A model generated the notes under the pieces. The model was not told where the DNA came from. It made no database searches and saw only the letters and a list, made by a program, of their open reading frames with translations. DNA of 61,975 bases from an uncultured Lachnospiraceae bacterium (GTDB lineage: Bacteria > Bacillota > Clostridia > Lachnospirales > Lachnospiraceae): positions 1 to 61,975 of the forward strand of contig CAMAGI010000004.1 of NCBI GenBank assembly GCA_945833775.1, read 5' to 3'. How positions within the stretch are numbered: the stretch's first letter is position 1; each line of letters begins with the position of its first letter. Shown here piece by piece: positions 1 to 61,975 of this stretch. A program made the position numbers and the translations under genes.

Positions 1-364
1 TACCCTGCTGCTTGATGGTGAAGTTATAAGTCTCCATCAGCCACTCACGATATGCAAGGGTATCCTCGTCATATGCGCTGGTGGGATCAGCGGGCTTGCC
101 TTCGGGATCGGACCACCAGTCACGGATGATGATTTCCATTCCGCCGAGGTCGTAAACATTGCCGTTCTCATCCTTCAGAATAGGATAAGGGCTTACTTCT
201 TCTTCGGAAGAAGCTACTTCCTCACTGCTCGCGGGAGTAGTCTCGCTGCTCTCGGGAACGTCACTGCTTGCGGGAGTTTCTGTGCCGCCGCAGCCGGCCA
301 TACCTACGGTCATTACAGTTGCCATAGATGCAGCCAAAAGTCTTCTTACAATCTTACTTTTCAT
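1..364 (-). CDS. Extracellular solute-binding lipoprotein of a sugar ABC importer (3' end cut off by window edge)
   Basis: This is the first 121 codons of a binding protein that would capture a sugar or oligosaccharide outside the cell and pass it to the two permeases encoded just upstream (580-2482). The start ATG at 362-364 has AGGAGG 7 bases before it. The product begins with a basic signal peptide ending in MAGC, so Cys25 is the expected lipidation site. A Ser/Glu/Thr-rich linker (about residues 27-56) follows, then the beginning of a mature domain with the motif GGMEIIIRDWW, usual for CUT1 binding proteins. Unlike the other genes of the locus it has its own promoter and operator (498-553). 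The C-terminal domain is outside the window, so the substrate cannot be guessed. Family assignment is confident. Confidence 0.88.
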   Translation of the reverse strand, partial: MKSKIVRRLLAASMATVMTVGMAGCGGTETPASSDVPESSETTPASSEEVASSEEEVSPYPILKDENGNVYDLGGMEIIIRDWWSDPEGKPADPTSAYDEDTLAYREWLMETYNFTIKQQG

Positions 365-497
365 TTTACATCCTCCTTTTATTTATATAAATTCCTTTCA
401 CCTCTTCGGGGAACGGTAATTTTTCCGGGCCGATCTCCTCGAGGAACAAAGAAATTATATATGTATTGAGTCCTGTATCCGGGCGGGCTTACGTCTT

Positions 498-513
498 GGT
501 TAAACGTTTAGCC
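498..513. promoter_or_regulatory. LacI-family-type operator palindrome
   Basis: The 16-bp sequence GGTTAAACGTTTAGCC is an inverted repeat with one mismatched pair and the central CG typical of LacI/GalR-family operators. It starts about 12 bases downstream of the -10 box of the promoter at 525-553, where a bound repressor would block transcription of the binding-protein gene. No LacI-type repressor gene lies in the window. A CcpA-type catabolite site is an alternative reading, but the match to a cre consensus is not exact. Confidence 0.6.
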
Positions 514-524
514 ACCACTTTTTC

Positions 525-553
525 ATTCTATCACATTGTCCTTTTGTTAGCAA
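525..553 (-). promoter_or_regulatory. Sigma-A-type promoter of the binding-protein gene
   Basis: On the minus strand TTGCTA (548-553) is followed after exactly 17 bases by TAGAAT (525-530). It lies between the stop of the permease gene at 580 and the start of the binding-protein gene at 364, giving an untranslated leader of roughly 150 bases that contains the palindrome at 498-513. It lets the binding protein be made in excess over its permeases, a common need in ABC importers. Confidence 0.6.
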
Positions 554-579
554 GTCCTTCTGCCGTAAAATCCCGAAAA

Positions 580-1581
580 TCACATCTTGATACCGGATGA
601 ACTTAAGCTCTCCACAAAGCCCTTCTGTGCAAACAGATACAGCAAAATCAAGGGCAGAATAATCATCAGCGTACCGGTGGAAAGGATCGCATTGGAATAC
701 GCAACGGAGATGGTGGTTTTAACGCCCAATATACGCTGCATATACGCGCCCAGGCTGTCCACAATTCTGGAGAGCGATGTGCTCACCAGATTGGTTCCGC
801 CGAGGAACATCTTGGAGTAAAAGCCGTCTGTCCACTGCCAAACAAAGGCGAACAGGAAGCAGGAGGTCAGAATTGGCTTTGCGTCCGGGAGCATAATCCG
901 AATGAAGGTTTTCAAGGTTCCGCATCCGTCCACATATGCCGCCTCTTCCAGTTCCTTCGGAATGTTGCGGAAGAACTGACGGATCATGTAGATATAGAGT
1001 CCGTTCTTCAACCCCATACAGGTAGCACTCATCAGATAGTACGGAAGTACCGAGTTTCTGAGGTTAATGGTCTCTCCGCGAATCAACTGTGACAATCCCA
1101 ACACATCGAAGAAACGGAAATGAAGGTGCAGGGATGTTGAAATCGTCTGCGGAGGAATCAGGATCACCAGCATAACGCAGGCAAACCAGAAGTTCTTAAG
1201 CGGAAATTCAAATCTTGCAAATCCGTATCCAACCAGTGTACAAACGGTAATCTGCAATACGGCAATTGATAAGGAAATAATAAGCGAATTTTTAAGTGCT
1301 TTGCCGTAATTCATCAGCTGTGCCGCCAACTTATAGTTGTCCGTTGTAAAATGCTCCGGAATGGAAAATACCAACGGATTATACAAATCCTCTTCTGTCA
1401 TGAAGCTTACCGAAATCTTATTCAAAATCGGCTGGAGGATCAGGAAGCACATACCGAACAGAAGAATAAAACGACATATACTGAGTACAACTGTCATAAT
1501 ACGCTTCTGTAAAAGATATCCTCCCGATTTCCGGTTTCTTTCCCAGAAGTCATTGCTTTTCTTATGCTTTGCTTTAGTCAT
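580..1581 (-). CDS. Carbohydrate ABC transporter permease (MalG-type, CUT1)
   Basis: This 333-residue inner-membrane permease would form the channel of a sugar importer together with the gene at 1574-2482, which it overlaps by 8 bases. It has a basic, cytoplasmic N-terminus, about six membrane segments, and the ATPase-contacting EAA loop near residues 213-230 (EEAAYVDGCG, then a proline-containing IMLPDAKP). GGAGGG lies 10 bases before the ATG. The C-terminus ends in the SLSSSGIKM type tail common to this subfamily. No ATP-binding subunit is encoded in the locus, so a shared MsmK-type ATPase elsewhere in the genome is the likely energy source (inference). Confidence 0.93.
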   Translation of the reverse strand: MTKAKHKKSNDFWERNRKSGGYLLQKRIMTVVLSICRFILLFGMCFLILQPILNKISVSFMTEEDLYNPLVFSIPEHFTTDNYKLAAQLMNYGKALKNSLIISLSIAVLQITVCTLVGYGFARFEFPLKNFWFACVMLVILIPPQTISTSLHLHFRFFDVLGLSQLIRGETINLRNSVLPYYLMSATCMGLKNGLYIYMIRQFFRNIPKELEEAAYVDGCGTLKTFIRIMLPDAKPILTSCFLFAFVWQWTDGFYSKMFLGGTNLVSTSLSRIVDSLGAYMQRILGVKTTISVAYSNAILSTGTLMIILPLILLYLFAQKGFVESLSSSGIKM

Positions 1582-2482
1582 AATAGTAAACCCTCCTGGA
1601 AATAATCAGTGATGAGATTGCAACAAACACAATTACGATAATGAAGTAAATCCACGACATTGCCGATGAAAAACCATAGTTTATCTGCTCGATCATTACC
1701 GTGCTGATCTTATCGATTACTTCATTGTCGGATCTCATACAGAAATCAACAATGGTATAAATCCAGTTTACCAGGAACAGGGAGCTGATCATCGGGAAGG
1801 TGATCTTCCACAAACTCTCCCACTTCGTACATCCTTCGATATCCGCGGCTTCATACATGCTGGAGGAAATCGTCTGCAAACCGGAGAGGAATATGATGAT
1901 CTGAATTCCGGAAGCAATCGCAACATCATAGATGTTATCGATGATCTCAAATACCTTCTCGAATGCTCTTGTTCCTACCCCGGCGGTACGAAGGATCGTC
2001 TGAATGGCATCGGTAATGCTGACACCGCTTGCATTCTCCTCCATGGATGCCTGGATAATCGAGATCAGGGAGTTGTTGGACTCCAGTCCGAGCATAACAC
2101 CGGATGAAAGAATCACCGGGAGGAAGAAGATTGCTCGAACCAATGCTCTTCCCTTAAATTTCTGATTCAGGATCAAAGCCACGAAAAAGCTGAATACCAT
2201 AATCGCCAATGTATTGTACAGCATTCTCGTAAGTTCTTCCACCAAAAGGCGGTTAAATTCAGGGTCAACCCGAAATGCCTGAATGTAGTTGGTAATACCG
2301 ATCGGCACCATCGTAAAGCTTCCCGATTCAACCTGTACATCACAGAAGCTCATGTACAGAGATTGGCAAAGGGGCTTAATCATAAATGCCAGAAACCCGA
2401 TGATGAAAGGCATTATGAACAGGTATCCCGACACAGCCTTGCGTCTCTGAAGACCCGCTAACTTATTCTTCTGTTTCTTCAT
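1574..2482 (-). CDS. Carbohydrate ABC transporter permease (MalF-type, CUT1)
   Basis: This is the partner permease of the gene at 580-1581. The product has about 302 residues, six predicted membrane segments and the EAA motif near residue 211 (YEAADIEGCTKW, then ITFP). An upstream GTG two codons earlier is in frame, but the AAGG sequence is better spaced for the ATG at 2480-2482, so that start was chosen. It contains a long loop (about residues 134-180) that is unusual for a minimal MalF-type permease and probably lies outside the membrane. It is 23 bases downstream of the DUF5696 gene and almost certainly in the same transcript. Confidence 0.92.
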   Translation of the reverse strand: MKKQKNKLAGLQRRKAVSGYLFIMPFIIGFLAFMIKPLCQSLYMSFCDVQVESGSFTMVPIGITNYIQAFRVDPEFNRLLVEELTRMLYNTLAIMVFSFFVALILNQKFKGRALVRAIFFLPVILSSGVMLGLESNNSLISIIQASMEENASGVSITDAIQTILRTAGVGTRAFEKVFEIIDNIYDVAIASGIQIIIFLSGLQTISSSMYEAADIEGCTKWESLWKITFPMISSLFLVNWIYTIVDFCMRSDNEVIDKISTVMIEQINYGFSSAMSWIYFIIVIVFVAISSLIISRRVYYYD

Positions 2483-2505
2483 AACCACTACCCTTTCTTA
2501 CCTTT

Positions 2506-5100
2506 TTATCGAACAACCTTATAGTCTCTGGCAGGCACTGTAGCTCCATCGGGCGCTTCAGCATCTGCATACCCATAGTTTACATAAACCCTGGTGCCAT
2601 CTGCGTATGTGGTACAGGACATATCCGCAAGAACCATCTCATGATTCACCATTTCCTGATTGTACAGATGTCCCAGTTCCGCATTGTATCGGTTGTAGAT
2701 CGACATCATTCTGTCATGCCATGCCGCATAATCAGAACCGTAATACTCGGTGTAAAGTGTTTTTTGCAGAGCAAATGCGGATTCGTTCATCATTGTAAAG
2801 TAGAGACCCGCACCATATTCTACCGATCGCAGAAGTTCTTCTTCCGTATTTCCGCATATGTTCAGCGCGTCCCCGGTATAATTTACATACCCGTGAATCG
2901 CCAGCTGGTAGAAAGGAACAAAGGAATCCAGAATGGTGTATTCGCTTCCCTGCAAATCCATGTTGGTGACAATATCACTGTATGCTATAGCATAATCATT
3001 ACCCATATTGATCATGATGTTCTGACCGGTATCGGACATTGCCTTCAACTGTTCGCTCTGCAGCTTCATAGTTGCCTGACGACTATGAGGATTCTTACGG
3101 TAGAAATCGGAAGAAAGATCCATTCCGTTATCGCGGAAAGCGATACCGGTTCCGTAGTTCTTCGCCGTCTTTGCTAATCTATCCGCAAGATCAAGTGCGA
3201 TGTCTGTATGAAGCAGATAGTAACTGTCAAGCCAATCAGCCTCTGCATAAGTTACATCGCTGTACTCCCTCAGTTCGACTCTCTCCTTACTGATTAGCTT
3301 TGCCGCATCGGTATAGGAGAAAAAGCCATTGAGTATTCCACTGTCATACGCATATTGCGTGACGCCTTCCAGATAGACATCGACACCAAGCCCCTCCGCC
3401 GTTGCAATCATGTTCTTGAGATCTCTCTTGCTACCCAGCGCAGAGATCGGCCGGATGGATTTCAGAATCTTCTGTTTGACACCGCCGTTACACCAGCCGG
3501 TCATCTTTACGGACAGATTCTTCATTCCCTCGCTGTCAAGTTGCCTGACAATTTCCTCTGCCTCCTTGTAGGTGGTCAGCTTCCAGGGTCTTGAAACGGG
3601 GATACCGACGATCTGTTTTACCTTGTCGACCGCACCAACCAACTCAAGCACCACGGGTGTATCGCTGTCATCATTGATGGAGAAAGCATCCCCATAGGTA
3701 TCCTTTAAATACCTCTGATACTCCTTCGCCATGTCCACATAGCTGTCGGAATCAATAAAGCGGTATCTCTGGGTCAGCGTCTCGTCGGGCAGTTCCTTCA
3801 GATAAACGTAAACGGAGCTGTTTGCAATCTCGCTTACATCGTATTGTTCACGGGAACAGATGCTGTAAATAGCATTGGCGTAATTGTACTGATTGTACCG
3901 GCCGCTGATATCTGCCTGAACCGACGCATAGGGCGCACCCTCCTCCAGAATGCACAAAAAAGAATTGCCGTCTCTTGCGATACCGAAGGTATTGTAATAG
4001 GTCCTGGTATTATGTACCACCGCATCACGACTCAGCGCCATATCCCAACCATACACATTTGCGTAGTAGCTGTTCTGGGCAGTCTTGCCGTTATTAAAAT
4101 TGATGGTTGCACCGCCGCCCTCGGGAACCAGGAGATATCCTTCATCCTCCAATCCGCCGGCTCCGAAGAAAGGAAGGGGATTGAGTGTGTACAGAGGATA
4201 ATCCTCCTTGAATTCCATATCACTCAAGGGAAGCTTTACCACCAGATCATTGCCATCCAGCTGATAAATCATGCTGACATTGAAGACCGGCTTATCCGTG
4301 GATGACTCGCCGTTAGCAAGCTCCTTATCCGCTGCGTAATCCTCCACACTGTATCCGATACTCTCAAAGTACTGCTCCAATTTTACCTTCAGGGCTTCAC
4401 TGGTACCGTCACGCATCACATAGATGGGTTCCGTCTCCAGGATGGGATAGCTTTCCAAGAGTGATTCCTTGTCATCCTTCTTGCCGAGTGCGTTAATATC
4501 GTACTTTTTATAGTAGGACTTTACCATATTCTTGCCGTCTTTGTCCAAAAGCTCCAGCCAATGATCCATCTTCTCTTCCGTCGTAACAGTGGGAATCATG
4601 TACTCCCGCTCGATATCACCGATGGAATAATTCACACGAATGTAGTCATCACCGGTTTCAATCTCATAGACGCTGTTTTTGATACTGTAATCGTAGTTGT
4701 TCAGATTGGACTCCAAACCGGTCTGAACGCTGTAGGAAAGTGCCAGTGTCGACTGAAGCTTTCCCTTCTCCGCCGTCAATGCAATGGCATCGTTGGCACC
4801 GTTTTCGGGATTGGATCTCCACTCCATCCCCGTGCTTTTCACCTTCAGTACGAACTGTGTGGTCTCGGGATCCATGGTGAACTTCAGAGCATCGTTCTCC
4901 AGGACAAGCTCCGAATCACCGCCCTCATACCCGTTGATACGGACAATCTCCTCTTCCTCCTCTACATTCTGGTAATTCACGACGAAAACAACGCCTCCCA
5001 GAATAATTGCAGCAAGGATGACCGGGAAGATCAGGCTCTTCAGCTGCTTGATCACAGCCGCCTTAAATTCTGCTTTTCTGACTGATTTTTCTTTCTTCAT
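2506..5100 (-). CDS. Membrane-anchored DUF5696 protein, possibly a glycosidase-like enzyme
   Basis: This 864-residue protein has a basic N-terminus and one membrane segment (about residues 22-44), then an extracytoplasmic body with no further hydrophobic segment. The overall sequence matches what I know as DUF5696, a family of no assigned function found near sugar ABC transporters. The N-terminal half is rich in beta-type sequence and the second half (from about residue 470) alternates predicted strands and helices like a TIM barrel, with acidic motifs such as FRDNGMDLSSDFY. This layout recalls GH36/GH101-type glycosidases, but the catalytic role is inference. TAGGAG precedes the ATG by five bases. 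It lies between the Yip1 gene and the permease pair. Confidence 0.75.
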   Translation of the reverse strand: MKKEKSVRKAEFKAAVIKQLKSLIFPVILAAIILGGVVFVVNYQNVEEEEEIVRINGYEGGDSELVLENDALKFTMDPETTQFVLKVKSTGMEWRSNPENGANDAIALTAEKGKLQSTLALSYSVQTGLESNLNNYDYSIKNSVYEIETGDDYIRVNYSIGDIEREYMIPTVTTEEKMDHWLELLDKDGKNMVKSYYKKYDINALGKKDDKESLLESYPILETEPIYVMRDGTSEALKVKLEQYFESIGYSVEDYAADKELANGESSTDKPVFNVSMIYQLDGNDLVVKLPLSDMEFKEDYPLYTLNPLPFFGAGGLEDEGYLLVPEGGGATINFNNGKTAQNSYYANVYGWDMALSRDAVVHNTRTYYNTFGIARDGNSFLCILEEGAPYASVQADISGRYNQYNYANAIYSICSREQYDVSEIANSSVYVYLKELPDETLTQRYRFIDSDSYVDMAKEYQRYLKDTYGDAFSINDDSDTPVVLELVGAVDKVKQIVGIPVSRPWKLTTYKEAEEIVRQLDSEGMKNLSVKMTGWCNGGVKQKILKSIRPISALGSKRDLKNMIATAEGLGVDVYLEGVTQYAYDSGILNGFFSYTDAAKLISKERVELREYSDVTYAEADWLDSYYLLHTDIALDLADRLAKTAKNYGTGIAFRDNGMDLSSDFYRKNPHSRQATMKLQSEQLKAMSDTGQNIMINMGNDYAIAYSDIVTNMDLQGSEYTILDSFVPFYQLAIHGYVNYTGDALNICGNTEEELLRSVEYGAGLYFTMMNESAFALQKTLYTEYYGSDYAAWHDRMMSIYNRYNAELGHLYNQEMVNHEMVLADMSCTTYADGTRVYVNYGYADAEAPDGATVPARDYKVVR

Positions 5101-5144
5101 GGTTACTCCTATCCTTTTAGCTTAAGGAATGCTTCCTTCCAATG

Positions 5145-5801
5145 CTATAGCCGGAACAAAAATTCTTTGCCCAGAGAAATGAAATATGCAACACCCTGTG
5201 AGATCATGCTGAAGAACAACAGCAGGATAAATACCATTACCAGCATAGCAAACAGGGTAAACACTGTGAACAGAAGATTCTTTCCCATGGAATACTCATG
5301 AATCTGGCCCATGGCGGCGAGGATAAGCAGTGCCGCCCACACAAGGGAAATTGCGCTGAGCATGGTGTAGAACTCTCGCTCATCAACCGTTACCAGGTTG
5401 CTGAAAATCATCAGCGGAAACTGCATCAACGGATAAGGAGTCAATGCATAACAGGTTGCCATATAGACCTGCCCGAGCCTTCCCTTCCCATCGAACAACG
5501 TGGTTAACGCCCAGTTGCCGACTACCCAGAGAGCCAAAGGGAACAACACACTCGACAGATACAGGAAGATATTGATGTCCTCCCAGTATACCGTCATAAA
5601 GATGAAACTGGTGTACCGCAGTTTCATGACTCTGGCAACCAGCGTCAAAATCAATATGGTATTTGCCGCAGCGTAGGATCCCCTTCTCTCGTGTGTAAGA
5701 TCCCAGAACCCATCCAACGGATGAGTGATGCAATACAATGCAAACTTCAATGTGGCGAAATACTTTTCATAAGTCTCTTTCTTCTTCAATGAAGCAATCA
5801 T
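5145..5801 (-). CDS. Yip1-family integral membrane protein
   Basis: This 218-residue protein has five predicted membrane segments in a Yip1 arrangement: a soluble N-terminal stretch with the motif ITHPLDGFWDLTHERRGS, then hydrophobic segments with the conserved TALTPYPLMQFP-like motif (seen here as CYALTPYPLMQFPL). Its biochemical role is unknown; bacterial Yip1 proteins often sit beside transporters or secretion genes. It is 16 bases downstream of the NHL-repeat gene and 44 bases upstream of the DUF5696 gene, with GGAGG five bases before its ATG. A scaffolding or assembly role for the surface proteins of this locus is only a guess. Confidence 0.8.
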   Translation of the reverse strand: MIASLKKKETYEKYFATLKFALYCITHPLDGFWDLTHERRGSYAAANTILILTLVARVMKLRYTSFIFMTVYWEDINIFLYLSSVLFPLALWVVGNWALTTLFDGKGRLGQVYMATCYALTPYPLMQFPLMIFSNLVTVDEREFYTMLSAISLVWAALLILAAMGQIHEYSMGKNLLFTVFTLFAMLVMVFILLLFFSMISQGVAYFISLGKEFLFRL

Positions 5802-5817
5802 ATCGGCCTCCGTTTAT

Positions 5818-7326
5818 CTAGATTCTGAAGATATCTGCGGTATCAATCTCGTGCTTAATACTCTTCACCTTACCGATACCCAGGGGAATCAGGAACACTG
5901 CAAGCAACAGAATTACGATGATTACAATATGTTCTTCCACCCAATCTTTACGATACTGTTTAAACGCCTTGGAATAATTCTCGTCGTCGTATTTCAGCTC
6001 GAAATAATCCATTGCCTCTGCGTATTGCTCCTGACGAAGCAGTGCGCGGCCGATACCGATATATGCGAGATCGTAGTTGCCGTCGATATCCATCACCTTC
6101 TGCCAGGACTCGCCGGATCCCACATAGTCACCGTCGTCAAACTGCTCAATCGCCTGATAAATCAGGGAGCCGAACTCCGTAACCGTAAAAAGTGTGAGGC
6201 TGCAATCCAGAGAATCCAACACCAGAAGATCATGCCCCATGTGCTCCAATGCAGAGGGCTGGTTAAAATAACCGTCCATGTTGCCGTTGCTGCCGAAGGC
6301 GTATACCATTCTTCCCTGATCGTCGTATCCGAAAAGACGTCCGCGGTTTCGGTCAAGCACAACATAGATATCATTCTCCATCACCGTCACATCGGTGAAG
6401 TAGGAGGGACCGGTATGACCGCCGCCCTCTCCGAAATACAGATCACCGAAAACCGGCCATTCGCCGTTTCTTACCAGGATGTCATTGCCCAGCAGATTCA
6501 GCTTGCGGATAGGATCTACCTCACCGGCATCCAGATCCTCCTCTTCCACACTGTCCGTAACCACATAGATGAATCCTTCATGATCAATGTAAGCGTTGTC
6601 ATACTCGGTGGGAACGAAGGATTCCATCTGGGCTCTCTGTTCCTGAGTTGCAAGCTTTTTCCAGATGTAATCCGCCCAATCGTAGGTAACCGGAGTGGCT
6701 CCCACAAAGCCCGAGAAGGTTGTGTCATTCTCATATTTGATCAAACCCTTGTTGATACCGGATGCCACACAGTACACACGCCCTGCGGTATCGATCACAA
6801 TCTTGGTCGGTAGAAACGATGCATTGGGATCCAGAGAGGAATCCACAGGCTTATCAAACTGTGTCATATAATTGAGATCACTGTCCAACTTCAGGATTCT
6901 TTCATTGCCCTTGTCGGCAATAAAGAACTCGCCCTCCTCGGAGACTGCGATATCCGTCGGGCCGGAAAACGTAGTGACCTCGACATTTCCCTTGAAGCTG
7001 TCAATGATGCGCTTCACCTCAAACTTCTCTCTGGACACACGCTCCAGCTCCAGAATTCTGTTGTTGCCCGTATCACAGATATAGACCAGATTATCCTTCA
7101 CATACAAGCCCTGGGGAGCTTTCATTTTGACATCCAGACCCAAATCGGTAGATGTAAACACGTCGCTGACCGTATAGGCATCCGGCGAATCCTGCACGTC
7201 CCCCCAGTAATCGTAATTGTAGGTGTAGCTTCTATCCGCGTTTGCCGCCGAAGCCGTCAGGGAAGAGCCCATTACCATCATGGCACTGATCGCAAGGACT
7301 GCCACTCTTTTTGTCATCTTATTCAT
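5818..7326 (-). CDS. Secreted NHL-repeat beta-propeller protein with C-terminal membrane anchor
   Basis: The product has about 502 residues. A signal peptide (to roughly Ala28) is followed by NHL/SMP-30-like repeats that give a propeller, with recurring patterns such as GLYVKDNLVYICDTGNNRILEL, PTDIAVSEEGEFFIADKGN and PTKIVIDTAGRVYCVA. After it come a short helical, TPR-like section (about 410-460) and a hydrophobic segment near the C-terminus (IVIIVILLLAVFLIPLGIG) with a basic tail, so the propeller should face outward. The open frame continues to an ATG at 7344, but the ATG at 7324-7326 has GAGGTGG at good distance and begins a proper signal peptide. The ligand is unknown. It stands between permease and Yip1 genes. 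Confidence 0.82.
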   Translation of the reverse strand: MNKMTKRVAVLAISAMMVMGSSLTASAANADRSYTYNYDYWGDVQDSPDAYTVSDVFTSTDLGLDVKMKAPQGLYVKDNLVYICDTGNNRILELERVSREKFEVKRIIDSFKGNVEVTTFSGPTDIAVSEEGEFFIADKGNERILKLDSDLNYMTQFDKPVDSSLDPNASFLPTKIVIDTAGRVYCVASGINKGLIKYENDTTFSGFVGATPVTYDWADYIWKKLATQEQRAQMESFVPTEYDNAYIDHEGFIYVVTDSVEEEDLDAGEVDPIRKLNLLGNDILVRNGEWPVFGDLYFGEGGGHTGPSYFTDVTVMENDIYVVLDRNRGRLFGYDDQGRMVYAFGSNGNMDGYFNQPSALEHMGHDLLVLDSLDCSLTLFTVTEFGSLIYQAIEQFDDGDYVGSGESWQKVMDIDGNYDLAYIGIGRALLRQEQYAEAMDYFELKYDDENYSKAFKQYRKDWVEEHIVIIVILLLAVFLIPLGIGKVKSIKHEIDTADIFRI

Positions 7327-7343
7327 ATGCCACCTCTTCCTCA

Positions 7344-8246
7344 TTAATCCTTCAGACCGGAGCTTGCCATGGTCTCCAGAATCTGGCTCTCTGAGAAAAC
7401 GAAAATCGCAATCGGGACAATCATGACCACAACCAGAACGGCTGCGCCCTGTCCGGTTCTTGCAATACCGCCGCTCTGGATCTGCTGCAGTGCGTAAACC
7501 AGCGTTTTCTTCTCCTCGGAATAGATGTATGTAGCTGCCTTGTTATTCCACAATGCCTGAACCGAGAAAATAATCAGGGTCATCCAGGCGGGCTTTACAT
7601 TCGGCATTACGATGCCGGTAAACACCCTCCACTCGTTCGCGCCGTCAATCTTGGCTGCCTCAATCAGAGAGGTGGGCAAGCCTTCCATGAACTGTTTCAT
7701 CAAAAACAGTCCCATGGGCGATGCAAACGCGGGAATAATGATTGCCCAATAGGTATCGATCCATCCCAGCTTATTCAGGATCAGATAGTTCGGAATCTGG
7801 GTTACATAACCGGTGAACATCATTGCCACCGTAACCAGCTTGAAGAATGCGTTTCCGCCGGGGAACTCATACTTCGCAAGTACGAATGCGCCCATGGAGG
7901 CAATGATCAAATGTCCGAAGGTTCCCACAAAGGTAATAAAAGTTGTGTTGAAAAGGTATCTGGAGAATGTCACCCAGGACTTACCCATGGTGACAAACAA
8001 ATCCGAAAAGTTATCAAAGGTCGGATTCTGTGCCAGAATCTTGGGTGGGAACTTAAACAGTTCATCCAAGGGCTTCAGTGCACTGCTGACTGCGTAAATG
8101 ATCGGGAAAGCCATGATCAACGCCACACAAACCAAGAACAAATACAAGAAGATATCGCCGATGATGGAACGATTCGGTTTTCTTCTTTTGATTAATTTCT
8201 TCCGATATACTTTCTCGATGTTTTCTTCTTTTTTCTTCTTGCTCAT
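7344..8246 (-). CDS. Carbohydrate ABC transporter permease (MalG-type, CUT1)
   Basis: This 300-residue permease has a strongly basic N-terminus, six predicted membrane segments and an EAA loop near residue 195 (LIEAAKIDGANEW, then IVMPNVKPAW). It begins one base after the stop of the MalF-type gene at 8248-9186, and the two form the second permease pair of this locus. The C-terminal MASSGLKD tail resembles that of the other MalG-type protein at 580-1581, though the two pairs are clearly diverged. The next gene downstream, the NHL protein, follows within 17 bases. Confidence 0.93.
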   Translation of the reverse strand: MSKKKKEENIEKVYRKKLIKRRKPNRSIIGDIFLYLFLVCVALIMAFPIIYAVSSALKPLDELFKFPPKILAQNPTFDNFSDLFVTMGKSWVTFSRYLFNTTFITFVGTFGHLIIASMGAFVLAKYEFPGGNAFFKLVTVAMMFTGYVTQIPNYLILNKLGWIDTYWAIIIPAFASPMGLFLMKQFMEGLPTSLIEAAKIDGANEWRVFTGIVMPNVKPAWMTLIIFSVQALWNNKAATYIYSEEKKTLVYALQQIQSGGIARTGQGAAVLVVVMIVPIAIFVFSESQILETMASSGLKD

Positions 8247-8247
8247 A

Positions 8248-9186
8248 TCAGGTTCCTACTCTTCTTAACAGACTTTGAATTGCTTTGTTACATAAGATCA
8301 TCATTAAGAACAAAATCGTTGCAATCGCACATGCATATCCCATCTCAAATCTCGTAAAACCATAGTCGAACAGGTGGGTTACGATGGTGCGGGCTGCATA
8401 GTCCGTACTGGGGTATCCGCAGAGAGCCATTGTGACATCGCAGACACCGAAGGCCTGCGTAATCGACATAACCGCACCGAACATCAGCATGGGCTTCATG
8501 TTCGGAAGGGTAATGTACCACAGCTCCTGCCATCTGTTCTTAATACCGTCCATATAACCAGCCTCAAACTGCGATCTGTCGACACCCTGCAAGCCTGCAA
8601 CGAAGGATAGGAATCCGGTACCGAGGCTCATCCACAGAATAACCAGCATACAGATCGGAAGCATGTAGGTCGGATTGATAAACCACAGGATCGGGGTATC
8701 GATGATACCCAGATTCATGAGGAATGCGTTCACATAACCATACGCGTCGCCACGGAAGAATACCGAGAAGATCACATAACAGTTTCCTGCAATTGACGGT
8801 GCATAGAAGACAACCACCGCTATGCTTCGCACCCACCTGGGGAGTTCGTTTATCAGCCACGCAAACAGGAAGGACATGATGTAGCCGAGAGGTCCCGTGA
8901 TGACTGCTATCATCATCGTGTTCTTCAAACCGACCAGGAAAATATCATCTTCCAGTATCAGGCTGATGTAGTTGGACAATCCGATAAATCTGGGTGTCTC
9001 CAAAATATTGTAATAGGTAAAGCTGAAGAAAATGGAGACAACCACCGGTGCTACGTAGAACAATGTAAAGAGGATCGCGTAAGGAGCAAGGAATGCGTAA
9101 CACATTTTGCTTCTCTTCGCTTTCTTCCATGCAACCTGTGCATTGTGCTTACGCAGCGTCACATATTTGCTTAAATATTCTTTCAT
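8248..9186 (-). CDS. Carbohydrate ABC transporter permease (MalF-type, CUT1)
   Basis: This 312-residue permease has six predicted membrane segments and the EAA loop in a variant form, FEAGYMDGIKNRW followed by ITLPNMKP near residue 211, where the second alanine of EAA is replaced by glycine. GGGGAG lies seven bases before the ATG. It is 11 bases downstream of the large binding protein (9198-12155) and adjacent to the MalG-type gene. Together these three genes make a complete importer apart from the ATPase. Confidence 0.93.
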   Translation of the reverse strand: MKEYLSKYVTLRKHNAQVAWKKAKRSKMCYAFLAPYAILFTLFYVAPVVVSIFFSFTYYNILETPRFIGLSNYISLILEDDIFLVGLKNTMMIAVITGPLGYIMSFLFAWLINELPRWVRSIAVVVFYAPSIAGNCYVIFSVFFRGDAYGYVNAFLMNLGIIDTPILWFINPTYMLPICMLVILWMSLGTGFLSFVAGLQGVDRSQFEAGYMDGIKNRWQELWYITLPNMKPMLMFGAVMSITQAFGVCDVTMALCGYPSTDYAARTIVTHLFDYGFTRFEMGYACAIATILFLMMILCNKAIQSLLRRVGT

Positions 9187-9197
9187 GACTCACTCCC

Positions 9198-12155
9198 CTA
9201 TTCTGTCGGCAGACCGAACTCTTTCCGTTTTTTGATAATCTCTTCATCTATCTTGATCGAGTAGTCAATGATCGTCTCTCGCGTGTCATCCTTGTCGTTG
9301 ATGACCTTTCGGATCGCATTCGAGATGTGACGCCCGGTATAGTAACCGCCGGGAACTTCCCGGATACCTCTCGTCTGATTCCACTGCGCATCCAGAACCT
9401 CGATATCATCCGCACTCCAGGAGAGCTGTACAAATGCGTCCTTGTTGGCGGTTGCATATCGGGCGGAGGACCCCAGCAGTGCTTCGATCTCACGTCCGAA
9501 ACGAACCTGCGTATCGGTATCTGCCCACCACTTCATAAATTCCCAGGAATTCTGGCGAAGCTGGTCGTCGTCCGTGGCGATCATCATCGTAGCATTACCG
9601 GTAATAAAGTCTGAGCGGTCAATGTAGGTATTGCCGTCCGCATCCGTATACTCCGTGCCGGGGATCAGGGTAAAGTCCCAAAGACCTCTGATCTCGGGAG
9701 CGGATACCATCAATGTATTGTAGGTAGAATATGCCGAAATACCGATGGGCATCTCTCCGGAACGGAAACGGCTGACAAAGTCATAAACCGTAGGGAGTCC
9801 GTAATCATTAAAGTATCTTACATAGTCGTCAAACGCCTTGATTCCCGCTTCGTCGTCCACCGTCGTCTTGGTGCCCGCCTCGTTATACATGTCTCCTCCA
9901 TACTGGAAGAGCAACGTAAAGTAGAGGGACAAATCCGGAACGTTCGAAGCAATGGCAGTGCTCGCCGCAGTGGAGGAACTGCTTCCGGCTGCGGAAGGAA
10001 TACCTACGGAGAGGTTGTTGCCCTGAATGGTGGGAAGCATTTCAATCAGTTCCTGCCAGGTCTGGGGAACTTCCAGTTCCAACTCCTCCAGAACGTCCTT
10101 ACGGTAGAACATTACGTTGAAGGTCTGTTGTTCGGGTATGCCGTAAATATGACCGTCCAGGCGATACTGTTCGTAAGAGCTTTCCGTGTAATGGGAGAAC
10201 ACCTCTTCCCAGTCGTCAAACTGTGTGAGATCCTCCGCCGCGTTACGAAGCGCATAGTTGACGGGCTGATCCGCTCCGACGGAAAGAACCACATTCGGTC
10301 CTCTTCCTGCCAGCACTGCGTTCAACAGTGCACCGGGATCGACAATCTCTACGTTTACCTTGACACCGGTTTCGGGTGTGAAGGAATCGTCTACCATGGA
10401 TTTCAGAATAGTACCCTGGTCACGGCCGGTCAAAATCCAAACCTTGATGACTTCACTGTCTTTTCCGCCGTCGTCATACACATCGCCGACGGAGTTGTAG
10501 TCCACCACAAAGGACGCGCCGAAGGATTTCAATTCGTGCCACAGCTTCATGAAGCCGTTTGCCTTATCCTCCTTGGGGGCCGTATCCGTTCCGGTCACCA
10601 CCAGATAGTCCACATCCAGTTTGGTCTCGCTCATGTTCAGGGAAGCGGTACCGAGTGCAGTGATGTTATCTTTAAAGGTTACGAACTCAAGAGTGATCTT
10701 GTTCGGCTTTTCACAGAAGCGTTCCAGCTGCTGGGCAACCGTCTGAGCAGTAGCAATCTGATCCGCCTTCTGGCCGCTGTAGGCAACCATATCATCCACG
10801 ATCTTGTAGAGACGCTTGGATTCCAGCTCCATCGCTTCCATGATCTCGGGGTAGTTGTTCTCAATCTTGTAATCTCTGTATTTGTCCGGGTTCGCACCGG
10901 TATACACCAGAAGCTTTCGATAGATCTGATTCAAGCGATAGGTGGAGTTCTCAAGCTCCTCCAGAATCGGTCCCAGCCCTCCGAGGGTCGCCTCCAGACG
11001 AATCGTATGGGTTCCTGCCGTAAGATAGAAGTTGTACGGAGTTCCCTCCTCATCGGAAAGCTGCATGCAGTCCCAGTCATTATCATACTCAAAGGAGATT
11101 TCGTTCATTTCCGCAAAAGGAATCTTTCCGTCAATGTATACCGACCGGTTAGAGACACTTCCGCGGGAATAGTTCTGACGACCCTTCACGCAGATGTTAT
11201 AAAAGCCGTCCTCGGGAACTTCAAACTCCCACTCAATCCACTGACCGGAGCTTCTCCACGCGTCGCCGCCGGTATAATTGAGCACCGTGTTGGTAACGCT
11301 GTTAGGCTGTGTGGTCGGGGAGGATCTGTCATATTTTGCATACAGAGAGGATTCCGATCGAAGGGTTGCGTCCTCTCCCTGAATGACCTCAAGATAGGTC
11401 TTGGCGTAATCGGGCATCTGGGTCTGGGGCTGTTTTGCAAGATACTCTTCATAGGTATCCTGTTTCTCGACACCGCTTACGACGATGGACCGAAAGACCA
11501 TAGGTTCATTCTCTGCGGAAATTGTGATCGCGTTCTCGCCCTTCTCCAGATAGAACCGGTAGGGCTCATTTATGTAACCTCTGTCATCCCGGAAGTAGGA
11601 ACTCTGCCAGCCGAACACCTCCACCTGGGTGGGGCGAATCTCATTGCCCTGATTATCCACCTTGATCGGGCCGCCGTCCGTCCACATACGGGTGAAGGAA
11701 ATGTTCAAAGCATCCTCAAAGGGAAGTTCACCGTTGATGTAGACCCCTCTCTCGGCTGCAACGCCGCGGGATTCGGGAATCAGATATTCCATATAGAGAT
11801 TATAAAAACCGGTCTCCGGCACCGTCACCTTCCAGGTAACCTTGGAACCGATACCGGTGTAAAGAGCCTCGTCCGCTCCTTCGTAATTCGAGAGCACTTC
11901 TACATCGCCCTCTGCCTCACACTCGGTCAGGGCAACTTCGACGCTCTTGGTGGAATCCGCAGCATCCGCATGGTCAAGCAGATAACCGCTGTAAGTTCCC
12001 ACTCTCTCCATTCCCGCTACATCGGCAGTCAAATCAATCCCTGCGTATTTGTCATGGAAATCCTCCACCTTACGCATGGACATAAGTACGGCAATCACTG
12101 CTACAACTGCTATAATCGCCACTGCCACGATCACTTTTTTCACAGAGTTTTTCAT
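9198..12155 (-). CDS. Large membrane-anchored binding protein: two carbohydrate-binding-like modules fused to an ABC solute-binding domain
   Basis: The 985-residue product is about twice the usual length of a CUT1 binding protein. An N-terminal membrane segment (VIVAVAIIAVVAVIAVLM) has no lipobox cysteine, so it is an uncleaved anchor. Two similar beta-sandwich modules follow (about 60-230 and 245-395), each with the pattern W.V.VPE-GFYNLY/ICVKG, an INGELPF or IDGKIPF strand and a G.N/HTI strand, as in CBM35-like folds. A helical linker (about 400-480) leads to a type 1 solute-binding domain (about 540-975: VLSVGADQPVNY, YGIPEQQTFNVMFYRKDVLEEL, GEMPIGI). The frame opens at 12170, but the ATG at 12153-12155 has GGAGG six bases upstream. 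It heads the locus. Confidence 0.88.
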   Translation of the reverse strand: MKNSVKKVIVAVAIIAVVAVIAVLMSMRKVEDFHDKYAGIDLTADVAGMERVGTYSGYLLDHADAADSTKSVEVALTECEAEGDVEVLSNYEGADEALYTGIGSKVTWKVTVPETGFYNLYMEYLIPESRGVAAERGVYINGELPFEDALNISFTRMWTDGGPIKVDNQGNEIRPTQVEVFGWQSSYFRDDRGYINEPYRFYLEKGENAITISAENEPMVFRSIVVSGVEKQDTYEEYLAKQPQTQMPDYAKTYLEVIQGEDATLRSESSLYAKYDRSSPTTQPNSVTNTVLNYTGGDAWRSSGQWIEWEFEVPEDGFYNICVKGRQNYSRGSVSNRSVYIDGKIPFAEMNEISFEYDNDWDCMQLSDEEGTPYNFYLTAGTHTIRLEATLGGLGPILEELENSTYRLNQIYRKLLVYTGANPDKYRDYKIENNYPEIMEAMELESKRLYKIVDDMVAYSGQKADQIATAQTVAQQLERFCEKPNKITLEFVTFKDNITALGTASLNMSETKLDVDYLVVTGTDTAPKEDKANGFMKLWHELKSFGASFVVDYNSVGDVYDDGGKDSEVIKVWILTGRDQGTILKSMVDDSFTPETGVKVNVEIVDPGALLNAVLAGRGPNVVLSVGADQPVNYALRNAAEDLTQFDDWEEVFSHYTESSYEQYRLDGHIYGIPEQQTFNVMFYRKDVLEELELEVPQTWQELIEMLPTIQGNNLSVGIPSAAGSSSSTAASTAIASNVPDLSLYFTLLFQYGGDMYNEAGTKTTVDDEAGIKAFDDYVRYFNDYGLPTVYDFVSRFRSGEMPIGISAYSTYNTLMVSAPEIRGLWDFTLIPGTEYTDADGNTYIDRSDFITGNATMMIATDDDQLRQNSWEFMKWWADTDTQVRFGREIEALLGSSARYATANKDAFVQLSWSADDIEVLDAQWNQTRGIREVPGGYYTGRHISNAIRKVINDKDDTRETIIDYSIKIDEEIIKKRKEFGLPTE

Positions 12156-12220
12156 AGTTTCCTCCATCAAATCTTACGGTACGCACATTTTGCACACACA
12201 AAAAGCGCATTCCAATGTTG

Positions 12221-12229
12221 ATACTAGCA
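12221..12229 (-). promoter_or_regulatory. Extended -10 promoter element before the importer locus
   Basis: On the minus strand TGCTAGTAT (12221-12229) is an extended -10 box, about 65 bases before the ATG at 12155. No good -35 is present (CACATC at 17 bases), so an activator is likely. A possible site is the inverted repeat AAGTTGC/GCAACTT with arms at 12285-12291 and 12312-12318, upstream of the box. The rest of the 12156-12515 gap, apart from the terminator at 12395-12442, shows no open reading frame I can support. Confidence 0.35.
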
Positions 12230-12394
12230 TAATACACAAAAAGGATGTGCATCGTCTATGCAATCTTTGCTATCCTTCCACTAAAAGTTGCTGTTATCAA
12301 AAATTATTTGTGCAACTTAACCTCAAAGCTGCCTCCCGTCTATTCAGTTTTTGCTATGCACTTCTTAATTATTGCTAATTAGGGCTGATTCTTC

Positions 12395-12442
12395 GTACAA
12401 AAAGAGCAGAAAGTGACTCATATTGCTCTCTGCTCTTTGTAC
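12395..12442 (-). terminator. Hairpin terminator after the SGNH hydrolase gene
   Basis: GTACAAAAAGAGCAGA (12395-12410) and TCTGCTCTTTGTAC (12429-12442) pair into a 14-bp stem with two bulged bases and an 18-base loop, about 75 bases past the stop of the gene at 12516-14741. On the minus strand five T residues fall within the descending arm instead of after it, so it is an imperfect intrinsic terminator. Confidence 0.5.
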
Positions 12443-12515
12443 AACTTGCTCATTTTCTCTGTTTCATTTCTGTTTTGGTTGACTTGCCATCCGGCAGCCG
12501 GACCCTGTTACATGA

Positions 12516-14741
12516 TTAATCGGCCGTTCCGGCGGTCAAAATCGATACCAGATAAAACGGAAGCGGTGCATCTTTTTCTTCCTTGATCAATCGGACGGTG
12601 ACGGTATGCTCCGACGTCTCCGATTCCTCACAAAGATTTTGCAGATACAGGCAGTCTCCCCAATCCTCATCGAAATCGCCGTCCAAAAGAATTGCTCCGT
12701 CCTCGTTTCCGTCCACAATCGCCAGGGCTTTGTGAGCCGGGTGGTGAACGGTTCTTCGAAATTGCAACGCAATGCAGGAGGCCTTGACACGAAAGGTAAT
12801 CTGTGCCCCCTCATGTACCGCCGTCCAGCCATAGCGGAAGATATCCGCGATCTGCTCCTGCGGCGTATCATCCCGCTCAAACCCGCTTATGCTCTCGGGC
12901 TCAATGTTCCGATTGCGGAACCGCTTTGCGTTCTCATACCGGTTGTCAGTGACGGGTGCCGGCAGTTTCGTCGTCGACGCCGCTCTTTTCTTTGCCATTT
13001 CTTGATCATCCGAAGATTCGTAAGGGGACAGCTCAAAACACTTTCGAACTTCGCTCTCCAGAAATTCACAGATGTATCCAGCCAGTCTTTCATGCCCCTC
13101 GTCATTGGGGTGCAATCCGTCCGGCGTAATGCATTCCTGTTCGAGCTTTCCACTGACGATCTCAGGATACAGACGATCCCCCAGTCCCACTCCGGGGAGC
13201 AGATAGTTGCGGGCGATATTTCTGTGAATTTCCTGAGCACTACTGCCGTTTTCGTAGTAGCGGTTGTACAAAAGAACCACCGCAGGTTTTGTGGCACTGT
13301 CTAAGATTCTGCGCACAAGTCCCTCATAGGTTTCCGCAAAATGTTCTTCATAGCGATCATTCACACTGAATTCCACAAACACCAGATCCGGCTTTTTTTC
13401 CAGGAGATCCTCCTGCACACGGGCCGATGCAAAATGCGAATCCGTCGCACCGATGCCCGCATTAATATAGGTAAATTCCGCTTTCGGGAAACGCCTCTTC
13501 CACCACTCGAAAGTCCGATAGGCATAGCACCTCTTTGGCATGCTGGCAAGACACCCCTGGGTGATGGAACCACCCAGAAAACCGATGGTAAGCTTTTCTC
13601 CCCTCTTAGCTCTGCGCATCACGTTGTGCAGCCGCGTCGTATCCTGCCAGATATTTTCACCCAGTCCCTTGATGTACGCAGCAAGCTCCTTCGCCATCTC
13701 CTCCGCCTCCGGAATTCGCAGATGCCCCTTGGTTGCGGAACCGTTTCTGGCAAACATGTAATGATGGATCTTGTCATCTCCCATACTCTTGACCACGCGA
13801 TCAATTCCCTCATCCCAGGCTTTTCCATGCTCCAGAAGGGTTGTTATACAGATGATATGGGCATTTGGCCTTTTTGCTCGGATCTTGCCGAGCAGCGCCT
13901 TATAATGCTCGCACCAGCGCTTCGCCGCCTCCCCGGTGGGATTCTCAAAAAAGTCGTCGGGATGGCTGTCATTCTGACCGAGCGCAACGATCACAACCTG
14001 AGGTACATAGGCACGAAAATTCCACTTTGCATATGCATCGGAAGGCGGATAGTACCGGATCGCGTCGTAGACACTCTCCATGCCGATCCGGTTGGGTTCA
14101 TCAAACCATCCGGTGCCGTTCATGGTCGCGATTCCGCCCTGTGCAATATCGTGCAGCCTTGCCCCGAGCAGCCTTGCCGTCATCCAGGCGTAGGAATAGT
14201 AACTGTTGGAATACTCCCCATTGTGTTCCGGGTCCGGCTGTCCGCAAAAAGCGACCGCCTCCGAGACCTCTCCCGCCGAGACAGAATCCCCGTACACCTC
14301 GATACAGCGTTCGGGAAGCGGATCACAGCAGAGTATTTTACTCGTCTCCTCCAGCAGAAATCCGTGGAAACACACGGTGTGGCAGGCATCCTGGCGTTTG
14401 AACAGCACCAGCTCATGAACCCCTTTGCCGTCGATTCCGTCACCCCGGGTTTCCCAGGATAAGCATTCGCTTCCCTCCGGCTTCAGCGGGCACTTTCCCT
14501 CCTCTCCATCCAGGAAATATCCGAGATAGTTGTCCCAATACATTCTCCTGTTGGTCACGACAGCGCGAATGACCGCTCCCGTAAAACGAATGCGGACATA
14601 CGTTGCCGGGAATACCCAGACCGCCTGCTCCGGATCCGTCCAATCAATTCTTCCTTCGTATTGCAAAAGGGAATGGGCAGCAGGTACGATCCGCTCTCCC
14701 TCCTTACGGTACTGCAAAAGCACAGAACTCTGTCCGGTCAT
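12516..14741 (-). CDS. Two-domain SGNH hydrolase, probable carbohydrate acetyl-esterase
   Basis: The 741-residue cytoplasmic protein carries two complete SGNH hydrolase domains. The first has a jelly-roll N-terminal part (about 25-130) followed by GDSVSAG (nucleophile Ser153), GQND (about 255) and a late GHLRIPEAEE (His340), the layout of CE2 acetyl-esterases. The second has GGSIT (Ser392), GATDS, EFSVND and DGLHPND (Asp541, His544). A beta-rich region of about 150 residues follows. There is no signal peptide, so it would remove acetyl groups from imported sugars. It lies 63 bases downstream of recN and upstream of the importer locus. GGGGGA lies five bases before the ATG. Family is confident; substrate is inference. 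Confidence 0.85.
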   Translation of the reverse strand: MTGQSSVLLQYRKEGERIVPAAHSLLQYEGRIDWTDPEQAVWVFPATYVRIRFTGAVIRAVVTNRRMYWDNYLGYFLDGEEGKCPLKPEGSECLSWETRGDGIDGKGVHELVLFKRQDACHTVCFHGFLLEETSKILCCDPLPERCIEVYGDSVSAGEVSEAVAFCGQPDPEHNGEYSNSYYSYAWMTARLLGARLHDIAQGGIATMNGTGWFDEPNRIGMESVYDAIRYYPPSDAYAKWNFRAYVPQVVIVALGQNDSHPDDFFENPTGEAAKRWCEHYKALLGKIRAKRPNAHIICITTLLEHGKAWDEGIDRVVKSMGDDKIHHYMFARNGSATKGHLRIPEAEEMAKELAAYIKGLGENIWQDTTRLHNVMRRAKRGEKLTIGFLGGSITQGCLASMPKRCYAYRTFEWWKRRFPKAEFTYINAGIGATDSHFASARVQEDLLEKKPDLVFVEFSVNDRYEEHFAETYEGLVRRILDSATKPAVVLLYNRYYENGSSAQEIHRNIARNYLLPGVGLGDRLYPEIVSGKLEQECITPDGLHPNDEGHERLAGYICEFLESEVRKCFELSPYESSDDQEMAKKRAASTTKLPAPVTDNRYENAKRFRNRNIEPESISGFERDDTPQEQIADIFRYGWTAVHEGAQITFRVKASCIALQFRRTVHHPAHKALAIVDGNEDGAILLDGDFDEDWGDCLYLQNLCEESETSEHTVTVRLIKEEKDAPLPFYLVSILTAGTAD

Positions 14742-14804
14742 TTCTCTTCCCCCATCAAAATCCGTAATCTGTATTCCTTATCGGAAGCGGGCTCCTCACA
14801 CCCG

Positions 14805-16499
14805 CTACCTTCCGGTGTTTTGCTTATAGGCAAGCGCCTGTCCGCGCATCCTGGCGGCATTCGCCAGGGCTTCCTCGGAAAGCGAATCACTTCCCAGAAG
14901 TCTCGCCAGTTCTGCCAGCGACTGCTCCTCCTTAAGGGATGTAATCTGCGTAACCGTATTGCCGTTTTCACTGTGTTTGGCGATCTCAAAATGGCAATCT
15001 GCCATCGCAGCGATCTGTGGCAGATGCGTAATGCAGATTACCTGATGTTCTCCGGCAACCTCCGAGAGCAGCTCGGAAACTCTCCATGCTGTTCTTCCGC
15101 TGATTCCGGCATCAATCTCATCGAAAATCAGAGTGTCAATGTCGTCCTTCCCCGCCATGACTGTCTTGATTGCCAGCATCACGCGAGAGAGTTCACCTCC
15201 GCTTGCCACCTGCCCCAGAGGCTTAAGGGCTTCACCGGGATTGACCGAAATCAAAAATTCCACCTCGTCGCTTCCCGTTTCACTGATTGTCTGTCCGGGC
15301 CGAACCATCGTCTCAAATTCCACTGTGAGGAAATTCAGATTGACCAGCGCCGCTTTCAATTTGTCCGATAAAAGCAGTGCATTTCGACTGCGCACCTTCG
15401 ACAATCTGTCACAGACGCTCTCAAGCGAGGCGCGTGCGTCCTCGTATTCGTTTCGCAGGCGCGCTAAATAGGTATCGTAATCGGACAGTTTCTCCAGGAG
15501 AGCGCAGCGTTGCTGCCCGTAAGCCAGAATTGCATCGATCGTATTTCCGTATTTCCCCTTCAAGCGATTGATGTAATCGAGCCTCTCTTCCACCTTGCAA
15601 AATTCTTCATCGTCAAATTCACATTCCGAAAGATACTCCGCAATATCCCGGTTGAAATCTGCCAGCAGATTATCCACCTCACTCAACTGTGACTCCAGCT
15701 GCTCCAACCGCTCATCATAGGCAGTCACGCCGCGAAGATTCCGAAGCGCCCGGGACAGGGATACTCCTGCGCCGAACTCCCCCTCATTTCCGGTATATGC
15801 ATAGCTCTCGGTCAGATTCTGTGTGATTTTGCGCGCGTTGGCCATGCGCCGATACTGCCGCTCCAGCTCCTCATCCTCACCGGGACGCAGATTTGCTTCT
15901 TGAATTTCCTTCCATTCAAACTCCGCCAGCGCCTGCTCCTTAGCCCGGGAAGCCTCGTCTAAGGATTCCTCCTCCAGCCGGGTTCGAAGTTCCCGGCATT
16001 TCTGAAACCGCTCTGCCGTCTCTCTTAAGAGTGGTTCAATTTCTTCCCCGCAGAATGCGTCCAGAATCTCCCGATGCTTTTTCCTGTTCAGAAGGGACTG
16101 ATGCTCATGCTGACCGTAAATATCGATGAGTACCTCCGCCAATTCCTTCAACTGCTTCGCTGTCACCGTCTCGCCGTTGATTCTGCACACACTTTTACCC
16201 GCCTGGATTTTCCGGGTAATGATCACACTGTCCTCTTCGCTGTCCTCCAGCTCCAGATTCCGCAGCTTTTCGCGAATTCGTTCATCCTCAGCCGAAAAGA
16301 CCAGTTCCACAAGAGCGCTTTCCGCACCCGCGCGCAGCATGTCCTTATCAAACTTCCCGCCCAGGGCCAGATTGACAGATCCCATGAGCAGAGATTTTCC
16401 GGCGCCGGTTTCTCCCGTAAAAATATTCAGACCCGGGCCGAATTCCACCTCCGCCTCCTCAAGAAGCGCCAGATTTTTCACTCGTAAGCTTTGTAACAT
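14805..16499 (-). CDS. recN: DNA repair protein RecN
   Basis: This SMC-like ATPase acts on double-strand breaks. The 564-residue product has Walker A GETGAGKS at about residues 29-36, two long coiled-coil arms, the ABC signature VASGGELSRVMLAIK (about 440) and Walker B LIFDEIDAGISG (about 470). The frame extends to 16532, but ATG at 16497-16499 has GAGGAG six bases upstream and gives the usual MLQSLRVKNLALLEE start. It is the last core gene of the block that begins with the Asp23 gene at 23887, directly after argR. Confidence 0.97.
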   Translation of the reverse strand: MLQSLRVKNLALLEEAEVEFGPGLNIFTGETGAGKSLLMGSVNLALGGKFDKDMLRAGAESALVELVFSAEDERIREKLRNLELEDSEEDSVIITRKIQAGKSVCRINGETVTAKQLKELAEVLIDIYGQHEHQSLLNRKKHREILDAFCGEEIEPLLRETAERFQKCRELRTRLEEESLDEASRAKEQALAEFEWKEIQEANLRPGEDEELERQYRRMANARKITQNLTESYAYTGNEGEFGAGVSLSRALRNLRGVTAYDERLEQLESQLSEVDNLLADFNRDIAEYLSECEFDDEEFCKVEERLDYINRLKGKYGNTIDAILAYGQQRCALLEKLSDYDTYLARLRNEYEDARASLESVCDRLSKVRSRNALLLSDKLKAALVNLNFLTVEFETMVRPGQTISETGSDEVEFLISVNPGEALKPLGQVASGGELSRVMLAIKTVMAGKDDIDTLIFDEIDAGISGRTAWRVSELLSEVAGEHQVICITHLPQIAAMADCHFEIAKHSENGNTVTQITSLKEEQSLAELARLLGSDSLSEEALANAARMRGQALAYKQNTGR

Positions 16500-16547
16500 T
16501 TCTTTCTCCTCATATGCCTTCTCCGAACACACAAAGAATAGAAAGCT

Positions 16548-17000
16548 TTATTTCTCCAACATTTTATGCAAATTGCGGATCAGTTCCTCCGAATCGCCGG
16601 CGGAACGAACCGCCACGAAAATAGTATCATCTCCCGCAATACATCCCACCACCTGTGACAGCTTCATGGCATCCAGCGCCGCAGCGGCAGCCATCGCCAT
16701 GCCGGATACGGTTTTGATCACAAGCAGGTTCTGGGCGATATCCATGGAGACCAGACTGTCCCGTAAAACCCGAATATACTTGTCCCCGAAGCGCCCGGTG
16801 TCATTGCGGAGAAACACATATTTCTGCCTTCCGTTTTCACCCGGCATCTTCGTCAGCTGCAGCTCCCGAATATCTCTTGAGACGGTTGCCTGAGTCACAT
16901 CGAAGCCCGCCTCCCTAAGATAACCCGCCAGCTCTTCCTGGGTCAGAACCTCGTGCTGTTCAATGATCTCGATAATCTTGTTATGTCTTGTCTTCTTCAT
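16548..17000 (-). CDS. argR: Arginine repressor ArgR
   Basis: This 150-residue arginine-sensing regulator has an N-terminal winged helix (about 1-70, with TQEELAGYLREAGFDVTQATVSRDI) and a C-terminal hexamerisation and arginine-binding domain (GSGMA-like VSGMAMAAAAALDAM and CIAGDDTIFVAVRS). A GTG start at 17033 is possible and would overlap the nadK stop, but the ATG at 16998-17000 gives the family-typical MKKTRHNKIIEII start and length. The ribosome binding site (CAGGCG, two bases before the ATG) is poor for either choice, which suggests coupling to nadK translation. Confidence 0.95.
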   Translation of the reverse strand: MKKTRHNKIIEIIEQHEVLTQEELAGYLREAGFDVTQATVSRDIRELQLTKMPGENGRQKYVFLRNDTGRFGDKYIRVLRDSLVSMDIAQNLLVIKTVSGMAMAAAAALDAMKLSQVVGCIAGDDTIFVAVRSAGDSEELIRNLHKMLEK

Positions 17001-17025
17001 ATCGCCTGTTGCGCCTTTTCCTTCT

Positions 17026-17892
17026 CTACTCACTCATCTTTTTGTGCAACAATTCCAGAAAACTCACCTGATTCAGCTGGATAAAATCCGTGCTCTTCTC
17101 GGACTTCACAATGCGAATCACGTCTCCGGTTTCCAGGGCAATCTTATGGCTTCCGTCAAAATTAGCCTCCACCGTCTGTGCCCTTCCTTCTCTCCCCTGC
17201 GGAATCTCGATCTCAATCACATCCTCCGGAGAAAGAATGATACTTCTCTGATTCAGCGTATGGGGACAGATCGGTGTCAGCATGATCAGCTTCGCCTTGG
17301 GTTCGATCAGGGGTCCTCCTGCGGAAAGGTTGTAGCCGGTTGAACCGGTCGGGGTGGTGACAATCATCCCGTCCGCATCGTAGTCATTTAAAAACTGCCC
17401 GTTTACGTAAATGTTAAATTTGATGATCTGCAGAGAACCGCTTCGTGAAATAACGATGTCATTTAAAGCCCAGCCTTCTTTGGTTCCACCGTCCGCCAGA
17501 CACACCCTGCCGTTTAGCATCATGCGTCGCTCCTGTATATAGTCGCCCGCAATCAGACGATCCAGCGCTTCCTCCAGCCCGGAGGGCTCGATTTCCGTCA
17601 TATATCCCAGCGTGCCGAGATTCACTCCGATGATGGGGATCTGCAATTTCTTTGTCTCACGCGCCGCCCTGAGAACGGTTCCGTCGCCGCCCAGAACGAT
17701 CATACAGTCAACCCCTGCCGGAACGTCTGCATCCTCTTCCGGATTCTCCCTGGACGCATCGTCCTTCCAATCCTTCTCCTTGATCAGAACGGTGACACGC
17801 TGTCCTCTCATCTCCAGATAGTCCCGGATACGGCCGGTCATTCCTAAATTTTGATCCTTATGTTTGTTTGTAAATATCAGAAAATGCTTCAT
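17026..17892 (-). CDS. nadK: NAD kinase
   Basis: The enzyme phosphorylates NAD to NADP. The 288-residue product has the signature motifs LGGDGTVLRAAR, NLGTLGYMTEIE and the conserved TPTGSTGYNLSAGGP loop, plus a late HTLNQRSIIL motif. The open frame continues upstream to 17961, but the ATG at 17890-17892 has GGGGA five bases before it and starts at the expected MKHFLIF position. It sits between tlyA and argR, as in other clostridial genomes. Confidence 0.96.
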   Translation of the reverse strand: MKHFLIFTNKHKDQNLGMTGRIRDYLEMRGQRVTVLIKEKDWKDDASRENPEEDADVPAGVDCMIVLGGDGTVLRAARETKKLQIPIIGVNLGTLGYMTEIEPSGLEEALDRLIAGDYIQERRMMLNGRVCLADGGTKEGWALNDIVISRSGSLQIIKFNIYVNGQFLNDYDADGMIVTTPTGSTGYNLSAGGPLIEPKAKLIMLTPICPHTLNQRSIILSPEDVIEIEIPQGREGRAQTVEANFDGSHKIALETGDVIRIVKSEKSTDFIQLNQVSFLELLHKKMSE

Positions 17893-17926
17893 ATGAATCC
17901 CCATTTCGCAGACGCAATAATCGTCG

Positions 17927-18811
17927 TCACATATTGTGGGACTGCTCAACGACAGCTTCAATCAGCCTGTTCCACTGCTCCGTGGCAGACAATCCGCAGT
18001 TTTGTGCAATGATCCCGCGCAGAACCGCTTCCGCTTCCTGCTCCGTGCGTGCAAGGATTTCTTCCACAGGCTCTTCTTCCTTCACGATATGCAGCAAATA
18101 TTCAATATTTCCCTCCGGCCCCTTGATGGGGGAATGTTCCAGATGTTTCACGCAAAAGCCGATACTGTCCGCATAATCCACAATTTTACGGATAACCTCC
18201 CGATGAATCTCGGGTTCTCTGACCACTCCGTTCTTGCCCACCTTCTCGCGTCCGGCCTCAAACTGCGGCTTTATCAGGCACACCATCTCCCCTCCGGTCT
18301 TTAATAGATTCCGGGCGGGAATCAATATTTTCGTAAGGGAGATAAAGGAGACGTCAACACTTGCAAAATCCAGACGATCCGGTATGTCCTGCGGAGTAAG
18401 GTAGCGGAAATTGGTCTGTTCCATACATACCACACGCGGGTCGTTTCGAAGCTTCCACGCCAGCTGTCCGTGTCCCACGTCCACGGAATACACCTTTGCG
18501 GCACCGTTTTGCAGCATACAATCCGTAAAGCCCCCCGTGGATGACCCGATGTCCATGCAAATTTTCCCATCCAGTTCAAACTGCCACCGATCCATCGCTT
18601 TTTCCAGCTTCAGCCCACCACGGCTCACGTACTTGAGAGTAGCCCCGCGAACCTCCAGCCGGATCTTGCTTTCATCAAATGCAGTTCCCGCCTTGTCCTC
18701 CCGCTGCCCGTCCACAAAGACATTCCCGGACATGATGATTGCTTTTGCCTTTTCCCGTGACGGTGCGTAGCCCTGATTCACCAGAATTACATCCAGACGT
18801 TCCTTTTTCAC
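17927..18811 (-). CDS. TlyA-family rRNA 2'-O-methyltransferase
   Basis: The 294-residue product has an N-terminal S4 RNA-binding domain (about 1-62, RLDVILVNQGYAPSREKAKAIIMSGNVFVDG) and a RrmJ/FtsJ-type methyltransferase domain with the SAM loop DIGSSTGGFTDC and the motif FASVDVSFISL. Mycobacterial TlyA methylates 16S and 23S rRNA; older annotations call the family hemolysin A. The GTG start overlaps the dxs stop by four bases (GTGA), with GGAG eight bases upstream, so it is translationally coupled. Confidence 0.93.
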   Translation of the reverse strand: MKKERLDVILVNQGYAPSREKAKAIIMSGNVFVDGQREDKAGTAFDESKIRLEVRGATLKYVSRGGLKLEKAMDRWQFELDGKICMDIGSSTGGFTDCMLQNGAAKVYSVDVGHGQLAWKLRNDPRVVCMEQTNFRYLTPQDIPDRLDFASVDVSFISLTKILIPARNLLKTGGEMVCLIKPQFEAGREKVGKNGVVREPEIHREVIRKIVDYADSIGFCVKHLEHSPIKGPEGNIEYLLHIVKEEEPVEEILARTEQEAEAVLRGIIAQNCGLSATEQWNRLIEAVVEQSHNM

Positions 18812-20673
18812 CGCATCTTCTCCATCTTTTCCAGAACCCGGGTAGTAATACTATCCGCATCAATTCCGATTTCTCTCTTCAGAAGTTCTGTATTGCCATG
18901 CTCGACATAGACATCCGGGATGGTGACACTCATAATCGGCACCCCGGTATCAAGACCGGAAATGCACTCCCTGACTCTTTCACCGAAGCCGCCGGCGGCC
19001 ACATTCTCCTCCAGGGTCACAACCAGACGGTGACCTGCACAGGCCTGTCGTACGGTGTCTTCATCCAGGGGCTTCACAAAGCGCGCATTGATGAGACTCA
19101 CCGAGTACCCCTTTTCACACAGGGCATTCCGAACAGTCTCTGCCGTCTTTACCATGCTTCCCACAGCAAGCAGGGCAATATCCTCTCCCCGGCAGATCCA
19201 TTCGGCTTTTCCCAGTTCAACAGGAGCTCGAAACTCCTCCAGCCCATCGTATGCAGCACCTCTCGGATAACGTATTGCAACCGGTCCGTCGAACTCTATC
19301 GCAAATTTCATCATATCGGAGAGTTCCCACTTATTCTTGGGAGCGCACACATTCATATTGGGAATTGTGGACAGATAGGACAGATCAAAAATTCCCTGGT
19401 GGGTCTCACCGTCGCTTCCCACAAGTCCTGCGCGGTCCACACAAAAGGTGACCGGAAGATTCTGAATGCAGACATCGTGAATAATCTGATCGTAAGCCCT
19501 CTGCAAGAAGGAGGAATACACGGCAACCACAGGCCGCATTCCACCGGCAGCGAGACCTGCCGCAAAAGTGACCGCATGCTCCTCCGCAATGCCCACATCA
19601 AAAAAGCGATCCGGGTACATATTGTGAAAGCGCTTCAGTCCGGTGCCATCCGGCATTGCTGCCGTAATCGCCACCACCCGCTCATTTCGCTGTCCCAGCT
19701 TGCACATCACCGTGGAGAAAATATCGGTGTAGTTCGGAACATTTCTGGGATGACTGGGAAGTCCTGTCCCGATATCAAAGGGTTCTGCGCCGTGGAATCT
19801 GGCAGGATGTCTCTCTGCCGGTTCGTAGCCGCGGCCCTTTTGGGTAATGGCATGTACCAGAACCGCCCCTTTGACACGTTTGGCCTCCTGTATCACCCGT
19901 GTCAGTTCCTCTATGTTATGTCCGTCCACCGGACCCAGATAGGTGATTCCCATATCCTCAAAGAACATCCCCGGGATGACCAGCTGTTTGAAGCTGGACT
20001 TGGCACGCCGGATTCTTGCAACTATATTATCGCCCCGCTTGGTTTTGCGGAGTGCATTGTAGATTCCTTCTTTCAGATCCAGATATCCGTTAGCGGTACG
20101 GATATTGTTTAAGTACTTGGAAAAACCTCCCACATTCTCTGAAATCGACATATTGTTGTCGTTTAAGACAATGATAAAATTGGTCTCCAGCTCCGCTGCA
20201 TTATTGAGTGCCTCATATGCCATACCTCCGGTGAGCGAGCCGTCACCGATCACGGAGACAATCGTTCTCTTTTCTCCCCGGATATCACGGGCTTTTACCA
20301 TGCCGAGTCCGGCTGAGATGGAAGTGGAGCTGTGGCCCGTGTCAAAGGCATCACAATTGCTCTCTTTGCGCTTCGGAAACCCGCTCATTCCGTGAAACTG
20401 ACGTAGCCCGTCAAAGCCTTCTCTCCTGCCGGTCAGAATCTTGTGGGTGTAGGACTGATGCCCGACATCCCAGATGATCTTATCCTCCGGAAGATCAAGC
20501 GTAAGATGCAATGCCATGGTAAGCTCTACCGTGCCGAGATTGGAACCCAGATGTCCGCCCGTCACACTGATCTTCTCGATCAGGAAATCACGGATTTCCT
20601 GCGCCAGAGCATCATACTCCGATTTGTCTATTTTCTTTATGTCATTTGCATTCTCAATTTTTTCCAACAGCAT
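18808..20673 (-). CDS. dxs: 1-deoxy-D-xylulose-5-phosphate synthase
   Basis: This is the first enzyme of the MEP isoprenoid pathway; it condenses pyruvate and glyceraldehyde 3-phosphate and uses thiamine diphosphate. The 621-residue length is normal. Visible motifs are the cofactor-binding GDGSLTGGMAYEALNNA (about 143-159), GHQSYTHKILTGRR, FCVDRAGLVGSDGETHQG and the C-terminal transketolase domain. It is 27 bases downstream of ispA, so two isoprenoid genes are expressed together. Confidence 0.98.
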   Translation of the reverse strand: MLLEKIENANDIKKIDKSEYDALAQEIRDFLIEKISVTGGHLGSNLGTVELTMALHLTLDLPEDKIIWDVGHQSYTHKILTGRREGFDGLRQFHGMSGFPKRKESNCDAFDTGHSSTSISAGLGMVKARDIRGEKRTIVSVIGDGSLTGGMAYEALNNAAELETNFIIVLNDNNMSISENVGGFSKYLNNIRTANGYLDLKEGIYNALRKTKRGDNIVARIRRAKSSFKQLVIPGMFFEDMGITYLGPVDGHNIEELTRVIQEAKRVKGAVLVHAITQKGRGYEPAERHPARFHGAEPFDIGTGLPSHPRNVPNYTDIFSTVMCKLGQRNERVVAITAAMPDGTGLKRFHNMYPDRFFDVGIAEEHAVTFAAGLAAGGMRPVVAVYSSFLQRAYDQIIHDVCIQNLPVTFCVDRAGLVGSDGETHQGIFDLSYLSTIPNMNVCAPKNKWELSDMMKFAIEFDGPVAIRYPRGAAYDGLEEFRAPVELGKAEWICRGEDIALLAVGSMVKTAETVRNALCEKGYSVSLINARFVKPLDEDTVRQACAGHRLVVTLEENVAAGGFGERVRECISGLDTGVPIMSVTIPDVYVEHGNTELLKREIGIDADSITTRVLEKMEKMR

Positions 20674-20700
20674 TGGTTTGATCCTTTATGCAGATATCAC

Positions 20701-21633
20701 TTAATAATTTCGGTTGATCAAATGTCGGATCAGTTCTTCCAGGAAATCATGTTCCCCGGGAAGTGATCCGAGCAGCTCCAGAGCTTCCTCCGAGAGTCTC
20801 TCCACCTCCTGTTTGGAGGCCTCCGGTCCCCGGAATGTAATGTAGGTCTGTTTTCCGTTCTGGGCATCGCTGCCCACCGGTTTGCCAAGCACACTGCTGT
20901 CGCCGATCACATCCAGTATATCATCCTGGATCTGAAAGGCGATCCCGATATTATAAGCACATTTTTCGACGATGCGCTGCTCCCTGTCATCCGCTCCCGC
21001 GAGTATGGCTCCCACAAGCATTGCCGCCTGAATCAATGCTGCGGTCTTATGTTCATGGATGAACATAAGCTTCTCCATGGTAAGGCTGTTTTCCTCCGCC
21101 TCATTCTCCACATCCACAGCCTGTCCGCCGATCATTCCGTGGATACCTGCCTTCTCCATCAAAACACTGAGTGCCCGGGCGACACGCCTCATCTGCTCAA
21201 GCTGCTCCCCCGCATCGTTGGATCTCAATGCGGCGGGAAATGCCTTCAATGCCGTCTCTACGGCATAATTCAAAAGACCGTCTCCCGCAAGGATCCCTCC
21301 GGCCTCGCCGTAGACCGCCCAGGTTGTCTTCTTTCCCCGCCGGAACTCATCATTGTCCATAGCCGGCAGGTCATCGTGTACCAGAGAATAGGTGTGAATC
21401 ATCTCAATAGCGGCAAGAAACGGTTCCGCCAATTCTCCCTTCCCTCCGAACAAACGAAAGGTCTCTGCCAGCAGGATCGGCCGAAGTCTCTTTCCGCCTG
21501 CCTTAAGGCTGTAGTTGATGGCTTCCATAAGCGTTTTCTGATACCCCTGCTCCTTGGGCAGGTAGGAATAAAGCACGTCCTGGACCTCAAGAACTCTCTG
21601 TTCCAGCAATGCCTTGAAAGCATCCTCCGTCAT
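20701..21633 (-). CDS. ispA: Farnesyl/geranyl diphosphate synthase (polyprenyl synthetase)
   Basis: This 310-residue trans-prenyltransferase builds farnesyl diphosphate from isopentenyl diphosphate. Both aspartate-rich motifs are present: LVHDDLPAMDND (about 90-101) and FQIQDDILDVIGD (about 225-237), together with GGKRLRP near residue 50. The start overlaps the xseB stop by four bases. Product chain length cannot be fixed from sequence alone, but the residues before the first Asp motif fit a short-chain (C15) enzyme. Confidence 0.95.
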   Translation of the reverse strand: MTEDAFKALLEQRVLEVQDVLYSYLPKEQGYQKTLMEAINYSLKAGGKRLRPILLAETFRLFGGKGELAEPFLAAIEMIHTYSLVHDDLPAMDNDEFRRGKKTTWAVYGEAGGILAGDGLLNYAVETALKAFPAALRSNDAGEQLEQMRRVARALSVLMEKAGIHGMIGGQAVDVENEAEENSLTMEKLMFIHEHKTAALIQAAMLVGAILAGADDREQRIVEKCAYNIGIAFQIQDDILDVIGDSSVLGKPVGSDAQNGKQTYITFRGPEASKQEVERLSEEALELLGSLPGEHDFLEELIRHLINRNY

Positions 21634-21845
21634 AATTCCTCCAGCCCTCCCTGTTCATTCAGTTTCAGCACCTGTTTTTCTACGCGGTCGATCTGCTCAT
21701 TGCAGATTTTGAGCACAGCCATTCCCTCACTGTACGCAGCAAAAGCCTCCTCCAGCGGAACATCCTCCCTTTCCAGTCCGGCTATTATCTCTTCCAATTT
21801 TGCGAAATTCTCTTCCAAGGTACCATTTCTGGTTGAATCACTCAT
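21630..21845 (-). CDS. xseB: Exodeoxyribonuclease VII small subunit
   Basis: This 71-residue helical protein wraps the large subunit of ExoVII, which degrades single-stranded DNA. The motif NFAKLEEIIAGLEREDVPLEEAFAAYSEGM is characteristic. The frame opens at 21878, but the ATG at 21843-21845 has GGAGG seven bases upstream and overlaps the xseA stop in an ATGAGTGA junction. It is directly followed by ispA with a four-base overlap. Confidence 0.95.
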   Translation of the reverse strand: MSDSTRNGTLEENFAKLEEIIAGLEREDVPLEEAFAAYSEGMAVLKICNEQIDRVEKQVLKLNEQGGLEEL

Positions 21846-23055
21846 TCGAAACCTCCGTAATCTCCGTGACAAGCGCATCGATGACGCCGTCCGTAACCCG
21901 CAGTTTTATCTTCTCGCCTCTTGCAATCTGTGCGATGGAGCGGATGTTTTCCCCGGCACTGTTCTCGGCGTAGGAATATCCGCTGCTCAACTTCATCAGG
22001 GGAGAGAGTCCCTTCATTTTTTCAATGCAGAGCGCCAACCGGTGCTTTCTGTGGTTCAACAGCGCCTGCATACGATCCTGAAGCCGCTCCTCCAGCACGA
22101 TTGCGTATTGATGTTTTTCCCGGATTCGATTCTCGGGACTCACATTTTTAAGCTTCGCTCCGAACAGTCCCGCACGCTCCCGCTCCTGTCGGATGCGGAT
22201 CAGAATCTGTCGATCCAGACGTTTCCGGGCGGATTCCAGATTCTCCAGCACGTCCCGGATGTCCGCAACCGCAAGCTCTGCTGCGGCTGAGGGAGTCGGT
22301 GCCCGAAGATCCGACACAAAGTCAATGATTGTGGTGTCCGTCTCGTGCCCGACCGCTGAAATAATCGGGACAGAGCAGTCAAAAACCGCCTGCGCGACCT
22401 CCCGTTCATTGAATGCCCACAGATCCTCGATGGAGCCGCCTCCCCGACCGACGATCATCACATCCACACCCAGCCTCTCCAGGGCGCGAATTCCCCGGAC
22501 AATACTCGCTGCCGCTCCCTCACCCTGCACAATTGCCGGATAGAGGATAATCTGCACATACGGATTTCTGCGGGACGCAATCTGGATAATGTCCCTGACC
22601 GCAGCCCCCGTCTGTGCCGTGACCACCCCAATCGTCCGCACGTATCGCGGAATCGGCTTCTTATACTCTGCGGCAAACATGCCGGACTCGGCAAGCTCCC
22701 GCTTCAGTTCTTCGAATTTCTCGTAGAGAAGACCCTCGCCATCCAGTGTAATCTGTCTTGCATAGAGCTGGTACTTGCCATCTCTTTCAAAGACATCCAC
22801 GGTACCGCCGACGATTACCTGCTGCCCCTGGGCAAGCCGGAAATTCAACCCGTTTCGATTGCCCGCGAACATCACGCACGACAGGACACCCTTAGGATCC
22901 TTTAACGTAAAATAAATATGTCCAGAGGAATGGTACTTGCAATTGCTGATCTCACCCTTTACGAAGACCGCCTGCAAGAGATAATCCTGCGTGAACATAT
23001 TTCTGATATAAGAATTCAGTTGTCCGACCGTATATACATTACGAATCACAATCAC
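21838..23055 (-). CDS. xseA: Exodeoxyribonuclease VII large subunit
   Basis: The 405-residue catalytic subunit has an N-terminal OB-fold (about 5-100, with the ISNCKYHSSGHIYFTLKD pattern), the catalytic core with GVVTAQTGAAVRDI and VGRGGGSIEDLWAFNEREVA, SAVGHETDTTIIDFVSDLRAPTPSAAAE, and a coiled-coil region near 280-350. The GTG start overlaps the nusB stop by four bases. It is shorter than the roughly 440-residue enterobacterial protein, in line with Gram-positive members. Confidence 0.96.
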   Translation of the reverse strand: MIVIRNVYTVGQLNSYIRNMFTQDYLLQAVFVKGEISNCKYHSSGHIYFTLKDPKGVLSCVMFAGNRNGLNFRLAQGQQVIVGGTVDVFERDGKYQLYARQITLDGEGLLYEKFEELKRELAESGMFAAEYKKPIPRYVRTIGVVTAQTGAAVRDIIQIASRRNPYVQIILYPAIVQGEGAAASIVRGIRALERLGVDVMIVGRGGGSIEDLWAFNEREVAQAVFDCSVPIISAVGHETDTTIIDFVSDLRAPTPSAAAELAVADIRDVLENLESARKRLDRQILIRIRQERERAGLFGAKLKNVSPENRIREKHQYAIVLEERLQDRMQALLNHRKHRLALCIEKMKGLSPLMKLSSGYSYAENSAGENIRSIAQIARGEKIKLRVTDGVIDALVTEITEVSNE

Positions 23056-23462
23056 CCTGCCAACTTGATGATTTTCGCCAGAATGGCATTTACAAAACCG
23101 CCGGATGCCTCCTGACCGTATTTCTTGGCAATCTCCACGGCCTCGTTGATTGCCACACTGCCCGGTATCTCCTCATCGAAGAGGATCTCGTACACGGCAA
23201 GCCGAAGAATTGTCACCTCAACCTTTCCGATTCTGGTGGTATCCCATCCTACCGTATTTTCATCGATCAACTTGTCCAATTCCGGAATTTTTGCAGCTAT
23301 TTTCGAAAAACGCTCCGAGACATAAGCCGCATCCTTTTCGCTCATGGCAGCCTCGTCATCCTCACAAAAGAGTCTGATCTGTTCAGGCATGTCCTCGGGG
23401 GAATTGAATTCCACGCGAAATAAAAGCTTAAAAACCTGTTCTCTCTGTTCGTGTCGTGTCAT
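23052..23462 (-). CDS. nusB: Transcription antitermination factor NusB
   Basis: This 136-residue all-helical protein joins the NusB-NusE-boxA complex on rRNA transcripts. Typical features are the N-terminal REQVFKLLFRVEF and the C-terminal DEEIPGSVAINEAVEIAKKYGQEASGGFVNAILAKI. GAGG lies six bases before the ATG. It is about 50 bases downstream of the Asp23 gene and overlaps xseA. Confidence 0.96.
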   Translation of the reverse strand: MTRHEQREQVFKLLFRVEFNSPEDMPEQIRLFCEDDEAAMSEKDAAYVSERFSKIAAKIPELDKLIDENTVGWDTTRIGKVEVTILRLAVYEILFDEEIPGSVAINEAVEIAKKYGQEASGGFVNAILAKIIKLAG

Positions 23463-23512
23463 AATTTTCCTCGTCCCTACACCCGGTTCACAAGAATGTG
23501 TCCGCTTTCTCT

Positions 23513-23887
23513 TCAGGCCTTGACGCCGGCAATGCGGATATTTACATCGACTACGCTCAGACCGGTCATGTTCTCGATCGCATTCTTCACCTTCAGTTGA
23601 ACCTGCTGGCAGGTAGCGGGAATATTAAAACCATACTCCATCATGACAGCCAGATTTACATGCACATTGCCCTCAAAAATATCCACCTTGACACCCTTTG
23701 TCAGGCTCTTCATTCCTACTCTGCTCATCAGTTCGTTGGTAATGTTGCCTGCCATGGCGCTGACCCCGTCAACCTCCGTTGCTGCCAGAGACGCAATCAT
23801 TGCAACCACGTCATCCGCAATTTGAACTTCTCCGATGTTCTCATCGGATTTTAGTACAACACCGCTTTTTTCGATTTCTTTTTCCAT
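23513..23887 (-). CDS. Asp23/Gls24-family protein (AmaP/YloU-like)
   Basis: The 124-residue product has the Asp23/Gls24 fold: IADDVVAMIASLAATEVDGVSAMAGNITNELM, then VKVDIFEGNVHVNLAVMMEYGFNIPATCQQVQLKVKNAIENMTGLSVVDVNI. Such proteins are linked to envelope stress or envelope homeostasis; in clostridia this paralogue almost always precedes nusB. The frame continues to 23938, but the ATG at 23885-23887 has GGGAGG seven bases upstream. It is the first gene of the unit that runs to recN. Confidence 0.93.
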   Translation of the reverse strand: MEKEIEKSGVVLKSDENIGEVQIADDVVAMIASLAATEVDGVSAMAGNITNELMSRVGMKSLTKGVKVDIFEGNVHVNLAVMMEYGFNIPATCQQVQLKVKNAIENMTGLSVVDVNIRIAGVKA

Positions 23888-23928
23888 ATCGATACCTCCC
23901 GGATTTTTATCATGCAAGGAATATTGTA

Positions 23929-23958
23929 AGTATACCACACTTTCTAATCATTTGTCAC
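23929..23958 (-). promoter_or_regulatory. Promoter of the Asp23-nusB-xse-ispA-dxs-tlyA-nadK-argR-recN unit
   Basis: On the minus strand GTGACA (23953-23958) and TATACT (23929-23934) are 18 bases apart, and TGG before the -10 box makes it an extended -10 (TGGTATACT). The -35 box lies inside the last codons of the transglutaminase gene upstream. The start codon at 23887 follows about 40 bases later. Confidence 0.6.
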
Positions 23959-25215
23959 CACAAATGTCAGGGAAAGCTGTTTGACATTGTTGGCATAGGT
24001 GATTGTCAATCCATCCATGTATTCGAAAATCTCCCGGTTTTCCACAAGTGCCTGCCAGATTTCATCGTACACCGCAGAATTCGAACACTTTACCGTGACA
24101 TCCGACCGGTTCATGGAAGCAGCTTTCTCAAAAAGCTGTCGCATCTGTTCTCTGTCATAGGATTCAAAATATGCCCCTTCCCGCACGTAATAGTTAGCGC
24201 TCATATCCACACATTCCGGCACGGGAACCACATTGTCAAGATAATGCGTCCGAAGAAGCTGCGCCGTTGTGATGCAGAGATAGTCATAGCTTACATCGGG
24301 CATATACACAACCGTCTCGTCCTCTGTACCGGTCAGATACGCCGGATCTCCCCAGGTCGCATCCAGGTGGTAATAGCTTCCGTCCACCTTCACCATATTC
24401 CAGGCATGCTTCTCGCCGTTGTCCACACCACCCAGCACAAACAGACACTCCACCTGAAGACGATTCAACAGATACTGCACAGCCTTGGCATATCCCTGAC
24501 AGACGGAAGCCTTTCCCACAAACACCGAATAAATATTCTGATTATCGGGAGCCTCCAGGTCGTAGTCGGTATTTAGAATGATGGTCTCGTAAACCGCCTT
24601 TACTTTCTCATACTCGGAGACTTGCTCGCCGATTTCGGCCAGCATTGCGCGCGCAGCTTCCTCAATCTCTGCCTTTCTCGCACACGCCTCCTCCACGCTC
24701 AGGGTATAGGTTCCGGCAAATTCCATGGCAACCACCTCTCCGGTGATGTTGGTGGATTTTGTGTAGCTGTACCCATCCACATAGAACAGTTCCGGGTGAT
24801 CGTTCAGCACACATTGAAAGACCCGTTCCGTCTGCTCTTCAATCTTGTCTCCTGCCTGCAGTGCCCCTTCGCTCACCGCAGTCTTGTCCGCCATGGAACC
24901 CAGGATGGATAAAATATCCCGATAAAGTATTCTCTCCGATTCCTCCTCCAGCTGATAAAAGGAATACTCGTAAGTTGCATCCGCCAGGCAGATCGTCTGA
25001 TCCGTTTCTTCCTGCGGCTCTTCCAAAACATTCGTTGCGGCGGACGCGCTCTGTGTTTCTTTTGGCGTCATAAGCAGCGCTTCCTGCGTCCTGGCGTCCA
25101 ACTCCGTCGTTCCGACCACGTCGTGCAAAAACTGTGTCGGTGCGCACCCGCCCAGCAAAAGAAACGTGCAGCACAATGCCGGGATCCATCTTCTCTTTGC
25201 AACGGAAATACCCAT
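23944..25215 (-). CDS. Transglutaminase-like lipoprotein
   Basis: The 423-residue product has a signal peptide with lipobox LLGGC (Cys24), so it is a surface lipoprotein. A low-complexity linker is followed by a helical region and a transglutaminase-like core with GKASVCQGYAKAVQYLLNRL (catalytic Cys), NGEKHAWNMVKVDGSYYHLDATWGDP (catalytic His and Asp). The substrate is unknown; family members act as peptidases or cross-linking enzymes near the wall. It is eight bases downstream of prfC. A second protein with a related core is encoded at 33598-35112. Confidence 0.88.
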   Translation of the reverse strand: MGISVAKRRWIPALCCTFLLLGGCAPTQFLHDVVGTTELDARTQEALLMTPKETQSASAATNVLEEPQEETDQTICLADATYEYSFYQLEEESERILYRDILSILGSMADKTAVSEGALQAGDKIEEQTERVFQCVLNDHPELFYVDGYSYTKSTNITGEVVAMEFAGTYTLSVEEACARKAEIEEAARAMLAEIGEQVSEYEKVKAVYETIILNTDYDLEAPDNQNIYSVFVGKASVCQGYAKAVQYLLNRLQVECLFVLGGVDNGEKHAWNMVKVDGSYYHLDATWGDPAYLTGTEDETVVYMPDVSYDYLCITTAQLLRTHYLDNVVPVPECVDMSANYYVREGAYFESYDREQMRQLFEKAASMNRSDVTVKCSNSAVYDEIWQALVENREIFEYMDGLTITYANNVKQLSLTFVVTND

Positions 25216-25223
25216 GAAGCCTC

Positions 25224-26834
25224 CTAGTTTTTGCTAAATTCCTGCAATTCAAGACCCGGATTGCGATCAAGCGTCATTCCGATGCTCCAGGAATTGACAA
25301 ACAAAAGCAGCGGATTGCCCTTCATATCCTTTACCTTCTTCATGTCCGAGGTTCCGCTCAGCTTTGCCAGGTCGATTTCCTCCTTATTGGCAATCCACCG
25401 AATGTGTTCATAGGGCAGATTCTCCAGCCGAATTTCCACGTTGTATTCATTCTCCAGACGGTATTTTAACACATCAAACTGCAGAACGCCTACCACGCCC
25501 ACAATAATCTCCTCCAGGCCGGTATTATACTCCTGGAAAATCTGAATGGCACCCTCCTGAGCAATCTGTTCGATTCCCTTGACAAACTGCTTTCTCTTCA
25601 TGGTATCGACCTGGCGTACCCGGGCAAAATGCTCCGGTGCAAAGGTGGGAATCCCTTCGTAGCGAAACTTTGCCTTGGGCATACACAGCGTATCCCCGAT
25701 GGAGAAAATTCCGGGATCAAAGACACCGATGATATCTCCGGCATAGGCTTCGCTTAAAATTTTGCGCTCGTCCGCCATGATCTGCTGCGGCTGGGATAAA
25801 CGCATCACCTTGTCACCCTGTACATGGCGCACTTCCATATTGGCATCAAAACGTCCGGAACAGATGCGCATAAATGCGATACGATCCCGGTGGGCTTTGT
25901 TCATATTCGCCTGAATCTTAAACACAAATGCGGAAAACTCCTGCTCGGTGGGCTCAATCAGCCCCATATCCGACATTCTGGGCAGAGGTGTCGTCGTCAT
26001 GTTCAAAAAGTGCTTCAGAAAAATCTCAACGCCGAAATTGGTCAGTGCGGATCCGAAGCAGACCGGGGTCAGTTGTCCGGCTCTTACCTCCTGCAGATCA
26101 AACTCGGCGCTTGCACCGTCCAAGAGCTCGATCTCCTCCAACAGCTTGTCCGCCGCTTCATCACCGATGATCTCCCGCAGATGTGCCTCGTCCTGAACGG
26201 GAATCTCCGTGGCAGTACCTTCCCTGGTACCCTTCTCAGTATCCGAATAAGCGATGACACATTTCTTTTCCCGGTCGTACACACCCTTAAAACCCTTGCC
26301 GGAACCGATGGGCCAGTTGACAGGACAGGTTGCAATGCCCAGCTCTTTCTCAATATCGTCCAGAAGTTCAAAGGTATCGTTTGCATCGCGGTCCATCTTG
26401 TTGATGAAAGTAAAGATCGGAATCCCGCGCATGCCACAGACCTTAAAGAGTTTTCTGGTCTGGGCTTCCACCCCCTTGGATGCATCGATGACCATGACCG
26501 CCGAATCCGCAGCCATCAGTGTCCGATACGTATCCTCCGAGAAGTCCTGATGTCCCGGTGTATCCAATATATTGATGCAGTATCCGTCGTATTCAAACTG
26601 GAGTACGGAAGAGGTGACGGAAATACCTCTCTCCTTCTCGATCTCCATCCAGTCGGAAACCGCATGTCTTGCCGTTGCCTTTCCCTTGACGCTCCCCGCC
26701 AGATTGATGGCACCTCCGTAGAGCAGGAACTTCTCCGTGAGCGTCGTCTTACCTGCATCGGGGTGAGAGATGATGGCAAACGTGCGACGACGGTTGATTT
26801 CTTCTGTGTAATTACTCACCTGGTATGTCCTCAT
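25224..26834 (-). CDS. prfC: Peptide chain release factor 3
   Basis: RF3 is the translational GTPase that releases RF1/RF2 after termination. The 536-residue product has G1 SHPDAGKTT (about 23-31), the switch I region with SDWMEIEKERGISVTSSV, G3 DTPGHQDFSEDTYR, G4 NKMDRD and the RF3-specific C-terminal domain (QFDVLKYRLENEYNVEIRLE). TAGGA precedes the ATG. It lies between deoB and the transglutaminase lipoprotein gene, probably on the deoB transcript. Confidence 0.97.
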   Translation of the reverse strand: MRTYQVSNYTEEINRRRTFAIISHPDAGKTTLTEKFLLYGGAINLAGSVKGKATARHAVSDWMEIEKERGISVTSSVLQFEYDGYCINILDTPGHQDFSEDTYRTLMAADSAVMVIDASKGVEAQTRKLFKVCGMRGIPIFTFINKMDRDANDTFELLDDIEKELGIATCPVNWPIGSGKGFKGVYDREKKCVIAYSDTEKGTREGTATEIPVQDEAHLREIIGDEAADKLLEEIELLDGASAEFDLQEVRAGQLTPVCFGSALTNFGVEIFLKHFLNMTTTPLPRMSDMGLIEPTEQEFSAFVFKIQANMNKAHRDRIAFMRICSGRFDANMEVRHVQGDKVMRLSQPQQIMADERKILSEAYAGDIIGVFDPGIFSIGDTLCMPKAKFRYEGIPTFAPEHFARVRQVDTMKRKQFVKGIEQIAQEGAIQIFQEYNTGLEEIIVGVVGVLQFDVLKYRLENEYNVEIRLENLPYEHIRWIANKEEIDLAKLSGTSDMKKVKDMKGNPLLLFVNSWSIGMTLDRNPGLELQEFSKN

Positions 26835-26898
26835 TTCCTAGATTTTTCGTAATGCCGGTCGCAGAAAAACGCTACATTTTCCGCGCACCCGAAAGTCG

Positions 26899-28065
26899 CT
26901 ACAGCATACTTTCCCCCGCAAACTCCGGGGCAATACCGAAATATTGTAACACAGTGGCACCGATGTCGGCAAATGTTTTTCGGGTTCCCAGATTCCTCGG
27001 CTCGACCTTGGCCCCATACATGATAAAAGGGGTGTACTCTCTGGTGTGATCTGTGGTAGCCGTGTACGCCGGGTCACATCCGTGATCCGCCGTCAGCATC
27101 AGGATATCTTCCGGTCCCATCGCCGCCATGATCTCGGGAAGCCTGTGATCAAAATACGTAAGTGCCTCCGCATAGCCGTCAATGTCTCTCCGGTGTCCGT
27201 ACAACATATCGTAGTCCACCAGATTGACAAAGCAGAGTCCCTCAAAATCCGTCTTCAGATACTTAAGCGTCTTCTCGATTCCCTCTTCATTGCCCGATGT
27301 ATACTGCGCCTGGGTGATTCCCTTTCCCGCAAAAATATCCCGGATCTTTCCCACGGCGATCACGCTCTTTCCCGCTTCCTTAAGTTGATCCAGCATGGTC
27401 ACGGCAGGGGGTTCCATGGAGAAATCATGGCGATGGGACGTGCGCACGAAGCTTCCGCCGCAGGGACCGGTAAAGGGCCTTGCAATCACTCTTCCCACGC
27501 CGTGTTCACCCGTCAGGATCTTTCTTGCCATACGGCAGTACTCGTAAAGCTGCTCCACCGGAACAACATCCTCATGAGCCGCAATCTGAAATACGCTGTC
27601 CGCCGAAGTGTAAACGATCAGATCTCCGGTTCTGATATGCTCATCCCCATACTCCTGGATCACTGCGGTACCGGAATAGGGTTTGTTGCACAGAATCCCC
27701 CTGCCCGTCGCCCTGCGAAATGCATCCAGCACCTCCTCGGGAAACCCGTTCGGATATGTGGGCAGAGGCTTGCCGGAGTAAACACCGGCAATCTCCCAAT
27801 GGCCGATCGTCGTGTCCTTCCCCTTCGATGCCTCCGTCATACGGGCAATGCAGGCCTTTCTTGCAAGCGTATCCGACCCCGCAGGCATCTTGCAGTGGAC
27901 GCCTTCTATCTGAAACAATCCCAGGCTTGCCAGATTCTCAACCTGAAACCGGGGGCTTTCGGATACGCTGCCTAGGGTATTCACTCCGATGTCTCCATAG
28001 GCAGCCGCATCCGGCATCTGCCCGATTCCAAAGCTGTCCAGCACAATCAAAAATACTCTTTTCAT
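26899..28065 (-). CDS. deoB: Phosphopentomutase
   Basis: The enzyme interconverts ribose 1- and 5-phosphate (and deoxyribose forms) in nucleoside salvage. The 388-residue length is typical. It begins with the metal-binding MKRVFLIVLDSFGIGQMPDAAAYGD, includes TIGHWEIAG and the later metal site ILMLTADHGCDPAYTATTDHTREYTP. It has its own promoter at 28107-28135 and probably heads deoB-prfC-transglutaminase. The usual companions deoA/deoC or pdp are not in the window. Confidence 0.96.
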   Translation of the reverse strand: MKRVFLIVLDSFGIGQMPDAAAYGDIGVNTLGSVSESPRFQVENLASLGLFQIEGVHCKMPAGSDTLARKACIARMTEASKGKDTTIGHWEIAGVYSGKPLPTYPNGFPEEVLDAFRRATGRGILCNKPYSGTAVIQEYGDEHIRTGDLIVYTSADSVFQIAAHEDVVPVEQLYEYCRMARKILTGEHGVGRVIARPFTGPCGGSFVRTSHRHDFSMEPPAVTMLDQLKEAGKSVIAVGKIRDIFAGKGITQAQYTSGNEEGIEKTLKYLKTDFEGLCFVNLVDYDMLYGHRRDIDGYAEALTYFDHRLPEIMAAMGPEDILMLTADHGCDPAYTATTDHTREYTPFIMYGAKVEPRNLGTRKTFADIGATVLQYFGIAPEFAGESML

Positions 28066-28106
28066 GTATCTTACGTTCCTTTCGCAAACAGATGATTACC
28101 GCCTCT

Positions 28107-28135
28107 ATTTTACCACAACTATCAGTCTATGTAAA
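28107..28135 (-). promoter_or_regulatory. Promoter of deoB
   Basis: On the minus strand TTTACA (28130-28135) and TAAAAT (28107-28112) are exactly 17 bases apart, and TGG before the -10 adds an extended element. It lies in the 80-base gap between spoIIIAH and deoB, about 40 bases before the deoB ATG. Confidence 0.65.
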
Positions 28136-28145
28136 ATATGCAATC

Positions 28146-28901
28146 TTAATCCTGCTGCACCACGGTACTGATGATAATATTCTCTGCCGGAATCTCGGTT
28201 TTGCGCTTCACGATATCTTCGATCTGAGCCCTCTGCACATCGGACAATTCCGATGCGTTTACGACGACATCCGCAGCGTTTCCGTTGATACTCACCACCA
28301 CATCACTAAAGCCTTTTGCCTCCAGCAGGATCTCCGCAGCAGCCTCCTTCTCGGCCACCTGCGTCATGCGCACCATGGTGTCCACAGCCTCCTGCTTCTG
28401 GCTGTCCGTAAGACCGTTGCTCTCAATAATCTCCATCAGCGTTTCCTTGTTTTTTGCTCTGGTCTGCTCCTTTATCAGTTTGGCTTCCGAGAGAATCGCC
28501 TCCCCCGAAGCACTGGTAAATACCGCATCTCCGGGAATCTCACCGGCATCCGGCGTGGCGATGGTATCGGATGCATTCAGCGTGTCGGTGTTTTCCAGAA
28601 CACTCTCCATGCCCTCCGTCAGATAGTCATCCGTGATCACAGTCTGATCGGTGTCAAGGCTTTCAATTTCGGTCAGTCCGGTATTGATCAAATCCTCCTC
28701 CGAAAGCTCCAACAAACCATCCAATGTGTAGTTTTCCGTGATGATGTCGGAAGAATCCACGGCTGTCGAGGGTAAATCATCATTCACTGTCAAATAGTCC
28801 TCATCCAGTTTGGTATCCGCAAACTGCAGGTACCCTGCGATTGCAATCATAATGGCAAGTGCGGTAATCATAAGTTGGTTTTTCTTGATTAAACTTTTCA
28901 C
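28146..28901 (-). CDS. spoIIIAH: Stage III sporulation protein AH
   Basis: This mother-cell membrane protein binds SpoIIQ of the forespore across the intermembrane space in the feeding-tube channel. The 251-residue product has an N-terminal membrane segment (about 8-25), an acidic linker, and the YscJ/FliF-like ring-building domain at the C-terminus (ETLMEIIESNGLTDSQKQEAVDTMVRMTQVAEKE, then LLEAKGFSDVVVSINGNAADVVV). It starts with GTG; GGGAG lies six bases upstream. A sigma-E-type promoter directly precedes it. Confidence 0.95.
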   Translation of the reverse strand: MKSLIKKNQLMITALAIMIAIAGYLQFADTKLDEDYLTVNDDLPSTAVDSSDIITENYTLDGLLELSEEDLINTGLTEIESLDTDQTVITDDYLTEGMESVLENTDTLNASDTIATPDAGEIPGDAVFTSASGEAILSEAKLIKEQTRAKNKETLMEIIESNGLTDSQKQEAVDTMVRMTQVAEKEAAAEILLEAKGFSDVVVSINGNAADVVVNASELSDVQRAQIEDIVKRKTEIPAENIIISTVVQQD

Positions 28902-28933
28902 TGTACTCTCCCTTTTTTCAGATTCGTTACTCC

Positions 28934-28962
28934 ATTGTATGAGCCCCGGGAAACGGATATGA
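28934..28962 (-). promoter_or_regulatory. Sigma-E-type promoter before spoIIIAH
   Basis: On the minus strand TCATATC (28956-28962) is followed after 14 bases by CATACAAT (28934-28941). The known sigma-E consensus is KMATATT, 14-15 bases, CATACAHT; this site matches 6 of 7 and 8 of 8 positions. It lies in the 93-base gap between spoIIIAG and spoIIIAH, 33 bases before the spoIIIAH start. It would give SpoIIIAH a separate mother-cell supply. Confidence 0.6.
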
Positions 28963-28994
28963 CAGCCCCGATGCGGAAGTCCGCAAACACTCTG

Positions 28995-29672
28995 TTACCT
29001 GCCCGCATCCATTTTGACAACTTTTACCTTGTGCGCCTCCACGCGAAACAGGGCTTGAACAATCTCCGTAATCTCCTTATTCACGTTCCCCGTCCCCGCG
29101 CCCTGGGCGACCACCAGAACCCCCTCCACCTGCGGCTTAAGAGTCTTGATCACATAGGGTTCGCTGGAGGATCCATCGCTCTTATAGACTGTGCTCTCGG
29201 ACAGATCCGACTGGAGTACACTTCTCGTCCCTCCCTGGGAATCCTGTTCGGTGGTGGTTGAGCGCACCGCCGGCTGATCCTTTTCCACCACCAATTCCTC
29301 GGAAGCACGAAGGGTGATCATCACCTTCACCTTTCCGACCCCTTCCATTCCCGACAGGCTTTCCTCCAGACGTTTCTCCAGTGTTTCGGCATAGTCTGTT
29401 TCCCCCTGCCCGTAATAAGTCTTCGCGGTAAGATCCGAAAGTGCGGACCCGGAAAGATCCGTTGTCCGATTTTCGGCGATTCCGGTGGAAGTTGCCTGAC
29501 TCTCTTCTTTTGCACCGCTCCCGCGGGTGGGTATGGCGACAATAAACAAGAGGATCCCGCACAGGATCATCACCAGAAGATTATCCTTGCGAAGGAACTT
29601 TCGCCACTCGATTTCTTTCCGGACGGGATACTCCATCCGCCTGTTCTGCCCATTCCTTTCCTGCTCTGCCAT
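28995..29672 (-). CDS. spoIIIAG: Stage III sporulation protein AG
   Basis: SpoIIIAG forms a large ring in the channel between mother cell and forespore. The 225-residue product has one membrane segment (about 32-50, LLVMILCGILLFIVAIPT), a linker and the ring-building domain (YAETLEKRLEESLSGMEGVGKVKVMITLRASEE, VEGVLVVAQGAGTGNVNKEITEIVQALFRVEAHKVKVVKM). The frame opens at 29792 and overlaps spoIIIAF, but the ATG at 29670-29672 has GGAGGG five bases upstream. Confidence 0.95.
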   Translation of the reverse strand: MAEQERNGQNRRMEYPVRKEIEWRKFLRKDNLLVMILCGILLFIVAIPTRGSGAKEESQATSTGIAENRTTDLSGSALSDLTAKTYYGQGETDYAETLEKRLEESLSGMEGVGKVKVMITLRASEELVVEKDQPAVRSTTTEQDSQGGTRSVLQSDLSESTVYKSDGSSSEPYVIKTLKPQVEGVLVVAQGAGTGNVNKEITEIVQALFRVEAHKVKVVKMDAGR

Positions 29673-29694
29673 GACGCCCTCCGTCCTTTTGGAA

Positions 29695-30147
29695 TTACTG
29701 TCCGATCTGCACCTTCCCGACCTGCTCCACCGCAGGAATCCGGATGGCACTCTCTCCGACTTCTTTCTGTTCCCGGCCTTCTTTTTCGTCACCGCTTAAG
29801 GCCTCATTTTTTTCCTGTTCCTCCCGGTACTGTCTCTGTGCCTTCTGCGCCAATTCCTCGCGGATTTGCGAAAGACGCATTTCATCCGCACGAAACTCCC
29901 CCGCATTCCACATTTCTCCTTCTAATACGGACACTTTATCCGGGACGCTCTCCCATTGCCCACCTGCTTTCTCCACCCGGTTCAGCTTCTTTCCGATGGG
30001 AACCAGAAATTGCAAAAGGATCATGGTGCTGGCGAGCAGACGCAGATATTTCTCATAACTCTCCCGGGGTCTGAAATGGACCAGCACCTGCGTGCAAATC
30101 AAAAAAACACCGATTTTCCCGATACACTCTATCAATTCTCCCCGCAT
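29695..30147 (-). CDS. spoIIIAF: Stage III sporulation protein AF
   Basis: The 150-residue product has two N-terminal membrane segments (about 10-25 and 35-52, with the RPRESYEKYLRLLASTMILLQFLVPI pattern) and a charged, helical cytoplasmic or periplasmic tail. It is a component of the SpoIIIA channel apparatus. The ATG directly follows the spoIIIAE TGA stop, with AGGGGA seven bases upstream. The C-terminal conserved part is short compared with the roughly 200-residue Bacillus protein. Confidence 0.9.
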   Translation of the reverse strand: MRGELIECIGKIGVFLICTQVLVHFRPRESYEKYLRLLASTMILLQFLVPIGKKLNRVEKAGGQWESVPDKVSVLEGEMWNAGEFRADEMRLSQIREELAQKAQRQYREEQEKNEALSGDEKEGREQKEVGESAIRIPAVEQVGKVQIGQ

Positions 30148-31203
30148 TCAAAATCCCCTGTTCGTCGATGCCGCTACCACCGCAACGGCAATCAAAAATA
30201 AAAGTACAGCAGTTCCCGTGGTCCGAAACAGCAACAGTCCTGCCTCACCTACCCGGTCCACACATCCGGTCAGGCGCTTATCGCTGACAATCCCCATAAG
30301 CGCTGCTGCAGCTTTCAGCGTGACCGCTGTCATCAGAATCTGCAAAAGCGGTGCGCAGCATAACAATAACAGCAGTAACAGGATGGTAAGTCCGACACTG
30401 TTTTTGATGACTATGGCGGATCCCAGAAGGAGCTGTGTCACACCGTCGGCAGCATTTCCGATTCCCGGTATGGCGGACACCGCCTTCTGCAGGGTATTGG
30501 ATTTCACAGAATCAATCACGGGTGTTATTATATTTTGAAAAAAACTGATTCCCGTGACCGCGCCGATGGCTCCTTTCAGAATCCAGCCGACTGCTTTTTT
30601 GAGAAGCTCTGTCATGAGAGTCAGCTTTTCCTCCATCCAGATACCATTCAGGACGGACAGCATAAAGAAGCTGTAGACAAGCGGCAGACAGATGCCCGCC
30701 AGGAGTCTCTGCACACCATAGATCCCCCACATCAGAACCTGCCCCGCAGCTCCTGCCGTTACACTCCCCGATGAAATTCCGACCGCCACCAGGTAAAGGG
30801 GCGCCAAAAGACGCACGAACAGGACGATATTTTCCATCGCATCCGCGGCTGCCTCAGCGGCTTGTGTATAACACCCAAAAACCACGGTCATCATGCAAAG
30901 ATACATAAAATAAAAGCTCAGATCCGCGACTTGATGTCTGTCAAACACCTCGATGAAATGAGACATCATTGCCGCTGCCACTCCGAGCACAAAAATCCAG
31001 ATCATTATTTTGCGTATTGCTGCAAATTCACCGACAAAGCTGTACAGAACATCTCTTCCGACCGCCTCCGCAGCCCCTTTCAGATCCCCGCCCGCGATCT
31101 GCCTGACCAGTTCTTCCAGAGAAACGTCGTATTCCGGAAAAAGTTCCGCAAGTCCGCGTCCCAGCTTGTCCATATCCATTTCACTCCATATTACATTCTC
31201 CAC
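30148..31203 (-). CDS. spoIIIAE: Stage III sporulation protein AE
   Basis: This 351-residue polytopic protein of the SpoIIIA apparatus has about eight membrane segments and conserved stretches such as SVLNGIWMEEKLTLMTELLKKAVGWILKGAIGAVTGISFFQNIITPVIDSVKSNTLQ. No cleavable signal peptide is evident, unlike the Bacillus protein. The GTG at 31203 has GGGAGG ten bases upstream; an ATG at 31179 with GGAG four bases upstream is an equally good start and would shorten the protein by eight residues. Confidence 0.93.
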   Translation of the reverse strand: MENVIWSEMDMDKLGRGLAELFPEYDVSLEELVRQIAGGDLKGAAEAVGRDVLYSFVGEFAAIRKIMIWIFVLGVAAAMMSHFIEVFDRHQVADLSFYFMYLCMMTVVFGCYTQAAEAAADAMENIVLFVRLLAPLYLVAVGISSGSVTAGAAGQVLMWGIYGVQRLLAGICLPLVYSFFMLSVLNGIWMEEKLTLMTELLKKAVGWILKGAIGAVTGISFFQNIITPVIDSVKSNTLQKAVSAIPGIGNAADGVTQLLLGSAIVIKNSVGLTILLLLLLLCCAPLLQILMTAVTLKAAAALMGIVSDKRLTGCVDRVGEAGLLLFRTTGTAVLLFLIAVAVVAASTNRGF

Positions 31204-31209
31204 GTCCTG

Positions 31210-31599
31210 TCAGCCTCCCATCTGCCGGATCTGCGCAATCACCGCAAAAAGGATGGGCAGCCCGCAAAAAAGAACCGAGAGTTTGCCCAGGATCTCCATC
31301 TGATCCGCCACCGTGTTCATTCCGGCATCCTTACAGATACCGGCTGCAAATTCACAAATATAGGTAATTCCCAGCACCTTCAAAAGCACTGCCAAATACT
31401 CTTCACTCTCGCCCAAATACGAACGAATCTGCTCAAACTGAGACATCACAGCTGCCAGTTTGTTCAGCACAAAAGAAAAAATCAGTATACCGACCGCAAA
31501 GCCGATATACAGAGCGTATTCCGGATTCTTTGTCCTGAATTGCAAGGCAATCATCACACCGCAGATTGCCAGCATACTCACCTTAATAATGTCTGCCAT
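31210..31599 (-). CDS. spoIIIAD: Stage III sporulation protein AD
   Basis: This 129-residue protein has four predicted membrane segments (about 4-20, 29-50, 65-85 and 105-125), with motifs GITYICEFAAGICKDAG and QMEILGKLSVLFCGLPIL typical of SpoIIIAD. It is paired with SpoIIIAC, to which it is distantly related, in the membrane part of the channel. GGGGTGG precedes the ATG closely. Confidence 0.95.
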   Translation of the reverse strand: MADIIKVSMLAICGVMIALQFRTKNPEYALYIGFAVGILIFSFVLNKLAAVMSQFEQIRSYLGESEEYLAVLLKVLGITYICEFAAGICKDAGMNTVADQMEILGKLSVLFCGLPILFAVIAQIRQMGG

Positions 31600-31608
31600 T
31601 TCCCACCC

Positions 31609-31803
31609 CTACAATGCAAACAGAGTCTGTATGGTTTCAAACAACTCATAAATATAGGGTACAATCCACGTAAGCACCAGAATTAAACCAGCCAGGCTGA
31701 TGAGAAATGCCTGCTCCGCTCTCCCGCTGTGCTTTAACACCTGATCCAGTATGGTAATTAAAATTCCCACCGCCGCAATTTTAAAGATGAGACTTACTCC
31801 CAT
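31609..31803 (-). CDS. spoIIIAC: Stage III sporulation protein AC
   Basis: This 64-residue protein has two membrane segments, begins MGVSLIFKIAAVGILITILDQVLK and contains GRAEQAFLISLAGLILVL, the family signature. The frame extends upstream into spoIIIAB (to 31851), but ATG at 31801-31803 gives the normal family length; a GGAGGAAGGGCGG purine stretch lies upstream. Confidence 0.94.
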   Translation of the reverse strand: MGVSLIFKIAAVGILITILDQVLKHSGRAEQAFLISLAGLILVLTWIVPYIYELFETIQTLFAL

Positions 31804-31834
31804 GAATGCCGCCCTTCCTCCGTTTGACTTTCTC

Positions 31835-32353
31835 TCACAGCAGAAGCACAATCAGAAACATTCCGCTCAGTGCCCCCAGTCCGACTGCCACTCTGCTCTT
31901 TTCCTGTCTGTCCTCTTCCAGCTGCTTCTGAATGCCCGAGAGTGTTTCCACACCTTTGCGCAGAGTAAAAAGCTGCAATCTGCTGTCCGCAGGGCTTTCC
32001 TTTTCAAAACACGAAAGAAAAGCTGCTCTGTCCTCCTCTGCCAAAGCAGTCTGCTGTAACGCCTTCCCCATACAGTACAAGAATACCTGACCGAACGCCA
32101 CTCCCCTGTTACATTCCATCTCAGTGTTCACGCTGGAAAGCCCCTCCCGATAGGGCGAGGGAAAATGCTCCGCCGCCTGAGCACAGCACTCCGGCAGCGT
32201 GAAACGGGCATATTCAATTCCACTCATCAATTCTTCCAGAATGCTCTGTAAAATCATGAGATCCCGTATCCGTTCGCATAGCCTTTGTCGCCAATACACT
32301 CCCATTCCCAGACATCCTGTCCCAATCATAATCGCTCCAATTATCCGCAGCAT
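31835..32353 (-). CDS. spoIIIAB: Stage III sporulation protein AB
   Basis: The 172-residue product has an N-terminal membrane segment (MLRIIGAIMIGTGCLGMGVY), the family motif RIRDLMILQSILEELMSGIEYARFTLPE and a C-terminal hydrophobic segment (LGALSGMFLIVLLL). It is thought to organise the SpoIIIAA ATPase at the membrane, like type II secretion GspF proteins. The chosen ATG at 32351-32353 has AGGAG five bases upstream; the frame itself stays open to 32581. The start lies 140 bases inside spoIIIAA. Confidence 0.94.
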   Translation of the reverse strand: MLRIIGAIMIGTGCLGMGVYWRQRLCERIRDLMILQSILEELMSGIEYARFTLPECCAQAAEHFPSPYREGLSSVNTEMECNRGVAFGQVFLYCMGKALQQTALAEEDRAAFLSCFEKESPADSRLQLFTLRKGVETLSGIQKQLEEDRQEKSRVAVGLGALSGMFLIVLLL

Positions 32354-33284
32354 AAATCTCCTCTTCCCCGTACACCCTTTTGACAACCGGCTTCCCGTCC
32401 TCTTTTCCCAAAAGAAGAATGTGTCGAAATAAGCGCTCCTGCCACAGCTGCATTGCGCCGCTTCTTCGAAAGAATGAGTCCGGTGCATCTGCGTGAGCTG
32501 TGGCCAGAATCCGGCACCCGCAGGCAGCCGCAGACAAAAGCGCACGAAAATCATCACTTCCTCCCAACTCGTCAACCGCAATGACCTGCGGGGACATGGA
32601 GCGCAACAAAAGCATCATTCCCAATGCCTTCGGACACGCATCCAACACATCCGTACGCATGCCGAGGTCATTCTGCGGAACACCCAAAAATGCGCCCGCC
32701 AATTCACAACGCTCGTCCACAACGCCCACACTCATTCCCGCCCCATATGGATTGCCGTTGGAAACCTGACGGATTAAATCCCGAAGCAGGGTTGTCTTGC
32801 CGCATCCGGGAGGAGACAGGATCAGAAGATTTCCCGGCACTCCTTTCTCATAAATGTAGGGCAGCACAGTATCTGCCGCTCCGGGCACCTCATGGGATAT
32901 TCGGATATTCAGGAAACTAATCTGTTTGATGGTCTTAATCTCACCATCCGGGTTTAGGACCGCCTGTCCGGCCAGACCCACTCTGTGACCGCCCGGGACT
33001 GTGATAAATCCCTGTCGAATTTCATCCTCAAAGGCATACACGGAATAATGACAAATGTGCTGCACCAGCGCCTGGATTTCCTCCTGGGTCACACACCTGG
33101 CCCGCTCCTTATGCAGGGTCAAAATTCCGGACCGGTCTACCATCAGTTCCCGCCCGTTCTCCACCAGAAGGATCGGTCTTCCAACCCGTAGCCTGATTTC
33201 AGACAACCGCTCTTCCCGTATGGAGATTCCGGACCAGAACGGACGCAGCGCTGCCGGAAACAATTGTAAGATACTGGCTTCCAC
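32214..33284 (-). CDS. spoIIIAA: Stage III sporulation protein AA (ATPase)
   Basis: This is the AAA/GspE-like ATPase of the SpoIIIA channel. The 356-residue product has Walker A SPPGCGKTTLLRDLI (about 155-170), an arginine-rich segment with VGVVDERCELAGAF, and Walker B QVIAVDELGGSDD. The usual family end corresponds to about residue 310 (KRVYGEEEIYA). Beyond it, a polar tail of about 46 residues overlaps the start of spoIIIAB by 140 bases. The start is GTG at 33282-33284 with GGGGGA nearby. It is the first gene of the spoIIIAA-AH operon. Confidence 0.95.
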   Translation of the reverse strand: MEASILQLFPAALRPFWSGISIREERLSEIRLRVGRPILLVENGRELMVDRSGILTLHKERARCVTQEEIQALVQHICHYSVYAFEDEIRQGFITVPGGHRVGLAGQAVLNPDGEIKTIKQISFLNIRISHEVPGAADTVLPYIYEKGVPGNLLILSPPGCGKTTLLRDLIRQVSNGNPYGAGMSVGVVDERCELAGAFLGVPQNDLGMRTDVLDACPKALGMMLLLRSMSPQVIAVDELGGSDDFRALLSAAACGCRILATAHADAPDSFFRRSGAMQLWQERLFRHILLLGKEDGKPVVKRVYGEEEIYAADNWSDYDWDRMSGNGSVLATKAMRTDTGSHDFTEHSGRIDEWN

Positions 33285-33304
33285 GTGATCGTCCCCCTTA
33301 TCAG

Positions 33305-33312
33305 AATATATG
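33305..33312 (-). promoter_or_regulatory. Possible sigma-E -10 element before spoIIIAA
   Basis: CATATATT on the minus strand matches the sigma-E -10 consensus CATACAHT at 7 of 8 positions and lies 20 bases before the GTG start of spoIIIAA, downstream of the terminator at 33342-33376. No good -35 box is found at 14-15 bases. The position is where an operon promoter must lie, which is the main argument. Confidence 0.35.
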
Positions 33313-33341
33313 AGGACAGGTTCCCGATCAGAACCCGGAAA

Positions 33342-33376
33342 TAAAAAAAGCCCTGTATCCGTTCCCGGATACAGGG
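33342..33376 (-). terminator. Rho-independent terminator
   Basis: CCCTGTATCCG (33351-33361) and CGGATACAGGG (33366-33376) form a perfect 11-bp stem with a four-base loop. On the minus strand it is followed by seven T residues (33343-33349). It ends the transcript of the small cysteine-rich gene at 33407-33577 and separates it from spoIIIAA. Confidence 0.88.
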
Positions 33377-33406
33377 TTCTTCAAGGCAATTTCTCATCTC
33401 TGCCAC

Positions 33407-33577
33407 TTATCGCTGTTCTTTAAGATCCCGGTCAGCCTGACGGTCACACCGTCCGCTACACCCCTGACACTTCATACCGCACGAAAGCGATTTCCCCTGC
33501 TTTCTGCAGCGCACCATACTCATGATGATCCCGCATACCACCACCAATAAAATTGCTCCGACAACAATGGTTCCCAT
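33407..33577 (-). CDS. Small FeoB-associated-type Cys-rich membrane protein
   Basis: This 56-residue protein begins MGTIVVGAILLVVVCGIIMS, one membrane segment, followed by KQGKSLSCGMKCQGCSGRCD with four cysteines. The hydrophobic start, the KxGKSLSCG motif and the spaced cysteines are the pattern of the P12 / FeoB-associated Cys-rich membrane protein family, normally encoded next to feoB. TAGGAG lies six bases before the ATG, and a strong terminator follows the stop. No feoA or feoB is visible in the window. A metal-related role is inference from the family. Confidence 0.8.
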   Translation of the reverse strand: MGTIVVGAILLVVVCGIIMSMVRCRKQGKSLSCGMKCQGCSGRCDRQADRDLKEQR

Positions 33578-33597
33578 GTTCTGCTCCTACTCCTAAT

Positions 33598-35112
33598 TTA
33601 ATTCCAGGTGGAGATATTGTGATACAGCCGATAGTAGCTGCCGTTAATCTTCTCTGCCTGCAGCTGCATCATAAAATGGCTCATTCCCAGCTTCTCCAAA
33701 GCTTTTTGAACATATCCCTCTTCGTAGCTGCCCTCGGAATAAGCCCGCTCCACACGCTCCCACATCACAGCCGGTATCACGTTGGAAAACTGTTTGATGC
33801 CGCTTCCCGCCGCAATCATCTGTCTCTCGCAATCCGCATAATACTTCTCCATGGTATCCAGCAGTTCGTCCTCACGGATTCCCAGCTGATCCAAAATGGT
33901 TTTCTCCGGATCCTCTTTTCCGGACTCCGGCTTTACGGAATCCAGTGTGAGAGGTTTTTGGGGATCGGGATTGACCAACACCGAACTGCCGCTCTCGGCG
34001 CTCTGGGAGCCGGCCTTTACACAGGCCGGAAGATATACACTCAAGCCCTTTCGCACATGTGTCGTCGCATACTCCGAGTCCGATTTGTTAAAGAAATCGT
34101 AGTTTGCCTCCGCGGTGTCGTCCCAGGTCACATCCACGTTGTAATAATCATCTCCCAGCTTCACAATATTCCAGGCATGATTCTCACCGGAATATCCGGT
34201 GCAGTAATAACAGGGAATCTCCAGCTGTTGCAAAAGATACTGAAATGCCCGCGCATAGCCCGCGCAGACACTCCTGCCGTTTACCAGCGCACTGTACGCA
34301 CTCTGGTGCATGGAAGCCCCTGCATCGTATTCCACTCCCGCAACCAGTGCGTCGTGTACATACGCCTCTTTCTCGTAGAGACTTTTTCTCTCTTTTGCGC
34401 CATCCAGAATGGTCCGGGCAGCCGCCTCAAACACCCGTTTCTCCGCCTCCAGATTCTGTGCGGTTTTGTTGTAGTGAAGGGAAACCTCCACGCACTTTCC
34501 GGAGGATACATACTTGCAGGCATAATCCGTATCCAGCCAGAACAATTCCGGGTGATCGTTGTATACCGCTTCAAAAACCGTCTTAATCTGTTCCACCGAT
34601 GCGGTTTTGACCGGTGCAAATCGGTCCGTGAGGATCAGGGCATTCGCATAGATCTGTCGATACAACTCCTTCTGGTCGTTATCCAGCATTGCATAGTAGG
34701 GATAGTACAGCGCACTGAACTGAAGATTTTCGCCGATGTCGCCCGTTTCCTTTGTGACGGCATCCTCATCCGAGATTTCCTGCCCCTCCTCGTGCACAGG
34801 TTCATATCCGGTTTTACCGGACACCGCCTCAGGCAGCTTTATCCCCTCATCGCCGGGCGCCACATAGCCGGTATCCGCAGCTTCGGTTTCCCCCGAGGGC
34901 TTTATAAGCTCCGTCAGATCCCCCGGCTCCAAAGGGCTCTCCAATGTGCCCATATCCGGCTGTCCCACCAGCCCGGAATGTCCGTCCTCTCCGTACAGGG
35001 TCCGGGCGATCTGCTGTGTCAGGGCAGGATTAAAAGCGCAGAGCATTATCCCTGCGCAAAGTGCGATCATCAATATGCAGATTCCGTAAAATATGCGTTT
35101 CAGTAACTTCAT
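33598..35112 (-). CDS. Transglutaminase-like membrane-anchored protein
   Basis: The 504-residue product has one N-terminal membrane segment (about 6-26) without a lipobox cysteine, an acidic, Gly/Pro-rich linker to about residue 110, then a transglutaminase-like domain with GRSVCAGYARAFQYLLQQL (catalytic Cys), SGENHAWNIVKLGDDYYNVDVTWDDT (His and Asp). A glutamine/serine-rich C-terminal region follows. The sequence before the core (LYRQIYANALILTDRFAPV..., NDHPELFWLDTDY) resembles that of the lipoprotein at 23944-25215. Start ATG at 35110-35112 has GAGG eight bases upstream; a GTG at 35139 lacks one. Confidence 0.86.
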   Translation of the reverse strand: MKLLKRIFYGICILMIALCAGIMLCAFNPALTQQIARTLYGEDGHSGLVGQPDMGTLESPLEPGDLTELIKPSGETEAADTGYVAPGDEGIKLPEAVSGKTGYEPVHEEGQEISDEDAVTKETGDIGENLQFSALYYPYYAMLDNDQKELYRQIYANALILTDRFAPVKTASVEQIKTVFEAVYNDHPELFWLDTDYACKYVSSGKCVEVSLHYNKTAQNLEAEKRVFEAAARTILDGAKERKSLYEKEAYVHDALVAGVEYDAGASMHQSAYSALVNGRSVCAGYARAFQYLLQQLEIPCYYCTGYSGENHAWNIVKLGDDYYNVDVTWDDTAEANYDFFNKSDSEYATTHVRKGLSVYLPACVKAGSQSAESGSSVLVNPDPQKPLTLDSVKPESGKEDPEKTILDQLGIREDELLDTMEKYYADCERQMIAAGSGIKQFSNVIPAVMWERVERAYSEGSYEEGYVQKALEKLGMSHFMMQLQAEKINGSYYRLYHNISTWN

Positions 35113-35190
35113 TCCTGATTCCTCTGCTTCCTCTGACACCCCTGTATCGAACTTCCTGTATTTGATCTCCTGGCTTTGACCTACCCGGCA

Positions 35191-35895
35191 CTAAAGCAAT
35201 GACACGATTCCGATTCCGAAGGTTGCCATAATCCTCACCATAAAGATCACAATGGCAACGATGCACAGAAGACGCATCTTACTGCCCCTTTCACTATGAA
35301 GCCGCGACGCTCTCTGTATTACCACCGCTGCCAGAATCAGTCCGATGAAGGATCCCGCAAGACAAAAGACAACGGCAAAAATAACCATGAACCAGAGCTT
35401 TGTTTCATCCTGCGTCTTGTCCGTTCCCACAGTTTCCGGGATTTCTCCGAAATCCACCGATTGGGTGTCACCCGCCTGAGGGTACACCTGAGTGGGATTT
35501 GTCTTGTGAAACGTATGCTCCGCCTCATAGTCATTGCTGTGATGAAGCGGATCTTCCCCGATATGTCCACCGGACAGCTGTGCCGCGTTCTGGGTCTTAA
35601 GACGCTCCAGCAGACGATTTAAATCCCTGCGGAATTCACTCCGTCCAAGGCCGGCACCCCTTAAGTCGCTTTCGCCTCCGAACAGATTTTTAACCCATGC
35701 TTCCAGGTGAAACACCCGGTTGACGTAGGACCACTTCAGATAGCGCTGGTTTCCGTATTTATCTCGCAGTGAAAACACCATCTCCCCGTTCCAGTCCGTT
35801 CTGATAAACTGATGGTGAAACAGGTAGTCGTCCATCACCATGCTGACCACGTCAATGGGCTGATCCAACTCAAGATCCCGTACAAATCTACTCAT
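35191..35895 (-). CDS. Unrecognised membrane protein with C-terminal hydrophobic pair
   Basis: I do not recognise the family of this 234-residue protein. The N-terminal 95 residues look like a folded cytoplasmic domain (DLELDQPIDVVSMVMDDYLFHHQF, YLKWSYVNRVFHLEAWVKN). A polar linker of about 60 residues follows, then two membrane segments (about 165-190 and 205-230) split by a basic stretch. GGAGG is six bases before the chosen ATG at 35893-35895; the frame itself opens 27 bases earlier. It lies between the alkD-like gene and the transglutaminase gene, in the same direction and probably on the same transcript. Confidence 0.75.
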   Translation of the reverse strand: MSRFVRDLELDQPIDVVSMVMDDYLFHHQFIRTDWNGEMVFSLRDKYGNQRYLKWSYVNRVFHLEAWVKNLFGGESDLRGAGLGRSEFRRDLNRLLERLKTQNAAQLSGGHIGEDPLHHSNDYEAEHTFHKTNPTQVYPQAGDTQSVDFGEIPETVGTDKTQDETKLWFMVIFAVVFCLAGSFIGLILAAVVIQRASRLHSERGSKMRLLCIVAIVIFMVRIMATFGIGIVSLL

Positions 35896-35940
35896 AAATA
35901 TCCTCCATTCCAGGGACATCACAAACAGCCACGTGAAAAA

Positions 35941-36651
35941 TCAGCGCATCCGCATGCTTCGTGTCCATTCCTTGATTTCTTCACTTACGCGGAACGACTC
36001 CCGCATCTTGGTAAGTGCTTTGTTATAGGTCCATCGCTCCAGGTGATTTCTTCCCGGCTGCATATATTCCCTACACTTGTCGGGATACTTCGCCATCACA
36101 GTGGCAATCGCCCAGGCGACTCCCATCTTGGCATAATAAGCATCCTTCGGGTTATCCGGCTCCCCCACGTACAATCCGTCCAGCACCGCAAGCACCGCAT
36201 CAATATACGCATCCGTCAGAAAATGACTGAGCAGCATCACCGCAACTACGCGCACCTCAAACTCCTGCCTGCTGTTTCGATAGCGCATCAGAAACTCCCA
36301 GGTCTGTTCCGGATATTTGCGCGCGGCATGAAAGGTCTGACACAGAGCATCATTCACACACCAGTCATGGATTTTGGGAAGGAACTCCTCCATATAGTAC
36401 AAGAGCTTATGAATGTCATCCCGCGCATATCCGATGACAAAAGCCTGAAGGTTCTGCATCTCAAAGCTGTCCAGAGGATTGGCTCGCAGGAACCCCTCAT
36501 AATCCTCCCGCGCAATTTGCCTGGCCAGTTTTCGAAGCTCCGGGATCGGAACTCCGTATATTTTGGAAGCATTCGGAATAATGGATTCCGAAAACTTTAC
36601 ATGCTTGCCGGAAAGGCTTTCAATCTGCGCCTGTACTTTCCCAATCTCCAT
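35941..36651 (-). CDS. AlkD-like DNA alkylation repair protein
   Basis: This 236-residue HEAT-like repeat protein of the AlkD family excises alkylated purines in Bacillus homologues. Motifs include IPNASKIYGVPIPELRKLARQIARE near the start, DDIHKLLYYMEEFLPKIHDWCVNDALCQTFH and the conserved GVAWAIATVMAKYPDKCREYM (in place of WVDDSW..R-type motifs of some members). GGAG is seven bases before the ATG. Substrate range cannot be read from sequence. Confidence 0.88.
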   Translation of the reverse strand: MEIGKVQAQIESLSGKHVKFSESIIPNASKIYGVPIPELRKLARQIAREDYEGFLRANPLDSFEMQNLQAFVIGYARDDIHKLLYYMEEFLPKIHDWCVNDALCQTFHAARKYPEQTWEFLMRYRNSRQEFEVRVVAVMLLSHFLTDAYIDAVLAVLDGLYVGEPDNPKDAYYAKMGVAWAIATVMAKYPDKCREYMQPGRNHLERWTYNKALTKMRESFRVSEEIKEWTRSMRMR

Positions 36652-36726
36652 ATTTACTCCATTCCGTAGACGCTTAAGCGCTTCTCATGGCATCTTTTTG
36701 TCAGCCGCGCTCCCCCATTTGTTCCT

Positions 36727-39357
36727 CTAAATGCTTGTAACAGTCACTTTGACCGGATCTATGTATTTGAGCAGGAGTCGGTTTAACAGATCCGGGTGTA
36801 CGGGTTTTGACAGGTAATCATCAAAGCCGCACTCCAGATACATCTCCTCAACCCCTGCGATTGCGTTGGCAGTAAGTGCAATCACCGGAGTCTCATGTCC
36901 TGCAAAGGTTTCCATGCGCTGCATCGCCCGGAGTGTCTCGATACCGTCCATCTCCGGCATCATGTGATCCAGCAGGACGAGGTCGTAATGGTTGTTCTCC
37001 ACCATTTCCAGGCAGGCTCTCCCGCTGTCAGCCTCTTCCATCTGTATCAGCGTCCCCTTTACGAGGTTCCGGATGACTTTCCGATTCATTCGATTGTCAT
37101 CCACAACCAAAATTCTTGCATCCGGCGCGGTAAACTCCGGCACGTAGGAGTCCCGGTTTTTCTCCGAAGTCTTTACGAACGCTTTTTCAAGCGGCGTATC
37201 GTCAACAATCTGTTGACTCACCGTAAAAAAGAACTCCGATCCTTCGTTGTAGACACTCTTTACCCGCAATCTGCTGCCCATAAGAGCCAACAGTCCCGCC
37301 GATATATTAATCCCCAGACCGGTTCCCTCAATATGACGATTGCGTCTCTCCTCGATTCTCTCAAACTCGTGAAAGAGATGCTCGATATCCTCTTCTTTAA
37401 TTCCGATGCCGGTATCCTGCACCGCAAAGGTAAGCAGAATTTCCTGCTCCTTACGTTGTCCGGATACCTTCAGCGTGACGCTTCCTCTATCCGTATACTT
37501 GACTGCATTTGTCAATAGATTTAACAGAATCTGCCGTAGTCTCCCATCATCCCCATACAGTCCGTCGGGGAGTTTTGCATCATACTCCGCCTTTAATTCC
37601 AGCCCTTTTTTGCGGGCGCGGTTATCAATCATACTGAGTGAATCGTTGATCAAATCGTGAAGCCGGTATTCAGACATAACCAGAGTCATCTTACCCGCTT
37701 CGATTTTTGAGAAATCCAGAATTTCATTCACCAGAACCAACAGGGTATCCGCTGCACTTTTGACATCCACCGCATACTCGGATATGGCTTCCTCACGGCT
37801 CTCCCGCAGTATCATCTCATTGAAACCGATGATGGCATTGATGGGAGTACGAATCTCATGCGACATATTGGCAAGGAATTGACTCTTCGACTGATTGGCT
37901 TCTGCCAGTTCCTGCTTCATCCTCTCCTGCGTTTTCAGGATGTTGATAATCGCCAGCGTATTGGATATCTGCCCCGCCATCTGAAAGATGTACTGGAAGT
38001 CACCGCTTTGTGCCCCTGCAACCAGATATCCCATTTGATTTTCTCCGAAAAAGAGCGGAACTGTCACATAATCTTCGCGCTCTTCACTGTCGAAGAAATC
38101 ATACCCGAAAAGATCCCTTGTCACACACACCTTCTCTCCGTACTCGAAGGTATGAACTTCCTCCCCGCGGTAATATGCCATGAGATTCACCTGCTCCGGC
38201 ATGGTCCAGTTCATTCCCTTCCGATGCGGGATGTGTGTATCAAACAGAAAAATATAGCAGCTGTCGATCTGAAGTCTCTTTAAGGTCTTTAGGATCGAAA
38301 GGAAGAGGTCCGCCTCATTTTCATGAAAGAACACCATCTGTCTGGTCACATTTCCCAGCTCATGCTCATAGGATGACCTTCTCGCATTTTCCAAAAGTCT
38401 GGCTCTGGTGCTCTCCCTCCAATCCGACGGATTTGCATCTCCCGGATGTTCACTTTGCCCGCCAATGCTGTTTTCGCACCCGCATCCGCAGGATTCCCGA
38501 AGTATCATCCGGGTCGGAACCTTTTGCAGATTGGTGAGGTCCTTAGGATGCTCCAGCGCAAGAACCGCCCGATAGGATAGCAGTTCCGGGTCCGCCTTAA
38601 CGGTCGTCAGAGAAGGATTCATCAAAAGAGCCGGCATAATATCATCAAACCCGGTCACCAGAATGTCTTTTCCGGGGATGAGTCCCAGTTTCTTGATAGC
38701 GGCGCATGCTCCCATGGCCATATGGTCGTTTGCACAGACGATTGCCTCAACACCCGGGTGTCTGCGCACAAAATCCGTTACCAGCTCCTCCACATAAACC
38801 GAGAAATTGCCATACACGACCCAGCCTTCATCCAGGTCAAGTCCCCGTTCGCGCACAACCCGGCGATAGACGTCCAGCCGCTCCTGTGCATCATGATTAT
38901 CCTTCGGTCCGGAGAGATAACAAATCTGCGAACAATAATGGACATCAATCAAGTGTTCGATCAGTTCTTTCAGGCCCACCCGGTTGTCCACACATAGACT
39001 GCTGTACCCTTCCGCATCCTCAGACAACAGAATCGTCGGTATCGCTCCGATCTTGTCTAAAAATCCCTTTTTCTGGTCATCTGACATTGCAGAGACAACC
39101 GTTCCATATTCAATCACAATTCCATCAATATGGTGTACACTCAGAAAAGTATCCAGTGTATTGTTCTGATAACGGTAGCTGTTTACATCGGTATCGGAAT
39201 ATGCCGCATCAATGATGTCCATGGGAAATACGATCAAATCCGCCCCGATTTCCTGCGCTCCCTTCGCCGCTCCCTCCAGGATTGCTGCCGAGATTTCATT
39301 TTCCAGAATTCCCATAAACAATGCTATATTTTTTCGTCTGCCGTTTTTTCCGTTCAT
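36727..39357 (-). CDS. Soluble hybrid histidine kinase with LacI-type sugar-binding sensor domain
   Basis: The 876-residue product has no membrane segment. Residues about 8-285 form a LacI/RbsB-type periplasmic-binding fold (EISAAILEGAAKGAQEIGADLIVF, VVCANDHMAMGACAAIKKLG, LVTGFDDI) without the usual helix-turn-helix. A cysteine cluster CGCGC follows (about 290-294), then a GAF-like region (about 330-470), HisKA with NMSHEIRTP (phospho-acceptor His500), HATPase (NLLTNAVKYTD, DTGIGI, GTGLGI) and a receiver (LLDHMMPEMDG) at the end. It would sense an intracellular sugar and pass the phosphate to an unknown output. The promoter is at 39414-39442. ATG 39357 was preferred to an in-frame TTG at 39384. 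Confidence 0.9.
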   Translation of the reverse strand: MNGKNGRRKNIALFMGILENEISAAILEGAAKGAQEIGADLIVFPMDIIDAAYSDTDVNSYRYQNNTLDTFLSVHHIDGIVIEYGTVVSAMSDDQKKGFLDKIGAIPTILLSEDAEGYSSLCVDNRVGLKELIEHLIDVHYCSQICYLSGPKDNHDAQERLDVYRRVVRERGLDLDEGWVVYGNFSVYVEELVTDFVRRHPGVEAIVCANDHMAMGACAAIKKLGLIPGKDILVTGFDDIMPALLMNPSLTTVKADPELLSYRAVLALEHPKDLTNLQKVPTRMILRESCGCGCENSIGGQSEHPGDANPSDWRESTRARLLENARRSSYEHELGNVTRQMVFFHENEADLFLSILKTLKRLQIDSCYIFLFDTHIPHRKGMNWTMPEQVNLMAYYRGEEVHTFEYGEKVCVTRDLFGYDFFDSEEREDYVTVPLFFGENQMGYLVAGAQSGDFQYIFQMAGQISNTLAIINILKTQERMKQELAEANQSKSQFLANMSHEIRTPINAIIGFNEMILRESREEAISEYAVDVKSAADTLLVLVNEILDFSKIEAGKMTLVMSEYRLHDLINDSLSMIDNRARKKGLELKAEYDAKLPDGLYGDDGRLRQILLNLLTNAVKYTDRGSVTLKVSGQRKEQEILLTFAVQDTGIGIKEEDIEHLFHEFERIEERRNRHIEGTGLGINISAGLLALMGSRLRVKSVYNEGSEFFFTVSQQIVDDTPLEKAFVKTSEKNRDSYVPEFTAPDARILVVDDNRMNRKVIRNLVKGTLIQMEEADSGRACLEMVENNHYDLVLLDHMMPEMDGIETLRAMQRMETFAGHETPVIALTANAIAGVEEMYLECGFDDYLSKPVHPDLLNRLLLKYIDPVKVTVTSI

Positions 39358-39413
39358 ACTCTTCTCTCTTGTCAATAGGCGCAATCCGGACAGCCTACAA
39401 TCTCTTACTCTCT

Positions 39414-39442
39414 ATTGTACCTTGAAATCGCCTTTTTTTCAA
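39414..39442 (-). promoter_or_regulatory. Promoter of the LacI-sensor hybrid kinase gene
   Basis: On the minus strand TTGAAA (39437-39442) and TACAAT (39414-39419) are 17 bases apart. TTGAAA and the TTTCAA just before the -10 box form a palindrome that spans the spacer, a possible operator. The start codon follows about 60 bases downstream. A copy of the hairpin repeat (39464-39504) lies just upstream. Confidence 0.65.
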
Positions 39443-39463
39443 CACCGAACAATTTGCGTCACT

Positions 39464-39504
39464 TTTACCTACTGAGGCTATAATGCAGGATGTCAGTAGG
39501 TAAA
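39464..39504. repeat. Isolated copy of the TACCTACTGA hairpin repeat
   Basis: TTTACCTACTGA (39464-39475) and TCAGTAGGTAAA (39493-39504) are a perfect 12-bp inverted repeat with a 17-base loop. Read on the minus strand, this copy and its flank (AATTTCC, then CTTGGCC, then TTTACCTACTGACAT..TGCAT) match the tandem array at 57909-58134, so it is the same family in opposite orientation. It lies between the kinase promoter and the glycosidase terminator, outside any gene. Confidence 0.85.
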
Positions 39505-39563
39505 TAGGCCAAGGAAATCGAGGAAATTCAAAGAGTTCGATCAATTCCAACTATCTGACTATG

Positions 39564-39593
39564 AAAAAAGCTTCGCCTTGAATTAGCGAAGCC
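39564..39593 (-). terminator. Rho-independent terminator after the GH27 gene
   Basis: GCTTCGC (39570-39576) and GCGAAGC (39586-39592) make a short stem that on the minus strand is followed by six T residues (39564-39569). It lies about 85 bases after the stop of the gene at 39676-40935 and would end that transcript. Confidence 0.75.
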
Positions 39594-39675
39594 TTTTCAA
39601 CCATTTTAACGGACAATTTTCCAAATACCTGAAACCACGCATGAAGTTAAAAGGAATCAATTGAACTATCTTTCC

Positions 39676-40935
39676 TTATTTGCTGAAGCGATAGATCACA
39701 GCACCGTGTCCTGGAATCTCTGTCTCAACGCTGCCCGTAAGAAACGCCTCCCGGCCGCTCCACAGCTCACGGGCTGCAGTGTATTCCCCAAGATCATATT
39801 CCTCCGGGAGAAAACGTACGGTACGACTCTGCTCCGAAAGATTGAAAAGTGCAACATACACTCCCTCTCCGTCCCTTCTGGGGGCAATCCATGCAATCTC
39901 CTCCTCGGTCCGGTACAGCTGATGGGCACAATGGGTGGTCGTCTCAATCTCCAGCACATCCCGATTGGTCAAAAGCTTAAGTGTAAAGACATCGTTTTTC
40001 GGAAGATCCCCTCCTGCGATCAGCGGTGCTCGCATCATACACCACAGACTCATCATAGTCACCTGTTCCTCCTGTGTAAAGCGCGTCCAGTCGCCGGTGT
40101 CCGTGCACTGTCTGAGTGCGCCCACGGGAAGCATATCCGCATCGGGCCAGTGGCCGGGGCCGGAGTGGGTACACCATTTCTCAGCCCGTTCAAACATGGC
40201 GTACAGAAGTCTCCAGTCATCCCAGAAATCATCGGTAATACGCCACATATTGGCATACTTTTTCAAATGCTCCGCCCGATCCAGAGGAGCCGGTCCGGGC
40301 GAGAGGGAGAGCACCATATCTCTGCCGCAGCCTCTGACCGCTTCACTGATCAGTTCGATTTCACGCTTACAGTGCGGGTACTCCCTCGCAATATCATCCA
40401 CCTTAACAAAGTCCACGCCCCACTCTGCATAGAGCGCAAAGATACTGTCATAATAAGCTCGGGCTCCGGCCTCCATACTCTCACATTTTAATCCGTACAT
40501 ATCCGGATTCCAGACACAGATGGAATTGGGATCGGCCACTTCTCTTGCATGGAACGGAGAATTCCAAATCGGAAGATTCCTGTGGGCGGCCATTCTCGGC
40601 ATTCCGCGCATGATATGGATACCGAATTTTAACCCAAGGCTGTGCACATATTCGGCAAGCGGAGCAAACCCTTTCCCGCCCGCTGCAGAGGGAAAACGAT
40701 TCTCTGCCGGAAGAAGTCGCCCGTACCCGTCCATGTTCAGATCCGAGAAGGGCTCGTATGCATGAGAACCAGCCGTGGGCTGATACCACTGAATATCGAC
40801 CACCACATACTCCCAGCCGTATTCCTTTAAATTTGCTGCCATATAGTCTGCATTCGCCCGAACCTGCTCTTCATTTACCGCGGCACCGAAACAGTCCCAG
40901 CTGTTCCAGCCCATGGGTGGATTCTTTGCAATCAT
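39676..40935 (-). CDS. Cytoplasmic GH27 glycosidase, probable alpha-galactosidase
   Basis: The 419-residue product has the GH27/GH36-clan D barrel: PPMGWNSWDCFG at the start, WGVDFVKVDD with nucleophile Asp180, and RITDDFWDDW with the acid/base Asp at 235-236, then a C-terminal beta domain. There is no signal peptide, so the substrate is an imported sugar. The subfamily lacks the CEWG motif of classical alpha-galactosidases (here SLSPGPAPL), so the specificity could be different, for example beta-L-arabinopyranose or isomalto-type sugars. AAGGAGG precedes the ATG. It ends the run led by the two-component pair at 41825-43922. Confidence 0.85.
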   Translation of the reverse strand: MIAKNPPMGWNSWDCFGAAVNEEQVRANADYMAANLKEYGWEYVVVDIQWYQPTAGSHAYEPFSDLNMDGYGRLLPAENRFPSAAGGKGFAPLAEYVHSLGLKFGIHIMRGMPRMAAHRNLPIWNSPFHAREVADPNSICVWNPDMYGLKCESMEAGARAYYDSIFALYAEWGVDFVKVDDIAREYPHCKREIELISEAVRGCGRDMVLSLSPGPAPLDRAEHLKKYANMWRITDDFWDDWRLLYAMFERAEKWCTHSGPGHWPDADMLPVGALRQCTDTGDWTRFTQEEQVTMMSLWCMMRAPLIAGGDLPKNDVFTLKLLTNRDVLEIETTTHCAHQLYRTEEEIAWIAPRRDGEGVYVALFNLSEQSRTVRFLPEEYDLGEYTAARELWSGREAFLTGSVETEIPGHGAVIYRFSK

Positions 40936-40964
40936 TGTTATCCTCCTTATCTGCTACTGTTTCA

Positions 40965-41258
40965 TCACCCGGGATTATCTTCCTCTTCTTCGTCCTTTGT
41001 CCGATTCGTCCGTTTGATCCTGTCACTGACGCTTCGAAGGATCAGGCTGATGACGATACTTCCAATGGAAATCAACAGACATCGTCCGAACACGGGTCGA
41101 AGTTCCCCTGCATACTCATACACATCATGGATGCCCATCTCATAGAGTTTAAAAGACCACCATATCCAATAGAAAGTTGCCCCTGCAGCAACAAGCCACA
41201 GGATGATCCGGATTGCGAACAGCACTCTTACACACTTCTGATTTTTCTTCTTATCCAT
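40965..41258 (-). CDS. Small membrane protein of unknown function
   Basis: The 97-residue protein has a basic N-terminus, two predicted membrane segments (about 13-33 and 58-76) with an extracellular loop rich in Tyr and Glu, and an acidic C-terminal tail (DEEEEDNPG). I do not recognise a family. It lies 29 bases before the GH27 gene and 26 bases after the acetyltransferase gene, in the same direction. Confidence 0.7.
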   Translation of the reverse strand: MDKKKNQKCVRVLFAIRIILWLVAAGATFYWIWWSFKLYEMGIHDVYEYAGELRPVFGRCLLISIGSIVISLILRSVSDRIKRTNRTKDEEEEDNPG

Positions 41259-41284
41259 GCTTTCACCTTACCTTTCCTTCATTC

Positions 41285-41824
41285 TCATTGTCCGATCGGT
41301 TTATCCAGCACAACAAAGCCATCCTCCGCCGGTCTTTGGTATGTCCGATAATCCTCCATTCCCTGAAACTCTCTGGCTACCGTAATCGCACCGTCTTTGT
41401 ATATTTTATAGGTCCGGGGGATAAACCCGTTGGCGATATAGAACTCCTCCACATAGCCGCCGGCCGATCCCACCGATATACTGTCACAGTGATAGAGGGC
41501 CGCCGCCTTCTCCATCGCCTGTATAAGCAATCTTCCGTATCCCTTTCTGTGCCACTTTTCTTCCACCGCTATTCCGTCCAGAGAAAAGGAGGAATCATCG
41601 GATACAACCACACGCCTGGGCCATCCGAAAATAACTCCGACAACACCTTCCGCATTTTCCACTGCGCAATATGCCTCGCCGTACTCTTCGCAGCAATCCC
41701 TCACCTGATCCGGATCACAGTCCGGAAGATACTCCTGCATCAGCTCCCAGAATCTTCTTTTTCCGCACTCGTCCAGTTCCGCATACTTTTTCACCCTCTG
41801 CATGGTGATGATTTCCCTCCGCAT
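41285..41824 (-). CDS. GNAT-family N-acetyltransferase
   Basis: This 179-residue protein has the acetyl-CoA-binding motif A of the GNAT fold (SLDGIAVEEKWHRKGYGRLLIQAMEKAA, about 81-108) followed by motif B (YIANGFIPRTYKIYKDG). The N-terminal region holds several cysteines (DCDPDQVRDCCEEYGEAYC). The ATG directly follows the response regulator stop, with GGAG six bases upstream. The acceptor molecule is unknown. Confidence 0.85.
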   Translation of the reverse strand: MRREIITMQRVKKYAELDECGKRRFWELMQEYLPDCDPDQVRDCCEEYGEAYCAVENAEGVVGVIFGWPRRVVVSDDSSFSLDGIAVEEKWHRKGYGRLLIQAMEKAAALYHCDSISVGSAGGYVEEFYIANGFIPRTYKIYKDGAITVAREFQGMEDYRTYQRPAEDGFVVLDKPIGQ

Positions 41825-42598
41825 CTATATTCTCCAGCTACAGCCGTTCGCCCAGGAATATTGCAGCATGTAATCGCCCTTGTAAGGCCCGTTATGTTTC
41901 TTCTTCCAGCTGTACAAATCACAGGTTACTTTCTCGGTATCGATTCCGAGTCCCCCCCATTGCCGGAACAAAATATCTTCGCAATGGTTCTTTTGAAGCG
42001 TATCCTCCAGATCCTTTCGCATTTTTTTAAAGTAGGAGTAATGATCTTTGTCATCCTCCCACATACAGGTCATAATCTCCTGATTGGAGCACACACGACC
42101 GCAACTATGTACCAGATACGCAAACAGCTCTTTCGTTTTTCCGCTGCCGAATTCCAGCGGTTTGCCCTTGACAAACGCCTCAAAATAGCCAAAGCATCGG
42201 ATGGAAACCGTCTTTTCCTCATCGTTTTTACCGCGTGCCATGGGGACGCGCAGATGCGCGAGCTCTGTTGCAATCTGGACAGCATCCACGGGCTTGGTAA
42301 TATATCCGTTGCAACGGATCTCCCGGAAAGCCTCCGAGATATACTCATCGTATCCTGTACAGAAAATCAGGTTTAGCTCCGGGTACAGATTGAGCACTTC
42401 CCGACCCAGTTCCAACCCGTCCATTCCGCGCATCCGAATATCTAAAAAGGCGACATCGATCTCATTCTCTCTGGCAAAGTTTAGTGCCTCCTGGGCCTTC
42501 CGAAAGGCGTATATCTCCGCATCGGGCTCCGCCTCTGCAATGCTGTCCATTAACGCTGCCAACATCAGTTTCTCATCATCAACCGCAAGAATTCTCAT
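41825..42598 (-). CDS. Response regulator with SARP-like winged-helix output
   Basis: The 257-residue protein has a receiver domain (Asp53 in FLDIRMRGMDG, Lys near 104 in ITKPVD) and a C-terminal region that begins VSIRCFGYFEAFVKGKPLEFGSGKTKELFAYLVHSCGRVCSNQEIM, which is the pattern of a SARP/OmpR-type winged helix fused to REC. LytS-type kinases more often pair with LytTR or AraC regulators. AAGGAG is seven bases before the ATG. It overlaps the kinase gene by 20 bases and is presumably phosphorylated by it. Confidence 0.85.
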   Translation of the reverse strand: MRILAVDDEKLMLAALMDSIAEAEPDAEIYAFRKAQEALNFARENEIDVAFLDIRMRGMDGLELGREVLNLYPELNLIFCTGYDEYISEAFREIRCNGYITKPVDAVQIATELAHLRVPMARGKNDEEKTVSIRCFGYFEAFVKGKPLEFGSGKTKELFAYLVHSCGRVCSNQEIMTCMWEDDKDHYSYFKKMRKDLEDTLQKNHCEDILFRQWGGLGIDTEKVTCDLYSWKKKHNGPYKGDYMLQYSWANGCSWRI

Positions 42599-43922
42599 TG
42601 GTCACTCCTTTCGGAAGCCATATCGTAATGGTTGTCCCGATTCCCTTGACACTCTCGATCATCAGATCTCCCCCGGTCATTGCACGGATGCGCTCTTTCA
42701 CATTGGAGAGTCCGATATGCGCCCGGTTATCCTCGGGCGTTTCTCTCAGGTCAAATCCTCCGCCGTCATCCTCTATCCGAATCAGGCTTCCGTCAACAAC
42801 CGCCCGCGTGCTGAGCCGTACCGTAAGAATTCCCTCCGCCTTACTCATCATCCCATGCTTCACTGCATTTTCAATCAGAGGCTGCACCGACAGTGCCGGA
42901 AGTGAAAAAGCGTCCGTCTCAATATCCTCCACGTAGTGAAGATCCTCTTCAAACCGCAGTTCTTCAAGGGCCATATAGGTCCGTACATGCTGAAGCTCCG
43001 CCTTAAACTGCACAAGACCGGTTCTGCCCAGGGAGTCAAGATTGGTCCTCAGATACCGCGCAAAGCTGTGGAGTGCCTTTCCTGCTTTCTTCGGATTCAC
43101 ATTACACAGCTGTTCAATGCTTCCCAGCACATTGAATATGAAATGAGGCTGTATCTGGGAAACCATAATCTGATTTCTCTTTTCCGCCAGCTCTGCCTCC
43201 TGCCTCGCAAGCTTTGCATTCTGCTTTTCCACCTTCATATGCTCTTCCAGAATGGAATCCTTGTACAATTCCGTTTGAAAGAAGAAATAATACAAAAGCG
43301 TAGACAGTGTAACACTCCCGCAGCGCACCATCACTCCGCGGTCCATAAATTCCGCATAGATACCCGCAAGTATCAACACGACAATGATCGCCAGGAAGGA
43401 AACCTCATATTTATTCTCCCTGTGGACCGCGATGGTTGCACTGACAATCACCAGCGACAACACTGACAGGATAATCATCACATAGCCGGTATAAAACAGC
43501 GGTCCGCGTACCACCCGGTTGTTCTCATCGTACCAATAGACAAGCTTGCAAAAGAAGGTGGAGATCCCCGCAACGGCACAGATGATTGTGGGAACTGCAA
43601 GGAGCCTTTTAATGTATTTGTTGGAGCTGGATCGGAGTGCAATCAGCGTCACCAGATAGAGAATTAGCGGCCTTATCGCATATCCCAGAGCATCTATCGC
43701 TGTCCGTAAGATGCTCGGCTTTGTCCAGGTTCGTGCCCATATCTCGAAGCAATAACCGAAAACCTCCACCAGACACGCGATAATGAGGGCATAAAAATAC
43801 CACTTCACCCTGCGTTCCATCAGTTTGTTGTGGAGCAGAAAGAACGCAATTGCCGTCAGGCAGACGCACGGCAGGAAGTAGATATCAAAATAGGAGACCA
43901 CCATACCATCCAAATAAACCAT
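42579..43922 (-). CDS. LytS-like sensor histidine kinase
   Basis: The 447-residue product has about seven N-terminal membrane segments (to about residue 215), a short coiled coil, then the His_kinase domain with SQIQPHFIFNVLGSIEQL (phospho-acceptor His near 260) and an HATPase with PALSVQPLIENAVKHGM and EDDGGGFD. The membrane domain has no extracellular loop of note, so the signal may be in the membrane. AAGGA is seven bases before the ATG. It overlaps the response regulator gene, so the two are a pair. Confidence 0.9.
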   Translation of the reverse strand: MVYLDGMVVSYFDIYFLPCVCLTAIAFFLLHNKLMERRVKWYFYALIIACLVEVFGYCFEIWARTWTKPSILRTAIDALGYAIRPLILYLVTLIALRSSSNKYIKRLLAVPTIICAVAGISTFFCKLVYWYDENNRVVRGPLFYTGYVMIILSVLSLVIVSATIAVHRENKYEVSFLAIIVVLILAGIYAEFMDRGVMVRCGSVTLSTLLYYFFFQTELYKDSILEEHMKVEKQNAKLARQEAELAEKRNQIMVSQIQPHFIFNVLGSIEQLCNVNPKKAGKALHSFARYLRTNLDSLGRTGLVQFKAELQHVRTYMALEELRFEEDLHYVEDIETDAFSLPALSVQPLIENAVKHGMMSKAEGILTVRLSTRAVVDGSLIRIEDDGGGFDLRETPEDNRAHIGLSNVKERIRAMTGGDLMIESVKGIGTTITIWLPKGVTNENSCG

Positions 43923-43963
43923 TCTGCATTCCTTTTTTCGGGGTTTCAGGGATTGTCCTATTC

Positions 43964-43972
43964 ATTTTATCA
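43964..43972 (-). promoter_or_regulatory. Extended -10 promoter of the kinase/regulator run
   Basis: TGATAAAAT on the minus strand (43964-43972) is an extended -10 box about 42 bases before the kinase ATG. The -35 position (TGTAAA) is poor. It would drive kinase, regulator, acetyltransferase, small membrane protein and GH27 glycosidase down to the terminator at 39564-39593. Confidence 0.4.
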
Positions 43973-44033
43973 TACTGTCTCGTCATTTTACAGCATTTGT
44001 TTACACGATCTATCGACAAACATCTTGGTATTT

Positions 44034-44456
44034 CTACAAAGTTTCTTCGGCACCTTCCTGTGCCAACCGTACCAGTTGCGCATAGAACTCCGGATATTCT
44101 TTATTCATTCGGATCGGAATTCCCTGCGCATTCAAAAAACAGTGCTCCGACCCGGCCGTACAGACCAGCTTGCCCTCGGAATTGAACATGCGGTATCTCA
44201 GCTTCAGTTTGACACCCTTGAATTCCTCCACAGATACCGCGATGGAAATCTCGTCAGGAAAAGTGGTGGACTGCCGGTATTTGCATTCGACGGATGTTAC
44301 CGGTGAGATCACACCACAGGCTTCCAGTTTGGCATAATCCCACCCGATTTCTGAAAGGAATGCAATTCTTGCCTCCTCCATCCAGCGAATGTAATTTGAG
44401 TGGTGGGTGATTCCCATCTTATCCGTCTCGTAATACTGCACAATATGCTTATACAT
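44034..44456 (-). CDS. Acyl-CoA thioesterase (4HBT, YbgC/FadM-like)
   Basis: The 140-residue hot-dog fold protein begins MYKHIVQYYETDKMGITHHSNYIRWMEEAR, with the Asp-x-x-Gly-x-x-x-H-x-x-Y motif of the 4-hydroxybenzoyl-CoA thioesterase family. ATG at 44454-44456 has AAGGA eight bases upstream; the open frame extends to 44510. It lies 60 bases after the ABC-2 permease gene and may end that transcript. The substrate is unknown. Confidence 0.88.
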   Translation of the reverse strand: MYKHIVQYYETDKMGITHHSNYIRWMEEARIAFLSEIGWDYAKLEACGVISPVTSVECKYRQSTTFPDEISIAVSVEEFKGVKLKLRYRMFNSEGKLVCTAGSEHCFLNAQGIPIRMNKEYPEFYAQLVRLAQEGAEETL

Positions 44457-44516
44457 CTGTGTTTTCCTTCTCAAAATATTCTTCCGAAACCGAATCTCAC
44501 GAATTCTCATTCCCCA

Positions 44517-45170
44517 TTACAGGATCTTCCGATCCATGATGACATTGCTGATCCGATAGGAAATAAACAGTGTAGCAATGACCAAAACGGTCAAAAGCAG
44601 GAAAGCTGTTGCGGGGGTTATTCGATCCAGTGTTTGTATAATGTCATCAATATCATCCCCGATTTTTTCCATAAATCCTGCGGCTCCATAACCGATGATG
44701 GCTCCGATGCCACCTATGGCAAGTAACACAATTCTACTCTTCTCCGAGCCGAACTTTAACTGAATCGGTATCATGATGTTCATCAAAAGACAGGGGAAGA
44801 AAAGTATCAGTACCGCACCGAGCAGGTCTTCTGCGGGCTGAATCGGCGCGCCATGCATCATCTTGGTTGCAAAACTAATCACAAGAGCCACCAGCCAGCT
44901 GAAAAGCATGGCCCCGGCGCTCAGTACATACTTCTCAAGGACATAGGTCTTATTTGTGATCGGAAGGGTCATCAAAAACGGATATCCGTTATCAAACTCA
45001 TCGTAACTGATACTGCTCGTGGCCAGAATCAGACCGATAAATGTAAGGTACCCCAGAATAAACTCTTCTCCAATCGAAAAACTTATAAAAACTGCGATCA
45101 CCAGCATCATAATAACTGCCTGTTTTCTCTGTAACAATAATCGGAAATCTTTCACCAGCAACCCTGACAT
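44517..45170 (-). CDS. ABC-2 type transporter permease
   Basis: The 217-residue protein has six predicted membrane segments and begins MSGLLVKDFRLLLQRKQAV, with SYDEFDNGYPFLMTLPITNKTYVLEKY, the signature of the ABC-2 permease group that pairs with YtrB-type ATPases. It lies two bases after the ATPase gene. GGGAGG precedes the ATG. Such exporters often handle cell-wall-active peptides or give resistance to them. Confidence 0.9.
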   Translation of the reverse strand: MSGLLVKDFRLLLQRKQAVIMMLVIAVFISFSIGEEFILGYLTFIGLILATSSISYDEFDNGYPFLMTLPITNKTYVLEKYVLSAGAMLFSWLVALVISFATKMMHGAPIQPAEDLLGAVLILFFPCLLMNIMIPIQLKFGSEKSRIVLLAIGGIGAIIGYGAAGFMEKIGDDIDDIIQTLDRITPATAFLLLTVLVIATLFISYRISNVIMDRKIL

Positions 45171-45171
45171 C

Positions 45172-46017
45172 CTACTTACCTCCCGTCATGAATAGAATCA
45201 AATCATCAATATTGGCCTTTTCCACAATCATTCGGGGGTAATTCTCCCCGTAGAACTTTTTCTGATCGGTCAGACATGCATATCCGAAAGGCTCCTTCCT
45301 GGTCTTCAGAATGTACTTTTGATCCAGTGCAGAATACTCGCTCTCATCCACCTTCAGGATCGCATACTCCGAGAGAATCCGGTCGGTCTCCTCATGAAGC
45401 AGTACCCGCCCGTCATGAATCAAGTAAAGGTCGTCACACAGTCCCTCCAAATCCGATGAAATGTGGGAGGAAATCAGAATCGATCTGTTTTCATCCTCTC
45501 TCATATATTCCCGAAGCAAATCCAGTATGTCGTTTCTTGCCTCCACATCCAGGCCTGCTGTGGGCTCATCCAGAATCAACAACCTCGCCCTGTGACTCAC
45601 CGCAACCAGCACCCGCAACTTGGCTTTCATTCCGGTGGAAAAATTCTTGATCTGTTTATCAACGGGCAATCCGAGTTCTTCACATTTCCCCACGAACATT
45701 TTCTCGTCAAACCGATGATACATCTTCTTCAAAACACAGATCACATCCCGGATGGTCAGATACATACTGAATCCGGAATCGGACAAGGCAACTCCGATCT
45801 CTTCCTTGTCCGCACAGGAAAGTGCTCTCGCCTCCTTGCCAAATACCGTAACGCTGCCCTCATCCGGCGTAATCAATCCAAGGATGGATTTGATGGTTGT
45901 ACTCTTACCGGCACCATTCTTGCCGACAATGCCCGTGATCATTCCGTCCGGAAGCTCCAGCGACAGATTGAGCGTGTAATCCCCATACCTTTTGGTCAGA
46001 TTCTTCACTGTTACCAT
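45172..46017 (-). CDS. ABC transporter ATP-binding protein
   Basis: The 281-residue ATPase has Walker A GKNGAGKSTT (about 34-43), signature FSTGMKAKLRVLVAVSHRARLLILDEPTAGLD with Walker B, and a roughly 70-residue C-terminal extension. The signature is FSTGM instead of LSGGQ, common in ABC-2 drug exporters. It is preceded by the GntR-type gene (two bases) and followed by the permease. Confidence 0.94.
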   Translation of the reverse strand: MVTVKNLTKRYGDYTLNLSLELPDGMITGIVGKNGAGKSTTIKSILGLITPDEGSVTVFGKEARALSCADKEEIGVALSDSGFSMYLTIRDVICVLKKMYHRFDEKMFVGKCEELGLPVDKQIKNFSTGMKAKLRVLVAVSHRARLLILDEPTAGLDVEARNDILDLLREYMREDENRSILISSHISSDLEGLCDDLYLIHDGRVLLHEETDRILSEYAILKVDESEYSALDQKYILKTRKEPFGYACLTDQKKFYGENYPRMIVEKANIDDLILFMTGGK

Positions 46018-46019
46018 GC

Positions 46020-46391
46020 TTATTCCTCCAACATAATCTCAACGACTTCCAATACTTCCTCTCTCGTCATCCCGATTGTACGAGCCTTTTCCACAGCCAG
46101 ACGGAAATCGTCCTCCACAGCCTTTCTGCGCGCTTCCACAGCAAGCTGCCGGTCGGTGGCCGCAACAAAGGTCCCCTTCCCGTGAACGGTAATGACAAAG
46201 CCCTCGTCCTCCAGACGGTCGTACGCTTTTTTCGCGGTGAGCGCACTGATCTTAAGCTCGGCGGAAAGTGCACGCACGGACGGAAGAACTTCGTTTTCTT
46301 TGATCTCTCCGCTGATAATCTGGCTCTTGACCTGTTCCATCAGCTGCTCATAAATCGGAATCATCGAAGAGTTGTTCAGGATAATATGCAT
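46020..46391 (-). CDS. GntR-family regulator (YtrA subfamily)
   Basis: The 123-residue repressor has an N-terminal winged helix (IPIYEQLMEQVKSQIISGEIKENEVLPSVRALSAELKISALTAKKAYDRLEDEGFV) and a short helical dimerisation tail, as in YtrA. ATG at 46389-46391 has AGGTG six bases upstream; the open frame runs to 46442. It heads the ABC-2 unit and should bind the palindrome at 46411-46457 that covers its own promoter. Confidence 0.92.
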   Translation of the reverse strand: MHIILNNSSMIPIYEQLMEQVKSQIISGEIKENEVLPSVRALSAELKISALTAKKAYDRLEDEGFVITVHGKGTFVAATDRQLAVEARRKAVEDDFRLAVEKARTIGMTREEVLEVVEIMLEE

Positions 46392-46410
46392 ATGTATCAC
46401 CTCTCCGATA

Positions 46411-46457
46411 AACACTATATAACAGTCGTATACTGTTGTCAAGTGTTATATAGTGTT
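46411..46457 (-). promoter_or_regulatory. Promoter with overlapping GntR operator
   Basis: AACACTATATAACA (46411-46424) and TGTTATATAGTGTT (46444-46457) are perfect 14-bp inverted arms. Between and within them lies TTGACA (46437-46442), 17 bases, TATAGT (46414-46419) on the minus strand, a near-consensus sigma-A promoter. A nested ACAGT/ACTGT pair is centred in the spacer. Binding of the dimeric repressor would cover both promoter boxes, so the unit should be autoregulated. Confidence 0.8.
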
Positions 46458-46481
46458 TGTTCTGGTTTTTTATTTACTTAT

Positions 46482-46542
46482 TTTCGGATTTGTGTTGCTA
46501 AGAATGAATTTAGCTATTCGAATCAGAAACACATTTCCGAAA
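46482..46542. repeat. Imperfect inverted repeat after the hybrid kinase gene
   Basis: TTTCGGATTTGTGTT (46482-46496) and AACACATTTCCGAAA (46528-46542) pair over 13 of 15 bases, with a small inner pair GCTAA/TTAGC. It lies directly downstream of the kinase gene at 46554-49331. A terminator is the likely role, although no clear T run follows on the minus strand. Confidence 0.5.
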
Positions 46543-46553
46543 TGGTAATTCAT

Positions 46554-49331
46554 TTATTTCAACAGCTCACAGATCTCCTGAGTTGTCCGCATCACATCCT
46601 CCATCGCCACATCCGCCACATAGGCGCTGAGCTTTTCCAGCGAAGGCTTAAGCTGCGGCGGGAAGTCGTAGGTTTCCAGCTGCTTCATGGCGCGGTCTGC
46701 TGCGTCGAGATCAAAATTGTCCATGGCATCCCGAAGACACAACAGGGTTTGTTTCATTTCCTCCGGGGATACCGAAACTGTCTGTTTCCTCGCCGGCGCA
46801 TATTCGGATAGCTTTTCCCGGTAGCTTCGGTAGCGCTCCAAAAGCCGGGGCATGCCCTTCTCAATCTCCTCCTGTTTCCCGGCATTGCCCAGCTGCTCCA
46901 TCTCATAAAACATCCCGGACAATTCCACTGCCCCGATCATACGGGCGGCATTTTTCAGCGCATGCACTTCTATGGTAAAATCACGCAGCTTACCATCCCG
47001 CAGGCATTCCTCCAGCTTCGCGCATTTGGGCTGGATCAGTTTGTGGAAATCTCCCAACAATTCCGTGAAAAGCTTCCGGGAGCCACAGTTTTTCACTCCC
47101 TCCGTCACATCGATGCCGTCAATCCGGAGAGGTTTCTCTGACACCGCCGTCTCTGTTTGCTGTCCGAGCTCCGCCTCCGCCATGTTCACCATTTCACCGG
47201 GAAGCCACCTAAGAATGCACCCGGCAAGCTCCTTTAACGAAATGGGCTTTGCCAGAAAATCACTCATTCCGCCCCTTAGGAACATCTCCCTCGCCTCGGA
47301 TGTGGTATTGGCTGAAAGTGCAATGATGGGCAGCTTCCGGTACGCTTCTCCCTCCAGACTGCGAATCACAGCCGTTGCTTCCATTCCATCCATCCCAGGC
47401 ATCATGTGATCCATAAATACCATGTCGTAATGCTTTTTACGGATCTTCTCAATTGCCGTTTTGGCGTCCGGAGCCGTATCCATCTGCATCCGGTACGGCT
47501 CCATAAGTCCCACCGCCACCTTCCGGTTGATTTCATTGTCATCCACAATGAGAACGCAGGCCGCAGGGGCTGTGAAATTCAGCGTCTCCTCCCCGGCACT
47601 GCGGTACACCAGTTCATCCCCGTTAATGAGCTGACAGAAGTTCAGACTATACAGAGGTTTGTTGATAACCGCCACTCCATGATCCATAAAGTTTTCCAAC
47701 ATAGGATTCTGAAGCACGCAGATCTCGGTACCGGCTTCTTCCCGGCGCTTTTTCTCTTCCCCCGAAATTCGATCGGCGCTGTCCAACATAAGGACATCCG
47801 GCGACCGATCCAATTCGTCATCCGCGCAGAAGCAATCCACACCATAGGCTGCCGCAAGTCGTTCCAGCTGCTCCCTGACCGCCGGATTTATGATTCGAAA
47901 TCCCACGCTCTTGCGCAGCGTTTTCTCTTCAAGCACTGCCGCCGGTCGTCTGTCTGTGATGCCCTGGGAAATCGTAAAATAGAAGGTACTTCCCTTTCCA
48001 TAAGTGCTTTGAACACCGATTTCTCCTCCCATCAGCTGCACAAGCTGTTTACAGATTGCAAGTCCCAGACCGGTTCCCTCCTGATTGCGGTTACGCCGGG
48101 TATCCACCTGTTCAAAGGACCGGAACAGTTTACCGAGATCCTCCTCGCGGATGCCCTGTCCGGTATCTTCCACAAAAAATGACAGCTGAATGCGGTCAGA
48201 CGCCGTTTCCTTACATTCTACCTTCAAACGGACATAGCCGCTCTCCGTGAACTTGATCGCGTTGTTCATGAGGTTAATAATCACCTGTCTGAGACGTTTC
48301 CCGTCCCCATACAGTCCGGCGGGCATATTTTTGTCAATCTCATACAAAAGCTCAATCTTCTTGTCGCCGATGCGATTGAGAAAAATCATGGACAGGTCGT
48401 GGAACATGGACATGGGCTCATATTTTTCCTCGATAATCTCAAGCTTGCCCGACTCAATTTTGGAAAAATCCAGAATATCATTGATAATCGTCAAAAGCGC
48501 CTCACCGGAATTCTTAATATTGTTCAGATATTCCCTTTTGTTTCGGGACTGCTCCTCCCGCAGCAGAATATCCGTCATCCCCACAATGGCATTCATCGGG
48601 GTTCTGATCTCATGCGACATATTGGACAGGAAGATGGACTTGGCCTCATTGGCTTCGTCCGCGCGCTCCTTCTCCACCCGCAGTTTCTCCATCAGCAGCA
48701 CATCCGGGCTCTCCACCGTCAAGAAAAAAGCCAGATTAATCAAGGTCAGTCCCATACCGCTGATCAATGAGGTCGGAATTACGGTCTGAACCGTCAAAAC
48801 CACAATCTGAATTCCAAATGCAAGGGCTACCACATACCGTTTCTTGGGGTTGATCTTACGCCAGTTGCGCGCCAGAATTCCAAGAATCAGAAAGATATAA
48901 AACAACACCAGGGTATGTACCGTAAAGACAGCCGGTCCCCAGGAGTAATTTCCCTGCGGTGTCTCCACATATTCAAAGGGAAGCGTAACCAGTCCAATCC
49001 ATGCGCCCCACACCGGCACAGCCATCATCCAGAGTCTCTTCTTAGAAAGCGTTTCGTCAATCAGGACACGACTGTATAAATAAAACAAAAAAACCTCCAT
49101 GATGAGGCTTCCCAAAAAGATTATATGGCACACCCGGTTTAAAATGGGAGAAATTATGTCTAAATGATTGACCGTATAAACCGTTATCATGTCAAACACA
49201 AGATTTACGACCATGGTCCCAAGAGAGAGTGAAAAAATGATATGGGAATAAGTCCTCACCCGCCTGGACCGAAAATATACCGCTGCCATAAATAAAATGA
49301 TCAGCAGACAGCAAATCTGCATTTTTATCAT
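46554..49331 (-). CDS. 7TM hybrid histidine kinase with receiver and Hpt domain
   Basis: The 925-residue protein has seven N-terminal membrane segments (to about residue 208), HisKA with NMSHEIRTP (His240), HATPase (NLMNNAIKFTE, DTGQGI, GTGLGLAIC), a degenerate receiver-like section without the acidic pocket (about 470-570), a true receiver (FMDHMMPGMDGMEA) and a C-terminal Hpt domain (VHALKNAARMIGA). All relay parts but an output domain are present. GGAGGG is eight bases before the ATG. It lies one base after the TetR gene, so both are likely on one transcript. Confidence 0.92.
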   Translation of the reverse strand: MIKMQICCLLIILFMAAVYFRSRRVRTYSHIIFSLSLGTMVVNLVFDMITVYTVNHLDIISPILNRVCHIIFLGSLIMEVFLFYLYSRVLIDETLSKKRLWMMAVPVWGAWIGLVTLPFEYVETPQGNYSWGPAVFTVHTLVLFYIFLILGILARNWRKINPKKRYVVALAFGIQIVVLTVQTVIPTSLISGMGLTLINLAFFLTVESPDVLLMEKLRVEKERADEANEAKSIFLSNMSHEIRTPMNAIVGMTDILLREEQSRNKREYLNNIKNSGEALLTIINDILDFSKIESGKLEIIEEKYEPMSMFHDLSMIFLNRIGDKKIELLYEIDKNMPAGLYGDGKRLRQVIINLMNNAIKFTESGYVRLKVECKETASDRIQLSFFVEDTGQGIREEDLGKLFRSFEQVDTRRNRNQEGTGLGLAICKQLVQLMGGEIGVQSTYGKGSTFYFTISQGITDRRPAAVLEEKTLRKSVGFRIINPAVREQLERLAAAYGVDCFCADDELDRSPDVLMLDSADRISGEEKKRREEAGTEICVLQNPMLENFMDHGVAVINKPLYSLNFCQLINGDELVYRSAGEETLNFTAPAACVLIVDDNEINRKVAVGLMEPYRMQMDTAPDAKTAIEKIRKKHYDMVFMDHMMPGMDGMEATAVIRSLEGEAYRKLPIIALSANTTSEAREMFLRGGMSDFLAKPISLKELAGCILRWLPGEMVNMAEAELGQQTETAVSEKPLRIDGIDVTEGVKNCGSRKLFTELLGDFHKLIQPKCAKLEECLRDGKLRDFTIEVHALKNAARMIGAVELSGMFYEMEQLGNAGKQEEIEKGMPRLLERYRSYREKLSEYAPARKQTVSVSPEEMKQTLLCLRDAMDNFDLDAADRAMKQLETYDFPPQLKPSLEKLSAYVADVAMEDVMRTTQEICELLK

Positions 49332-49332
49332 A

Positions 49333-49962
49333 TCAATTTCCCTCCTCTACCAGTTCTTGAAAAACTGCGTCTATGTCAAAGCTGTTCTCCGCAAAACCGG
49401 GAATCTCCTTGATGGCTTTGCAGAGGCTTACGCTGAACCCGGTCAATATCCGACCGATCTCCTGATCGCTGTACGTGCAGTTTCCGGTCACAATCAGCGT
49501 CGCAAGGCTGTGCGCCACGAGCCACATATCCCGAAAGTAACGATCTGCCGTCTGTGAATCGAGACAGTAGGTCTGCTGCAGAGACTCTCTTATCAGCTCC
49601 TGGGAATGCCGGAGCGCTCTCATGGCACTCCGGTTCTCACTTCCGTACGCCGACAAAAATAGTAGCCGGTAGAGCTGGGGATGCTCTTTGGCGAAACAGA
49701 TGTATTTTCTGCCGACTCCCAAAAAAGGAGGATTCTCGCTAAGCCCCTCCTTCACATAATCCTCGTACATTTTCTCCGCTGCCAGGCAGACCTCCCGCTT
49801 CGCCTCATCAATGGTGTGAAAGCATGTAAATATGGGTTGTGTGGAAACCCCCAGTTCGCCGGCCAGGGACTTTGCCGTAAGTGCGTCAATCCCTCCCGCT
49901 CGGACGACACGCACAGCCGCCGCAACCATTTCTTCCCTTGTGAATTTATTTCTCGGAGCCAT
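49333..49962 (-). CDS. TetR/AcrR-family regulator
   Basis: The 209-residue protein has an N-terminal helix-turn-helix (TREEMVAAAVRVVRAGGIDALTAKSLAGELGVSTQPIFTCF, where a TCF replaces the usual YYHF/YRHF) and a helical ligand domain with TetR_C WHG-type motif (WLVAHSLATLIVTG). GGGGGG is six bases before the ATG. The operator at 49994-50013 overlaps the 5' leader, so it probably regulates itself and the 7TM kinase. Confidence 0.9.
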   Translation of the reverse strand: MAPRNKFTREEMVAAAVRVVRAGGIDALTAKSLAGELGVSTQPIFTCFHTIDEAKREVCLAAEKMYEDYVKEGLSENPPFLGVGRKYICFAKEHPQLYRLLFLSAYGSENRSAMRALRHSQELIRESLQQTYCLDSQTADRYFRDMWLVAHSLATLIVTGNCTYSDQEIGRILTGFSVSLCKAIKEIPGFAENSFDIDAVFQELVEEGN

Positions 49963-49993
49963 TCTATTCCCCCCGGCACTCTCATTTACATGT

Positions 49994-50013
49994 TATATAT
50001 CGCATGATATATA
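49994..50013. promoter_or_regulatory. Probable TetR operator
   Basis: TATATATC (49994-50001) and GATATATA (50006-50013) are a perfect 8-bp inverted repeat with a four-base centre. It lies just downstream of the -10 box at 50023-50028, where a bound repressor would stop transcription. The spacing is close to that of TetR-family operators. Confidence 0.55.
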
Positions 50014-50022
50014 TTAAAAAAT

Positions 50023-50050
50023 ATTATAGATTATACCGATTTACTGTCAA
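50023..50050 (-). promoter_or_regulatory. Consensus promoter of the TetR/7TM-kinase unit
   Basis: On the minus strand TTGACA (50045-50050) and TATAAT (50023-50028) are 16 bases apart. Both hexamers are perfect sigma-A consensus. The -35 box overlaps the last codon of the rhodanese gene. Confidence 0.8.
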
Positions 50051-50778
50051 GATTTCAATCCAAAATAAAAGACCTTTTCATATCCGGCCTGCGCCACACA
50101 CTCTGCGGCTATTTCACTCTGATATCCCTGCCCGCAGTAAAAGAACAGCGCTTGTCCGGGTGTCACCGCAATGCTTTTGGGATCGTTTAGAATGGATGCC
50201 ATCGGAATGGATACCGCTCCCGGCAGATGGTCTTCCTCGTATTCCCGAAGGGTTCTCACATCGATCAAGATCGCATTCCTTTCTTCCTTCAGACGCGGAA
50301 GGGCTTCCCTGTAGGAGAGCCTGATCGTGTCAGGATGACCCGAATCCGTTTCCGGCGGTTTTTTTCTTGCTGTCACCGAGGCAATCCGGGGAAGAATGAC
50401 CTGTGCCTGCGCATCGGTCAGTTCCCGGCGCATCCCGAAAAGTCTCCCATCCTCCTCCGCCTCCATGATCCCCTTAGAATATACCTGCGCCACATGATTG
50501 ACGCAGGTATGACAATCGTACAGATCCGCGAGACACTCGGCTCCCCGCCAGCTCTCTTCATCCGGTTCGCCCAGCTCTTTTTGCAGAATCTCATGAATGA
50601 TTCTGGCGGCTGTCATACGGTTGATCTCCCTATGCCACCCGGTTACATCCTGATCCTCCAGCCAGCCTCTCTGATGTCCGTACTCCGCCAGAGAAGCCGG
50701 CTGCTTCATAGAAGCCTGCAAGGCCTCCCGAACCATCGGCTGCTCCCATATTCTTGTCACAAAGTCTTCGATTGTCAT
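50047..50778 (-). CDS. Rhodanese-like protein with SLH-like N-terminal domain
   Basis: The C-terminal 95 residues are a rhodanese domain with DVRTLREYEEDHLPGAVSIPM and active-site loop YCGQGYQSE (Cys near 216). The N-terminal 140 residues contain the S-layer-homology pattern (LADLYDCHTCVNHVAQVYSKGIMEAEEDGRLFGMRRELTDAQAQVILPRI), but the protein has no signal peptide, so this module must work inside the cell. GAGG is six bases before the ATG. It lies 20 bases downstream of the glycosidase at 50799-52598. Confidence 0.8.
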   Translation of the reverse strand: MTIEDFVTRIWEQPMVREALQASMKQPASLAEYGHQRGWLEDQDVTGWHREINRMTAARIIHEILQKELGEPDEESWRGAECLADLYDCHTCVNHVAQVYSKGIMEAEEDGRLFGMRRELTDAQAQVILPRIASVTARKKPPETDSGHPDTIRLSYREALPRLKEERNAILIDVRTLREYEEDHLPGAVSIPMASILNDPKSIAVTPGQALFFYCGQGYQSEIAAECVAQAGYEKVFYFGLKS

Positions 50779-50798
50779 CCGTTCCTCTTACGCTGTCC

Positions 50799-52598
50799 TC
50801 ATAGTCCAATGGGTGTCACACGGATCGTGACATTGTCACACGCTGCCAGACTGCGCACTTCAAAGGTTCCGGTAGCGTTCATGGTACACTCTCCCGTCCA
50901 CAGATCCGTTACCCGATATTGCGCTGCCCGTTCAAAGGCATCCCGATTGGCCATTTTATGTCCAAGCATCTGAACCAGCCGCTCAACCGTCACGTGACAG
51001 GCACCCTTTGTCTCCTCACTCACATTGATAAAGGAGATGGCAACACTTCCGTCCGCCAGAGGTTTTGCCAGAATATCGACACGGTCGTTGTCGGTGATAT
51101 AACTACTGTCCGGTCTCTCGGGAGCGAGACTGCAAAACACCCGCTTGGCCTGTACGCCGAGAGCATCCTGATTCAGGGCAATCAGTTCCCGATTGGCAAG
51201 TATCTTCCAAAACTTATCACCGATTTGTATACGCCGCAAATCCAGTCCCAGCATCAGGGGTGCATTCATCATACACCACATAGTAAAGTGGGTTTTGCAC
51301 ATTACGTCCGTCAATCCGTTCATCCCCACCATCAGCATATCCGGATCGTTCCAGCCCTTGTCCGGGCCTGCAAACTCATCCATGATCACCGCTTTATTGT
51401 ACTGGGAGGTAACGCTGGGCGTATAGTCATCCGTCCATGCTCCCGTGCCCGGATCTCCGTCGGCTCCCACCCGGAAGGTGATGTCATTTAAGATTCTCCA
51501 GGAATCTCCCACCTTATAGCCCCAGTTCTGGGGCTGGGTCTTGCCCCACTCACAGATGGATAAAAGAATATCGTGATCGGGCTTTGCCGCATTCAGCGCC
51601 TCCAACAGGGTAGCGTAGGAATCCAGCGTATTCTCCTGCCTTCTGTGATTCATAAAACGCAGACAGTTTTCCCCCGCCTCCAGCGTAACCGGTATGGCCG
51701 ACGATTCGCAGAAGCTCTCTGTGGTCTCGGTGGAGGGTAGAAAATCATCGTAGAACACATGGGATTGCTCCCCTCTTCCCACCGCAACCTGCAGCCAGCT
51801 TCCCACGCCGATTTCTTGTCCGGTGGCATAGGTAACGTACAGAGAATAGACTCCCGCCTTCCCGACCGTAACCCGAAATTCCAGTTCACTACTCTGTTCC
51901 CCCACCGGTGCGGGGCCGGGGCCCGTTCCGTCGAAGGTTCCGATATCTGTAACATAGTACTCATTTATACGGGCTACCCGACCGGTCAATACCCCCGACT
52001 CCACCGCGCTGTAGGCGGCCGAGAAATCCTCGCCTTCCACACGGATGCTTCGAATGTTGGGGGCGTAAACATATTTGGCATTGGCCGCATCCGAGAAGGT
52101 TGCATTGTCCCACAGATAATAACAGTTATCCACCTTTAAAAAGTCCACACCCCAGTCCACATAGGACCTGGCGTCTGTCATTTCATGACCGCAGGTTCCC
52201 ACCGCAGCACCGGCACACAGATTCGTTCCGATGTCATTGTACATACCAAACTTTAGGCCCCGGGCGTGTATGTAGTCCGCCAGAGCCCGGAATCCCCCGG
52301 GGAACTTCACCGGCTCATTCGAGAGTCTGCCATCCACACGCTCCGACAGATAGCAGCCGTCATCCAAAACAACGTAGCGATACCCCAGCCGGTCCAATTG
52401 AAGTGCCACCAGCGCATCCGCCATATCCTTTGTCAACTGCTCCGTATTGCCGCTGCCGAACGCGTTCCAGCTGTTCCATCCCATCGCCGGAAGACGGTTC
52501 TTCTTTTTCGCGCACAGCACGTTTCCGTTTGGAAAGGAATCGTAACGGTATTCCCTGTCACGAATCGGTTTGGGTTTTTCATAGATTGTATCCTGCAT
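50799..52598 (-). CDS. GH27 alpha-galactosidase with an inserted carbohydrate-binding-like module
   Basis: This 599-residue protein has the clan D barrel: PAMGWNSWNAFG (about 38-49), VVLDDGCY, WGVDFLKVDNC with nucleophile Asp157, CEWGKTQPQNWG (about 349-360), SWRILNDITF with acid/base Asp372 and GWNDPDML (about 416-423). Between the fourth and fifth strands, about residues 180-325, a beta-sandwich module is inserted (RVEGEDFSAAYSA, GKAGVYSLYVTYATG, TLEAGENCLRF), like CBM35/CBM6. No signal peptide is present, so the enzyme is intracellular. GGAG is five bases before the ATG. A structured leader precedes it. Confidence 0.9.
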   Translation of the reverse strand: MQDTIYEKPKPIRDREYRYDSFPNGNVLCAKKKNRLPAMGWNSWNAFGSGNTEQLTKDMADALVALQLDRLGYRYVVLDDGCYLSERVDGRLSNEPVKFPGGFRALADYIHARGLKFGMYNDIGTNLCAGAAVGTCGHEMTDARSYVDWGVDFLKVDNCYYLWDNATFSDAANAKYVYAPNIRSIRVEGEDFSAAYSAVESGVLTGRVARINEYYVTDIGTFDGTGPGPAPVGEQSSELEFRVTVGKAGVYSLYVTYATGQEIGVGSWLQVAVGRGEQSHVFYDDFLPSTETTESFCESSAIPVTLEAGENCLRFMNHRRQENTLDSYATLLEALNAAKPDHDILLSICEWGKTQPQNWGYKVGDSWRILNDITFRVGADGDPGTGAWTDDYTPSVTSQYNKAVIMDEFAGPDKGWNDPDMLMVGMNGLTDVMCKTHFTMWCMMNAPLMLGLDLRRIQIGDKFWKILANRELIALNQDALGVQAKRVFCSLAPERPDSSYITDNDRVDILAKPLADGSVAISFINVSEETKGACHVTVERLVQMLGHKMANRDAFERAAQYRVTDLWTGECTMNATGTFEVRSLAACDNVTIRVTPIGL

Positions 52599-52610
52599 TT
52601 ATACTCCATT

Positions 52611-52746
52611 CCGAGAACGTTTCGTTCGAGGAACCGCAAGAGAAATTTGCGAATGCAATTTCTCTTGTCGGATCAGAGTCTATTTGTGACGTTCTCGGCA
52701 CAAATAGACGTGTGGAAAATCAGCATATCAATGTGATTTTTCACAC
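52611..52746 (-). ncRNA. Structured leader with three hairpins and a candidate pseudoknot before the GH27 gene
   Basis: Three perfect or near-perfect inverted repeats lie in a row: 52637-52647/52657-52667 (11 bp), 52678-52688/52699-52709 (11 bp, 10-base loop) and 52710-52722/52734-52746 (13 bp, one wobble). The 10-base loop of the middle hairpin (52689-52698, ACGTTCTCGG) is perfectly complementary to 52611-52620 (CCGAGAACGT), so a loop-to-single-strand pseudoknot can form. On the minus-strand transcript that partner lies immediately before the GGAG and ATG of the GH27 gene, so folding could control translation. It could also be an attenuator or a mobile palindromic element. Confidence 0.55.
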
Positions 52747-54581
52747 TAAACCTCCACGTAATGTTGCGCCTGTGCGGCAAACATCTTGGCATAGATTCCC
52801 TTTTCTCTGCCCACCAGTTCGCTGTGGGTTCCGTATTCCTTTATCGTATTGTCTGCAAACACGGCAATCCGGTCACAGAACTTACAGCTGGACAGACGGT
52901 GGGAAATGTAGATCGCCGTCCGATTGCCCACAAGGCAGTCAAAGTGTCGGTAGATATCGTACTCAGCCACCGGATCCAGAGCCGCCGTAGGCTCATCCAG
53001 GATGACAATGGGGGCGTTTCGATACAATGCCCTGGCGATCGCAGTTTTCTGCTGTTGCCCGCCGGAGAGCTCCGTTCCATGCTCATCAAAGCTCTTGTAC
53101 AGCATGGTATCAAGACCTTCAGGGAGCTTCCTGGCATCCTCATAGAAGCCGGCCAACTCCAGCACTCTGTTAACCTCCTCTTCCTGCGCTGCTTCTCCAA
53201 AGGTTATGTTTTCCCTCAGACTGAAGGCTAACAGCTTGAAATCCTGAAACACCACTGCAAACAACTTCCGATACTCAGCTTCAGAATACTCCTTAATGTT
53301 GATACCGTCAATTAAAATCTCCCCCTCTGTCACATCGTACAAGCGACACAACAGCTTAATAAAAGTGGTCTTTCCGGCACCGTTTAACCCTACCACCGAC
53401 AAATGCTCTCCGGAGGAGATAGTCAGGTTAATATCCTTAAGCACATATTGTTCCGAGCGGGGATAGCGGAAGCTGACGTGAGAAAACTCTATGGTATGCT
53501 TTTCTCCTCTCACCTGACGCTCTCCCTTCGAGAGCCTCTCCGGATATTCCAGAAACACCAGAAATTCATTGGCATAAATACAACGTTTCGTGATATCCTG
53601 CCACGCGGACACCACCCCCCACATTCCCTGGTACAGCTCCGACGCCGCGGCAGCACACATGGTAAAGTCACCCACCGTGATGCGCCCCGTAATAGCAAGC
53701 AGTCCCATGTAAAAGTAACTTAAGCCGTCCCGGATTGCATTGACCACATCCATTCCCCAGGAATAGGTACGCTTTCTCTCCGAGAGTTCGCGCCAGGTGC
53801 CGATCATCTCATCGGATTTGCGTCCCGCCTTGCGGCACATCATCTCGGCACTGTCATACAGACGGATCTCTTTCCCGTAGGAAAAATCTGCCAGCCGGTA
53901 CAGGTAATAGCCAAACACACGGTTAATCTTTGCGAGTTTCCCGTACTGCACGATCTCAATCTGATTCTGCTTTGCATTTAAAAACGTGATCAGGAATAAA
54001 GCAACAATCTGAATCGGCAGAAGCAACGGACAGGTCAGAGCAATCACCATGGTGACACCGGCCAGGACGGTAACGTTGATAACCATGTTATAGACGCTGT
54101 TTAAAACGCCGGTTACTCCGCCGCTGTACCAGCTGATTCCCTCCTTTGCACGATTTAACTGATCCAGTACCGCCGGGTCCTCCGTATGCTCAAAATCCAT
54201 TTTCATGGTATGATCAGCAAGAAGTGTCTCAAAATATTCGTTGAACCATTCCTCCAGAATAGCTCTCCACTGATACACAACATTATTCATCACATTGGAG
54301 AGAAGACTCATGCCGCAGATGATCGCCGCATACAGGATCACATTTTTCACATGCACTGATAAGCCTTCTCCCCGTATGATCAGCGTCAGTTCATCCATCA
54401 AAAACTTCGGCAGGATCACAATCTGAACCTTTTGGATCAGCTGGGCGGCAAACTGAATGCCATATACCACAAACAGGGACGGTTTTTCCTTCCAGGCGGT
54501 TCGGAGCATAAAACGGAGGGTTTTCCGAATGACCGGCCCGTTTCCTTTGCGGTTCTTCTTTTCTTCCTCAGACTTCCCCAT
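52746..54581 (-). CDS. ABC exporter half-transporter (first of a pair)
   Basis: The 611-residue protein has six membrane segments (about 25-310) and an ABC ATPase domain with Walker A VVGLNGAGKTTFIK (about 398-411), signature ELSGGQQQKTAIARALYRNAPIVILDEPTAALD with catalytic Glu, and H-loop ISHRLSS. Both catalytic Glu residues of the pair appear intact. GGGGAGG precedes the ATG. It overlaps the second half-transporter gene by 14 bases, so the two probably form one heterodimer. The cargo is unknown; LmrCD-like drug or peptide export is the usual theme. Confidence 0.9.
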   Translation of the reverse strand: MGKSEEEKKNRKGNGPVIRKTLRFMLRTAWKEKPSLFVVYGIQFAAQLIQKVQIVILPKFLMDELTLIIRGEGLSVHVKNVILYAAIICGMSLLSNVMNNVVYQWRAILEEWFNEYFETLLADHTMKMDFEHTEDPAVLDQLNRAKEGISWYSGGVTGVLNSVYNMVINVTVLAGVTMVIALTCPLLLPIQIVALFLITFLNAKQNQIEIVQYGKLAKINRVFGYYLYRLADFSYGKEIRLYDSAEMMCRKAGRKSDEMIGTWRELSERKRTYSWGMDVVNAIRDGLSYFYMGLLAITGRITVGDFTMCAAAASELYQGMWGVVSAWQDITKRCIYANEFLVFLEYPERLSKGERQVRGEKHTIEFSHVSFRYPRSEQYVLKDINLTISSGEHLSVVGLNGAGKTTFIKLLCRLYDVTEGEILIDGINIKEYSEAEYRKLFAVVFQDFKLLAFSLRENITFGEAAQEEEVNRVLELAGFYEDARKLPEGLDTMLYKSFDEHGTELSGGQQQKTAIARALYRNAPIVILDEPTAALDPVAEYDIYRHFDCLVGNRTAIYISHRLSSCKFCDRIAVFADNTIKEYGTHSELVGREKGIYAKMFAAQAQHYVEV

Positions 54582-56448
54582 TTGCGCTCACCTCCCCCTT
54601 TTTCTTCCCGGCCTCCTCAACATAATACTGAGCCTGAATCCGGAACATCTCCGCATAGGCGCCATTCTCCTTCAAGAGCTGTTCGTGGGTACCGTACTCA
54701 ACCACTTTTCCGTCCACAAACATCGCAACATGATTGCAAAACTGCGTGGAACTGAGGCGGTGACTGATATAAACCGCCGTCTTTCCGCCGATCAGCTTAT
54801 CAAAGTCCTCATACAGCTTTGACTCTGCCAGCGCATCCAACGCCGCCGTGGGCTCATCCAACACCACCACCGGGGCGTCCTTGTACAGAGCCCTTGCAAG
54901 AGCCAGCTTCTGCTTTTCACCGCCCGACAGATCAATTCCATCGTCATACACCACCTTGAGCAGCTCCGTCCGAACTCCCGCGGGAAGTGTGGATAATTTC
55001 TGTCCCAGACCTGCTGCCGTAAGGCACACCTCCGCCCTCTTCGAATCCGTTCTCTCCGGCTCTTTCATGGATACATTTTCCTCCATGGGAAAGGCGAACA
55101 ACTCCACCTGTTGAAACACCGGAGCAAAAGCCGCATAATAGCTCTGCTTATCATATTCCCGCACATCCACACCATTGAGCAGAATGCGTCCCTGCGTGGG
55201 TTCATACAGCCGAAGCAGCAGCTTGATCATGGTGGATTTTCCGGCACCGTTGAGTCCCACCACAGCCAGACGCTCACCCGCCTTTAAGGTCAGATTCAAA
55301 TCCTCCAAAGCATAGCGCTCAGCCTTCGGATAGCGGAAAGAGACATGATCAAATACAAATTCGTAGGAGGAAAGCTTTGGAAGTTCCTTTCCGGGTAGTT
55401 TCCGATCCCCGCCGTCAAAGTCCAAAAAGCTTCGATAATCATCCACCTCACGACTTCTCGCCAGCAGTTCGCTGATGTCGCCTAACAGAGAAGAAATGTA
55501 AGAAAAGAAAGTTCCCGATGATGCCAGATAGAGGCTGAAATTACCAAGCGTCATATTTCCTTCCACCACCGAATATACCAGCCAGGCGTAAATCAAAACC
55601 TGCGATACAAACCACATCACATTGCTGGAAATGGAAGCCCAAAACCACAGCTTCCCGTTTCGGATCTGCGCATCATAGCGAATGGCATTGAGACGGCGAT
55701 ACTGCTCAATCAGCCATTCTCTGAGACCAAACATTCGAATATCCTTCGCCATCTCAAAGCTGGTGGTCGTATTCTGCATGTAATAATGCTTCCTCCACCA
55801 GGGTGCCAGCGGATCCCAGACTTTCTCCTTCGCCGTCTTGTTGATGTAATTCGTGATTCCAAAGTTGGTGAATGCCAGGACAAGCATCAAGGCCACCACA
55901 AAACCGTTCATGGTGCCCAGAATGGCAATTCCCACGATCACCACGGACAGAGAAGTCAAAAAGCTGGTCGAGCGCTGCATCATCCCCTCGATTCCAACAT
56001 TGTTACTATTGCAGGAATTCTGTGCCTTTTGATAGCAATCCATGACATCCGGATTCTCCAAATGCTCAAAGTCGATCCGCATCGCTTTACGATTCATCTC
56101 GATGAGCATGGACATTCTTGCACCGATATAGCGCCACCAGGTCTGCGCTTCATAAAAAGTATTGAGCATGGTTGTAGCAAGCTGTATAACCACAAACACA
56201 AGCATTGTTCGGAACAGTTCTCCGCTGTCTGCATTTCCCGTTATCATATCAATGATAAACTTGGACCAGAAGGTCCACAGATACTTCATAAACGGTGCAC
56301 ACAGCATCCCCAGGGGGATCAAAACAAAGAAGAACCGGTCGTGCTTTAGCATATTCTTCAGGACAAAACGAACATTTCGAATCACCCCGTATTCCCGATG
56401 AAGCGGATTCTTTTTCTCCTGTTTTGCATCTTGTTTTTTTCTTTTCAT
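54568..56448 (-). CDS. ABC exporter half-transporter (second of a pair)
   Basis: This 626-residue protein has six membrane segments, Walker A VVGLNGAGKSTMIK (about 403-416), LSGGEKQKLALARALYKDAPVVVLDEPTAALD and ISHRLSS. The membrane part and the ATPase resemble the gene at 52746-54581, a tandem duplication or an ancient pair. It starts two bases after the XRE regulator stop, with GGGGA about ten bases upstream, and lies in the same transcript. Confidence 0.9.
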   Translation of the reverse strand: MKRKKQDAKQEKKNPLHREYGVIRNVRFVLKNMLKHDRFFFVLIPLGMLCAPFMKYLWTFWSKFIIDMITGNADSGELFRTMLVFVVIQLATTMLNTFYEAQTWWRYIGARMSMLIEMNRKAMRIDFEHLENPDVMDCYQKAQNSCNSNNVGIEGMMQRSTSFLTSLSVVIVGIAILGTMNGFVVALMLVLAFTNFGITNYINKTAKEKVWDPLAPWWRKHYYMQNTTTSFEMAKDIRMFGLREWLIEQYRRLNAIRYDAQIRNGKLWFWASISSNVMWFVSQVLIYAWLVYSVVEGNMTLGNFSLYLASSGTFFSYISSLLGDISELLARSREVDDYRSFLDFDGGDRKLPGKELPKLSSYEFVFDHVSFRYPKAERYALEDLNLTLKAGERLAVVGLNGAGKSTMIKLLLRLYEPTQGRILLNGVDVREYDKQSYYAAFAPVFQQVELFAFPMEENVSMKEPERTDSKRAEVCLTAAGLGQKLSTLPAGVRTELLKVVYDDGIDLSGGEKQKLALARALYKDAPVVVLDEPTAALDALAESKLYEDFDKLIGGKTAVYISHRLSSTQFCNHVAMFVDGKVVEYGTHEQLLKENGAYAEMFRIQAQYYVEEAGKKKGEVSANGEV

Positions 56449-56449
56449 G

Positions 56450-57409
56450 TCACGAATTTCCCCTTCCTCTGCCTCGACTTTCCCCGGTTGTTTCCTCCTG
56501 CCGCAAACCGGAATCCTTTTGCAGGAAATTCAGTTTCTCACGCTCCAGCCACGCTCTCCCCTTGTTGCCGATCGACAAAGCATAGCTCCCCGGAGGATTT
56601 AAAAAAGCATCCGCACCCGCCAGTAACATCAGGACAGAGCTCGCCGACATGACATTCACCGCATAAATCTTTTCCTCTCTGTCGTGCTCATCCAGCAGAC
56701 ATACATTCTGCAGTATCTGATTGCTTTTATTGACAGCAGAACCCAGATATTCCATCGCTGTCCCGACCGCTTCCTTCGAAATCCCGAGCCGTCTTGAGAC
56801 GGTGGAAATGGAGACGCACTCACCGTTTTTTAAGGACAGCAGATAAAACAGGACCTCCAAATTCTCTCTTTTGCCCAGAAAAGAAAAAAACTCTGTCAGG
56901 CGGTCCGTCACCCGGAAATAGGAGGCAAACCCCTCCTTCGGTTCTTTCATGAGCATATAGAACTGCAGGCTCTTATTCAGACGGAAATAGGTAAATCCGG
57001 CGCTGTCCGTAACGGTTGACGCCACCACATGATCGCCCTCCGGTTCCGAGCGGTCATAATAGGTTTTGTTCTCCACCCAGAACCCGATCTGCGCCGCCCA
57101 GACATAGCGCATGATCTGTTCGAAATGCTTCGAATGATCCAGGTTCTCACCGACCTTGATTGCTTTGATGGAATCCATCACCATCTGCTCCAACGATACC
57201 TTTTCCGTATCCCGCCCGTACAGATAGTCGATCGAAACCCCAAAATAGTCGGCGATCCGGGGAAGCAGATCTCCATCCGGATAACTTCCGTTCTCCCATT
57301 TGGAAACTGCCTGCGGGCTGACTCCGAGATAGGAAGCCAGCTGCTCCTGGGTCACACCGCGTCCTTTTCTAAGTGCTTGAAGTGTGGTTGAAAATATCGT
57401 TCCTGCCAT
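56450..57409 (-). CDS. XRE-family regulator with MarR-like middle domain
   Basis: The 319-residue protein has an N-terminal helix-turn-helix (FSTTLQALRKGRGVTQEQLASYLGVSPQAVSKWENGSYPDGDLLPRIADYFGVSIDYL), a middle section with no family I know (about 65-180), then a possible winged-helix section (RENLEVLFYLLSLKNGECVSISTVSRRLGISKEAVGTAMEYL, about 190-245) and a beta-rich end. Start ATG at 57407-57409 has AGGAGA nine bases upstream. It probably regulates the ABC pair that follows. Confidence 0.85.
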   Translation of the reverse strand: MAGTIFSTTLQALRKGRGVTQEQLASYLGVSPQAVSKWENGSYPDGDLLPRIADYFGVSIDYLYGRDTEKVSLEQMVMDSIKAIKVGENLDHSKHFEQIMRYVWAAQIGFWVENKTYYDRSEPEGDHVVASTVTDSAGFTYFRLNKSLQFYMLMKEPKEGFASYFRVTDRLTEFFSFLGKRENLEVLFYLLSLKNGECVSISTVSRRLGISKEAVGTAMEYLGSAVNKSNQILQNVCLLDEHDREEKIYAVNVMSASSVLMLLAGADAFLNPPGSYALSIGNKGRAWLEREKLNFLQKDSGLRQEETTGESRGRGRGNS

Positions 57410-57441
57410 CGACAAGCTCTCCTTTCGGTTGATTTACAGTC

Positions 57442-57450
57442 AGTATATCA
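57442..57450 (-). promoter_or_regulatory. Extended -10 promoter of the XRE/ABC unit
   Basis: TGATATACT on the minus strand (57442-57450) is an extended -10 box about 33 bases before the regulator ATG. The -35 position (TTCTAT) is weak. It would drive regulator, ABC pair, GH27 glycosidase and rhodanese gene if no terminator intervenes. Confidence 0.45.
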
Positions 57451-57908
57451 CAATGTATGGTTGTATAGAACATCTCATTTCAACTCTCATTTCATTTTAA
57501 GTGGTCTTTTCTCCATTTTTCTACTGATAGTTGTGTTTGTCCGTTTGCAGAACACGCCTAACGTCGACTTTCCGATAAGGGTAAAACAAGACCGAACAGC
57601 CATGCTTAAGATAAGCAAATGAGCATGGCAATCTACCTGTGCAGACACTTCTACCGTACAAAGGTTACGGATGCAAAGAAACTGTTACAGGATATTGCGA
57701 GATAAAATATTGATAAATCATGTAACCTGAAATATGTAGGTCCAAAACGCGAAATGAGATTGATTGGGACTGATGGATCAAAAGATTATGTAAGCCACCG
57801 CCCACAATAATAATTGAGCGGGCATATACAATAAAAAGAAAGCGCGGTGTCTGTGGCAGGCACATAAGCACAAATCAGACAAATTGAAATAGGCGAATTC
57901 TTGTCTTG
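57451..57908. other. Long AT-rich intergenic stretch with a short open frame
   Basis: No gene I can support. On the plus strand, 57619-57705 encodes 28 residues (MSMAIYLCRHFYRTKVTDAKK..) with no ribosome binding site; it may be a gene remnant. GCCATGCT/AGCATGGC at 57600-57630 is a small hairpin. A 68-residue minus-strand frame at 57665-57871 lacks a ribosome binding site and has no recognisable family. Confidence 0.5.
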
Positions 57909-58134
57909 TACCTACTGACATTTTGCATTATTGCATCAGTAGGTAATCTACTCAATTTCCTTGGTTCTTTTACCTGCTGACATATCTGTATTATTGTTTC
58001 AGTAGGTAATCTACTTGAATTTCCTGGTTTTTTTACCTACTGGCATATCTGTATTATTGTTTCAGCAGGTAATCTACTTGAATTTCCTGGTTCTTTTACC
58101 TACTGGCATCCAGCATTTTTCATTTCAGCAGGTA
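57909..58134. repeat. Four tandem 63-bp hairpin repeats
   Basis: Four hairpins lie at 57909-57945, 57971-58008, 58034-58071 and 58097-58134, with a spacing of 62, 63 and 63 bases. Each has arms like TACCTACTGA and TCAGTAGGTA around a 17-18 base loop, and is followed by a conserved linker (ATCTACTTGAATTTCCTGGTT). Arms differ between units, with G-T wobbles such as TACCTGCTGA with TCAGTAGGTA in unit 2. The loop ends are conserved in units 2 and 3 (GTATTATTG) and differ in units 1 and 4. A fifth copy lies at 39464-39504 in reverse. The function is unknown. Confidence 0.88.
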
Positions 58135-58224
58135 TTTGACTCGATATTCTGCTAGTTATCTCTCACTCAAAGCGCTCAATCAAGTCCGATTTGTAGAGCT
58201 CGGTCAATTTCTATTTTCAGAACG

Positions 58225-58499
58225 ATGAAATCTTATCTTTATACACAAAAGCTGGAAGATAAGTATATATCTTTGGAGCCTTTCATCATCAAAGTATTGG
58301 ACAAAGAAGAAATTTTAATTAATTGGGCGGAAATATGGGGTGCAACGGAAAACTTGCGGGAATAATAGAATGGAATCATGAGGAAAATGATTTCCTGGAG
58401 GGTGAATCGCATGGAACAGCCAACCCGAATGCCAGAGGATTCTGGAACAAGTACTTCATGACATATCAGTATGAATTCGTTCGGACAATAAGCCGATAA
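58225..58499 (+). pseudogene. Possible plus-strand gene remnant in two frames
   Basis: Two short frames overlap on the plus strand. The first, 58225-58365, encodes 46 residues (MKSYLYTQKLEDKY..). The second, 58335-58499, encodes 54 residues (MGCNGKLAGIIEWNHEEN..) in another frame. The first ends at a TAA shortly after the start of the second, as a frameshifted single gene would. I recognise no family. It is the only minor plus-strand coding trace in the window. Confidence 0.25.
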
Positions 58500-58563
58500 A
58501 GTGATATTTTATTCGAAGCGAAAGATATTGCCAACTTCCAATTCTAAATTTGCCGCATTTTCT

Positions 58564-58610
58564 TTTCAAAAAAGCACCCTTACACTAGCGTACGGATGCT
58601 TTTTTTGAAA
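58564..58610. terminator. Bidirectional hairpin terminator
   Basis: AAAAAAGCA and TGCTTTTTT flank an imperfect stem (GCACCCTTAC / GTACGGATGC), with an A run before and a T run after it, so it can end transcription in both directions. It lies about 100 bases downstream of the FAD oxidoreductase stop. Confidence 0.75.
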
Positions 58611-58705
58611 TGACGTTGATTCACTTCCGGGGCTTTTGGGCTGGTTTTCGTCCGCAGTCAGAAACGGAATAACACAGAATATGAAAATTGATGATTGCCG
58701 GTTCC

Positions 58706-60001
58706 TCACCTTGAAAACTTTGCCGGATTGTCAAGCACTTCTCCGTCTCTGCCAAACCGTGAACCATGGCAGGGACAATCCCAGGAATGCTCCCCCGGAT
58801 TCCACTTCAGGGCACATCCCATATGCGTACAGCGTCTGAGTGTCGGCGTAAGGAAGTTGACTCCCGTCTCCAGCACATTGAACAGAAGCTGCGGCTTCAA
58901 CATACTGCGGCCTGGAGAAAACAACTCCGCCATGGAGTTCTCCCTTCCCTGCACCAGATCACAAAGCAGCATGGCAGCTACCATGGAGAATGTCATACCC
59001 CATTTGTTGAAGCCGGTTGCCACATAGAGATTCGGTGTTCGTGCCGAATACTGTCCGATATAGGGGATGCCGTCAAGACTCATACAGTCCTGGGTTGCCC
59101 AGCGGTACTTAATCCGGGCATTCGGATAATTGGACGCTGCAAAGGCTTCCAGTTCTTTCCAGCCACCGCCCTGTTTTCCCGTGCGATGACCGCCTCCTCC
59201 CAGCAATAAGAATTCCCGGTATTCACGAAAGGACAACCCACCTCGCGCTTCATCCACATACATTCCGTCCACTTTCGTTGCCTGCTCCAATGCAAGTACA
59301 TAGGAGCGATGCTGATAGAGCTTTAGAAAATAGCTCCCGTGCCGGTTCAGAAAGGGAAAATGGGTTGTCACAATGAATCTCCCGGCCCGGATACTGCCAT
59401 GTGCGGTGACTGCCGTATTCCCCCGTATATTGTCAACATAGGTATTCTCATAGATCGGCAGTTCCTTCGCAATTTGGGCAATCAATTTCAGCGGATGAAA
59501 CTGTGCCTGATGGGGAAAACAGACTGCTCCCCGGGTCGGGAAGGGCAACGGCAGCTTCCGAACAAATTCTGCAGGAAATCCAAGAGAATTGGCTGCTCTT
59601 ACCTCCCGCTCGATCCGCTCTCTGTCCCGCAAAGAATACACATAGGCATCTTTTTCTTCCCATTCACAGGGAATCTTGTCCGCCAGTTCCCGATAATGTT
59701 CCAGTGCATTCTCGTTGGCTTTCCAATAAATTGCTGCCTTCTCCCTGCCCAGGGTACGGATCAGCCTGTCATAGATCAGACCATGCTGGGAAGTGAGTTT
59801 TGCCGTGGTATTTCGGGTAATCCCACCGGCTATGCGCTCCCCTTCCACCAGCATACAATCCACGCCCGCCTGCTTTAAAAAGTATGCACACAGAATGCCG
59901 CAGAGTCCTCCTCCAATGACTAATACGTCCGTTTCGGCATCCCCCTGCAGCGTCTCAAATTCCGGCAAATGAACGGTATCGGACCATACCGATTCTCCCA
60001 T
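58706..60001 (-). CDS. FAD-dependent oxidoreductase with C-terminal Rieske domain
   Basis: The 431-residue protein has a DadA-like FAD-binding domain with VLVIGGGLCGILCAYFLKQAG (about 26-46) and the substrate domain with VATGFNKWGMTFS near residue 330. It ends with a Rieske domain, CTHMGCALKWN and CPCHGSRF (ligands Cys and His at about 390-413). It resembles B. subtilis YhfW. The physiological substrate is unknown. GGGAGG lies six bases before the ATG. The end is short by a few residues compared with other Rieske tails (NPAKFSR). A terminator follows at 58564-58610. Confidence 0.9.
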   Translation of the reverse strand: MGESVWSDTVHLPEFETLQGDAETDVLVIGGGLCGILCAYFLKQAGVDCMLVEGERIAGGITRNTTAKLTSQHGLIYDRLIRTLGREKAAIYWKANENALEHYRELADKIPCEWEEKDAYVYSLRDRERIEREVRAANSLGFPAEFVRKLPLPFPTRGAVCFPHQAQFHPLKLIAQIAKELPIYENTYVDNIRGNTAVTAHGSIRAGRFIVTTHFPFLNRHGSYFLKLYQHRSYVLALEQATKVDGMYVDEARGGLSFREYREFLLLGGGGHRTGKQGGGWKELEAFAASNYPNARIKYRWATQDCMSLDGIPYIGQYSARTPNLYVATGFNKWGMTFSMVAAMLLCDLVQGRENSMAELFSPGRSMLKPQLLFNVLETGVNFLTPTLRRCTHMGCALKWNPGEHSWDCPCHGSRFGRDGEVLDNPAKFSR

Positions 60002-60126
60002 ACAAAACCTCCCAAATAATTGAATTACTCATAGTTTTGAGAGAATCCGCAGTTTTATACATTAGATGAATGGGGATATTCCTTTGTTACACATGCCAGG
60101 ATACTGAAGGCAAAAGCCCAGCGAAC

Positions 60127-60314
60127 TAAAATTGTCAGAATTGTTTGTCATCTACAGGAGCCTTAGTTGCACTTAGAAGTGGCAAAGCTGTGTTGTGAAC
60201 AAAAATCCGCTTGTCTGAGCGTAGCGAGTTACGGATTTTGTGAACGTATTTAGCTGCTTTGACAATTCTTAGTGCAACTTGGCTCCGCAGCCGCAAACAA
60301 TTCTGACAATTTTA
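60127..60314. mobile_element. 188-bp fold-back element (MITE-like)
   Basis: The ends are perfect 21-bp inverted repeats, 60127-60147 and 60294-60314 (TAAAATTGTCAG.. and ..CTGACAATTTTA). Inside are further matching pairs: GGAGCC/GGCTCC, AGTTGCACT/AGTGCAACT, CAAAG/CTTTG and ACAAAAATCCG/CGGATTTTGT, so the whole element folds back on itself. Both ends carry a TA dinucleotide, as after insertion at TA by IS630/mariner-type transposases. It holds no gene. It fills most of the 60002-60334 gap; the rest holds the oxidoreductase leader, with no clear promoter. Confidence 0.7.
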
Positions 60315-60334
60315 CGTCGAAAGTGTTTTTACTG

Positions 60335-61912
60335 TCACAACAGCGGTGCAATCGTCTTCATGAGAAAGCCGATGCATTTTACCGACTTCTTCTCCTTCTT
60401 GACGGTTTCCGGAGTTACCTGCCGGCAGACCTCTCGCGTCGCCACAAAATCTGCTTCAATCTGCGGGATGCAATCCACCTGATACAGGTAGGTTGCGCAC
60501 TCAAAATGATGATAGAGGCTACGATAATCCAGATTGATGGTTCCGACCACCGCCTCCCGGTCATCGCTCACAAACACCTTCGCATGGACAAACCCCGGCG
60601 TATACTCGTAGATCCGGACGCCGGATGCCAAAAGCGAAGCGTAATGGGTTTTCGCCAGTGCGTAAGGAATCCTCTTATCCGGAATACCGGGCAGGATCAG
60701 CTCCACCTCAACACCGCGCTCAGCGGCAAATTTTAAAGCAGCCTCCATCTCTCCGTCCAGAATCAGATAAGGTGTCATAATATGGACATACCGTTTTGCG
60801 CGGTTTAGGATATCCATGTAGACACGCTCTCCCACCTTGTCATCATCCAGCGGACAGTCTCCGTAGGGAATGACATATCCTGAGGTCTCCGCAGGGGCAA
60901 GGGTATCATAGGTAAGGTAGGATGCAAAGTCCGCTTTTTTCTCGTCCACATTCCACATCTGCAGGAACATCAGGGTATAACTCTTGACCGCTTCTCCCTT
61001 TACCATAACCGCCGTGTCCTTCCAGTGCCCGAATTTCACCTTATGGTTGATATATTCGTCCGCCAGATTTACGCCGCCGTTAAATGCCGTATGCCCGTCA
61101 ATCACCAGAATCTTGCGGTGATCCCGGTAATTGTAATGGGTGGAGATAAAGGGGGTAACCGGTGCAAACATTTTACAACGGATTCCTAATGCCTTCAGGC
61201 GCTTCGGATAATTCGCAGGAAGCAGTGCGAGCTCACAAGTCCCGTCATACAAAACTCTGACCTCCACCCCTTCTTTGGCCTTGCGGGCAAGAATCTCCAA
61301 CACCTTGCCCCACATCAGTCCCTCGTCGACAATAAAATACTCCAGGAAAATAAAATGCCTGGCCTGCTCCAGCTGTCGCAGCATCTCCTCCCATTTTGCT
61401 TCACCCAGCGGGAAGTAGGTTACTGCGGTGTGATCATACACCGGATAGCAGCCGCTTCGATGGATATAATGTGCCAGATTGGCAACACCGGCATCTTCCT
61501 TTCGAAGGGCTTCCATCACCTCTTTCTCCTGCGGAATGCTGTCCATGGTACCTGTGATCAGCCGGTTCAGTCTGGCCTTTAACGCCCGATGACCGATGTT
61601 ACTCTGGGTATACCAGTACAACAATACGCCAAACACCGGCATCAGCATAATCACGATCATCCAGGTAAGTTTTACCGACGGGTCAATACGGCTGTTGATC
61701 AGATACAATACCATGCCGGCAGTAAACAAAACGGTACTTCCCAAAATATGCGGCAGGAAGTCTGCAAAGCGAAAGAACATGCCAAACAGCAGAAGAACCT
61801 GCAAAATCAACAGAATCAGAAAGATCCCCAACCGGCTGAATATGGCATGAATCAATCCCTTTTGTCCCTTTTTCAACAAGGATAAACCATTGTCTTCCTC
61901 TTGTGTCTGCAT
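60335..61912 (-). CDS. cls: Cardiolipin synthase
   Basis: The 525-residue phospholipase D family enzyme has two N-terminal membrane segments (about 25-50 and 60-80), a third near 90-105, and two HKD motifs: HRKILVIDGHTAFNGG (first His near 265) and HAKVFVSDD (about 450). The open frame begins at 61951, but the ATG at 61910-61912 has GGAGGA six bases upstream. It joins two phosphatidylglycerol molecules into cardiolipin. The region 61913-61975 holds only its leader. Confidence 0.94.
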   Translation of the reverse strand: MQTQEEDNGLSLLKKGQKGLIHAIFSRLGIFLILLILQVLLLFGMFFRFADFLPHILGSTVLFTAGMVLYLINSRIDPSVKLTWMIVIMLMPVFGVLLYWYTQSNIGHRALKARLNRLITGTMDSIPQEKEVMEALRKEDAGVANLAHYIHRSGCYPVYDHTAVTYFPLGEAKWEEMLRQLEQARHFIFLEYFIVDEGLMWGKVLEILARKAKEGVEVRVLYDGTCELALLPANYPKRLKALGIRCKMFAPVTPFISTHYNYRDHRKILVIDGHTAFNGGVNLADEYINHKVKFGHWKDTAVMVKGEAVKSYTLMFLQMWNVDEKKADFASYLTYDTLAPAETSGYVIPYGDCPLDDDKVGERVYMDILNRAKRYVHIMTPYLILDGEMEAALKFAAERGVEVELILPGIPDKRIPYALAKTHYASLLASGVRIYEYTPGFVHAKVFVSDDREAVVGTINLDYRSLYHHFECATYLYQVDCIPQIEADFVATREVCRQVTPETVKKEKKSVKCIGFLMKTIAPLL

Positions 61913-61975
61913 CAATACTCCTCCAATATCTCTACCGGAACTCCGGAACATCGGCCTAGCGGATCGGGTTGTGAT

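Follow-up and report, generated by a model that had tools for sequence, protein, structure and literature searches.

Why would a sugar-uptake operon carry three membrane proteins besides its permeases and binding proteins? The question is raised by a locus at the start of a 61,975-nucleotide stretch of DNA from an uncultured Lachnospiraceae bacterium (the window, meaning that whole stretch), in which the permeases and binding proteins of two importers flank an NHL-propeller protein, a Yip1-domain protein, and a DUF5696 protein, hereafter the trio. To our knowledge, the delivery of long or branched glycans to importers in Gram-positive bacteria is less well understood than in SusC/SusD systems. 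The literature searched, mostly papers outside subscription, has no description of the trio or of DUF5696, which does not prove novelty.

Layout of the locus

All nine genes lie on the minus strand and run from position 12155 down to the window start; they are given here in transcription order, preceded by the upstream neighbor:

12516..14741, minus strand: upstream neighbor outside the trio, 741 aa (CE2_N and two GDSL-type esterase stretches)
9198..12155, minus strand: SBP1, anchored solute-binding protein, ~985 aa (Pfam SBP domain)
8248..9186, minus strand: perm1, CUT1 permease of importer A, UgpA-like (Pfam BPD_transp_1)
7344..8246, minus strand: perm2, CUT1 permease of importer A, UgpE/MalG-like (BPD_transp_1, EAA motif)
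5818..7344, minus strand: NHL protein, 508 aa (Pfam NHL, 53.5 bits; cut-off 20)
5145..5801, minus strand: Yip1-domain multi-pass membrane protein, 218 aa (Pfam Yip1, 44 bits; cut-off 28.6)
2506..5100, minus strand: DUF5696 protein, 864 aa (Pfam PF18952, 650.8 bits; cut-off 25.6)
1574..2488, minus strand: perm3, CUT1 permease of importer B (BPD_transp_1, EAA motif)
580..1581, minus strand: perm4, CUT1 permease of importer B, MalG-like (BPD_transp_1, EAA motif)
2..364, minus strand: SBP2, lipoprotein-like binding protein, first 121 codons, cut at the contig end (open reading frame)

Read in the direction of transcription, the intergenic gaps measure 11, 1, -1, 16, 44, 17, -8, and 215 bases, in keeping with the original prediction of nine same-strand genes no more than 44 bases apart until the last. 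Pfam agrees with its reading of two permease pairs, an NHL, a Yip1, and a DUF5696 protein, and finds an SBP domain in the first gene. Because the first base of the window is also the first base of the contig (G000:C4), the ninth gene is a 121-codon piece, and further locus genes may lie beyond it. The piece gives no Pfam match; in most relatives, its position is held by a binding-protein gene of roughly 430–630 aa. SBP1, whose start is the ATG at 12155 with GGAGG ahead of it (the mechanical reading frame opens at 12170), has an N-terminal membrane anchor, an SBP domain in its C-terminal half (residues 584–890 of the 990-aa frame), and CBM35/golvesin-like stretches that score under the cut-off. 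Promoter and terminator patterns between positions 300 and 14900 show no excess over shuffled sequence (16 versus 19.9 and 7 versus 12.4, respectively). The nine-gene arrangement is far beyond chance, and its order recurs in most loci examined.

The trio and importer B are inherited together

The PF18952 profile was searched in 120 genomes of the family, where it matches 48 and exceeds the cut-off in 38, and in 14 control genomes, none of which exceeds it. Loci were taken from the strong family matches (40), a phylum sample (20, three of them from one genome), and the weak matches (11); 80 named loci, the best 80 of 475, come mainly from Lachnospiraceae such as Butyrivibrio and Acetatifactor. 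Fifty-nine loci were scored jointly, namely, the window, L031–L069, and L152–L170, leaving out L070, which is cut, and L171, whose DUF5696 protein is identical to that of L120.

The NHL, Yip1, DUF5696, and perm4 genes are each present in 59/59 loci and perm3 in 58/59, the exception (L043) having two half-length frames. The trio is, thus, not mostly apart from importer genes, the outcome that the original prediction had named as fatal to it. Importer A is less regular: perm2 occurs in 55 of these loci, perm1 in 54, and SBP1 in 52. Five of the seven loci with an incomplete importer A are cut by the end of the contig or of the fetched stretch. The other two are L156, whose 20-kb stretch contains the trio and one importer but nothing that matches importer A, and L160, where the only candidates for importer A are a permease pair and a binding protein that score lower and lie further downstream. 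The named loci (the best 80 of 475) all have Yip1; 79 have NHL, the sole exception starting at the edge of its contig, and 78 have perm3 or perm4. The phylum-sample locus L168 also carries Yip1. Rearrangements leave the trio intact: importer A is relocated behind perm4 in L163, L165, and L166, and perm3/perm4 ahead of SBP1 in L069. Since perm3, perm4, and the trio are near-constant and importer A is less so, the trio and importer B appear to form the core of the locus.

The linkage also holds in reverse, with the qualification that the NHL-Yip1 profile was built from fused members, so the result covers their subfamily and not every NHL or Yip1 protein. In the 120 family genomes, 41 of 42 NHL matches lie within 5 kb of DUF5696, and the remaining one is a partial match (G051:C171). 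Starting from DUF5696, NHL lies close to 41 of the 53 places compared (out of 75 listed). Eleven of the remaining 12 are soluble relatives; the twelfth is a gene truncated at a contig end, and its genome has a further piece of it that does lie close to NHL. Across 398 phylum genomes, with only two or three candidates scored per genome, DUF5696 occurs in 37 (E 1e-30) and NHL-Yip1 in 38, with 37 in common; the one genome with NHL-Yip1 and no DUF5696 holds a partial match. No relative was found in the viral contigs searched. The trio is, therefore, one unit co-inherited with importer B, as its predicted tie to sugar importers had implied.

NHL and Yip1 as a probable joint unit

The NHL protein comprises a signal or anchor (residues 14–32), the propeller, a TPR-like stretch, and a membrane helix (473–491), and the Yip1 protein has at least three hydrophobic stretches, the membrane parts of both being read from hydropathy. 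In 26 of the 59 loci, the two are one open frame. A database search with one such fusion returned 443 relatives, of which the 120 listed are 658–751 aa long and all include Yip1. When mapped on a tree of 64 DUF5696 sequences, built by a quick method and with several long branches, the fused or split state requires 7 changes, of which well-supported branches force at least 4. Such repeated fusion and fission make a joint NHL-Yip1 unit very likely. A profile of the fused relatives matches TPRs and solved NHL propellers (TRIM71, PknD, and the designed 'Pizza' proteins). From hydropathy, we infer that the propeller and the DUF5696 ectodomain face outward, so the predicted location of the trio on the outer membrane face apparently stands.

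DUF5696 has a GH129 fold and an incomplete dyad

The DUF5696 protein consists of an N-terminal anchor (helix 24–44) followed by a GH129-like ectodomain, and in the window it has the GH129 fold over its full length. It has no Pfam Glyco_hydro_129 match at E up to 0.01; the soluble relatives L029 and L030 do. Residues D435 and E478 of the GH129 enzyme NagBb, which we take to be the catalytic Asp and the catalytic acid/base Glu, align in the window protein with D657 and N698, which lie where two barrel strands of the predicted structure end. The title of PDB entry 8RZK, a D486N Michaelis complex, agrees with these roles.

In 70 close relatives, position 698 is never Glu (Asn in 66), and at position 657, 52 carry Asp, 12 carry Glu, and 6 carry Asn, making it acidic in 64/70. 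A diverse set of 74 trio members (60 deep and 14 from the 80 close ones) includes 41 with the Asp, 15 with Glu at 698, and 3 (L153, L154, and L165) with the full dyad. The 11 soluble relatives, whose loci show no NHL or Yip1 match, all keep the dyad intact. On a tree of 60 rows, the presence or absence of the Asp switches at least 8 times and that of the Glu at least 7 times; the dyad is broken differently from branch to branch, and the trio is intact throughout. The DUF5696 protein is, thus, a GH129 fold whose catalytic dyad is lost or incomplete. The simplest reading of this varied loss beside an intact trio is a trio function that does not need catalysis. A simple hydrolase role in the window's clade is rejected, the dyad there being incomplete, and the earlier idea that the assembly trims a polysaccharide is not supported. 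Given its glycosidase ancestry and the apparent loss of the cutting residues, the protein probably holds sugars for the importer.

Two importers and an ATPase elsewhere in the genome

An EAA motif is found by pattern in perm2, perm3, and perm4, and perm1 has the variant EAG, read by eye; with a binding protein beside such a permease pair, SBP2 being merely a fragment, the locus has the parts of CUT1 importers. By name, perm3 and perm4 are presumably LplB-type and YtcP-type. CUT1 importers commonly use an ATPase encoded elsewhere. The nine-gene locus has no ATPase, as originally noted, but the genome does: a single UgpC/MsmX-type ATPase lies on another contig (G000:C7:4815-5918, 499.9 bits; cut-off 432), so we reject the gap as an oddity. 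In one published case, a sugar ABC importer draws its energy from the MsmK ATPase, and the msmK gene number is far from those of the permease genes (PMC12838199).

Mirror-tree comparison of 51 complete loci separates importers A and B into two co-evolving blocks, with no single DUF5696 partner standing out (partial correlations: NHL 0.25, perm1 0.23, perm3 0.21, perm4 0.13, and Yip1 0.02). These separate blocks, and the single importer in the 20-kb stretch of L156, leave the two-step import first proposed without support, and L156 also leads us to reject a constant need for both importers.

Neighboring genes and substrate

The window's locus contains no regulator, as first noted, but relatives do have one nearby: AraC-type regulators lie divergently upstream in 3/3 tested (L071, L120, and L132). 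Esterases related to the upstream neighbor also flank the locus in several Butyrivibrio relatives. Chosen genes around 13 close named loci were scanned (30 proteins, including two of the locus's own SBPs), and enzymes that fit xylan appear in 7/13: GH115 in L073, L083, and L132; GH10 in L104; GH43 and GH43_C2 in L076; GH39/GH43 in L101; and GH3 with a GDSL esterase in L120. In L073, the window's nearest tree row, GH115 is immediately upstream of SBP1. The genes scanned in the other six loci (L071, L072, L075, L086, L124, and L150) include no glycosidase, and HlyD-like, FtsX, ABC-exporter, MCP, or regulator genes are among them; L071 and L072, which rank nearest by DUF5696 identity among the best 80 of 475, have a response regulator together with ABC exporters.

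The substrate in the window's clade is probably glucuronic-acid-substituted or acetylated xylan fragments; for the window itself, its relatives and the upstream esterase point to glucuronoxylan. Among 74 proteins downstream of diverse loci are GH130 (6), GH3 (6), GH43 (6), GH31 (4), GH67, and others. Enzymes that differ so widely suggest that the trio probably serves many glycans and limit the xylan reading at most to the window's clade. Two papers report from Butyrivibrio proteoclasticus a xylan-induced binding protein, Bpr_I0182, and Agu67A as Bpr_I0177 (PMC5217386, PMC6344614). By these accounts, only four locus numbers separate the two, so Bpr_I0182 is hardly the last of nine such genes, and we rejected its identity with the binding protein of this locus.

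What the trio may do

On balance, we favor the view that the trio serves a CUT1 importer as a conserved accessory complex, in which a non-catalytic DUF5696 protein holds glycans and, with the NHL-Yip1 unit, hands them over to importer B. The steps would be as follows:

(i) The DUF5696 protein would act as a membrane-anchored, non-catalytic GH129 descendant, and NHL-TPR and Yip1 as a single membrane unit with the propeller outward.

(ii) At the cell surface, the trio would hold oligosaccharides that are long or branched, or bring them into position, without cutting them.

(iii) The bound oligosaccharides would pass, by contact with importer B, to SBP2 and perm3/perm4, with energy from the shared MsmX/UgpC-type ATPase.

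(iv) Importer A (SBP1-perm1-perm2) would usually work in parallel on other fragments of the same polysaccharide.

Alternatively, the trio might bind no sugar and instead fold, place, or cluster the permeases, as the heavy chains CD98hc and rBAT would suggest by analogy. This would fit an apparently dead glycosidase ectodomain that has a single anchor and is linked to permease genes, the constancy of perm3/perm4 as partners, and the known place of Yip1 proteins in membrane traffic. We nonetheless find the idea rather unlikely, as permease pairs also sit beside several soluble relatives without the trio and the fold is GH129, not GH13.

That DUF5696 is an active surface glycosidase of altered mechanism, trimming glycans before import, seems quite unlikely: the fold, the Asp or Glu at 657, and the few diverse members with Glu at 698 or the full dyad would suit it, but the acid/base Glu is missing from every close relative, and the dyad breaks differently in different branches while staying intact in all 11 soluble relatives. 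The full dyad of L153, L154, and L165 and the mostly acidic position 657 also count against our accessory-complex reading.

We are very doubtful of a sensor, in which the propeller would detect an outside glycan and signal via Yip1 to gate or regulate the importer. PknD, whose NHL domain the profile matches, is an extracellular sensor, and the propeller here is likewise fused to a membrane domain; however, Pfam gives the trio no kinase, sigma, or response domain, and the AraC-type regulators are separate genes. Nothing was found in favor of mere neighbors without joint function, a next-to-negligible prospect given the two-way linkage in the phylum sample and the repeated fusion and fission.

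If the accessory-complex reading is true, about one in ten sampled phylum species (37/398) carry an importer with an unrecognized three-protein surface complex, the DUF5696 family gains a GH129 origin and a candidate non-catalytic receptor role, and neighboring enzymes may help forecast the substrate of each importer. More tentatively, the GH129-derived ectodomain and the NHL-TPR-Yip1 scaffold could form an obligatory surface complex of ABC importers, with a dead-glycosidase subunit that evolved independently of animals and spread through Bacillota to serve many glycans; we regard this as possible rather than probable.

Comparison with known systems

The closest structural kin are the GH129 glycosidases (NagBb, 5WZN; ZgGH129, 8RZK and 5OPQ), which share the fold of DUF5696, whereas the latter is membrane-anchored, lacks the acid/base Glu and a Pfam GH129 match, and sits beside NHL-Yip1; the catalytic domains of GH129 and GH101 are themselves alike, according to PMC8106489. 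CUT1 importers with a shared MsmX/MsmK ATPase have the same EAA permeases, a binding protein, and an ATPase encoded elsewhere, but here three membrane proteins are added and the operon usually encodes a second importer as well. The SLC3 heavy chains CD98hc and rBAT are subunits of amino-acid exchangers and have a dead glycosidase ectodomain. DUF5696 resembles them in having a single membrane anchor and a glycosidase-like ectodomain without the dyad; they are, however, GH13-type and serve amino-acid exchangers, while DUF5696 is GH129-type and goes with ABC importers; we draw an analogy here and imply no shared origin of the arrangement. SusD and SusC of Bacteroidetes couple surface capture of glycans to import. 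None of the nine locus proteins has a SusC or SusD Pfam match and the envelope differs, but capture at the surface joined to import is an idea common to both.

Genes adjoining the trio locus and trio loci in other genomes

Upstream of the nine-gene locus, and on the same strand, lies a gene for a 741-aa esterase that is possibly a deacetylase with two active sites:

12516-14741 of the window, minus strand: CE2_N and two GDSL esterase stretches (Pfam domain matches)

In some close relatives, the locus encoding the trio of NHL, Yip1, and DUF5696 proteins is followed by HlyD-like, FtsX-like, and ABC-exporter genes:

L073, 18132-19250
L086, 16222-22308
L075, 19442-21760
L072, 11585-15263

Some Lachnospiraceae genomes carry more than one trio locus, and the copies within a genome belong to separate branches of the DUF5696 tree: G039 has five and G051 four, perhaps five, a multiplicity that is consistent with adaptation to different glycans.

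DUF5696 proteins and their GH129-like relatives

Both catalytic residues of the Asp/Glu dyad are kept in the trio DUF5696 proteins of three loci from the phylum sample (L153, L154, and L165). At L129, from a metagenome-assembled genome, DUF5696 is split over two open frames of 633 and 230 aa.

Two relatives of 560-584 aa, encoded at loci with neither NHL nor Yip1, keep the full dyad and have scores intermediate between those of plain GH129 enzymes and those of trio DUF5696 proteins:

L172, 8976-10658, adjoining sugar importer genes
L173, 9127-10881

These two may represent a surviving form of the ancestral enzyme behind the trio protein. The Pfam DUF5696 model also weakly matches soluble GH129-like enzymes of Lachnospiraceae (L174-L182), so the name DUF5696 masks a connection with an enzyme family that is already known.
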